Part shown: positions 1 to 41,722 of the stretch, piece by piece
How the letters are laid out: every line of letters begins with the position of its first letter
Numbering within the stretch: position 1 is the stretch's first letter
Source: Chloroflexota bacterium
GTDB lineage: Bacteria > Chloroflexota > Limnocylindria > P2-11E
Assembly: GCA_005889295.1 (NCBI GenBank)
Contig: VBEY01000041.1
Span: 1-41,722, forward strand
Direction of reading: 5' to 3'
Length of the DNA stretch: 41,722 nt
Made by a program: the position numbers and the translations under genes
The notes under the pieces: model-generated
The model's input: the letters and a program-made list of their open reading frames with translations, nothing else
Database searches by the model: none
What the model was told of the DNA's origin: nothing

Positions 1-487
1 CGAGGTCGAAGGTGTTGTCACCGAGGTTGTCGAAAAACCTAAGGCCGTCCCCCAAGAGCACGGGCATGACGCCGACCTGCAGCTCGTCAGCCAGACGAGC
101 TCTGATTGCCTGCTGTGCTGTGTTGGCGCCGCCGATGATTGTGACGTCGCGTGGCCCCGCCGCTTGCTTCGCCCGTTGGATCGCCCGGCCGAGGTCATCG
201 ACGAAGGTGAACGAGAGCTTCGCGTTCTCGCCTTTGGCCGCCTTGGCCGGAGGGCGGTGGGTGACGACAAAGATCGGCACCTGGAATTCGTAGCCGGTGA
301 AGTCACCGTTCGCCATGTCATAGGCGCGCCTGCCCATCACCACGGCCCCGGTATTCGCGATGGCTTCGCGCAACATCTCGGTCTTTTGCAGCGCGGCGAG
401 GTCCGGATAGAGCCGCGCCACGCTGCCCTGGCGGTCGTTCACGAAACCGTCCAATGACATAGTCATGCCGACGACGACCTTCGCCAT
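1..487 (-). CDS. RibD C-terminal / dihydrofolate reductase-like family protein (3' end cut by window edge)
   Basis: Own translation of complement from ATG at 487: MAKVVVGMTMSLDGFVNDRQGSVARLYPDL...GAVVMGRRAYDMANGDFTGYEFQVPIFVVTH...DVTIIGGANTAQQAIRARLADELQVGVMPVLLGDGLRFFDNLG; open to the window edge, so missing from the ORF track. Confidence 0.85.
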   Translation of the reverse strand, partial: MAKVVVGMTMSLDGFVNDRQGSVARLYPDLAALQKTEMLREAIANTGAVVMGRRAYDMANGDFTGYEFQVPIFVVTHRPPAKAAKGENAKLSFTFVDDLGRAIQRAKQAAGPRDVTIIGGANTAQQAIRARLADELQVGVMPVLLGDGLRFFDNLGDNTFDL

Positions 488-1839
488 CAGCCGACGAACG
501 CGCGCGCGGTCTGCTCGAACAGCTCGGTCGACAGCCGGAGCGACTCCTGGTCGATCCGTTCGTTATTGCCATGAAACATCTTCGCAAAGTCCTTGAACGA
601 GATCCGCTCGCTCATGAGGCCGTAGCCATACGACGTCACGCCTTTGCGGCGGAAGTAGCGCGCATCGGTGGCACCGACAATAAGGAAAGGGATCGTCTTC
701 GCGCCGGGGACGAGCTTCTGGGTCACCTTCGTGAGCGTGTCCCAGAGTGGCGTGCGCGTCGGGGACTCGCTCGCGGGGTTATCGCCCTCGGCAACGATCT
801 CGACGTCCTTCCACAGGGCATCGCCGATGGCCTCGCGCAGCATCTCGCGCACTTTTGGTCCGTCGTCCCCGGCGATCGTGCGAATGTCGATGTCGATTTC
901 GGCGCTGTCGGGGATCACGTTCAGCTTCACTCCGGAGTTCGCCATGTTGGGCGAGAACGTCGTGCGCGTGGCCGAATACAACATCGGCGCGGTGCCCTCG
1001 GGTCCGCGGTCGAGGGCCATGTCGAACGTCGCCGCGGTGGTCAGCGCGATCCGTGCAGCGGCCGGCAGGTCGAGGCCGTCGACGAACTGTCGCCAGACCG
1101 AGTGCAGGCGGAGCGGAGCTTTGTAGGTCCCAAGGCGCGTGATGATCTCGGCGGCCTTGAGGAGTGCGTTGTCCGCCTGGTACGGCATCGAGCCATGACC
1201 GGGAGTGCCGCGGACCCGCAGGCGGGTCCACTGCGAGCCCTTCTCGGCGGCGATGAGCGGGAGCTTTGGCGCGCCGTTCCCGAGCGGGATGCGCATGCCA
1301 CCGAACTCCGTCACGAGGTAGTCGGTCTTCACGTCGTCCCAGGCGTTCTCGGTGAGCCATTTTGCGCCGTAGGTGCCGAGCGCTTCTTCGTCCGCGACCG
1401 CGGAAAAAATGAGCGTTCCCTTCGGTCGGAAACCCGAGTCCAATAGCCGCCGAAACGCGACGGCCATCGACGCGGTCACGTCGAGCATGTCGACGGCGCC
1501 ACGTCCCCAGACCTCGCCGTCGATGAGCTCGGCGGCGAACGGATCGTGCTGCCAACCCGACGGTGTGACCGGCACCACGTCGGTGTGGCCCATGAGGTGG
1601 AGCGACGGAGCTTGGGGGTCGCTCCCCGCGATACGCACGACGAGACTGGCGCGGCCTGGCACCGGTTCGTATCGCTTCATCTCGACGCCAGGCGCGCTCA
1701 GATAGCTCTCGAGCAGATCGACGCTTCGGATCTCGTGGCCCGATTCCGGTGTGCCCTCGTTCACGCAGGAGTTGCGGATGAGCCGCTGGAGAAGGTCGGT
1801 CGTCTCGGCGGTCATCTCGGTCATCGGCATGCTCATCAT
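487..1839 (-). CDS. M20 family metallopeptidase (ArgE/DapE/ACY1-like)
   Basis: HLMGHTDVVPV, VWGRGAVDMLD, SAVADEEALGTYGAKWL, GTPGHGSMP motifs; overlaps the neighbouring start/stop codons. Confidence 0.85.
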   Translation of the reverse strand: MMSMPMTEMTAETTDLLQRLIRNSCVNEGTPESGHEIRSVDLLESYLSAPGVEMKRYEPVPGRASLVVRIAGSDPQAPSLHLMGHTDVVPVTPSGWQHDPFAAELIDGEVWGRGAVDMLDVTASMAVAFRRLLDSGFRPKGTLIFSAVADEEALGTYGAKWLTENAWDDVKTDYLVTEFGGMRIPLGNGAPKLPLIAAEKGSQWTRLRVRGTPGHGSMPYQADNALLKAAEIITRLGTYKAPLRLHSVWRQFVDGLDLPAAARIALTTAATFDMALDRGPEGTAPMLYSATRTTFSPNMANSGVKLNVIPDSAEIDIDIRTIAGDDGPKVREMLREAIGDALWKDVEIVAEGDNPASESPTRTPLWDTLTKVTQKLVPGAKTIPFLIVGATDARYFRRKGVTSYGYGLMSERISFKDFAKMFHGNNERIDQESLRLSTELFEQTARAFVG

Positions 1840-3365
1840 GCCTCCATCCGGATCTCCTCGAGATCGAGGTCCCGCTCGATGTTCCGGAGGACGTCGTCGT
1901 CGATGGCTCCGCGGTCGCGCATCTCCCTGAGCGCGTCGCGCTGCGCGTCGATCACATCGCTGCGGATCTGACGGTGCTCGACGAGCTCCTGCTCCGCCTC
2001 GTTGCCGGGCGCTTCGTGGAGCTGCTCCTCATGCTCGGCCCGGTGCCGGTAGCTCGTGCGGAGCTGATCGATGAGCGGTCGATGGGTCGGCCATTTCTTC
2101 TCGAGCTCGTCGATCCGGTGGAGTGCCTGCTCGATGAGGTCCCGCCGCGCGTGCGACTCCTCGTGGTCCTCGTCGTCGTCGCTCCCGAGACCGAGCGCCC
2201 GGATCACGAGCGGCAGCGTCAGGCCCTGGCCGACGAGAGTCACGAGGATCACGGTGAAGGTGATGACGATGATCGCCTCGCGTGCCGGCAGCGCGTTTCC
2301 GGGCAGAGAGACCGGAAGCGCGAGCGCTGCCGCGAGGGAGACCACGCCCCGCATGCCAGCCCACGAAAGGACGAGCGACTCTCGGAGTCGGGTGCGGCGC
2401 TGATCGTCCGACAGAAGCTCGCGAACACTCATCCCGATCACCCAGAGGGCGCGGACGGCGATGAGCGCGATGCTCACGAGGATGCCGACCGCGGCGAGCT
2501 GGAAGAGTGTCCCGCGATCCATCTGTCTGGAAATCGTCGAGATCTGGAACCCGATGGAGAGAAACACGACGCCGTTCAGAAGGAAGACCAGGCTCTCCCA
2601 GACCGCGCGGCCGGCGAGGCGCGCTTCGGAGCCCATGATCTGCGACGACCGCCTGCCGATGAAGAGTCCCGCGGTCACCGCGGCCAGGACGCCGGAGACA
2701 CCGAGCGCTTCCGCCGGGAGGTACGCCGCGTAGGGCGTGAGCAGCGAGATGGTGATCTCGACGGGCGTATCGGTGATGCGAGTACGTATCCACACCGCGA
2801 TCCAGCCCACGACGAGTCCGATGAGGATGCCGCCGAGCGCCACAAATACGAAGCTCGTGAGCGACCCGACCACGGAAACGGCCGCGGCCGCCGCAGCCGC
2901 GCCGATCGCCGCCCGGTAGATCGTGAGCGCGGTCGCGTCATTGAGGAGGCTCTCGCCCTCGAGGATGCTGATGATCCGGCGCGGGACCGCGAGCCTTTGC
3001 GCTATCGCGGTCGCCGCCACCGCGTCGGGAGGAGAGACGATGGCCCCGAGCGCGACGGCGAGTGGCCACGTCATGCCGGCCACGAGCGTCATCGCGGCTG
3101 CCGCGACCACGCCCACGCTCGCGGCAACGAGACCGACGGCGAGCAGGCTGATGTTCTTGAGATTCGCGCGGAAGTCGCGGATCGGAGTGAGGAACGCGCT
3201 CACATAGAGGATCGGCGGCAGGACGATGAGGAAGACGATCTCCGGGTCGAGCTCGAATGGGGGGATTCCCGGAATGAGTCCGACGACGAGCCCGCCGAGC
3301 AGAAGGAGCACTGGATAGGGCACGCGGATCCGGCGCGAAACGGTCACGAGCACGGCAACGATCAC
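1836..3365 (-). CDS. Na+/H+ antiporter, CPA1 family
   Basis: Multi-TM; GAIVSPPDAVAATAIAQRLAVPRRIISILEGESLLNDATAL and SWAGMRGVVSLAAALALP typical of NhaP/CPA1; acidic C-terminal tail; 4-nt overlap with the downstream gene. Confidence 0.9.
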   Translation of the reverse strand: MIVAVLVTVSRRIRVPYPVLLLLGGLVVGLIPGIPPFELDPEIVFLIVLPPILYVSAFLTPIRDFRANLKNISLLAVGLVAASVGVVAAAAMTLVAGMTWPLAVALGAIVSPPDAVAATAIAQRLAVPRRIISILEGESLLNDATALTIYRAAIGAAAAAAAVSVVGSLTSFVFVALGGILIGLVVGWIAVWIRTRITDTPVEITISLLTPYAAYLPAEALGVSGVLAAVTAGLFIGRRSSQIMGSEARLAGRAVWESLVFLLNGVVFLSIGFQISTISRQMDRGTLFQLAAVGILVSIALIAVRALWVIGMSVRELLSDDQRRTRLRESLVLSWAGMRGVVSLAAALALPVSLPGNALPAREAIIVITFTVILVTLVGQGLTLPLVIRALGLGSDDDEDHEESHARRDLIEQALHRIDELEKKWPTHRPLIDQLRTSYRHRAEHEEQLHEAPGNEAEQELVEHRQIRSDVIDAQRDALREMRDRGAIDDDVLRNIERDLDLEEIRMEA

Positions 3366-3394
3366 GAGGAGCGCGAGGAGGAGCTCAGCCGCTT

Positions 3395-4792
3395 TCAGTC
3401 CTGCACGCCGCCTTTCGTCATGGGTAGCGGATCAAGGACGCGCCGGAGATCCTTCTCGGGCATGACCTTCTCCGCGAGCGCGATGTCGATGAGCGGGCGG
3501 CGCTCGGCGAGCGCCCTCTTCACGAGCGCCGCAGCCTTCGCGTAGCCGATATGAGGCGAGAGCGCGGTCACGACCAGAGACGGGCTCGCATCCATGAGCT
3601 CCTTCGCGCGGCCCTCATCGACCTCGAGTCCGGCGATCGCCTTCTCCCTTAGCACTCGCACCGCATTGGCGAGGATCGTCGCCGAGAAGCAGTTCGCGAA
3701 GTTGATGCCCGGCATCATCACGTTGAGCTCGAGCTGCCCCGCCTGTGCGCCCCAGGCCACGGCTGTGTCGTTGCCGATCACTTGGAAGCACACCTGGTTG
3801 ACCATCTCCGGGATCGCGGGGTTCACCTTGCCGGGCATGATCGACGAACCCGGCTGCACCGCCGGGATCCGTACCTCCCCGAACCCCGTGCGCGGCCCCG
3901 ACACGAGCAGGCGGAGGTCGTTGCAGATGCTCGACACCTCGATCGCCGCGGTGCGCATCCCGCTCGAGATGCGGACGAACGGGGCCATCGACTGCATCGT
4001 GGCGAAGAGATTCTTCGCGGGCTTGATCGGCTCGCCGTACCACTCCGCGAGATACGCGCAGACACGCTCGCGGAACTGGGGGTCGGCGTTCAGTCCGGTT
4101 CCCGCGGCCGTGCCACCGATCCCGAGCTCGCAGAGCTCCGCCCGTCCCGCACGAAGGCGCGCCGCCGCACCGCGGACGCGCTCGGCCCAGCCTGAGAACT
4201 CCTGACCGAACGTGATCGGTACGGCGTCCTGCAGATGGGTGCGGCCAGGCTTCACGCAGTCGGCGTAGCGCGTCGCCTTTTCACCGATCGCGTCAGCGAG
4301 GGTGTCAAGCTCCGCGCAGAGCGTTTTTGTCAGCTCGAGGGCGGCAAGACGCATGGCCGTCGGCGTCGTGTCGTTTGTCGACTGCGCCATGTTGACGTGG
4401 TCGTTGGGATTCACATGCTCGTATGTGCCGAGGCCGCCGCCGAGGATCTGGTTCGCGCGGTTGGCGAGGACCTCATTCACGTTCATGTGAAAGCTCACGC
4501 CAGCGCCGGAATGGAACACATCGACAACGAATTGATCCATGTGCTGTCCGGCCAGAATTTCGTCGCAGGCGGCCACGATCGCCGTCTTCCGGCGCTCGTC
4601 GAGACGCTTGGATTCCGCGTTTGCGAGCGCGGCTGCCCGCTTGACGCGAACGAATCCTCGGATGAAGGCCGGGAAGGCACGATAGCCACTGATGGGATAG
4701 TTCTCGATCGCTCGCTGGGTCTGCGCTCCCCATAGCGCGGTGGCGGGGACCTCGATCTCGCCTAGCGTGTCACGCTCACGACGAGAGGTCAC
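3395..4792 (-). CDS. aspA: aspartate ammonia-lyase / class II fumarase family
   Basis: GSSIMPGKVNPAIPEMVNQVCFQVIGND signature; DQFVVDVFHSGAGVSFHMNVNEVLANRA; VNPNDHVNMAQSTND; GTG start. Confidence 0.75.
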   Translation of the reverse strand: MTSRRERDTLGEIEVPATALWGAQTQRAIENYPISGYRAFPAFIRGFVRVKRAAALANAESKRLDERRKTAIVAACDEILAGQHMDQFVVDVFHSGAGVSFHMNVNEVLANRANQILGGGLGTYEHVNPNDHVNMAQSTNDTTPTAMRLAALELTKTLCAELDTLADAIGEKATRYADCVKPGRTHLQDAVPITFGQEFSGWAERVRGAAARLRAGRAELCELGIGGTAAGTGLNADPQFRERVCAYLAEWYGEPIKPAKNLFATMQSMAPFVRISSGMRTAAIEVSSICNDLRLLVSGPRTGFGEVRIPAVQPGSSIMPGKVNPAIPEMVNQVCFQVIGNDTAVAWGAQAGQLELNVMMPGINFANCFSATILANAVRVLREKAIAGLEVDEGRAKELMDASPSLVVTALSPHIGYAKAAALVKRALAERRPLIDIALAEKVMPEKDLRRVLDPLPMTKGGVQD

Positions 4793-4795
4793 CGC

Positions 4796-4814
4796 GAACG
4801 TACAATAGACGTTC
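4796..4814. promoter_or_regulatory. candidate operator: perfect inverted repeat GAACGT-N7-ACGTTC containing TACAAT, between divergent aspA and korA
   Basis: Direct read: gaacgt acaatag acgttc in the 26-bp divergent intergenic gap; TACAAT lies 12 nt before the korA GTG. Confidence 0.4.
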
Positions 4815-4818
4815 CGAA

Positions 4819-6759
4819 GTGCAGAAGAACCGGCTGACCTGGATGATCGGCGGCCCCCAGGGAAGCGGAATTAACGCATCCGCCGAAGTGTTCGCAAAGG
4901 CCTGCTCCCGCGCCGGTCTACGCGTCTACGCGAACATCGAATACCACTCGAACATCATGGGCAAGCACTCCTTCTATCGCGTGCGCGTGGACGAAGAGGA
5001 CGTGCGCTCATACAAGGACAAGGCCGACATCCTCGTCGCGCTCGACCTCGAAACGCTCGCCGGCGACGGCGACCACCGCCGCTGGGCCACGCACTACGGC
5101 CATTTGTCGGAGATCAACGAAGGCGGCGGCGTCATCTTCGACAGTGAGATCGGCTTTGATCCGGTGTCGGCGAACCGCCCGGATCTGCGCTTCTACTCGG
5201 TCCCCTTCATGGACATCATCAAGAAGGCGCTCGAGGAAGTCGGCAAAGGCGAGCAGGCGCGCCGCTACGAGGTCATGAAGAACACCGTCGGGCTCGGCGC
5301 GTCGCTCGCGCTCTGCGAGTACCCGTTCGATCTCGTCGCCGAGGTCATTCGCTCGCAGTTCAAGGGTAAGCGCGCGGAGGTCGGCGAGCTGAACGTCCGC
5401 GCTGCGAAGCTCGCGTTCGAGCACGTGAAGCAACACGAGAACGTGAAGGAGTTCCCGTACACCCTCAAGCCCGGCCGCGAGCCGAAGGCGCGCCTTCTCG
5501 CGAAGGGCTACGAGATCCACGCGATCGCGAAGCTCAAGGCCGGCTGCTCGTTCCAGACTTACTACCCCATCTCACCAGCGACCGACGAGTCCGTCTACCT
5601 GGAGCGCCAGCAACGTGATTACAAACTGCTCGTCGTCCAGTGCGAGGACGAGATCAGCTCGATCAACATGGCGGTCGGCGCGGCGCACATGGGTGTTCGC
5701 GCGGCGACGGCGACGAGCGGTCCCGGCTTCGCCCTCATGGTCGAAGGCATCGGTTTCGCGTCGATCACCGAATGCCCCGGCCCCGTGCTCGTCATGTACC
5801 AGCGCGGTGGCCCGTCGACAGGCATGCCGACGCGGCAAGAGCAGGGCGACCTGCAGTTCGCGTTGCATCCGGCGCAGGGTGATTTCCCGCACCTCGTGAT
5901 CGCCCCCGGCGACCTGCGCGAGGCCTACCAGGACACCTTCTCCGCGTTCAACTGGGCGGAGCGCTACCAGATGCCGATCATCGTCCTCTCCGACAAGAAA
6001 CTCGCTTCGGTGTACACGACGATCGACAAGCTTGAGCTCCGCTGGGACGAGATCGATCGCGGCGAGATGTTCACCGGGAGCGAGTGGACTGCGGTCGACG
6101 CGAAGGGCGCGAACGACGCGGGAACACAGGCCGGCCACAGCGGCAACGGCAACGGGAAGATGGACCTCGCGAGCGTAAAGGAGTACCTCCGCTACGCGTT
6201 CGCGAAGGATGGCATCTCGCCGCGGTCTCGTCCGGGCACCAAGGGTGGTCGGCACTGGATCACAAGCGACGAGCACGACCCCGACGGCCACATCACCGAG
6301 GGCGTGGAGATGCGGGTCGCGATGATGGAAAAGCGCATGGGCAAGCTCAAACTCGCCCAGAACGCGATCCCGGAGGAGCAGCAATTCTTCCTGCATGGTC
6401 CCAAGGACGCTGACCTCACCGTGCTCGCATGGGGCTCGACGAAGGGCACGATCCTCGACGCGCTCAAGGTGCTCGAGGCGCAAGGCAAGAAGATCAACTT
6501 CCTTCAGTGCCGTCTCATGAAACCGTTCCCGGCGAAGGGCGTCGGCGACATCCTGCGTCGCGCGAAGCGGATCGTTTCGATGGAGGAGAACTACTCCGGC
6601 CAGCTTGCGCAGCTGGTGCAGGAGCAGACCGGCGTGATGATCGAACAGCGCATCAACAAGTTCGACGGTCGCCCGTTCAGCGAGGATGAGGTCGTGAATG
6701 CCCTCGCGAAGGTGTATGACGGAGCAAAGGCCGAGCCGGTGGTGACTCATGTCCATTAA
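4819..6759 (+). CDS. korA: 2-oxoacid:acceptor (ferredoxin) oxidoreductase, fused gamma-alpha subunit
   Basis: GGPQGSGINASAEVFAKA (gamma domain) and YYPISPATDESVYLER...EDEISSINMAVGAAHMGVRAATATSGPGFALMVEGIGFA...GGPSTGMPTRQEQGDL (alpha domain); GTG start. Confidence 0.9.
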   Translation: MQKNRLTWMIGGPQGSGINASAEVFAKACSRAGLRVYANIEYHSNIMGKHSFYRVRVDEEDVRSYKDKADILVALDLETLAGDGDHRRWATHYGHLSEINEGGGVIFDSEIGFDPVSANRPDLRFYSVPFMDIIKKALEEVGKGEQARRYEVMKNTVGLGASLALCEYPFDLVAEVIRSQFKGKRAEVGELNVRAAKLAFEHVKQHENVKEFPYTLKPGREPKARLLAKGYEIHAIAKLKAGCSFQTYYPISPATDESVYLERQQRDYKLLVVQCEDEISSINMAVGAAHMGVRAATATSGPGFALMVEGIGFASITECPGPVLVMYQRGGPSTGMPTRQEQGDLQFALHPAQGDFPHLVIAPGDLREAYQDTFSAFNWAERYQMPIIVLSDKKLASVYTTIDKLELRWDEIDRGEMFTGSEWTAVDAKGANDAGTQAGHSGNGNGKMDLASVKEYLRYAFAKDGISPRSRPGTKGGRHWITSDEHDPDGHITEGVEMRVAMMEKRMGKLKLAQNAIPEEQQFFLHGPKDADLTVLAWGSTKGTILDALKVLEAQGKKINFLQCRLMKPFPAKGVGDILRRAKRIVSMEENYSGQLAQLVQEQTGVMIEQRINKFDGRPFSEDEVVNALAKVYDGAKAEPVVTHVH

Positions 6760-6829
6760 CGCGCCGGCGAAGGCACTCACGCTCAAGGACTACAAGAGCG
6801 ATCTCCACAACGACTGGTGTCCGGGGTGT
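6734..6829 (+). repeat. direct repeat copy 1 (korA 3' end plus korB codons 1-27); first 77 bp (6734-6810) identical to 7738-7814
   Basis: Base-by-base comparison at offset 1004: identical 6734-6810, then mismatches at 6811, 6823, 6826, 6829. Confidence 0.97.
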
Positions 6830-7737
6830 TTGGCGCCGGACACCCGAATCATGACGCGCGCCGGAAGCAAGCCGGTCGAACAGATCGAGGTCGGAGATCG
6901 GGTTCTTGCCCACGACGGTCGGTATCACCGCGTTACCGAGCTGATGTCACATCAGCATGACGCCCCGATGCACCGTCTTCGAGTGCACGGACTCGGAACG
7001 ATCGTTCTGACACCGGATCATCCCGTCTACGCAGTACGTCGGCAGCGTCATCGAAAGACCAACACTGATTTCACCGCGGAATGGCTTCCCGCCGAATCTG
7101 TGAGTAGGGGCGACTACGTCGGTTTTCCTGTACCGACCGAAGCCTCGGATCAGCCGTCGGTCTCCCTGTGGTACGCACGCAAGTTCAAGGACACGCGAAG
7201 CAAGCCGCTCCCAGACTCGGTCGCGCTCGATGATCGGTTCCTTCGCCTAGCCGGTTACTACATCTCCGAAGGACACGCACATCACCGCGAAATCGGCTTT
7301 ACCTTCAGTAACCTCGAGAAGGACCTGGTCCAAGACACCGTCAGATTGGTGGGTGACCTCTTCGAGCTCACGGCGACCATCCGGGATCGAACTGAGCACA
7401 ACAACACCATCGAAGTGATGGTGTCGTCCAGCTACCTAACCGAGATATTCGAGCGGATGTTTGGTTCGGGAGCTGTCAACAAAAGGGTTCCTGAGCCTCT
7501 GATGCAGTTAGATCCACACCGACAGCAATCTCTCCTTCGGGGGCTCTGGGCAGGCGACGGTTCGTGGGGCCGAAAGAAGGCGACGTATCGGACCATCTCG
7601 CCGGTGCTCGCAAATCAGGTGACGGTCCTATTGCTCCGGCAAGGAGTTTTGCCCAACGTACATCAGCAAGAGGCAAACGGCATCCACAAGAAGTCTTACG
7701 CCATCTCTGTCTCCAACGGCGCGGGCTACAACAAACT
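6827..7737 (+). mobile_element. intein remnant, ~303 codons, Cys1 at 6827-6829, endonuclease-bearing, C-terminal splicing region absent
   Basis: Intein motifs as above; sequence ends where the 77-bp direct repeat resumes. Confidence 0.88.
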
Positions 7738-7833
7738 AGCCGGTGGTGACTCATGTCCATTAACGCGCCGGCGAAGGCACTCACGCTCAAGGACTACAAG
7801 AGCGATCTCCACAATGACTGGTGTCCAGGCTGC
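7738..7833 (+). repeat. direct repeat copy 2 (korA tail plus intact korB start)
   Basis: See copy 1; offset 1004 bp. Confidence 0.97.
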
Positions 7834-8703
7834 GGCGATTTTGGCATCCTCACCGGCATTCAAATGGCACTGCAACAGCTACAGATCGAGCCCGACAAAC
7901 TCGCCGTGTACAGCGGGATCGGCTGCAGCGGGAAGACGCCGCACTACATCAACGGGTACGGGTTCCACACGCTGCACGGCCGAGTGCTCACCGTCGCGAC
8001 GGGCGGTCGCCTCGTGAACACCGACCTCACCGTGCTCGCGCTCGGCGGCGACGGCGACGGCTACGGCATCGGCGCGGGCTACTTTGTCGGCGCGGGCCGC
8101 CGCAACGCCGACTTCGCGTACATCGTCCACAACAACAACGTCTACGGACTGACGAAGGGCCAAGCGTCACCGACCCTGTCGAAGGGGAAGAAGACGAAGT
8201 CGATGCCCGAGCAGGCGATCCAGGACGGCATAAACCCCGTCGCCATGGCAGTCGCCTCGGGCTACACGTTCATCGCGCGCGGCTACGCCCTCGAGCCGAA
8301 GTACCTCGCGTCGATCATCGTGAAAGCCATCCAACACAAAGGATCGGCGCTCGTCGACGTGCTACAGACGTGCCCCACTTACAACGACCTCTACACGAAA
8401 GAGTGGTACGACGGCGCGGATCTCCCCGAGAAGCGCTCGCGCCTCTACAAGCTCGAGGAGAAGGGCTACGACGGCAAGGTGCAGGACCCCACCGACGCGC
8501 AGGAGATCGTCGCGAAAAAGGCGGCGGCCGTCGCGCGGAGCTACGAGACGGACCCGATCCCGATCGGCATCTACTACCAGGTCGAGCTTCCGACATACGA
8601 GGACGCCGTCGCTCAGCGGATCCCGGCGCTGGCCGAGAAGCCGCTCGTCGACCAAGACGTCTTCCAACGCGATGTGACCCCATTGCTCGAGGCGATGCGC
8701 TAA
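7753..8703 (+). CDS. korB: 2-oxoacid:acceptor (ferredoxin) oxidoreductase beta subunit, intact intein-free copy
   Basis: NDWCPGCGDFGILTGIQMAL; SGIGCSGKTPHYINGYGFHTLHGR; ALGGDGDGYGIGAGYF...NNNVYGLTKGQASPT (TPP-binding); VLQTCPTYND. Confidence 0.93.
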   Translation: MSINAPAKALTLKDYKSDLHNDWCPGCGDFGILTGIQMALQQLQIEPDKLAVYSGIGCSGKTPHYINGYGFHTLHGRVLTVATGGRLVNTDLTVLALGGDGDGYGIGAGYFVGAGRRNADFAYIVHNNNVYGLTKGQASPTLSKGKKTKSMPEQAIQDGINPVAMAVASGYTFIARGYALEPKYLASIIVKAIQHKGSALVDVLQTCPTYNDLYTKEWYDGADLPEKRSRLYKLEEKGYDGKVQDPTDAQEIVAKKAAAVARSYETDPIPIGIYYQVELPTYEDAVAQRIPALAEKPLVDQDVFQRDVTPLLEAMR

Positions 8704-8761
8704 CCGAACCCTGCAACCCGGTCGACCCGATCCGTGGTGTCACGCGGGCTAGATTGCGGAC

Positions 8762-9136
8762 ATGGAAGGTCCGACGACAGAGTCACCGAAGCTCTCCGAC
8801 GGGGCGCTGCCTCAGTCGCCGTCGTTCGAGCTCTGGATCGCGTTCGCCGTCAGCACCATCCCGCACGCGATCGGCCTCTTCGTCGGGGGCTACGGCCAGA
8901 TCATCACGAACGCTCCGCTCGCCGTCATCGTCACGATCGTCGACCTCGCGGCCGTCGTCATCGCCTCGCTGCAATTCCGCGAGGATTCGCGTGCGCGTCG
9001 TTCGTCGCACTGGGTCGTCTGGGCGACCATCGCCGTTGGCACCATCTGGCTCGTCTACGCGGTGTTCGTCGGCCTTGTGATCGTTCTTGGGCAGATCTTC
9101 TGCGTCAGTAAGTTGTGCCGCCCACCACTTTACTGA
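8762..9136 (+). CDS. small hypothetical membrane protein, ~3 predicted TM helices
   Basis: ATG ORF with hydrophobic segments FELWIAFAVSTIPHAIGLFVGG, PLAVIVTIVDLAAVVIAS, WVVWATIAVGTIWLVYAVFVGLVIVLG. Confidence 0.55.
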   Translation: MEGPTTESPKLSDGALPQSPSFELWIAFAVSTIPHAIGLFVGGYGQIITNAPLAVIVTIVDLAAVVIASLQFREDSRARRSSHWVVWATIAVGTIWLVYAVFVGLVIVLGQIFCVSKLCRPPLY

Positions 9137-9465
9137 GCGTGGAAGCGACGCAGAGCTCATGCGCGCCGTCTGATCGCGTGCGCTCGAAGAAAAAGAGGGG
9201 CCGATCGCCGAATACGACGCTCTCGAGGTAGCGCTCGGTGAAGGCCCCGCGCAGAGATCAGGCGCCGTTCTTCTCTATGCGGATCGGCGCTCCGAAGCCG
9301 CCCGTCGCTCGTCCGGCTAGCGGTGAGGGGACCGAGCAACTCCGGGGTGAGCCCTATTTGATCTAATCCCTGCAGCCGGCCGTATGGAGACGGCTCCTCA
9401 CTCGTTGAAAGGGGTGGCTCTGGGAGCACTCGCGAATTCATCAACACAGGTGGAAGGAGACGCGG

Positions 9466-10287
9466 ATGAAGCTACGCACCCTCGTCGTCTCACTCGCGAT
9501 CCTCACGCTGACCGCGGGCGCGGCGTATGCCGCCGTGAGGTTCTCTGTCCGGGCGAGCGAGTTCGACCCGGCGCACACGTTCCTCGTTCAGGCGCAATGG
9601 CTGGACGGCATCGGGTGTCCGACAAACGCGAACGTGTCGGCTGACGGCACCACGACGACATCCCACTACACCGACCTGGCGTGTGCAACGGGCGACTCGA
9701 GCGACAGCCACAACCAGGGTCTCCTCCTGGCGAAGACGGGGCCGACGGCGAACTTCGCCTCCGCCGGCGCGGACATCACTGGCGTTAAGGGGATCACGCT
9801 GACCGAGCTCGGCTACGACATTCGTAAGCCTGGCGCTCTCACGCGGGCCGACGACAGAGGCTCGCACTGCGGAGCCGGAGCGCCCCGGTTCAATGTCACC
9901 GCGTCAGACGGCGTGACCTACGACTTCATCGGCTGCAACTCGGGAGCGACTCCCGCCACGAGCGAAGTCGATGGCGCGGGCTGGATCCGACTCCGGTGGG
10001 GCAACGGGACCATCCTCGCCTTCGCGGCCAACGGCCCCAACGCGGGAAAGATCGTCAACATCTCTGGCATTCAGGTGAGCAGCATCCAGATCGTGTTCGA
10101 CGAGGGTCAGGACATAGGCCCGGACAACTTCGGCCTCGCGGTCCTCGACAACGTCGACGTGAACGGCACGCTCGTCGGGAGCGGCGAGAACGCCGGCAAC
10201 AATGGCAACAAGAACAAGAAGGACAAGAACCACGACAACGGCGACAACGGTAACCACGACGACAAAGATCAGGGCGAGAACGATTAG
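9466..10287 (+). CDS. secreted hypothetical protein with Asn/Lys/Asp/Gly-rich C-terminal tail
   Basis: Strong RBS (ggaagga), signal peptide MKLRTLVVSLAILTLTAGAAYA, tail NNGNKNKKDKNHDNGDNGNHDDKDQGEND. Confidence 0.85.
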   Translation: MKLRTLVVSLAILTLTAGAAYAAVRFSVRASEFDPAHTFLVQAQWLDGIGCPTNANVSADGTTTTSHYTDLACATGDSSDSHNQGLLLAKTGPTANFASAGADITGVKGITLTELGYDIRKPGALTRADDRGSHCGAGAPRFNVTASDGVTYDFIGCNSGATPATSEVDGAGWIRLRWGNGTILAFAANGPNAGKIVNISGIQVSSIQIVFDEGQDIGPDNFGLAVLDNVDVNGTLVGSGENAGNNGNKNKKDKNHDNGDNGNHDDKDQGEND

Positions 10288-10297
10288 GTAGACGAAT

Positions 10298-10323
10298 GAG
10301 GAGCGGCCATTAGGCCGCTCCTC
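10298..10323. terminator. hairpin terminator between convergent genes
   Basis: Perfect 11-bp stem gaggagcggcc / ggccgctcctc with ATTA loop, just after the stop of the secreted protein. Confidence 0.7.
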
Positions 10324-10324
10324 C

Positions 10325-10729
10325 TCACTTCTTTCGCTTGCGCGAGGTCGCGGCCTTCTTCTTAGCCGATGCTTTCTTCTTGGCCTCGGGCGAGATCAAG
10401 AAGGCCGCCTCCGGCCTGTCGCTCACGAGCGGCCTGAGCTCGGCGATCAGCTTCGGGGTGACCTTCTTCACCATCGTCCAGAGCGCGTCCGGTGTCTCGC
10501 CGGCTTCGGCCTCGAGCGTGTCCCAGGGCACGTCGAGCTTCTTTTTCTGGGCCGCGCTCAGCTCGCGCGCGGCTTTCCGCGTCGCCTCAAGACGGGCGCG
10601 CAGCATCTTCACATCGCTGGGATCGTCAAGGACCTGTTTCTTGGGATAGCGCCCGAGCGCGTAGACCCACTGCGCGTTCTCGAGGATCGCGAGCGTGGCT
10701 GCGCGATCGCGAGCGGTGAGCTCCGCCAC
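10325..10729 (-). CDS. hypothetical protein with Lys/Arg-rich C-terminus
   Basis: ATG ORF; C-terminus PEAKKKASAKKKAATSRKRKK. Confidence 0.7.
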   Translation of the reverse strand: MAELTARDRAATLAILENAQWVYALGRYPKKQVLDDPSDVKMLRARLEATRKAARELSAAQKKKLDVPWDTLEAEAGETPDALWTMVKKVTPKLIAELRPLVSDRPEAAFLISPEAKKKASAKKKAATSRKRKK

Positions 10730-10756
10730 TAGATACCCTGTCCCACGCGCGAAAGG

Positions 10757-12781
10757 TTACTGGTTTGGTCGAGTCCATCGACGGATCTGCCTGTGAACCG
10801 TCGGGGCGCCGACCAGCGGAGCGTCGATCCGCCAATCCGCCGGGTGGAGGATGAACGCGTCCGTCTGCTTCCCGCCGAGCCCGCCGTGCGAGCCCACCTG
10901 GGCCTCGAACGCGGCCACCTCGCCCGACGGAGGATCGAAGCGGCTCACGATGACCAGGTCGCCGCAATTGGTCATGTCATCGACGCGGCGGAGACCCTTC
11001 GTGGCACTGGGCCCGAAGGGCTCCAGGGGATCGGCGCCATCGACGCGGTCGTCGGCGAGCTCTCGTGTGCCGCCACCGCCGAGGACCAGGGCGCCGCGCC
11101 CCTCCGAACGCGCCATGACGAGCCCGATACCCGGGTGGCGGACAAGTCCTTCAACGAGATCGGGGTAAGCCGCGGCGATCTTCTCCATCGTGACCCGGCC
11201 GGGTAGGCCCGGAAAGGTCACGTGCGCGAGATTGCCCGAAGCGGCGACGACGATGTCGGGCGGCTCGTCGGACTCCCCCGCGCCGCCGGCCCTTCGTCGA
11301 AACGATGCGCCGGTCAACCGTGTGCCGAGGCCGTTGATGCGCGAGGCTTCCGACATGAGTGGGGTCAGCCGGCCCCAGTTCTCGACATGCGCGGTGGCGC
11401 CCCTCACCGAGACGTGTGGGCCCGCGAGATCTTGAACGAGCTGCTCGACCGTCTTCTGATAGCGCTGTTCGAACATGGCGCCGGGACTCTGGCCATGATC
11501 CGAGAGGACAACGAAACGGTACGACCGCGGTGCGTCGGCAGCCGCTTTCTCGATGAGACCGATGATGCGATCCAGCCCCGCTATCGAATCGCGCGCCTCC
11601 ACCCGGGCCGGGCCGGTGTGGTGGGCGATCTCGTCGTAGTCGACGAAATCGACGTAGATCGCGCGCGTTCGGCGGTACATCTCTTCGATCACCAGTGCGG
11701 TGCTCAGGTGACGTAACAGGACATTCGTGGCCGCGCGCGCGAGCGGATACGGAAAGCCTCGTGCGCCTCGCGGCTCGACCCCCGACAGGCGTTCGGCACG
11801 CGCCTGGATCAGCTCCTTGACGATCTCGCCGATCGACAAAAGGATCCAGCGCACGTAGCTATACGGGCTGACGAAGAACCAGTCGAGCACGTGGCTGCGG
11901 CGGACCTCCCGGGCCGGATCGTCGATCGTCGCCGCCGTCAGGAAGCTCCGCGGCGCGTCGCCGGACAGCAGGTTCCCAATCGAGGCACCGTCGGTCGCGA
12001 GGAGGCCATCTCCATTCGAGACTCGCCGCATGATCTCGCGAGCGTCGTTCGGGTGGTTGGACACCATCAGACGCTGGCTTTGCTTCTCCCACCAGCGAAA
12101 GCCGGGGATCCCGTCGTTGTTGCCGTGAAGAATTCCCGCCTGGCTCGCCGAGGTCTGCGTCGGGAGGAGGGGCTCCCAGCGATCGAGCTTCATGTCGCCC
12201 GACCGTAGCCACCGCGCGAGTGTCGGAGCGCGCCCCGCGCCGATCTGGTCCTCGAGGATCGAGTGCGCGAGCCCGTCGAGCTGGATGAAGATCACGCCCG
12301 GCTCGTCATCACGGTCGCTCTTCCGTTGCCGAGCAGCGAGCTGGCGCACGAGTGTCCCGAAGAACGAATTGTCGTCGCCGGTCGCGAGTACGGCGGTCAC
12401 GAGTGCGTTCACGATCGAAAAGACCATCGACCCGAGGAGCGCGTCCACCGGCGTATCGATCGTGATCGCACCGGCACGCGAGAGGAGCCAAAACGCGAGG
12501 CCCTGAAGAAGGATCGTGACGCCCGTCGCAACGAGGACGGAGATCTCCGAGAGGTAGGCGATGAGGACGGGCCGGAGGAGTGCTCTCATCGCGGCGAGAA
12601 TGACCGCCGCGACGAAGGCAGTTGCGAAGTCGCGCAACCCGACGCCGGGGACCAGCCACGCGGTGGCGACGAGGGCGAGGGCGGCCACGCCAACTGTGGC
12701 GACGCCCCGGCGGACCAGCGCGCCCGGGCCTCCGGCCCAGCGGAGCGCCAGATGGAGCTGGGTCGTGTAGAAGTCGATCAC
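10757..12781 (-). CDS. phage-holin-IV-like membrane domain fused to alkaline phosphatase/type I phosphodiesterase domain
   Basis: N-terminal ~4 TM region (LVRRGVATVGVAALALVATAWLVPGVGLRDFATAFVAAVILAAMRALLRPVL); VIFIQLDGLAHSILEDQI; YVDFVDYDEIAHHTGP; VVLSDHGQSPG metal-site motifs. Confidence 0.85.
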   Translation of the reverse strand: MIDFYTTQLHLALRWAGGPGALVRRGVATVGVAALALVATAWLVPGVGLRDFATAFVAAVILAAMRALLRPVLIAYLSEISVLVATGVTILLQGLAFWLLSRAGAITIDTPVDALLGSMVFSIVNALVTAVLATGDDNSFFGTLVRQLAARQRKSDRDDEPGVIFIQLDGLAHSILEDQIGAGRAPTLARWLRSGDMKLDRWEPLLPTQTSASQAGILHGNNDGIPGFRWWEKQSQRLMVSNHPNDAREIMRRVSNGDGLLATDGASIGNLLSGDAPRSFLTAATIDDPAREVRRSHVLDWFFVSPYSYVRWILLSIGEIVKELIQARAERLSGVEPRGARGFPYPLARAATNVLLRHLSTALVIEEMYRRTRAIYVDFVDYDEIAHHTGPARVEARDSIAGLDRIIGLIEKAAADAPRSYRFVVLSDHGQSPGAMFEQRYQKTVEQLVQDLAGPHVSVRGATAHVENWGRLTPLMSEASRINGLGTRLTGASFRRRAGGAGESDEPPDIVVAASGNLAHVTFPGLPGRVTMEKIAAAYPDLVEGLVRHPGIGLVMARSEGRGALVLGGGGTRELADDRVDGADPLEPFGPSATKGLRRVDDMTNCGDLVIVSRFDPPSGEVAAFEAQVGSHGGLGGKQTDAFILHPADWRIDAPLVGAPTVHRQIRRWTRPNQ

Positions 12782-12804
12782 GATCGCCGCATTAGGCTCG
12801 GCCG

Positions 12805-13560
12805 GTGAGCTCTCGGCTCGGGTACCTCGGACACTCGACCGTCCTGCTCGAGATGAACGGTGTGCGGGTTCTCACCGATCCCCTGCTCGTCGACCGATTG
12901 GGGCCGCTCCATCGACATTCGGACGCCGTCGCCCATCTCCTCGACGATGTGAAGGTCGACGTCGTCCTCATTTCGCACGCGCACCACGACCACCTGCATG
13001 TGCCGTCGCTGCGGCGTGTCCGCGGGCAGCCACGCATCGTTGTTCCGAAAGGGCTCGGGAAGCTCCTGCGACGGGTCGCGGATGACGTCGTGGAGATCGC
13101 GGCAGGCGACGAGATTCAGTTCGGTCCGGTCACATTCCAAGCCCTCCGCGCCGAGCACGACGGGCGACGCGGGCTGTTCGGCCCGCGCGCGGACGCTCTC
13201 GGGTACCGCATTGACGGAGCGTCGCGGTTGTATTTCGCCGGCGACACGGACCTCTTCGCCGAGATGTCGCTTCTCGCCGGCGGCGTGGACGTCGCGCTTC
13301 TTCCGGTTTGGGGTTGGGGCCCGCGGCTCGGCAGCGGCCACCTCGACCCGCACCGGGCCGCGGAGGCGGTCCTCCGCATCCGTCCCCGGCTCGCGATCCC
13401 GATCCATTGGGGCACGTTCTATCCCTTTGGGGCCGCCCGGTTCTGGCCCCACCCCCTTGGCAACCCGCCGCGAGACTTCGCACGCGAAGTCGCGCGCCTT
13501 GCGCCGGAGACCGAAGTGCGCGTCATCCTGCCCGGGGACGCGACCGACCTGCCCTCCTAG
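12805..13560 (+). CDS. MBL-fold metallohydrolase (UlaG/NAPE-PLD-like)
   Basis: LGHSTVLLEMNGVRVLTDPLL; LISHAHHDHLHVPSL; YFAGDTDLF; IPIHWGTFYP; GTG start. Confidence 0.85.
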   Translation: MSSRLGYLGHSTVLLEMNGVRVLTDPLLVDRLGPLHRHSDAVAHLLDDVKVDVVLISHAHHDHLHVPSLRRVRGQPRIVVPKGLGKLLRRVADDVVEIAAGDEIQFGPVTFQALRAEHDGRRGLFGPRADALGYRIDGASRLYFAGDTDLFAEMSLLAGGVDVALLPVWGWGPRLGSGHLDPHRAAEAVLRIRPRLAIPIHWGTFYPFGAARFWPHPLGNPPRDFAREVARLAPETEVRVILPGDATDLPS

Positions 13561-13568
13561 ACGGACGA

Positions 13569-15185
13569 CTACGCGGCTAGTTCGTCCTCAGCCGCAAAGG
13601 CCCGCGCCGGCGATTCGCGCAGGAATGCCACCACGATGACCGCCACGAGGGCCGCCGCGATACCGAACGTGAAGGTGCTCGCGGTCGCGATCGAGAAGGC
13701 GCGGTGGATCGCGTCAACGATGGCCGGTACGAACGGCTCGAGCTGCGCTCGCGCGGCGAGCGGAGCCGCGGCGAGGATGGCCTGTCCGAGGTCACCGACA
13801 CCCGTAAGCTGACTGATCGTGCCGCTCGCGGAGCCCCCGAAGGCGGAGGCGACCTGGGGCGGCACCGACGACGAGAGCTCACGAGGCAGCTCCTCGACCA
13901 GGCGCGAGCCGAAGACCGTGCCGGCGATCGCGAGGCCGACGCTCCCCCCGAGCTGCTGGAACAGCGTGAGGCTGCTCGTCGCCGTCCCGATCTGCTGCGG
14001 CGCGACCGCGCCCTGCACCACGAGGGTGAAGATCGAGAACATCGGGCCGACCCCGAGCCCAGTGATGAACATCCAGGTCCAGAGCACCGGCAGCGGCGTG
14101 TCCGCGCGGAGGTTCGAGAGCAGGAACAGACCGATGCCGAGGGTGACCGCGGCACCGAGCGCTAGGAACTTGTACCGGCCGGTGCGCGCCACGATCTGGC
14201 CCGAGGCCATGGCGCTGATGATCAGCCCGCCCAGGAGGGCGAGGATCTGATAACCGGACTGGGTCGCGCTCGCGCCGCCCACGACCTGGAACCAACGCGG
14301 AAGGAAGACGATCGGGGCGAAGAACGCCATCGACGCGACGAACATGGCGATGACCGAGATCGTGAAGGACCGGTTGCGGAAGAGCCCGAGGGGGACGATT
14401 GGTTCGGATGCGCGCGACTCGACCCAGACGAAGACCGCCGCGATTGCGAGGCCGAGAGCGATAAGGCCGCCGACGGCGGGATCGCTCCAGTTCCCACTCT
14501 GCTTGTTGGTCAGCCCGATGAGGATTGGCACGAGTGCCCCGACAAGCACCGACGCGCCGAGGTAGTCGATCTTCGGCCTGGCCTCGCTCGGCCGGAATGT
14601 CGGCAGCGCGCGCCAGATCACCGCGAAGACGACCGCGCCGAGCGGGAGATTGACGAAGAACACCCAGTGCCAGCCGACCGTGTCGGTGATGACGCCACCG
14701 ATCGCGGGTCCGATCACCGAGCTCAGGCCGAATACCGCGCCCACGAGGCCCTGGTACTTCCCACGCTCGCTGGCGTCGAACATGTCTCCGATGACCGCCA
14801 GAGCCACGGGGAAGAGCGCCCCGGCGCCGAGACCCTGTACAGCGCGGAAAGCGACGAATTGCCACATAGCTTGCGAGAGACCGGATAGCAGCGAGCCGAT
14901 AAGGAACACCGCGACCGCGAACAACAGGACCGGCCGGCGACCGAATAGATCGGAAAGCTTTCCGTAAATCGGGCCGCTGATCGTGGCCGTCAAGAGATAC
15001 GCGGTGAATGCCCACGTGTAAATGTCGTTCCCGTTGAGGTCGGTGACGATCCGCGGTAGCGCGGTCCCGACAACGGTCTGATCAAGAGCCGCGAGGAACA
15101 AGCCGAGCAGCACCGCGGCAACGATCTGGGTGCGGGTGCGGGGGTCCACCTGGGCGGGCAACGCGGTGGCTACGGCCTGTGTCAT
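13569..15185 (-). CDS. MFS transporter, DHA2 (EmrB/QacA-type, 14 TMS) family
   Basis: LDQTVVGTALPRIVTDL; LTATISGPIYGKLSDLFGRRPVLL; GVITDTVGWHWVFFVNLPLGAVVFAV. Confidence 0.92.
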   Translation of the reverse strand: MTQAVATALPAQVDPRTRTQIVAAVLLGLFLAALDQTVVGTALPRIVTDLNGNDIYTWAFTAYLLTATISGPIYGKLSDLFGRRPVLLFAVAVFLIGSLLSGLSQAMWQFVAFRAVQGLGAGALFPVALAVIGDMFDASERGKYQGLVGAVFGLSSVIGPAIGGVITDTVGWHWVFFVNLPLGAVVFAVIWRALPTFRPSEARPKIDYLGASVLVGALVPILIGLTNKQSGNWSDPAVGGLIALGLAIAAVFVWVESRASEPIVPLGLFRNRSFTISVIAMFVASMAFFAPIVFLPRWFQVVGGASATQSGYQILALLGGLIISAMASGQIVARTGRYKFLALGAAVTLGIGLFLLSNLRADTPLPVLWTWMFITGLGVGPMFSIFTLVVQGAVAPQQIGTATSSLTLFQQLGGSVGLAIAGTVFGSRLVEELPRELSSSVPPQVASAFGGSASGTISQLTGVGDLGQAILAAAPLAARAQLEPFVPAIVDAIHRAFSIATASTFTFGIAAALVAVIVVAFLRESPARAFAAEDELAA

Positions 15186-15308
15186 ACGGGTCGTTCTCCT
15201 GTAAATGGGATCGGCTCATTCAACAACCAACCGGCCCCGGAAATTCATTACAAGGGATGCAATGTGAGATTGGTAACGAAAATCGGAGCCCACTGGGCCC
15301 CAGAGGCG

Positions 15309-17099
15309 TTACGCGATTGGTTCCGGTGTCCCGAGGTTCCGCGCGGCGAACGCGATCTGCATTTCGACCTGCCGGATCTGCTCGTCAACGACCAGCGAGC
15401 CATGGCCCGCGTCGTACCGGTACTCCTCGAACTTCTTGCCGAGCTCGAGGAGGCGCTCGCGATAGATGTCCACGCTCCGCGAGGGGCATCGCGGATCGTT
15501 CTGTCCGACAATGAGCAGCATCGGCACGCGGATGTGCTCCGCGTAGGTCATCGGATTGCTCTGCCGGTAGGCATCGGGCACCTGCACCGGCGATCCTCCG
15601 AACAGCGCATCGTCGTACTTTTTCAGAGGCTCCATCTCGTCTTCGTACGCGGCGATGTAGTCGCCGACCGGGACGATCGGAATTCCGAGCGACCAGCGCT
15701 CTGGCTGCGTGCCCAGGCCGAGGAGCGTGAGATAGCCGCCCCACGAACCGCCGGAGAGAATCACGCGCTTCGGATCGGCGACGCCATCGGCGACCACTCG
15801 CTCGTGCACCTTCGCGATGTCCTCGAGCTCGGTCAGTCCGACCCGTCCGAGGATCGCGTCGCGCCATTCCTTTCCGTATCCGGTCGACCCTCGGTAATTC
15901 ACGAGGACGACGGCGAAGCCGTGGTCGACCCACGCCTGCACACCGGGAGAGAACGCGTCCTGGTCGTGCGCGGACGGGCCGCCGTGGACGATGAAGATCG
16001 TGGGATGAGGCCGCTGCGTCGCCGGCTCCGCGATGAACACGTGGACCCCGTCGACGTCGAGGTCGCGGAATCCCACTCCCGGCGGCGCGGGCTCGCCCGG
16101 AGCGCGGAGGACCACACTGTCCTTCAGCGAATGCGTCGCCGGAGGCAGACGCGCCGAAGTCAGCTGGTACCAGACATCGCCATCGGAACGCGGGCGGGCG
16201 CTCGTGATCGTCCCAGCTTCCGCCGCGAGCTTCTCAAGCGCTCGTGTGCCGAGGTCGTAGCGGTAGAGCTCGGTCCTGCCGCGGTGTTCGTGGCCAACCA
16301 GAAGCGCCCGGGCATCCGGGTACCAGTCGGCGAACGTCTCTCCCGGCAGGTCGAGCTCGATGTCGTCGACCTTCGAAGTCGCGGCATCGAGGATGAGGGG
16401 CTGGCTGCGGCCGCGGCGGTCGTGCATCGCGAGGAGCCGCTGATCGCCGCGCACCGGCGCCCACTGGACCGGGTCGAGACCCCGGCCCGGGCCGTCCCAG
16501 AGCTCCGCGACCGCGCGCCCGTCGACATCCAGAACGCGAATCGCAGGATTGCGGCTATCCCCGTGTTCGGAATGGGCGATCGCGACGAGCGTCTCATCGC
16601 GCGAGAGATCGACCACGTACGCCGTCTGAACATGCTGGTAGATGCGCCGCGGCGCCTCGCGGCCGCGCAAGACATAGATCGTCGTGCCCTCGTCGCCCCG
16701 CGACCGACCAAGGACACCGAAACCCGTGCCCAGGACGAGGCCCGCGCTGTAGGCCGGCTCGAGGTCGGGCGCGACGGTCTCACGCTTGCCTCCGCCGAAT
16801 GGTTCGCGAATGAAATGGCCGAGCTCGTTCCCCTTGAGATCGTCGAACCACCAGATGTTTTGTCCCGACGGATCAAGGCGGCTCGCGACACGGTAACCGG
16901 TGCCCTCAGGACGATCGGTCACCTGGCGGTGTGTTCCGATCAGCCGATTCCACGCGTAGACCTCGAACCGTCCGCCGGCGTTCGAGAGGTAGAGCAGATG
17001 GTCCGGATCGTCGCGCGCCCAAAGTGGAAAGCTCGTTCGGGCGGCGCGGTACCGCCGTTTCCAGGGCGTTTCGGTGGCGGCGATCGTCGACGTGGTCAA
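15309..17099 (-). CDS. S9 family serine peptidase (prolyl oligopeptidase/acylaminoacyl peptidase-like)
   Basis: N-terminal beta-propeller; IVHGGPSAHDQD; YRGSTGYGKEWRDAI; ILSGGSWGGYLTLLGLG; YDAGHGSLV catalytic His region. Confidence 0.92.
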   Translation of the reverse strand: MTTSTIAATETPWKRRYRAARTSFPLWARDDPDHLLYLSNAGGRFEVYAWNRLIGTHRQVTDRPEGTGYRVASRLDPSGQNIWWFDDLKGNELGHFIREPFGGGKRETVAPDLEPAYSAGLVLGTGFGVLGRSRGDEGTTIYVLRGREAPRRIYQHVQTAYVVDLSRDETLVAIAHSEHGDSRNPAIRVLDVDGRAVAELWDGPGRGLDPVQWAPVRGDQRLLAMHDRRGRSQPLILDAATSKVDDIELDLPGETFADWYPDARALLVGHEHRGRTELYRYDLGTRALEKLAAEAGTITSARPRSDGDVWYQLTSARLPPATHSLKDSVVLRAPGEPAPPGVGFRDLDVDGVHVFIAEPATQRPHPTIFIVHGGPSAHDQDAFSPGVQAWVDHGFAVVLVNYRGSTGYGKEWRDAILGRVGLTELEDIAKVHERVVADGVADPKRVILSGGSWGGYLTLLGLGTQPERWSLGIPIVPVGDYIAAYEDEMEPLKKYDDALFGGSPVQVPDAYRQSNPMTYAEHIRVPMLLIVGQNDPRCPSRSVDIYRERLLELGKKFEEYRYDAGHGSLVVDEQIRQVEMQIAFAARNLGTPEPIA

Positions 17100-17113
17100 G
17101 GACGATCGAGTGT

Positions 17114-18301
17114 ATGTGGCACCATGCGCAGATTGCGGACCGGCTAGAACTAAGCATCCTCATGCCCTGCCTCAACGAGGCGGCGACGGTCGGCGCCTGC
17201 GTCGACCAGGCGATCGCAGCCATAGCGACACTCGGAGTTGATGCCGAGGTGATAGTCGCGGACAACGGGAGCACCGACGGATCGGCTGAGATCGCCGCGG
17301 CTCGCGGCGCGCGCGTGATTGCGGTGGCTGAACGCGGGTATGGGGCCGCGCTTCTCGCGGGCATCACCGCCGCGCGCGGCGTGTACGTGGTGATGGCGGA
17401 CGCCGACGAGAGTTACGACCTTCGCGAGGCAGGGAGGTTCCTCGACAAGCTCCGCACCGGGTTTGACCTGGTGATGGGGAACCGCTTCCTGGGCCAGATC
17501 AAGCCAGGCGCGATGCCTCCCCTCCACCGATACGTAGGAAACCCGATCCTCTCCGCTCTCGGCCGGCTCTTTTTCGGGAGTCCCATCGGCGATTTCCACG
17601 CCGGAATGCGCGGGTTCAGGCGCGACGCGATCCTCCGCCTCGACCTGCGCACCACCGGCATGGAGTTCGCCTCCGAGATGGTGGTTCGCTCGACGCTCGA
17701 GGGACTTCGTATCGGAGAGGTGCCAACAACACTTTCGCCCGATCGTCGCGGGCGCGAGCCACACCTTCGGACGTGGCGCGATGGGTGGCGTCATCTGCGG
17801 TTTCTCCTCCTCTACAGTCCCCGATGGCTGTTCCTCTACCCGGGTGCCGTCCTTCTGTTGGGGGGCCTCATCGCGGGGGCTCTGCTGCTTCCGACCGTAC
17901 GCGTGCACTCGCTGATCTATGCCGCCACCGCGATCGTCATCGGATTTCAGACCATCCTGTTCGCGCTGTTCACGAAGGTGTTCGCGATCAGCGAAGGCCT
18001 CCTGCCGCACGACCCACGGCTTTCGCGTGTCTTTCGCTATCTCACGCTCGAGGTGGGCCTCACGCTGGGCGCGTTGCTCATGCTCGGCGGGCTCGCGGGA
18101 TCGATTTGGGCGCTCTCGATGTGGCAGTCGACGAACTTCGGAGCCCTCGATCCGTCGTCCGTAACGCTCCGGATCGTCGTCGTCTCCTCGACCGCGATCG
18201 CACTCGGTCTACAGACGATCCTGTCGAGCTTCTTCTTCAGCATCCTGGGCTTACGCAGGCGCGGGGCCGTGCAGGTGGGTCCGATCCAAGAATCCGTTTG
18301 A
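17114..18301 (+). CDS. GT2 family glycosyltransferase (dolichyl-phosphate hexose synthase-like) with C-terminal TM region
   Basis: ELSILMPCLNEAATVGACVDQAI; VIVADNGSTDGSAEIA; VMADADESYD; DFHAGMRGFRRDA; ATG at 17114 preferred over the 16931 ORF start, which lies antisense to the S9 peptidase. Confidence 0.88.
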   Translation: MWHHAQIADRLELSILMPCLNEAATVGACVDQAIAAIATLGVDAEVIVADNGSTDGSAEIAAARGARVIAVAERGYGAALLAGITAARGVYVVMADADESYDLREAGRFLDKLRTGFDLVMGNRFLGQIKPGAMPPLHRYVGNPILSALGRLFFGSPIGDFHAGMRGFRRDAILRLDLRTTGMEFASEMVVRSTLEGLRIGEVPTTLSPDRRGREPHLRTWRDGWRHLRFLLLYSPRWLFLYPGAVLLLGGLIAGALLLPTVRVHSLIYAATAIVIGFQTILFALFTKVFAISEGLLPHDPRLSRVFRYLTLEVGLTLGALLMLGGLAGSIWALSMWQSTNFGALDPSSVTLRIVVVSSTAIALGLQTILSSFFFSILGLRRRGAVQVGPIQESV

Positions 18302-18321
18302 GGCCCTCGCACCGAGGCGGA

Positions 18322-19248
18322 TCAGCGCGCGCCACCGACCCGCAGACCGAGCCAGGCGAGGAGAGTCCGTTCGTAGTCTGGCGCGATCGCGTCGCGCTCC
18401 TCGCGGCCACCGAGCGTGGGCGCGTGACCTGTTCCGGCGAGCCTGACGATCGTGAGGTCATCATTTCCGGCGGTCGCCGCCGCCAGCCTCCACGATTCGA
18501 TGCTCGCGTCGATGGGTTGCCACTCATCGTCCTCGCCGTAAAGAAGCAGCGTCGGCACCCGTACCCGAGAGAAGAACGCTTTCGGATCGAAGTCCAGGTC
18601 TGGCCAGAACCCGGGCGCCTCCGGCAGCGTGCGCCGAACGTAGGCCTGCTCGAACCAGGATTCAGGCGCGACCGCATCGATCGAGCGCTGGGCAACCTCG
18701 CGTGGGATCCGTCCGCGCGCGTAGTCCTCCAGAAGACGGCGCAGGTCGACGATGCGGCGTACGACGTCTTCGTCATAGCCCGCCTGACGCGCGTGCTTCA
18801 CCGTGCCGTACCGCATTTGCTCGGCGGGGCTCACGCCACTGGATCCCAGGAGGACGAGGAACGCGATGCGATCGGACTCGGCCGCCAGCATGGGCGCGAT
18901 CCACGCGCCTTGGCTGAACCCCCAGAGACCGATCCGGTTGGGATCTACGTCTGATCGGGCCGCGAGCATCTCGACCGCGGAGAGCGCGTCGGCGACTTGG
19001 TCCTCGAAGGCAACGTCGTCGCCTCTACGTTCGTAGCGGAGCACCGCGATCCCTTGGGGAGGGAGGATCTCCGCGAGATGGCGGAAGAGATATTGGTCGC
19101 GCGATCGGTTACCGGCCGGATGAAGCGGGACGATCGCGGGGTGCAATCCTGTGGCTCGCGGGAGCGTGAGGGTCGCGGCGAGCTTGAGGCCCGCGCCGAC
19201 GGTGACCTGCTGCGAGCTACCGACCGTCGCGGTGGACGCTGAAGACAT
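18322..19248 (-). CDS. alpha/beta hydrolase
   Basis: RIGLWGFSQGAWIAPMLAAES nucleophile elbow; LLLYGEDDEWQPID; LAGTGHAPTL. Confidence 0.85.
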   Translation of the reverse strand: MSSASTATVGSSQQVTVGAGLKLAATLTLPRATGLHPAIVPLHPAGNRSRDQYLFRHLAEILPPQGIAVLRYERRGDDVAFEDQVADALSAVEMLAARSDVDPNRIGLWGFSQGAWIAPMLAAESDRIAFLVLLGSSGVSPAEQMRYGTVKHARQAGYDEDVVRRIVDLRRLLEDYARGRIPREVAQRSIDAVAPESWFEQAYVRRTLPEAPGFWPDLDFDPKAFFSRVRVPTLLLYGEDDEWQPIDASIESWRLAAATAGNDDLTIVRLAGTGHAPTLGGREERDAIAPDYERTLLAWLGLRVGGAR

Positions 19249-21430
19249 CGCGGACGCCCTCGAGCTTCGCGAGCACCCGCGAGAGCTGCTCGACGCTCGT
19301 GACCTGGAGCGTCGCGTTGACCGTCGCGGTTTTGTCGGGGTTCGCCTGCGCCGACAGCGCGAGGAGGTTCACCTGGTTCTCGCTGATCACACCGGCGACG
19401 TCGCGCAGGAATCCGTCGCGGTCCCAGCCTTCGATGCGGATCGCGACCGGGTACGTCCGCGCCATCGAGCGCTCCCACTCGACTTCGACGAAACGCTCCT
19501 TGTCCGCCGTGCCCTTCACGTTCGAGCAGTCCGCTCGATGCACGGTGACGCCGCGGCCGCGCGTGATGTAGCCGACGATCTTGTCGCCGGGGACCGGGTT
19601 GCAACACACGCCGAAGCGGATGAGGAGGTCCGTGACACCCTTCACGTTGACGCCGCCCCGCGAGGTGTCGGGCGGGAGCGGCGGCGCGACCTCGGGTATG
19701 GCGAGCTGGGTGTCGTCGGTGATCCCGAGACGCGTCACGACCTGGGCGGCGGTGAGCGCGCCGTAGCCGAGCGACGCGAAGAGCGTGTCCACGTCGTGGA
19801 GGTTCAGGATCTCGGTCACGCGGCGCAGGTCCTCGTCGGAGATGTCGCCCAGCTCGCGCTGCGAGATGCGCTTCAGCTCCTTGTCGAGCAGTTCCTTGCC
19901 GTGCGTGATGTTCTCGTCGCGCTGCGCGCGCTTGAACCACGCGCGGATTTTTTCGCGCGCGCCGGGGGTGCGGACCATCGTGAGCCAGTCGCGCGACGGT
20001 CCCCGTGCGGCCTTGCTCGTGACGATCTCGACGATGTCGCCAGAAGCAAGTCGATGGTCGAGCGGCACGATGCGCCCGTTGACCTTCGCGCCGATCGTGC
20101 GATGCCCGACGTCGGTGTGGATCCGATACGCGAAGTCGATTGGCGTCGCACCGGCGGGAAGGCCCTTGACCTCCCCCTTCGGGGTGAACACGAAGACCTG
20201 GTCCTGGAAGACGTCGACCTTGAGCGACTCGACGAACTCTTGCGCATCGGCCACGTCGTGCTGCCATTCGAGAAGCTGGCGCACCCACGCGAGCTTGGAC
20301 TCGTAGTCGCGGTCGCCCTTGCCGCCCTCCTTGTACCGCCAATGCGCCGCGATTCCGTACTCGGCGAGGTCGTGCATGTCCTTGGTGCGGACCTGGATCT
20401 CGACCGGCTGGCCACCGGTGCCAATGACCGCCGTGTGGAGCGACTGGTACATGTTCGCCTTGGGCACGGCAATGTAGTCGTCGAACTGTCCGGGGATCGG
20501 CGGCCACAGCGTGTGCACCACGCCGAGCGCTGCGTAGCAGGACGGGACGTCGTCGACGATGACGCGAATGGCGAGGACGTCGTACACCTCTTCGAAGCCC
20601 ACGCCCTTCCGGCGCATCTTCTGGGCGATGGACCAGAGGTGCTTCGCCCGGCCCGAGAGGTCCGCGCGAATGCCGGCGTTCTTCAGCTCCTGTTCCAGCG
20701 TTTTCATCGTTTCGTTGATGTAGCGCTCGCGGACCTGGCGCCGCGCGGCGAGCTGCTCCGCGACCTCGCGATACTGCTCGGGCTCGAGGTACTTGAACGC
20801 GAGATCCTCGAGCTCCCACTTGATCTGCCAGATGCCGAGGCGGTGCGCGAGCGGCGCGTAGATGTCCATCGTCTGCCTGGCGATGCGCTTCTGCTTATCC
20901 GGAGGAAGCGGCGCGAGGGTGCGCATGTTGTGAAGGCGGTCGCAGAGCTTGATGATCACAACCCGCAGGTCGTCGGCCATGGCGAGCAGCATCTTTCGGA
21001 TGTTCTCGGCCTGATGCTCGTCTCGAGACTGTCCCGATAGGCGCGACAGTTTGGTGACGCCGTCGACGAGACGTCCGATCTCCTCACCGAACTCGCGCCG
21101 CACGTCCTCGACGCTCTTTGCGGTGTCCTCGGGCACGTCGTGCAGCAACGCCGCGGCGACCGTCGCCGCATCCATGCCGAGCTCGGCGACGAGCATCGCG
21201 ACCGCCGCCGGATGGGTGATGTACGGCTCGCCAGAGATGCGCTTCTGGCCCTCGTGCGCTTCGGCCGCGTAGGCATACGCACGGCGCACGAGCTCCGCGT
21301 CGCCCTCGGGATAGTGGCGGAGGATTTCCTTCGCGAGCGAGTCGGCGTCGACGCTCCCATGCCGCTGCGGGCGCAGTCGGTCGGTGATGCCCACGATGCG
21401 CGAGGTGATCGCCGAGGCGCGCTCCGCCAT
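19217..21430 (-). CDS. rel: bifunctional (p)ppGpp synthetase/hydrolase, Rel/SpoT family
   Basis: HD domain HEGQKRISGEPYITHPAAVA...LLHDVPEDT; synthetase RVKGVGFEEVYDVLAIRVIV-like region (RRKGVGFEEVYDVLAIRVIV); TGS FTPKGEVKGLPAGATPIDFAYRIHTDVGHRTIGAKVNG; C-terminal ACT. Confidence 0.95.
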   Translation of the reverse strand: MAERASAITSRIVGITDRLRPQRHGSVDADSLAKEILRHYPEGDAELVRRAYAYAAEAHEGQKRISGEPYITHPAAVAMLVAELGMDAATVAAALLHDVPEDTAKSVEDVRREFGEEIGRLVDGVTKLSRLSGQSRDEHQAENIRKMLLAMADDLRVVIIKLCDRLHNMRTLAPLPPDKQKRIARQTMDIYAPLAHRLGIWQIKWELEDLAFKYLEPEQYREVAEQLAARRQVRERYINETMKTLEQELKNAGIRADLSGRAKHLWSIAQKMRRKGVGFEEVYDVLAIRVIVDDVPSCYAALGVVHTLWPPIPGQFDDYIAVPKANMYQSLHTAVIGTGGQPVEIQVRTKDMHDLAEYGIAAHWRYKEGGKGDRDYESKLAWVRQLLEWQHDVADAQEFVESLKVDVFQDQVFVFTPKGEVKGLPAGATPIDFAYRIHTDVGHRTIGAKVNGRIVPLDHRLASGDIVEIVTSKAARGPSRDWLTMVRTPGAREKIRAWFKRAQRDENITHGKELLDKELKRISQRELGDISDEDLRRVTEILNLHDVDTLFASLGYGALTAAQVVTRLGITDDTQLAIPEVAPPLPPDTSRGGVNVKGVTDLLIRFGVCCNPVPGDKIVGYITRGRGVTVHRADCSNVKGTADKERFVEVEWERSMARTYPVAIRIEGWDRDGFLRDVAGVISENQVNLLALSAQANPDKTATVNATLQVTSVEQLSRVLAKLEGVRDVFSVHRDGR

Positions 21431-23145
21431 CAGCTGACCAACACCGCACCGCTCGAGGAACGTTCCATCTCGGCGGCCGTGCCAACCGGGCCGAAGTCGC
21501 GGAGCTCGAGCTCGACGAATCCGCGGAGACCGGTGCCGATGCTCACAACGGCGTCGACGCGGCCGGCTTCGGTCATTCCTTCGGCGTGGTCCCCACGGCG
21601 AAAGGCCATCGCGTCGAAGGTGAACCGGCCGACGGTCACCTTGCAGCGAAGATGATCGGCGTCCGCGCCCACCTGCCGGATGTCGTACACACGCACGTCG
21701 CGGATGAGGAGGTACGGTCTGGGATTTCCGGAACCGCAGGGCTCGAGCGTCGCGAGCTCGAGGGCGAGCTTGCTCGTCAGGATCTCCGGGGCGATCTCCG
21801 CGTCCACGCGGATTGTCGGCACCGGGCGCTCGCCATGAAGACGCTCGCGCACGACGGCGTCGAGCCGCAGGGTGAGATCGGGAATGCGTTCGACGGAGAC
21901 GGAGAAGCCCGCGGCCATCGCGTGCCCGCCGTGCTTGATCAGGATGTCATGGCATTCGTCGAGCGCCTCAGCGATGTGGACGCCGGCGATGGAGCGGCAC
22001 GAGCCCTTGCCCTCGTTCCCGTCGATCGCGATCACGATCGCGGGCCGGCCGTAGTCTTCGACGAGCCGGGAGGCGCCAAGGCCCACGATGCCCGCCGGCC
22101 ACTGGGCGTCGGCGACGATCGTGATCCACGCGTCGGGACGCTCCTCCGCGCGCTCCCGCGCGCCCGCGACGACCTGCCGGGTGAGCTCCTGCCGCTCGGT
22201 GTTGCGCTGCTCCAGGCGCTCGGCGAGGGTCTTCGCCTCGTCGGCGTCCTCGGTCAGGAGGAGACGGAGGGCATCCTCCGCGTCGTTGATCCGACCGGCG
22301 GCGTTGAGGCGAGGACCGAGCACGAAGCCGATCTCGCCCGCACCGACGTGCCCCAGCTTGAGACCGGCGCGCTCGACGAGAGCACGCACGCCGACGATGG
22401 GCGCTCGGTTCAGCGCCTCGAGACCGAGCCGCGTCAGCACGCGATTCCCGCCGCGAAGCGGGACGACGTCGGCGACCGTCGCGAGCGCGCAGAGCTGCAG
22501 GAGCTCATCCTGACGCAGGCCGAACCCGAGATCGCCGAGGAGGCGCTTGGCGAGGACGAGGGCGACGCCGGCCCCGGCAAGCTCCTTGTCGAGCGACGGA
22601 TCGCCGGGACGCCGAGGGTTGACGAGCGCGTACGCGTCCGGAAGCTCGGCCGGCGGGTGATGGTGGTCTGTGACGATGAGATCGACACCGAGCTCGCGCG
22701 CGAGCCGCGCCTCCGCCACCGCGGTGATGCCGCAGTCGACCGTGACGATGACCTTGGCGCCATCCTGGGCGAGGTGACGAAGCGCCCCGGCGTTCAGGCC
22801 GTAGCCCTCCTCGTAGCGATTCGGGATGTACGCGCCAACCACCACCCCGAGCTGACGGAACGCCCGCACGAGGATGGCCGATCCGGCGATCCCGTCGACG
22901 TCGTAGTCCCCGTAGACGACGATGCGCTCGCGAGCCGCGAGCGCACGACGGAGTCGCTCGACCGCGGCATCCAGATCGAGCATCGGCGGCCCCTCTTCGG
23001 TAGGGCGCGCCGCGAGGAAGGCGGCCATCTCGGCCGCCGCGAAGCCCCGGCAGGCGAGTACCTGAGCGACGAGCGCGGGGATACCATCCGGTACATCCCG
23101 GGCCTTTTTGGGCATGATCCAGCGCCGCTGCGCCATGAGGGCCAT
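21430..23145 (-). CDS. recJ: single-stranded-DNA-specific exonuclease RecJ (start may be at ~23115)
   Basis: VVYGDYDVDGIAGSAILVRAF; VTVDCGITAVAEA; IVTDHHHPPAELPDAYALVNPRR; GHAMAAGFSV. Confidence 0.95.
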   Translation of the reverse strand: MALMAQRRWIMPKKARDVPDGIPALVAQVLACRGFAAAEMAAFLAARPTEEGPPMLDLDAAVERLRRALAARERIVVYGDYDVDGIAGSAILVRAFRQLGVVVGAYIPNRYEEGYGLNAGALRHLAQDGAKVIVTVDCGITAVAEARLARELGVDLIVTDHHHPPAELPDAYALVNPRRPGDPSLDKELAGAGVALVLAKRLLGDLGFGLRQDELLQLCALATVADVVPLRGGNRVLTRLGLEALNRAPIVGVRALVERAGLKLGHVGAGEIGFVLGPRLNAAGRINDAEDALRLLLTEDADEAKTLAERLEQRNTERQELTRQVVAGARERAEERPDAWITIVADAQWPAGIVGLGASRLVEDYGRPAIVIAIDGNEGKGSCRSIAGVHIAEALDECHDILIKHGGHAMAAGFSVSVERIPDLTLRLDAVVRERLHGERPVPTIRVDAEIAPEILTSKLALELATLEPCGSGNPRPYLLIRDVRVYDIRQVGADADHLRCKVTVGRFTFDAMAFRRGDHAEGMTEAGRVDAVVSIGTGLRGFVELELRDFGPVGTAAEMERSSSGAVLVS

Positions 23146-24432
23146 GTGACCTTCAAGTATCTCGCACGGGTGTTCACCGTCGCGGTCGCGGTGGCCTCGT
23201 GCACGCCTCCGGCGACCTCTCCGAGCGCCGCGCCCACCGGCGTTACAGCCTCCCCCTCGTCGTTGGAGGCGTTGGTGGTGGCCGCCCGGATCGACGACAC
23301 CCGGCGCTGGTACACCATCCCCGACCCTGCCCCCGTCGTCGTCACCTTCATTCGGGACCCGGCGGCGACCAGGCCGATCGTTCGGTTCCGCTCAGGCGGC
23401 GGGGAGGTGCCCCTAACACCAACCGGGACCGGCCTCCAAATCCAGTGGGCCGCTTCTCTGGACCTTCGCGGCTCCAAGCCGGGCACCGACGTGATCGATG
23501 TCATCGAGCGGGTCGCCGGTCACGAGGTCATCGTCGTTTCGAAGGAGCTCGTGATCTCCGAGCCCGAGTACGTCGTCTGGACGCTTGACTTCGAGGGCGA
23601 CGCTTCGAGCGATGAAGCGATGAACAACACCGCCAGCATCGCGGACGCGCAGCGGATCCCGATGACAGTCATGTGGAACCCGCGCGTGTGGGCGACCACC
23701 CAGGTGTCGGCGGCGCGCGCCGCGGCGATGCTCGCGTGGACGAAGGCGCGCGTCGCCAAAGGCGACGAGCTCTCGCTGCACCTCCACATGTGGACGGACT
23801 TCGTGCGAGCTGCCGGGCTCGTGCCGCGGACCGTGCCGAGCTGGGCCGGTCGTGGTGATGGATACGACGTACCGATGACCGCGTATCCCGAGAGCGATCA
23901 GCGGACGCTCCTCGAATACTCACTGCGCCTCATGTCCGACCACGAGCTCGCCAGGCCGACGACCTTCCGGGCTGGTGGACAGTTCGCGAACGACGCGACA
24001 CTGCGGACGCTCGCGGCGCTCGGATTTGTCGCGGACGCGAGCGCGGTGCCCGCGGGTGCGTCCGGCCGGCTCCCCTACCCCTGGACGCTGGCCGCCGACG
24101 CGCAGCCATACCGCCCCTCGGCGACGGACGCCAACACGACCGGTGACCTGCGGCTCCTCGAGGCGCCGACCATCGGCGGGAATACCTACGCGCTCAACGT
24201 GCAGACGATCCAACCGATCATTCGCGCCGATCTCTCGTACCTCGCGCCGGCTGGCGAGGCCGCCACATCGCCTCGGGCTCTCACCATCGTCAGCCACCCG
24301 GGCACGATCAACGCAGCCGAGCGCGCGGCGATCACGGCGCTCTTCGACAACCTCGCGACCCTTCGCTACGACCTCGACAAGGGGCCGCTCCGCTTCGTCA
24401 CCCTCGCGCAGCTCGCGCAGGCCTGGCGCTAG
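23146..24432 (+). CDS. putative lipoprotein with polysaccharide-deacetylase-like (NodB-fold) domain
   Basis: GTG start at 23146 (upstream part of the 21586 ORF is antisense to recJ); lipobox-like VAVASCTPP; VWTLDFEGDASSDEA; ELSLHLHMW. Confidence 0.7.
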   Translation: MTFKYLARVFTVAVAVASCTPPATSPSAAPTGVTASPSSLEALVVAARIDDTRRWYTIPDPAPVVVTFIRDPAATRPIVRFRSGGGEVPLTPTGTGLQIQWAASLDLRGSKPGTDVIDVIERVAGHEVIVVSKELVISEPEYVVWTLDFEGDASSDEAMNNTASIADAQRIPMTVMWNPRVWATTQVSAARAAAMLAWTKARVAKGDELSLHLHMWTDFVRAAGLVPRTVPSWAGRGDGYDVPMTAYPESDQRTLLEYSLRLMSDHELARPTTFRAGGQFANDATLRTLAALGFVADASAVPAGASGRLPYPWTLAADAQPYRPSATDANTTGDLRLLEAPTIGGNTYALNVQTIQPIIRADLSYLAPAGEAATSPRALTIVSHPGTINAAERAAITALFDNLATLRYDLDKGPLRFVTLAQLAQAWR

Positions 24433-26336
24433 GTTGGGTTGCCCCCGCCGCCGCCGACCGGCGGCACCGGCACGGGACCGGGCACGGGCGGTCCAGGCGG
24501 CTGACCCGGGACGGGCTGCACCGGAACCTCTGGGATCGCCAGCATGGGCATGTGCCCGTTCGCCCCGTTCTTCATCAGATCTTCCATCTTCGGAAGAACG
24601 AGCGTCTTGCGCACGAACGGCGCGGCCTTCTCGGGATGCGCCTCCTCCGCGTACTTGAAGACCTCGTCGAGCTCGGAGCCGATGAGCTCCTGCCGCTCGA
24701 TGAGGGAGCCCGCGACCGCGTGGACCGCGTACTCCTTCTCCTGGATGAGACGCTTGGTCTCTTCATAGAGCTGGCCGAGCATGTTGTCGACGAGGACGAG
24801 AACCGCCGGCGGGTACCCGGCCATCGAAGCTGGCGCGACCATCAGCGTCGAGCCCATCCCGAGGCGGGCGACGTAGGTCAGGGCTCCGTTCGTGGCCTGC
24901 ATGAGATCGGAGCTCGCGCCTGCGAGCTTCGTACCGAGGATGAGCTCCTCGACGGCGCGTGAGCCGAGCGAGACCATGATGTCTGTTTCGATCTGGCGCG
25001 CGTGGAGCTGGTGACGCTCCTCGCGCTCTGAGCTCTGGACGACACCGAGCGTCTCGCCGCGGCGGATGATCGACGCCTTCTTCATGCGGTCTTCGGGCCG
25101 CAGGTAGTAGTTCACGACGGCGTGACCGGCCTCGTGATAGGCGACGGCGCGCTTGTCGTCCGCGCTCATCTTGTGGATCGGCTGCTTCAAGCCGAGGAAC
25201 CGTTGGTCCGCGGCGGCCAGCCAGTCCTTGTACGAGAGCTTGTCGCGGCCGTCCTCGTGGGCGACGATCAGCGCTTCATTGATGATGGTCTTGATGTGGA
25301 TCGGGGTCCACCCGATTGAGTCCTGAGCCATCATGTCGACGTCGGTCGTTTCGTCGTGCGCTTTCTTGCTCAAGTAGTGCTGAATGATGTCCTTCCGTCC
25401 TTCGCCATCCGGCGGGTACACGATCAGCGCGCGGTCGAGTCGGCCAGGACGAGTGAGTGCCGTGTCGAGGACGTCTGGACGGTTCGTCGCGCCGATCACG
25501 AAGACGAGCGGCTTCGGCGGCACCGGACCGCGGACCAGCCCGAGCCAGCGCGCGATCTTAACCTTGAGACGGTCCTCCACGTGCTGTCCGAGCGAGTCCA
25601 TCTGATTCAGAAGCGTGTTGAGGCCCATGCCGCCGCCCGCGAACATGCCCATTGGACCCATTCCGCCCTGTTGCTGTCCACCCTGGACTCCACCTCGGGA
25701 CATCCCGATGGAGTCGAGCTCGTCCATGAAGAGGATGCAGGCGCCGGGTGTGCCGGGCTTCGCGTATTTGCGCCCAAGTCCGCGACCCTTTCGGAAGAGC
25801 GACATGATGATGAGCGCGTCTACGCCCATCCACATGCTTCGCAGGCTCGACGCGTCGATGTAGATGAACGGCAGCTTGGCCTCCGCCGCGATGACCCCGG
25901 CGAGGAAGGTCTTTCCAGTTCCGGGCTGGCCCGAGAGGAGCATCCCCTTGGGCATCTCGCCGCCGGCCTGCTTGAAGCGCTCGACGCCGCCGAGGATTCG
26001 GACGAGCGTCTTCGCGTGATCGACGAGGTCCGGCTGGCCGCGATAGTCGTCGAAGCTCAGGCCGAGCTGCGGGTCGTCCGGCGTCACCGTGTAGGTACGC
26101 GGGCGCGAGAGGAACCACATAAGGGCCCCGAACTGCGCGATGAATGCGAAGGCGTAGAAGATGAGCGTGATGAGAAGGCCGGGCATCTGTCCGACGAGCG
26201 CGGCGAGGCCCTCGAAAACGCTGCGGATGCCATAGAAGAAGAGGATCAGGGCGAGGATCCCCAGGAGGATCAGCAGGCGTCGCTTGTTGTGTTCGAGCAC
26301 GTACGCGCTCGTCGTGAGGATTCCTCGGGCGGTCAA
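24429..26336 (-). CDS. divergent FtsH-like membrane AAA ATPase / M41 metallopeptidase, Gly/Pro-rich C-terminus
   Basis: Two N-terminal TMs; Walker A LSGQPGTGKTFLAG; Walker B CILFMDELDSIG; SRH GATNRPDVLDTALTRPGRLDR; zinc motif HEAGHAV; TTG start overlapping the upstream stop. Confidence 0.88.
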   Translation of the reverse strand: MTARGILTTSAYVLEHNKRRLLILLGILALILFFYGIRSVFEGLAALVGQMPGLLITLIFYAFAFIAQFGALMWFLSRPRTYTVTPDDPQLGLSFDDYRGQPDLVDHAKTLVRILGGVERFKQAGGEMPKGMLLSGQPGTGKTFLAGVIAAEAKLPFIYIDASSLRSMWMGVDALIIMSLFRKGRGLGRKYAKPGTPGACILFMDELDSIGMSRGGVQGGQQQGGMGPMGMFAGGGMGLNTLLNQMDSLGQHVEDRLKVKIARWLGLVRGPVPPKPLVFVIGATNRPDVLDTALTRPGRLDRALIVYPPDGEGRKDIIQHYLSKKAHDETTDVDMMAQDSIGWTPIHIKTIINEALIVAHEDGRDKLSYKDWLAAADQRFLGLKQPIHKMSADDKRAVAYHEAGHAVVNYYLRPEDRMKKASIIRRGETLGVVQSSEREERHQLHARQIETDIMVSLGSRAVEELILGTKLAGASSDLMQATNGALTYVARLGMGSTLMVAPASMAGYPPAVLVLVDNMLGQLYEETKRLIQEKEYAVHAVAGSLIERQELIGSELDEVFKYAEEAHPEKAAPFVRKTLVLPKMEDLMKNGANGHMPMLAIPEVPVQPVPGQPPGPPVPGPVPVPPVGGGGGNPT

Positions 26337-26734
26337 TTCACACCTACCACCTGATCATTCGTTACCCGGAGTACGAAGCCGACGACGAAATCGATCCCCT
26401 CCGTGGTCTTTCCGGTCACCACATAGGCGGAGAGCAGTCGTCCCTCGCTTTCGACGGCGCCCACGAACCTGGTGCCGCGCACGTCGGTGATGGGCTGAAG
26501 GGCCATGTCGAGATCGGTGAGCATCGTCGAGTCGACGAGCCTCGAGAGAGTCCGCGCGTCGTCCGCCCCGATCGCGGCGATGACATCGTGCGCGGCGCGC
26601 GGCTCTTCGACTTTCGGAAGCTGCGGATAGGGGCTCTCGACCGGCCCCTTGTCGACAAACGTGTGCACGACGATCCCCGCGAGGATCCCGACCACGAAGA
26701 CGGAGAGGGTCGCCACCGCCCGCGTCTCATTCAC
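26333..26734 (-). CDS. small membrane-anchored hypothetical protein
   Basis: N-terminal TM AVATLSVFVVGILAGIVVHTFV; 4-nt overlap with the FtsH-like gene and 8-nt overlap with the upstream ORF. Confidence 0.75.
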   Translation of the reverse strand: MNETRAVATLSVFVVGILAGIVVHTFVDKGPVESPYPQLPKVEEPRAAHDVIAAIGADDARTLSRLVDSTMLTDLDMALQPITDVRGTRFVGAVESEGRLLSAYVVTGKTTEGIDFVVGFVLRVTNDQVVGVN

Positions 26735-27152
26735 TGCGGATCACCTTGCCGCCCGAGACGGTCAGCGCGAGCGGGAAGAACTGATCGACGCCCTGCGAGT
26801 TGCGCAGCCCGATTGCGTAAATGTGCACCGAGTAGGTACCCACGCTCGCGCCGCCGATGTAGGTGAGCGAGAGCGGCTGGATGGACGTTGAGGTACGGCT
26901 CGTGTCCGCGCCCTGCAGCTCGGCGGCGCGCTGCGCGATGCTCTGGTTCGGGCGAATGCCGACGATCGAGTTTGGATCGCGCTGGAGAAGACCGAGCATG
27001 TAGGCGCGCGCGATTGGCGACTCGCCGCTAGCGCCGAACATGCCGCTGTCCTGTATGAACACGCCGACGGCCGACGCGATGACAAAGCCGGCAAACATGC
27101 CGACCAGCAAGGTTCCCGCCGACCCCGCTACGAGCCGTCTAAGCCCCACCAT
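26727..27152 (-). CDS. small membrane-anchored hypothetical protein
   Basis: N-terminal TM GTLLVGMFAGFVIASAVGVFI; ends LTVSGGKVIRSE; overlaps the downstream ORF. Confidence 0.75.
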   Translation of the reverse strand: MVGLRRLVAGSAGTLLVGMFAGFVIASAVGVFIQDSGMFGASGESPIARAYMLGLLQRDPNSIVGIRPNQSIAQRAAELQGADTSRTSTSIQPLSLTYIGGASVGTYSVHIYAIGLRNSQGVDQFFPLALTVSGGKVIRSE

Positions 27153-27177
27153 TGGGAGTCTACGCGCGGTATTTCCG

Positions 27178-28317
27178 TCATCCGCCCGCTCCGAGCGCCG
27201 CAGCAGCGAAAAGTAAGAGCCCAGTAAGTTCGGTAGCCCAGAAGTCGAGACCCTTTTCCTTCGACCCGGTGGCCATGGCGGCCGCGTGCGAGAGCAGGGC
27301 GGTCCGTTGGAAGCGCGTCGGCCCGGCGTGCGGCTTCGCGGCTGCGGTCTCAGCTTCGCTCAATGGCTCGAAGCGGTCGCCCTCATCGTGCAGCCAGAAC
27401 ACCGGCGCGCGGATGTCCGCCCAGTTCGCGCGCGGCGAGAGATCATCGAACACCGTCCGCATCGTCGGCGGCAGGCCCCGAAGACGAGCCAGTGCGACGT
27501 CATAGTCCGTCGCCCCGAGCGCGCGCCAGAGCGATCCCGCTTCGGTACCGATCTCGTTCGGTGGATCGGTCTCGGTCCGGCCGTCGTGAGCGCGGAGCTC
27601 CTCCTCGAGAAGCGCGCGGTCGCGGGGATCGCTGATTACGGCCGCGGCGGCGAGCGGGAGTCGCTGGCGCGCCCTTGGGTCCGGATCCCAGGCCGCCGAC
27701 GCGCCTGCCCGGACCTGCGTTCGCGTGACCACGCTCGCGAGATACGTGTCGATGTCGTAATACGCCCCGAGCGCTCCGACATAGGCGGCGCGCGCCAGGG
27801 CCTCGTACCGGCCGGCTGCGGCCAGCAACATTCCCCCGCCAACGGAGAATCCAAAGGCCCCGACCGGCATTCCGCGCGAATCCGGATGCGAAAGCAATCT
27901 CGCGAAGGCCGCGTCGATGATCGCCGCCGCGCGCGGTTCGAGGGTCCCTTCGCGAATGAACGGGAACTCCGGCAGCATCACGAGATACCCCGCTCGCGCG
28001 AGCGCCTCGGCGAGTCGGGTCGTCTCCGGATCGTCGTTCCCGAGCGCCGTCGCCCCGTTCACCACCATCAGACCGGGATGCCGGTCGCCCCAGCCGGGAC
28101 GCCACCAGGTCACACGCATCTCGACTCCACCGAAGGATTCCCGCGTTCCGATCACCACCGGGAGCGGCGTGATGTACTGCGCAAGGTTGCGATCCCAAAG
28201 CGCGCTCGAGTAGATGTCGGCGACCAGAATCGCTCCCGCGCCGACAGGTCGAAGGAACGGGCGCCAGAGGATCGCGATCGCGACGACCAAAACAACGACC
28301 AAAAGCTGCCGCCGCAT
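27178..28317 (-). CDS. alpha/beta hydrolase (dienelactone hydrolase-like) with N-terminal TM/signal
   Basis: GMPVGAFGFSVGGGMLLAAAGRY; APVFWLHDEGDRFEPL; N-terminal hydrophobic LLVVVLVVAIAILW. Confidence 0.75.
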   Translation of the reverse strand: MRRQLLVVVLVVAIAILWRPFLRPVGAGAILVADIYSSALWDRNLAQYITPLPVVIGTRESFGGVEMRVTWWRPGWGDRHPGLMVVNGATALGNDDPETTRLAEALARAGYLVMLPEFPFIREGTLEPRAAAIIDAAFARLLSHPDSRGMPVGAFGFSVGGGMLLAAAGRYEALARAAYVGALGAYYDIDTYLASVVTRTQVRAGASAAWDPDPRARQRLPLAAAAVISDPRDRALLEEELRAHDGRTETDPPNEIGTEAGSLWRALGATDYDVALARLRGLPPTMRTVFDDLSPRANWADIRAPVFWLHDEGDRFEPLSEAETAAAKPHAGPTRFQRTALLSHAAAMATGSKEKGLDFWATELTGLLLFAAAALGAGG

Positions 28318-28332
28318 TCGCGGCGACTCTAC

Positions 28333-29250
28333 CTAGGTCGCGGCGGCGAGGCGCCGGTGCCGGACGCGGTCTTCCACCTCTTGCCAGAGCGAGATGATCT
28401 GGCTCGCGTTGAAGATCGATGAGTAGGTCCCCGAGACGATGCCGATGAGAAGCGCGAGGGCGAAGTTGCGAACCGAGAACCCACCGAAGAGGAAGAGCGC
28501 GAGGAGCGTGAAGACGACGGTCAGCGAGGTGATCACGGACCGCGCCAGCGTCTGCATGATCGAGTAGTTGATCACCGGGTTGAGCGCCTCGCCCGGATTG
28601 AGGCGGAGGTTCTCCCGGATCCGGTCGAAGACCACGATCGTGTCATGGACCGAGAAGCCGATGATCGTCAGGACCGCCGTGACAAAGAGGCTATCGACCT
28701 CGATCTTCAGGAAGTACCCAAGGATCGCAAAGATCCCGAGGACCACGGCGGCGTCGTGGAGGAGCGCGATGATCGCGGCGATGCCATAGCGGAACGCGGC
28801 CCAGCCGAAGTTACGGAACGCCCATGCGATGAGCAGCACGATCAGGAGGCTGGCGAGGGCGATCGACTTGATCGCGTTCTGGATGAGCTCGGCTGAGAAC
28901 GACGGACTCACGACCGACGAGTTCGTGATCCTTGTGTCCGATCCGAAGGTCTCCTTGAGCCCCTGCTCGGTGCTCGCGAGCTCCGCCGGGAGCATCTCCG
29001 TGGTCCGGACCTCGACCCCGCCGCCGGCCACCCCCTGGATGGTGGCTTCGTCGTGTCCATGCGACGTGAAGAAGTTCTTGACCAGCGCGTCGTCGGGTCG
29101 GTTTGCGAAGCTGATCTCGAGAAGCGTTCCGCCCTTGAACTCGATGCCCGGCCGCAGCCCGCCGATCGCCAGGAAGAACACGCCCGGCACGATGAGGAGC
29201 GCCGAGAACAGGAAATACCACCACTTGCGCTCGACGAAATGGAACAGCAC
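28333..29250 (-). CDS. secF: protein translocase subunit SecF
   Basis: GIEFKGGTLLEISF; SVHDTIVVFDRIRENLR. Confidence 0.95.
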   Translation of the reverse strand: MLFHFVERKWWYFLFSALLIVPGVFFLAIGGLRPGIEFKGGTLLEISFANRPDDALVKNFFTSHGHDEATIQGVAGGGVEVRTTEMLPAELASTEQGLKETFGSDTRITNSSVVSPSFSAELIQNAIKSIALASLLIVLLIAWAFRNFGWAAFRYGIAAIIALLHDAAVVLGIFAILGYFLKIEVDSLFVTAVLTIIGFSVHDTIVVFDRIRENLRLNPGEALNPVINYSIMQTLARSVITSLTVVFTLLALFLFGGFSVRNFALALLIGIVSGTYSSIFNASQIISLWQEVEDRVRHRRLAAAT

Positions 29251-30612
29251 CTAAAGCGCTGGCGCCGGCCGCGGAGCGTGACGGTCAGGCGGAGGCTCCG
29301 TCGTGCGCTCCTCGACGCCGTACAGCCATCGCCTCCGCAGCGACGAGAACTCGATGGCTCCGTGCAGCAGCATCTGCGTCACGACGACCGCAGTGAAGAA
29401 GCTGACGGCGACGCCGATCCCGAGCGTGAATGCGAAGCCCCTCACCGTGCCTGTGCCGAACAAATAGAGGATCACGGCGGTCAGCACGGTCGCTAGGTTC
29501 GAGTAGAAGATCGACGGGAAGGCGCGCTTGCGTCCTTCTTCGACCGCCACGCGAAGCGACTTCCCCGAGCGCAGCTCTTCCTTGAGCCTCTCGAAAGTGA
29601 GCACGTTCGCGTCGACGGCCATGCCGATCGAGAGGATGAATCCAGCGATGCCCGCGAGGGTGAGCGTCACCGGGATGAGCCGGAAGATCGCGTAGGCCAG
29701 CGCCGTGTAGTAGAGCAGCGCCATCACCGCGAGGACGCCGGGCACGCGGTAGTACGCGATCATGAAGAAGGCGACGAGGAGAAGACCCATCGCCCCCGCG
29801 ATGAGGCTCCGGTCGACGGATTGCCGGCCGAGGGTCGGCTCGACGCGCTGCGACTGGATCACCTGCAGCGAAACGGGCAGCGCACCCGAGTTGATGAGGT
29901 TAGAGAGCTGCTTCGCCGTGGCGACTGTGAAATTGCCGGAGATCTGGCCCGCGCCCGAAGTGAAGACGTTCTGGATCACCGGTGCGGAGATCTGCGAGCC
30001 GTCGAGCGTGATCTGCACCGGTTGGTTCAGGAAATCCTTCGAGAGCTGCACCCAGCGGTCCGCGTCGGCGCCGGTGAACTCGAAGTGCACGACGGGCTGG
30101 TTGGACTGATCGAAGGCGACGTATGTGGCATTGAGGTGCTCGCCGGTCAGTGGCGGCGTTAGGGATTTGTACTGGCCGGGGTTGTCTTTGTCGGGGATCT
30201 TGATCTCCAGCTTCGCCTGCTTCGTGGCGATGTCGTTCGCCTGCTGGATGTCGTCGATGCCGGGTAGCTGGAGCAGGATCTTGTCGTCGCCGACGGCTTG
30301 GATCACCGGCTCAGACACGCCGAGGCCGTTGATGCGCCGGTCGATGACCCTCCGGGCACGGTCGTTGTAGTCGGCAATGCTCTGGCCGGCCGGGATCTCG
30401 CCGGTATTCATTTGCAGCAGCAGCTGCGTGCCGCCCTGGAGATCGAGGCCGAGGTGGGTCTTGATCTCCTGGTTCACCTGGATCGGGCCGAGGTTCAGGC
30501 AGACGCCGGGGCAGCTCGGGGGAAACGGAAACGAGATCTGGTGCTTCGGGATGTCGATGAAGACCGACAGTGCGAAGACAAGGAAGACGAGCCAGGGGAA
30601 CGCGCGGTTCAT
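29251..30612 (-). CDS. secD: protein translocase subunit SecD
   Basis: GLDLQGGTQLLLQM; FILSIGMAVDANVLTFERLKEELRSGKSL; LATVLTAVILYLFGTGTVRGFAFTLGIGV. Confidence 0.95.
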   Translation of the reverse strand: MNRAFPWLVFLVFALSVFIDIPKHQISFPFPPSCPGVCLNLGPIQVNQEIKTHLGLDLQGGTQLLLQMNTGEIPAGQSIADYNDRARRVIDRRINGLGVSEPVIQAVGDDKILLQLPGIDDIQQANDIATKQAKLEIKIPDKDNPGQYKSLTPPLTGEHLNATYVAFDQSNQPVVHFEFTGADADRWVQLSKDFLNQPVQITLDGSQISAPVIQNVFTSGAGQISGNFTVATAKQLSNLINSGALPVSLQVIQSQRVEPTLGRQSVDRSLIAGAMGLLLVAFFMIAYYRVPGVLAVMALLYYTALAYAIFRLIPVTLTLAGIAGFILSIGMAVDANVLTFERLKEELRSGKSLRVAVEEGRKRAFPSIFYSNLATVLTAVILYLFGTGTVRGFAFTLGIGVAVSFFTAVVVTQMLLHGAIEFSSLRRRWLYGVEERTTEPPPDRHAPRPAPAL

Positions 30613-30633
30613 TGAAGAAATTCTAGAGGTTGA

Positions 30634-30954
30634 TCACGCCTCGCGCTCACGCTTGAGGCGCTCGCGTGCGTCGCGCATCTCGCGATCGAACGCCGTCTCT
30701 CCGGGGATCGTCGCCGGTTCGCTCGCCTGCGTGGTCGCCGGAATGGCTTCCGTTGGCGGCGCCGCGGCATCCGCGGCCTTGTCGAGGAGCTTGTCGGCGT
30801 TGAGGAACTCCTCGCGAAGCTCGTCCGATGTGCGACGCAGGTCGCCGACCACACGGCCGATGTCACGCGCGACCTTCGGCATTCGCTCGGGCCCGAGGAC
30901 GATCAGCGCGATGATCAGGATCAACACGAGCTCCTCGGGTCCGATGCCGAACAT
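30634..30954 (-). CDS. tatB: Sec-independent translocase TatB (TatA/B family)
   Basis: MFGIGPEELVLILIIALIVLGPERMPKVARDIGRVVGDLRR. Confidence 0.88.
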   Translation of the reverse strand: MFGIGPEELVLILIIALIVLGPERMPKVARDIGRVVGDLRRTSDELREEFLNADKLLDKAADAAAPPTEAIPATTQASEPATIPGETAFDREMRDARERLKREREA

Positions 30955-31781
30955 CAGCGGCCCGGCGCCGTCACCGCGGCACGCGCCGCGTTCGCGGCAT
31001 CACGCAGCGTCCGCGCCGCTTCGGTCGCGGCGTTTGCGAAGTCGTCGCCTCGGCTCGCGTAGAGGACCGACCGCGATGCGGACGGGAGGACACCGGCACC
31101 GCTCGTGTCCATGGCCGCACGGAGCGCGAGGCCGACGTCCCCGCCCTGCGAGCCGACGCCGGGCATGAGGAACAGGCGGTCAGGCGCGAGGGCGCGGAGG
31201 CGTCGCGCCTCGTCGGGGTAAGTCGCGCCGACGACGAAGCCGCACCGGTCCGGCGGAAAGCGCTCGGCGCAGCGCTCGACGACGCGCTCGTACAACGGGC
31301 GGCCCCCCACCTCGAGGTCCTGGAAGTCTCCCGCGCCCGGGTTGCTGGTTCGCGCGAGCACGAGCGCGTAGCGGCCGCCGGTCGTGAACGGCTCGATCGA
31401 ATCGAGCCCGACGTACGGAGCGACCGTCGCCGCGTCGGCATGGAACGAATCGAAGAGAGCATCGGCGTAGGCCGCGGACGTGTTCGGAACGTCGCCTCGC
31501 TTCGCGTCGAGGATCACGGGGATGTCCGCGGGGATCGCCTGCAGCGTGAGCGCGAGGACGTCCATGGCGGCACTCCCATAGCGCTCGTAGAAGGCGAGAT
31601 TGGGCTTGTAGGCACAGACGTGCGGCGACGTGGCGCGGATGATCCGGCGAAGGAACCGGACGGCCGCCTGCGGTCCCCGGCCGAGCGACTCCGGGATCGA
31701 TGCGGGTTCGGGATCGAGGCCGACACAGAGGATGCTGTCGTGCGCGCGTTGCGCCGCACTGAGCTTTGCGAGGAAGGACAC
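30954..31781 (-). CDS. pyrF: orotidine-5'-phosphate decarboxylase (type 2)
   Basis: CVGLDPEPASIPESL; VILDAKRGDVPNTSAAYADALF; FVVGATYPDEARRLRAL; LMPGVGSQGGD. Confidence 0.93.
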   Translation of the reverse strand: MSFLAKLSAAQRAHDSILCVGLDPEPASIPESLGRGPQAAVRFLRRIIRATSPHVCAYKPNLAFYERYGSAAMDVLALTLQAIPADIPVILDAKRGDVPNTSAAYADALFDSFHADAATVAPYVGLDSIEPFTTGGRYALVLARTSNPGAGDFQDLEVGGRPLYERVVERCAERFPPDRCGFVVGATYPDEARRLRALAPDRLFLMPGVGSQGGDVGLALRAAMDTSGAGVLPSASRSVLYASRGDDFANAATEAARTLRDAANAARAAVTAPGR

Positions 31782-31826
31782 TCAGCCGAATATGATAGGG
31801 ACGCTTCCACAACAGGGAGGGGACTC

Positions 31827-32855
31827 ATGGTTAGCGCTTTGCGCGGCCCGCTGGGGTGGGCACTGGCCGCCGGACTGGTTATCGCCGCATGCGGCGGCGG
31901 CGGAACAGGCGGAGCGTCGCCGACCGCAGCCGGCCCAAAGCTCGGCTCGGCCGAGCGCCCGATCCATCTCGCGATCACTCCGTCGGCCGAGGTCCAGCGA
32001 CTCACTGCCACAGGCAACGTGATCGCGGCCGCACTGGGCAAGTCGACAGGCCTCAGCTGGAAGGTCTCGGTACCGACGAGCTACGCCGCGCAGATCGACG
32101 CCATCTGTGCCGGACAGGTCGACGTCGCCTTTATCGCTCCGCTGCAGATGACGCTCGCGCTCGACAAGGGCTGCGTAACGCCGATCGCCGCCGCGCTGCG
32201 CAAGGATGCGCAAGGAAACCTCACGACAACGTACGAATCGCAAATTCTCGTGCGCAACGACAGCGGTATCAAGACGCTCGCTGATCTCAAAGGCAAGAAG
32301 TTCGCCTTCACCGACGCGATTTCGGCGTCCGGATATCTCTTTCCGTCACTTCTCGTGAAGCAGAAGACGAGCCAGGAGCCCAAGACGTTCTTCGCGTCGA
32401 CGATCTTCGCCGGCGGTCACCCGCAATCGGCGCTCGCCGTCTACAACAAGCAGGTCGACGGTGGCGCGATGTTCATCGACGCGCGCGTGAAGGACCTCCA
32501 AACGAAGGAGCTCGCGGCGGGCATGCCCGCCGACATCCTTCAGGTCACCAACGTCATCGACAAGGCGGGCCCGATCCCGAACGACGGCATCGCGATCCGA
32601 AAGGACGTGCCGACGGACGTCGCCGGTCAAATCAAGAAGGCGTTGCTCGACTACGGGACCACCGACGACGGGAAGAAGAACTACAAGGACCTCTTCGGAT
32701 GGGACGGTATGCAGGAGGTCCAGGCCTCCTTCTTCGATCCGGTGCGTGACGCGGCGAAGCTCGCGGGGATCGACGTCGCAGCGGAAGCCGCGAAGACACC
32801 GCGACCGCCCGCGACCGCCGCGCCAGCGACTGCCACGCCAACCAAGTCGCCCTAA
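31827..32855 (+). CDS. phnD: phosphate/phosphite/phosphonate ABC transporter substrate-binding lipoprotein
   Basis: RBS agggagggg then ATG at 31827; lipobox VIAACGGGG; LADLKGKKFAFTDAISASGYLFPSLLVKQ; upstream part of the 31440 ORF is antisense to pyrF. Confidence 0.9.
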   Translation: MVSALRGPLGWALAAGLVIAACGGGGTGGASPTAAGPKLGSAERPIHLAITPSAEVQRLTATGNVIAAALGKSTGLSWKVSVPTSYAAQIDAICAGQVDVAFIAPLQMTLALDKGCVTPIAAALRKDAQGNLTTTYESQILVRNDSGIKTLADLKGKKFAFTDAISASGYLFPSLLVKQKTSQEPKTFFASTIFAGGHPQSALAVYNKQVDGGAMFIDARVKDLQTKELAAGMPADILQVTNVIDKAGPIPNDGIAIRKDVPTDVAGQIKKALLDYGTTDDGKKNYKDLFGWDGMQEVQASFFDPVRDAAKLAGIDVAAEAAKTPRPPATAAPATATPTKSP

Positions 32856-32874
32856 CCGTTCCGACGACGAGCTG

Positions 32875-32908
32875 AAGAAGACCGCCGGGAGCAACCGGCG
32901 GTCTTCTT
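32875..32908 (+). terminator. strong hairpin between phnD and phnC (attenuator/terminator)
   Basis: 14-bp perfect stem aagaagaccgccgg / ccggcggtcttctt, 6-nt loop gagcaa, followed by gtctctatcc. Confidence 0.75.
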
Positions 32909-32926
32909 GTCTCTATCCTGCAGCGG

Positions 32927-33787
32927 GTGCCGGCATTTCTCGAAATCCGTGACCTCGTCAAGGTGTATCCGCGCGGGGCGCGGGCTCTCGACAGCATCAG
33001 TCTCGATATCCGGAAGGGCGAGTTCGTCGTCCTCATCGGCCTCTCGGGGTCGGGAAAGTCGACCCTGCTCCGCTGCATCAATCGGCTGGTCGAGCCGACC
33101 AGCGGACGCGTGATCTTCGAAGGCACGGACGTGACGCTCGTGAACGGGCGCGATCTCAGGCAGATCCGCAGGCGGATCGGGATGATCTTCCAGCAGTTCA
33201 ATCTGGTGAGGCGCTCGTCGGTATTCGCGAACGTCCTCGCCGGGCGGCTGGGATACCGGTCGTCATGGCGGACGGTCGCCTCGCGCCCCTCGCGCGAGGA
33301 TGTCGCGCTCGCCTTCGAGAACCTGGAGCGCGTTGGGATCCTCGAAAAGGCGTACGCACGCGCGGACGCCCTCTCCGGTGGTCAGCAGCAGCGCGTCGGT
33401 ATCGCGCGAGCGCTCATGCAGCAGCCCCAGCTCATGCTCGCCGACGAGCCGGTCGCAAGCCTCGACCCCGCGACGAGCCATTCCGTCATGAAGTACCTCG
33501 AGGAGATAAACAAGACGGACGGAATCACCGTCATTTGCTCGCTCCACTTCCTATCGCTCGCGCGCCGTTACGCCACGCGTGTGATCGCGCTCAAGGACGG
33601 CAAGGTGGCGTTTGACGGCAAACCCGCCGACATCGACGAGGAACGATTCAAAGAGATCTACGGACAGGAGGCGATCGAGGTTGAGATCGGCCCTGAGAGG
33701 TCGCGCCCGCAACCGCTGAGCGCGACCGAGGCGGCGCTCCTTGCGCTTGCCCAGGACACCGACGTCGGCCGCGTCAGCGATCGCTGA
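32927..33787 (+). CDS. phnC: phosphonate ABC transporter ATP-binding protein
   Basis: IGLSGSGKSTLLRCINRLVEPTSG; GMIFQQFNLVRR; LSGGQQQRVGIARALMQQPQLMLADEPVASLDP; GTG start. Confidence 0.93.
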   Translation: MPAFLEIRDLVKVYPRGARALDSISLDIRKGEFVVLIGLSGSGKSTLLRCINRLVEPTSGRVIFEGTDVTLVNGRDLRQIRRRIGMIFQQFNLVRRSSVFANVLAGRLGYRSSWRTVASRPSREDVALAFENLERVGILEKAYARADALSGGQQQRVGIARALMQQPQLMLADEPVASLDPATSHSVMKYLEEINKTDGITVICSLHFLSLARRYATRVIALKDGKVAFDGKPADIDEERFKEIYGQEAIEVEIGPERSRPQPLSATEAALLALAQDTDVGRVSDR

Positions 33788-34638
33788 TGGCCGAGTACTT
33801 CGTCGCTCGCGGACTCCCCGTCCCACCCGAGCTCAGGCGAACACCGCTCACCGACTGGCGGCGGTGGTCGCTTATCGGAGCCACCCTCGCCATCCTCTAT
33901 ATCGGCGTCCGGCTGCTCGACATCGACCTGTCCCGCGCGAACCCGGAGTACGCGGGCACAAGGATCATCAGCCTCCTCCAGTGGGATCTGAGGATCCTGA
34001 CGCCTCAGAACGAATTCGAGACCTTCTGGGACACCGCGGGCGGGCTCATGATCATCACGATCTTCCTCGGGGTCGTCGCGACGGCCATATCGATCGTCTT
34101 CGCGCTCCCGCTCGCGTTCCTCGGCGCTCGCAACATCATGACGGGGAATCCGGTGGCGGCGGCGATCTACGGGGTGGCGCGAGTGCTCTTCACGGTAATG
34201 CGTTCGATCGACGTGCTGATCGTGGTGATCATCTTCTCGGTCATCTTCGGCCTCGGCAGCGCGGCCGGCGTCTTCGGCCTCGCGTTCCACAACATCGGTG
34301 TCCTCGGAAAGCTGTACTCGGAAGCGATCGAGGGCATCGATCCGGGCCCACCCGAAGCGATCACCGCCACCGGCGCCACGCGGTTCCAGGTGGTCTGGGC
34401 CGCCGTGTTGCCGCAGATCGTGAACCCGTTCATCTCGTTCTCGATCTACCGGCTCGACGCGAATGTCCGGCTCGCGCCGGTGCTCGGCTTCGTCGGCGGC
34501 GGCGGGATCGGCCAATACCTCTTCCAGACGATCAATCTGTTTCAGTACAACAAGGCCGGTCTGATCATTTTCCTCATCGTGATCACGGTCGCCGCCATGG
34601 ACTTCGCCTCAGCGCAAATCAGGAAGAGGCTGGTCTAG
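33787..34638 (+). CDS. phnE: phosphonate ABC transporter permease
   Basis: Multi-TM; FALPLAFLGARNIM; GPPEAITATGATRFQVVWAAVLPQIVNPFISFSIYRLDANVRLAPVLGFVGGGGIGQYL; 1-nt overlap with phnC. Confidence 0.93.
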   Translation: MAEYFVARGLPVPPELRRTPLTDWRRWSLIGATLAILYIGVRLLDIDLSRANPEYAGTRIISLLQWDLRILTPQNEFETFWDTAGGLMIITIFLGVVATAISIVFALPLAFLGARNIMTGNPVAAAIYGVARVLFTVMRSIDVLIVVIIFSVIFGLGSAAGVFGLAFHNIGVLGKLYSEAIEGIDPGPPEAITATGATRFQVVWAAVLPQIVNPFISFSIYRLDANVRLAPVLGFVGGGGIGQYLFQTINLFQYNKAGLIIFLIVITVAAMDFASAQIRKRLV

Positions 34639-34650
34639 CCGGGGTAACGC

Positions 34651-34800
34651 CAGCGACCCGCGGGTCCTGTCCCAGGGTCGGGGTCGCGCGCTCGCCTACC
34701 GGTCCGCTCCGCCGCACATTGGATGGCCGCCTGTTGGCGCGGCCGGTGAGCGGCTCGCGCGCAACCCGCTCCCCCGTGCCACCCGCGGGTCGGGTCGCTA
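34651..34800. other. structured intergenic region with nested inverted repeats and a repeated ACCCGCGGGTC palindrome (phnE / TolB-like convergent gap)
   Basis: gacccgcgggtc palindrome at 34655-34666, acccgcgggtc again at 34781-34791, outer arms agcgacccgcgggt / acccgcgggtcgggtcgct. Confidence 0.45.
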
Positions 34801-35850
34801 TGAACCCCAGGCGGGTCGACTTGCGCCGTCTATGCCCTCGCCTCGGGTGAGCTTGATCGCGCTTTTCGGCGAACCGCCCGTTAAGGCATCTGCCAGATCC
34901 ATTGAGTAGAGATCGATCACTCCGTCCTTCTCCCGGAGGAATGCCAGTTGCTTTCCGTCGGTAGAGAAGACTCCGTTCCAGCTCTTGCCGTCGCTCGTCA
35001 GCGCGATGTCCTTGCGGGTTCCGCTCATCTGCATCGCGTGCAGGTCGTTCCTCCCCTCGTGACGAAGCGTGTACACAAGCCACGCGCCATCCGGCGAGTA
35101 CGAGGCCCGGTAAGGCTCTCCTGCTGGGGTCGTCACCGGGACCGCTGCGCGCCCGTCGGCGGGAACGAGAAGCAATCGCGGATTCCCGAGCGTGTACGAC
35201 GTGACCGCCAGCGTCTTTCCGTCTGGCGACCACGACGGATCTGCGAGGTTCGAGTCCTGTGAAAGACGTAGGGGCTGCTTTCCGGTCTCCGCGTCATAGA
35301 GCACGAGGTCCGAGTACCCGTTGCCATCGTCGGCGACGACCGCGACGCGCTTGCTGTCTGGAGAGACTGCCGGGCTGTCGAACCACGTGACCGCATGAAA
35401 TCCGTTGTCGGCCCTGACCAATCCGTTGATCACTACGGTCTCGGCACCGCCGGTCGCGCTCCTCGACACAACGTTCGAAAAACGGAGATGCGCCGGAACC
35501 ACCTGGCCATCGACCGTGCGCTTACCCTCGATCTCCTCGACGCGCGTGAAGAACACGGTTCGGCCATCACTCGAGATGTTCGGCTGGTGCGATCGGCCGT
35601 CCGAAGTCAGCGGCACGTAGCCCTTTCCAGAGAGGACGTACACGTCGCCGCGGAGCGCGAACGCGATCGTGCCGCTCAGGTTCACGTTCGGATCGCTCGG
35701 AAGCGGAACGAGCGACACCGGCTTCGAAGGGGTCGGCGTCGGGCTGGACGGCGGCAGGAACGCGGGTCCGACCCGCAAGGCGATCCCGAAGTAGAGCACG
35801 ACCAGAACCGCGGCGATCCCGCCGAAGACAAGCTCGCGCGATCGGCCCAT
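34798..35850 (-). CDS. TolB-like WD40/PD40 beta-propeller protein with N-terminal TM anchor
   Basis: Repeated SPDG/SSDG/SPDSK propeller blades (ISSDGRTVFFTR, SPDSKRVAVVADD, SWSPDGKTLAVTS, SYSPDGAWLVYT, STDGKQLAFLRE). Confidence 0.8.
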   Translation of the reverse strand: MGRSRELVFGGIAAVLVVLYFGIALRVGPAFLPPSSPTPTPSKPVSLVPLPSDPNVNLSGTIAFALRGDVYVLSGKGYVPLTSDGRSHQPNISSDGRTVFFTRVEEIEGKRTVDGQVVPAHLRFSNVVSRSATGGAETVVINGLVRADNGFHAVTWFDSPAVSPDSKRVAVVADDGNGYSDLVLYDAETGKQPLRLSQDSNLADPSWSPDGKTLAVTSYTLGNPRLLLVPADGRAAVPVTTPAGEPYRASYSPDGAWLVYTLRHEGRNDLHAMQMSGTRKDIALTSDGKSWNGVFSTDGKQLAFLREKDGVIDLYSMDLADALTGGSPKSAIKLTRGEGIDGASRPAWGS

Positions 35851-36500
35851 CAGGAGGCCGCCTCGACGGCCGCGACGATCCGATCGATCTCCCCCGAGAG
35901 CGCTGGGCCGTTGACGACCTCGAGGAAGCCCTCCGTCGGCGGCTCGAACGGTTGCGCGCGCATGCGCTCGTAGATGAGTTCGTCCGCCTCGGAGTGGTCT
36001 CCGGCCGCGCGACGGTTGCGGCGTGACGCGAGCCTCGCCCGCGTGTCCTCGTCCGATGCGGTGATCCGCACATACGTCACCGGGACCCCACGGCGTCGCG
36101 CCGCCTCGATCGTTGCGGCACGGTTCCTGGCGATGAGGTTCGTCGCGTCGACCACCACTCGATGACCTTCCCCGAGGAGATCATCCACAAGCGCCGTGGC
36201 GGCGGCGAATACCGCGCGGTTCTCCTCGTCCGCGTACGACGGTGCGATGAAGAGGCGGCTTCGGAGCTCGTCGCTCGCCACGTGGGCCGCGCCCAGCCGA
36301 GCGCAGAGGAGTCGCGCGCAATGCGATTTGCCGACACCGGGAAGGCCCATCACCACGACAAGCACGGGCCGTCCGTGCGGGGTCGCGGGTACGGTCGCGA
36401 TCTCAGCACGGAGCTGCGGCGCAAGGATCTCCGGGCGCGCCGCGTACGCGTGCGTCTGTGCCGCCGTCGCGGCGCTCGAAGACCGGCGGATCTTGGTCAT
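35850..36500 (-). CDS. P-loop kinase (AAA_33/zeta-like ATP-binding protein)
   Basis: VLVVVMGLPGVGKSHCARLL Walker A; VASDELRSRLF; VVVDATNLIARNR. Confidence 0.8.
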   Translation of the reverse strand: MTKIRRSSSAATAAQTHAYAARPEILAPQLRAEIATVPATPHGRPVLVVVMGLPGVGKSHCARLLCARLGAAHVASDELRSRLFIAPSYADEENRAVFAAATALVDDLLGEGHRVVVDATNLIARNRAATIEAARRRGVPVTYVRITASDEDTRARLASRRNRRAAGDHSEADELIYERMRAQPFEPPTEGFLEVVNGPALSGEIDRIVAAVEAAS

Positions 36501-37996
36501 GTCGCGAAACCGAGCGCTTTGAGCGCGTCGCGCGCCGCCGTCGCCTCGTCATACGGGCGCCTCTCCTCACCGACGATGATCGACTCCTCGTGCCCCTTGC
36601 CGGCGAGGAGGACCGTGTCGTCCGCCGTGGCGCGGCGGATCGCCTCGCCCACCGCGTCGTGGCGATCGTCGATCACGAGATAGTCGGTGCCTTTCTGCTT
36701 CCCTGCGTCGATCGCGCCTTTCTCGATCTCCTCGAGTATCTTCGCCGGCTCCTCGAGGCGCGGGTCCTCTTGCGTGATCACGAACAGGTCCGCGTACTTG
36801 GCCGCGACCGCCGCAAGCGCGGGCCGCTTCGCGCGGTCGCGCTCGCCCGCGCTCCCGAAGACAACAATGAGCTTCCCCTTGGTCAGTGGCCGGAGCAGGC
36901 CAAGCACCTTGTCCAGCGACTCGGGAGTGTGCGCGTAGTCCACGATCACGCTGAACGGTTGCCCGCTCTCGACGCGTTCCATGCGACCGCGGACCGCGCG
37001 CGCCCGCAACAAGGCATCGCGTGCGTTCTGCAACGTTGCGCCGCCGGCAAGACCGGCGGCCGCGGCCGCGAGCGCGTTGTGGACGTTGAACCGGCCGACG
37101 AGCGGGAGCGTGAGCTCGACCGACTGGCCCGATGCCGTGATCCGCATGCGCGATCCCGACGCGTCGGACGCGAGGATCGCGCCCTGCACGTCGCAGAGCG
37201 CCTCGATGCCATACGTGACGATCTTCGCACCCTCGGCCCGATCCGCCAGGTAACGCCAGTGCTTGTCATCACCGTTCAGTACGGCGGTCTTCGGTACGCC
37301 CTTGTCGGTCGACCTCGCCAGCATCGCGAAGAGCTCGCTCTTCGCCTCCAAATATTTCTGAAGCGTGCCGTGGAAATCGAGGTGCTCCGGAGAAAGATTG
37401 GTGAAGACCGCGATGTCGACCTCGGTGCCGCGGAGCTTTCGTAGCGCGAGCGCGTGACTGGTCGCCTCGAGCACGCCCCAGGTCCCGCCGGCGACGAGGA
37501 GTTCGGCGCAGAACTCCTGGACCTCGACCGCTTCCTGCGTGGTCTGGCGCGTCTCGTTCTTCCACTCGTGGTCCACGACCTTGAAGTCCACGGTGGTGGC
37601 GAAGCCGGTCTTCGCGCCGGACGCTTCGAGAACATCGGAGACCAGATGCACGGTGGTCGTCTTCCCATCGGTGCCGGTGACTGCGGCGATTTTCAACTTA
37701 CGAGTGGGGTGGTCGAAAAATTCGGCGGCGAGATCCGCGAGCGCCGCGCGCGCGTCCGGCACGACCGCGACTGGGACCCGGACATCGATTGGATGCTCGG
37801 CGACGACGGCGACGGCGCCCCGACCGACGGCGTCCTTGGCGTAGACGTGCCCGTCGCGGTGGAAGCCGGGGATCGCAACGAAGAGCGCGCCTTCCTTCGT
37901 TTGGCGCGAGTCGTAGGCGATCTGGCGAACGTCGATCGACGCGGCTGCTTCGGGCACCGCGATCTTCGTCGCCTCGAGGAGCGCGCCGAGCTTCAA
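36497..37996 (-). CDS. murE: UDP-N-acetylmuramoyl-L-alanyl-D-glutamate--diamino acid ligase MurE
   Basis: VTGTDGKTTTVHLV; TNLSPEHLDFHGT; VIVDYAHTPESLDKVL; VVFGSAGERDRAKRPALAAVA; substrate motif EDPR. Confidence 0.93.
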   Translation of the reverse strand: MKLGALLEATKIAVPEAAASIDVRQIAYDSRQTKEGALFVAIPGFHRDGHVYAKDAVGRGAVAVVAEHPIDVRVPVAVVPDARAALADLAAEFFDHPTRKLKIAAVTGTDGKTTTVHLVSDVLEASGAKTGFATTVDFKVVDHEWKNETRQTTQEAVEVQEFCAELLVAGGTWGVLEATSHALALRKLRGTEVDIAVFTNLSPEHLDFHGTLQKYLEAKSELFAMLARSTDKGVPKTAVLNGDDKHWRYLADRAEGAKIVTYGIEALCDVQGAILASDASGSRMRITASGQSVELTLPLVGRFNVHNALAAAAAGLAGGATLQNARDALLRARAVRGRMERVESGQPFSVIVDYAHTPESLDKVLGLLRPLTKGKLIVVFGSAGERDRAKRPALAAVAAKYADLFVITQEDPRLEEPAKILEEIEKGAIDAGKQKGTDYLVIDDRHDAVGEAIRRATADDTVLLAGKGHEESIIVGEERRPYDEATAARDALKALGFAT

Positions 37997-39006
37997 GAGC
38001 GAAACCGATCCAAGAGACGGAGAGCGGCAAGATAAGCCGGCTGCAACGTCCGATAGGAACGGTAGAACACCATTCTCGGGACCGCGTCATAGGCGCCGAC
38101 GAAGCGACGCTCAGTCCCCCCGAATCCGCGCTTGAAGAGATAGGGCCCGTACATCGGATCATCCTTTCGCGTCACGTCCGCTGGGATTCCACCAAAATCG
38201 AAGCGACGCGCTGCCGTGCGTCGCGCTTCGATGATGCAGTGCCACAGCAGCGCATACGCGGCGTGGGCGGCCCGACCGGCATCGTTTGTGGCAGCGGTCT
38301 GGTAGACCTCGCGTTCGCCGCACCGCCAACATAAAGCCCCTGCGACCGCTTGGCCGTCGAGCTCGGCGAGCCGGATTGTGCCGAGGCCAGCGGAGGTGAC
38401 CTCACTCCACATCCGACGGTAGTAGTCCCATGGGCGGGTTATGAAGCGGGCGCGACGTCCGGTCGCCGAATAGAGATCAAAGAAGGCTCGCAAATCGTCG
38501 TCGCTCGATGCCGCCCGAACCTTGACGGCTTTCTTTTCGGCTTGCCGAACACTCCAGCGAGTGTCTTTCTCCAGGCCTTTGAAGAGCACATCCTCGTCTG
38601 GCTGAAGATCCAGTTCAAGAGTCGCAAGGATGGGCTGGACGTCGGGTCCTCGATGGAATCCCGCACGTCGCAGCGGCTGCTGAGCGACCTCCGGTTCGAT
38701 TTCAGGATCGACCTTGATGAAGATGACCTTCCGCTTGTTGGCGAGCTCCCCTATCTCCTGGAATGTTCGGGCAAGCTGTGACCTATCTTCGACGATGGGT
38801 CCGCGCGGAACGTAGCCGAACCCAGTCATCCCTTCCCCCTTCCAGAGGATCAATGCGCATGGCAGAGGCCCGTCACTGAAACGAACGAATTCGGGCCTCC
38901 ACCCCTGGCTCTCACGAATTCGCGCCCACGTCGACGATTGGAGTACATGGCCACCCGGAGAACGCACGGCAGCGTCATCCCATCCGGGGGGCGGAATTGT
39001 CGTCAC
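37993..39006 (-). CDS. FemAB-family peptidoglycan bridge aminoacyltransferase (paralog 1)
   Basis: GTG start chosen at 39006 (4-nt overlap with paralog 2); FGYVPRGPIVED; WSVRQAEKKAVKVRAA; MYGPYLFKRGFGGTERRFVGAYD. Confidence 0.85.
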   Translation of the reverse strand: MTTIPPPGWDDAAVRSPGGHVLQSSTWARIRESQGWRPEFVRFSDGPLPCALILWKGEGMTGFGYVPRGPIVEDRSQLARTFQEIGELANKRKVIFIKVDPEIEPEVAQQPLRRAGFHRGPDVQPILATLELDLQPDEDVLFKGLEKDTRWSVRQAEKKAVKVRAASSDDDLRAFFDLYSATGRRARFITRPWDYYRRMWSEVTSAGLGTIRLAELDGQAVAGALCWRCGEREVYQTAATNDAGRAAHAAYALLWHCIIEARRTAARRFDFGGIPADVTRKDDPMYGPYLFKRGFGGTERRFVGAYDAVPRMVFYRSYRTLQPAYLAALRLLDRFRS

Positions 39007-40001
39007 GCGCTCGCTGCGGCGAGTCGCCGGCGCGCGCCGAACCTCCAGAGCGGGAAGAGGAACGCCGTGACCGGCGTCTCGAGCGCGCCGATCCACGGGG
39101 TGATCTCGCCGCCAAAGCCGAGTTTGAAATTCTCGACACCGGCAAGCTCCTCGCCCTCGGCGAGCCCCCACATGTCGTAGCGGCGTACGCCGAGCTCCTT
39201 CATCTGCATCAGGGAGTGCCACTTGAGCAGATAGAACGGGCGGCGCTCTGAGTGCGCGCCGCTCCACCCGCCGAAGAGCTCCCACGCGCGATCGCCGATG
39301 CGAATGACGAGCAGCGCGCCGACGTCCTCGCCATCGACGCGCGCCATCCGCAGATGCAGCGCGTCGCCGAACGCCTCGACGAGCAACGCGAAGTACCCGA
39401 GATCGTGGATCCCGAACTGGTCGCGGTCGGCGACTGTCCGGAGGACTCGATGAAAACGCGCCAGGTCCGTGGTCTTCTCCGTCACGACCCCTTCGCGCTC
39501 CGCCTTGTGGATGTACTGACGGGTCTTCTTGCGCATCGCGCTGAGCAACGCCTCAGCGTCCTGCGTCAGATCCATGAGGAGGGTTCGACGCGGCTGCACG
39601 TAAACCGGAGAGCGGCGGACGCCCCGCTTTTCGAGCGCCTTCGCGAGGGCCTCGCTCTCGGCGGCCTCAGGATCGCAGAGCAGGCTCACCGTCAGGCCGC
39701 GCCCGAGCGCTTTGCGAAGCGCGGCGATCGCCTCGGGAAGCTTGTCGTCATCGACAAGCGGACCGCGCGGCGCGTACGCCACGTCCACGCCACCGACGAC
39801 GCGTTTGCGGAGAACTTGGACACAGCCGACCCGCGCGTCCGAGTCTTCGAAAACGTAGCGCTCGGCGCGCCAGCCGGTCGCGCCCTTCACCTCGGCCCAG
39901 CCCGTGGATTGGAGGAGGTGCGGGCGCCCCGTCTCGTGCATCAGCCGGTCCCAGTCGCGCGTCTCGTCCGCGGTCGCCGGCCGTGCCCTCATCAAGGGCA
40001 A
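39003..40001 (-). CDS. FemAB-family peptidoglycan bridge aminoacyltransferase (paralog 2)
   Basis: YAPRGPLVDDD; LLSAMRKKTRQYIHKAEREGV; YDMWGLAEGEELAGVENFKLGFGGEITPWIGA. Confidence 0.85.
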   Translation of the reverse strand: MPLMRARPATADETRDWDRLMHETGRPHLLQSTGWAEVKGATGWRAERYVFEDSDARVGCVQVLRKRVVGGVDVAYAPRGPLVDDDKLPEAIAALRKALGRGLTVSLLCDPEAAESEALAKALEKRGVRRSPVYVQPRRTLLMDLTQDAEALLSAMRKKTRQYIHKAEREGVVTEKTTDLARFHRVLRTVADRDQFGIHDLGYFALLVEAFGDALHLRMARVDGEDVGALLVIRIGDRAWELFGGWSGAHSERRPFYLLKWHSLMQMKELGVRRYDMWGLAEGEELAGVENFKLGFGGEITPWIGALETPVTAFLFPLWRFGARRRLAAASA

Positions 40002-40004
40002 AGC

Positions 40005-41722
40005 CTATGCGGCGTCTTTGCCAGGCGTCGCGGCGGCTCCGGGCAGCTCGCGCGCAGTGAAGGTGCACTCGGGGTAGCGCTCGCAGCCGTAGAACATCGA
40101 ACGGCCGCGGCCGCGGCGTCGGACGAGCTCGCCCTTGCCACACTCCGGGCAGGTGACGCCGGTCTTCTGCTGCGTCTTCTTGATGTACTTGCAGTCCGGG
40201 TAGCCGGTGCATCCGATGAACGGCCCGAAGCGGCCGCGCCGTCTCGCGAGCGGCTTGCCGCAGTCCGGGCAGATCTCGCCCTCGAGGATCTCGAGCTGCG
40301 GCTCCTTCTGTCCCTCGAGTGGCTCGGAGTAGTCGCACGCGCCTTCCGCGAGCGGCTCGCCCTTCTTGCCCTTCTTGAAGCCGGTGCACGAGTAGAAGCG
40401 GCCGTACCGACCGAGCTTGATGATGACCGGCCGTCCGCACTTCGGGCAGATGCGATCGGTGGCCTCCTCGGTCACGTCAGACTTCTTGATCGACTTCGTC
40501 TTCTCCTCGACGAGCTTGCTGAACGGTCCGAAGAAGTCGCGAACGACAGGGACCCACTCGACCTCGCCGTCGGCGATCTTGTCGAGGTCCTCCTCCATCC
40601 GCGCGGTGAAGCCCGTGTCCACGATGTCAGGGAAGTGCTCGCTCAGGAAGTCGGTGACGACGAAGCCGACGTCCTCCGGCATGAGCGCGCGGCCTTCCTT
40701 GCGGACGTACTTGCGATCGACGAGCGTCGAGATCGTCGGCGCGTACGTCGACGGCCGGCCGATGCCGTGCTCCTCGAGCGTTTTCACGAGCGACGCTTCG
40801 GTGAAGCGCGCTGGCGGCTGCGTGAAGTGCTGCGATGCGTCGAGGCCAAGCAGCTTCAGAGCCTCACCCGGCTGAACCTCGGGAAGCGGGGAGATCTCCT
40901 TCTCGGGCTCGTCGCTCGACTCGAAGTACACGCGCAGGAACCCATCGAAGAGCACGCGGCGTCCGTTCGCGCGCAGCAGGTACTGACCCGCCTCGATGTC
41001 GAGACGCGTGTTCTCGAAACGCGCCGGTGCCATCTGCGACGCGATCGTCCGTTGCCAGATGATCGAGTAGAGCTTCAGCTGGTCGGGTTTGAGGTACCGC
41101 TTCATACGGTCCGGGGTCCGCGAAAGGTCCGTGGGCCGGATCGCCTCGTGCGCCTCCTGCGCGCCCTTCGAACGGGTCTTGTAGTGGCGCGGCTTATCGA
41201 TCGCGTAGGGCGCGCCGAACTCCTTCGTGATGACCTCACGCGCCTGGTGGAGCGCGCCCTCGGCGACGTGGAGCGAGTCGGTGCGCATATAGGTGATGAG
41301 ACCGACCGGGGCGCCCTCGCCGACCGCGATGCCTTCATAGAGCTGCTGCGCCAGAACCATCGTCCGCTTCACCGAATAGCCGAGCTTGCGGGATGCCTCC
41401 TGCTGCAGGGTCGAGGTGGTGAAGGGCGGCGCGGCGTTCCGGCCGCTCTCCTTCTTCTCGACGCTCTTGACCGCGTACTGGGCATCGGCGAGCGCCGCAC
41501 GGTGCTTGTCCGCGGTCTCACCGTCATGGATTTCGAGCTTGTGGCCTTTGTGTTGGATGACCTCCGCCGCCAACGTCTCGCCCGCGTGGTTCGCGAGCGC
41601 GGCCTCGAGCGTCCAGTACTCCTGGGGCACAAAGGCCTGGATCTCGCGCTCGCGGTCGACAATCAGCCGAAGGGCGACGGACTGAACGCGGCCGGCGGAA
41701 AGCCCGTAGCGGATCTTCTTCC
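40005..41722 (-). CDS. topA: DNA topoisomerase I (N-terminus cut by window edge)
   Basis: Open upstream of 41630 to the window edge (KKIRYGLSAGRVQSVALRLIVDREREIQAF); GLITYMRTDSLHVAEGAL; RPSTYAPTISTLVDRKYV; three C-terminal CxxC zinc fingers (CPKCGRPV, CPDCGKPL, CPECGKGEL). Confidence 0.95.
   Translation of the reverse strand, partial: KKIRYGLSAGRVQSVALRLIVDREREIQAFVPQEYWTLEAALANHAGETLAAEVIQHKGHKLEIHDGETADKHRAALADAQYAVKSVEKKESGRNAAPPFTTSTLQQEASRKLGYSVKRTMVLAQQLYEGIAVGEGAPVGLITYMRTDSLHVAEGALHQAREVITKEFGAPYAIDKPRHYKTRSKGAQEAHEAIRPTDLSRTPDRMKRYLKPDQLKLYSIIWQRTIASQMAPARFENTRLDIEAGQYLLRANGRRVLFDGFLRVYFESSDEPEKEISPLPEVQPGEALKLLGLDASQHFTQPPARFTEASLVKTLEEHGIGRPSTYAPTISTLVDRKYVRKEGRALMPEDVGFVVTDFLSEHFPDIVDTGFTARMEEDLDKIADGEVEWVPVVRDFFGPFSKLVEEKTKSIKKSDVTEEATDRICPKCGRPVIIKLGRYGRFYSCTGFKKGKKGEPLAEGACDYSEPLEGQKEPQLEILEGEICPDCGKPLARRRGRFGPFIGCTGYPDCKYIKKTQQKTGVTCPECGKGELVRRRGRGRSMFYGCERYPECTFTARELPGAAATPGKDAA

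Follow-up and report, generated by a model that had tools for sequence, protein, structure and literature searches.

A truncated intein at the predicted cluster-ligand cysteine of KorB in a Chloroflexota contig: a probable assembly join and the widespread intein family behind it

How should one read a contig in which korB, the gene for the beta subunit of a 2-oxoacid:ferredoxin oxidoreductase, opens normally, runs into an intein in the middle of its iron-sulfur motif and then starts afresh downstream? The window considered here is the whole 41,722-nucleotide stretch of a Chloroflexota contig, and a sequence-only reading of it had proposed that an intein sits inside the [4Fe-4S] ligand motif of KorB, that one cysteine serves both splicing and cluster binding, and that cofactor assembly would depend on splicing. 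The locus is laid out as follows:

4819 to 6759, forward strand: korA, 2-oxoacid:ferredoxin oxidoreductase alpha subunit, fused gamma-alpha (TIGR03710, 593 bits; POR_N, 1.6e-48)
6749 to 6826, forward strand: N-extein, KorB residues 1-26 (...HNDWCPG), copy 1, the same residues as in the KorB at 7753
6827 to 7741, forward strand: truncated intein with 305 residues out of about 367, comprising the N-half of Hint and a LAGLIDADG endonuclease and lacking the C-terminal Hint blocks F/G (profile matches, alignment)
7753 to 8703, forward strand: complete intein-free korB, 316 aa, CPGC motif uninterrupted (TIGR02177, 355 bits; closest solved structure PDB 5b46_B, E 4.6e-93)

The 3' end of korA overlaps the start of korB copy 1, and korA is followed by two korB starts, one at 6749 (26 residues plus the intein) and one at 7753 (the whole gene). 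The open reading frame from 6749 to 8017 begins MSINAPAKALTLKDYKSDLHNDWCPG, which is identical to the first 26 residues of the KorB at 7753, and continues with CLAPDTRIM..., confirming the earlier description of a KorB N-terminus that leads directly into an intein; past the intein remnant, the frame reads out of phase through korB copy 2 to 8017.

The expectation that profile searches would recognize Hint and LAGLIDADG domains was borne out, the homology to both being far beyond chance, with matches of the insert to LAGLIDADG_3 (PF14528) at 4.3e-15, to Hint_2 at 3.2e-8, to the PI-PkoII endonuclease in the PDB at 1.8e-10, and to TIGR01445 (intein_Nterm) at 2.8e-4, the last being under the model's cut-off. 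The motifs named in the sequence-only reading are all present:

6827 to 6907, forward strand: intein block A (Cys1, CLAPDTRIM...VGDRVL; alignment with relatives)
7010 to 7021, forward strand: intein block B TxxH (TPDH), T and H invariant in the KorB intein family (alignment)
7247 to 7273, forward strand: first LAGLIDADG motif, LAGYYISEG, acidic residue kept (Pfam match, alignment)
7535 to 7561, forward strand: second LAGLIDADG motif, LRGLWAGDG, acidic residue kept (Pfam match, alignment)

Cys1 stands at the N-junction as the first residue of CLAPDT at 6827 and is invariant in the alignment, and the insert carries the two acidic motifs of a LAGLIDADG homing endonuclease. Its insertion site is exactly WCPG↓C (the arrow marks the insertion point), and alignment to 5b46_B places the interruption of the CxGC ligand motif before its second Cys, just where it had been predicted. 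The GC3 of the intein is 67.7% versus 87.7% for korB, lower as would be expected of recently acquired DNA.

The far end of the insert is what is missing, since it stops at ...YNKLA (7741), by alignment ~62 residues short of relatives of 365-368 aa. Blocks F/G, the C-terminal Hint strands and the HN↓C junction are absent from the insert when it is aligned with complete relatives, and the window locus has no in-frame C-extein beginning with Cys, Ser or Thr, where the relatives have N↓CGDFG. It had been implied that the insert is followed by its own CGDFG in a continuous KorB, but CGDFG belongs to the second korB. The window copy therefore has blocks A and B but neither blocks F/G nor the C-extein of a complete, splicing-competent intein, and because those parts are missing, the locus as written is, judging from its sequence, unable to splice. 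It is best described as a truncated piece of the KorB intein family, apparently the N-terminal ~83% of a canonical intein, endonuclease included, of the widespread WCPG↓C type.

How widespread this family is became clear from one scan of GTDB genomes together with searches of the window's genus and family, in which complete inteins (155-368 aa, all ending N↓C) were found exactly at KorB WC(P/A)G↓C in 28 distinct contigs: 21 are large inteins (357-368 aa) from Nitrososphaeria and related archaea, two are large inteins from Chloroflexota (L016, L106) and five are Chloroflexota mini-inteins (155-181 aa). With same-site inteins in so many public genomes, the idea of a KorB intein unique to the source genome was rejected. 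The window insert shares the insertion codon and, in the tree, falls inside the Chloroflexota KorB group (fork 88/99), KorB inteins forming one clade versus SufB inteins (100/100). Within the window's family there are three large KorB inteins (G021, G015, and G011 with a broken C-terminus) and five small or partial ones (G002, G018, G019, G020, G026), while in the rest, including most of its genus, korB is empty or gave no match; the distribution is sporadic, and mapping the large inteins onto the host tree of KorB takes six changes. At the G011 locus (L240; G011:C27, about 3514-3600), the KorB intein breaks off close to its C-terminus and is joined to korB in a different frame, through either a deletion or another assembly join. 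In some archaeal inteins of the family the endonuclease motif is degenerate (LVGYYIAKG in L018/L033; also L034), and some end in GN↓C (L019, L020, L021, L023, L031) or SN↓C instead of HN↓C. The source genome also contains a GyrA intein (L137, G000:C15; GNFG↓C...HN↓SIDDDP) and an SMC intein at the P-loop (L002/L006, G000:C204; GSGK↓C...HN↓SNVADAVRW).

The public KorB inteins, such as L016 (Chloroflexota), L036 (Ca. Nitrosotenuis chungbukensis) and L024 (Nitrososphaera sp.), share host and residue with the window, and L016 is 55% identical to the window intein with the same Hint plus two-motif LAGLIDADG layout; however, they are complete (...N↓CGDFG) within single open reading frames of ~690 aa, whereas in the window the intein is cut short and another korB follows it. 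An AlphaFold2 model of the intact L016 intein (pLDDT 85, pTM 0.85) matches VMA inteins (7qsu, E 1.8e-23), so that L016 is predicted to be VMA-like. PI-PkoII and VMA inteins (PDB 2cw7, 7qsu) resemble the family in the endonuclease by sequence and in the whole fold by structure, although their hosts, DNA polymerase and V-ATPase, are unlike KorB. The sequence-only reading knew of no characterised intein at this site, and a literature search agrees, no paper describing a KorB intein having been found in the main texts of the open-access literature, although public genomes contain many that are uncharacterised. That inteins occur at conserved cysteines, and in Fe-S proteins such as SufB (PMC8891592) and Tes, whose intein has its own NCBIfam model, is already known.

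How, then, did a truncated intein come to stand before a whole korB? An exact direct repeat brackets the insert:

6734 to 6810, forward strand: direct repeat copy 1, 77 bp exact, korA end and korB start
7738 to 7814, forward strand: direct repeat copy 2, 77 bp exact, beginning where the intein stops; probable assembly join

The copies diverge right after the 77 bp, with SNPs at 6811/7815, 6823/7827, 6826/7830 and 6829/7833, the first of which is the allele SNP that breaks the match between the two korB starts. When two alleles enter a de Bruijn graph, their common prefix lasts until the first SNP between them, and exactly k bases of it are carried on the branching edge; 77 is a standard SPAdes k-mer. 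The intein and repeat copy 2 overlap by ~5 bp (AGCCG), because intein homology (the LA conserved in L016, L018, L019, L021 and L026) runs about 4 bases into copy 2. The source assembly is a strain mixture, since among 101 of its contigs (0.93 Mb) contig ends overlap with scattered SNPs (L187/L212, L211/L213, L172/L222). That sample contains no second two-copy repeat of the 77-bp kind, a point in favor of an assembly origin. From the intein homology, the truncation, the second korB, the exact 77-bp repeat and the intact relatives, we infer that the join is probably an assembly chimera of intein-plus and intein-minus korB alleles, because the repeat equals a standard SPAdes k and the genome is a strain mixture. 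Against this, 12 of the 122 run lengths from 20 to 141 (about a tenth) equal some standard k, the exact contig-end overlaps in the 0.93-Mb sample are 142 and 102 bp rather than 77, so that k=77 is without independent support, and there is no N at the join.

The lack of any N would fit a real chromosomal structure, in which DNA bearing the intein came in by homologous recombination on its korA side and, on the other, by an illegitimate event at the korA/korB junction that used AGCCG microhomology. What would be left is a piece of the intein and its endonuclease, cut short, ahead of an intact korB that retains its own start and ribosome-binding region. Such a korB with its own start is indeed present, and in G011 (L240), of the same family, the intein is likewise broken at its C-terminus, with korB joined to it in another frame; but a repeat of exactly 77 bp would have to be a coincidence, an active endonuclease would meet an uncut target in its own chromosome, and the duplicated layout is seen in no relative, and I regard this origin as unlikely. 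There is almost nothing to recommend an intein that is functional in place, with KorB made by cis-splicing, as in the sequence-only reading: the N-terminal blocks and the site are canonical, but for the sequence as given it is refuted by the missing C-terminal blocks and C-extein, and the frame is out of phase through copy 2. It is just as hard to credit that the insert, an N-half standing alone at the locus, works in trans as part of a split intein with its C-half encoded at another locus, since the break falls after the endonuclease domain and not at the usual split, and an intact korB makes such an arrangement unnecessary. Own-genome searches (genome ~92% complete) found neither a KorB C-half, on which ground the split intein was rejected, nor the missing C-terminal part of the intein, and a PF14890 (Intein_splicing) search of the source genome gave matches on two other contigs and none on the window contig.

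If the join is an assembly chimera, the sampled population would hold both intein-plus and intein-free korB alleles, and the intein-plus branch would have ended near 7741 and been joined over the ~5-bp overlap to the intein-free branch, which would supply the rest of korB, the duplicated 77-mer being kept. In the living intein-plus strain, the intein would continue for ~62 residues to HN↓CGDFG, its splicing out by the usual Cys1/Asn/Cys+1 chemistry would restore the cluster-ligand cysteine, and homing would follow from cleavage of intein-free korB by the predicted LAGLIDADG domain at the CPGC codons. Three copy-1 flank SNPs just before the insertion match intein-plus L016, a weak signal expected in ~3% of cases by chance (9/12 x 2/12 x 3/12, codon frequencies in 12 empty relatives), and they may hint at a tract co-converted with the intein. 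The arrangement in the window is itself ordinary or artefactual, and its lesson is one of caution, in that joining two strain alleles can create a striking gene arrangement.

The insertion-site cysteine is of interest in its own right. In Sulfolobus tokodaii OFOR2 (StOFOR2), the Cys12-Cys15 loop is the conserved CXGC motif and ligates the cluster (PMC5020499), and KorB aligns with the homologous StOFOR chains gap-free at CxGC. The +1 residue in intact KorB inteins is the second Cys of CxGC (...LHN↓CGDFG), which by homology is a [4Fe-4S] ligand, and because of this the anatomy of intact members implies that splicing would have to precede, or be coupled to, correct cluster ligation. The double role proposed for this cysteine, as +1 nucleophile and as ligand, thus holds for the intact relatives and not for the window locus, which is without an in-frame C-extein. 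That cofactor assembly here depends on splicing is unsupported, there being no C-terminal splicing block, and KorB maturation at the window need not depend on splicing because an intein-free korB lies directly downstream.

Do related inteins favor such cysteines? Among the next-best matches of the KorB intein profile, with hosts named from recognised motifs and not by family search, positions at ligand or scaffold cysteines of Fe-S proteins recur: the IscU inteins at GNPV↓CGD (L234, L235) score 300 and 289 bits, NuoI-like CxFCxF↓C inteins 193-255, SufB HYVEG↓C inteins 212-242, radical-SAM CPFCCDF↓C and CNMRCGF↓C inteins 95-172, a NuoI YGR↓CVFC intein 164 and an ABCE1 CIGCGI↓C intein about 100 bits; non-Fe-S hosts also match, namely MAT (230), a DNA methylase-like protein (207), Hel308 (up to 197), endonuclease IV (159) and RNR (153 bits). 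The IscU-type inteins sit directly before the scaffold's conserved Cys and are sisters to the KorB inteins (97/93), although the host differs, and NuoI, ABCE1 and most SufB inteins group together (93/95). The Chloroflexota SufB inteins at HYVEG↓C (L227-L233) are homologous along their whole length, with profile matches of 216-242 bits, and share an Fe-S host and a +1 Cys, but differ in host protein and site and form a separate clade; His at -5 and Cys at +1 are found in the SufB intein of M. tuberculosis too (PMC8891592). Five of these Chloroflexota SufB genes (L227, L228, L229, L230, L233) contain two or more inteins each, in L254 the Fe-S domain of an ABCE1-like protein is interrupted by an intein (CIGCGI↓C...HN↓CVKKCP), and L260 has one in a PorB-like subunit at another position (YDNEAYMN↓TG).

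On the tree, the Fe-S host label is clustered, with 5 changes versus 10.5 in shuffles (0/500), near-copies inflating this clustering, and in 30 loci taken from the best PF14890 matches within the same phylum of archaea, a count by eye gave many RNR, MCM and SNF2-type hosts and few clear Fe-S-ligand sites (two radical-SAM). Insertion before Fe-S ligand cysteines is a suggestive pattern and not a tested enrichment. A more ambitious and rather doubtful proposal would be that one lineage of related inteins has colonized the Fe-S proteins of Nitrososphaeria, other archaea and Chloroflexota, each time entering just in front of a cysteine that serves as cluster ligand or belongs to a scaffold (KorB, IscU, NuoI, ABCE1, radical SAM, SufB), making cluster assembly splicing-dependent and possibly responsive to oxygen, metal or redox stress; while such insertions are observed, the stress regulation is putative.

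Beyond the window, interest lies in the intact relatives, in which one cysteine of a central-carbon enzyme would be both splicing nucleophile and [4Fe-4S] ligand. These intact KorB inteins are found in bacteria and, among the many archaea that have them, in a named Nitrosotenuis strain; they offer a direct test of whether Fe-S loading or oxidation gates splicing.
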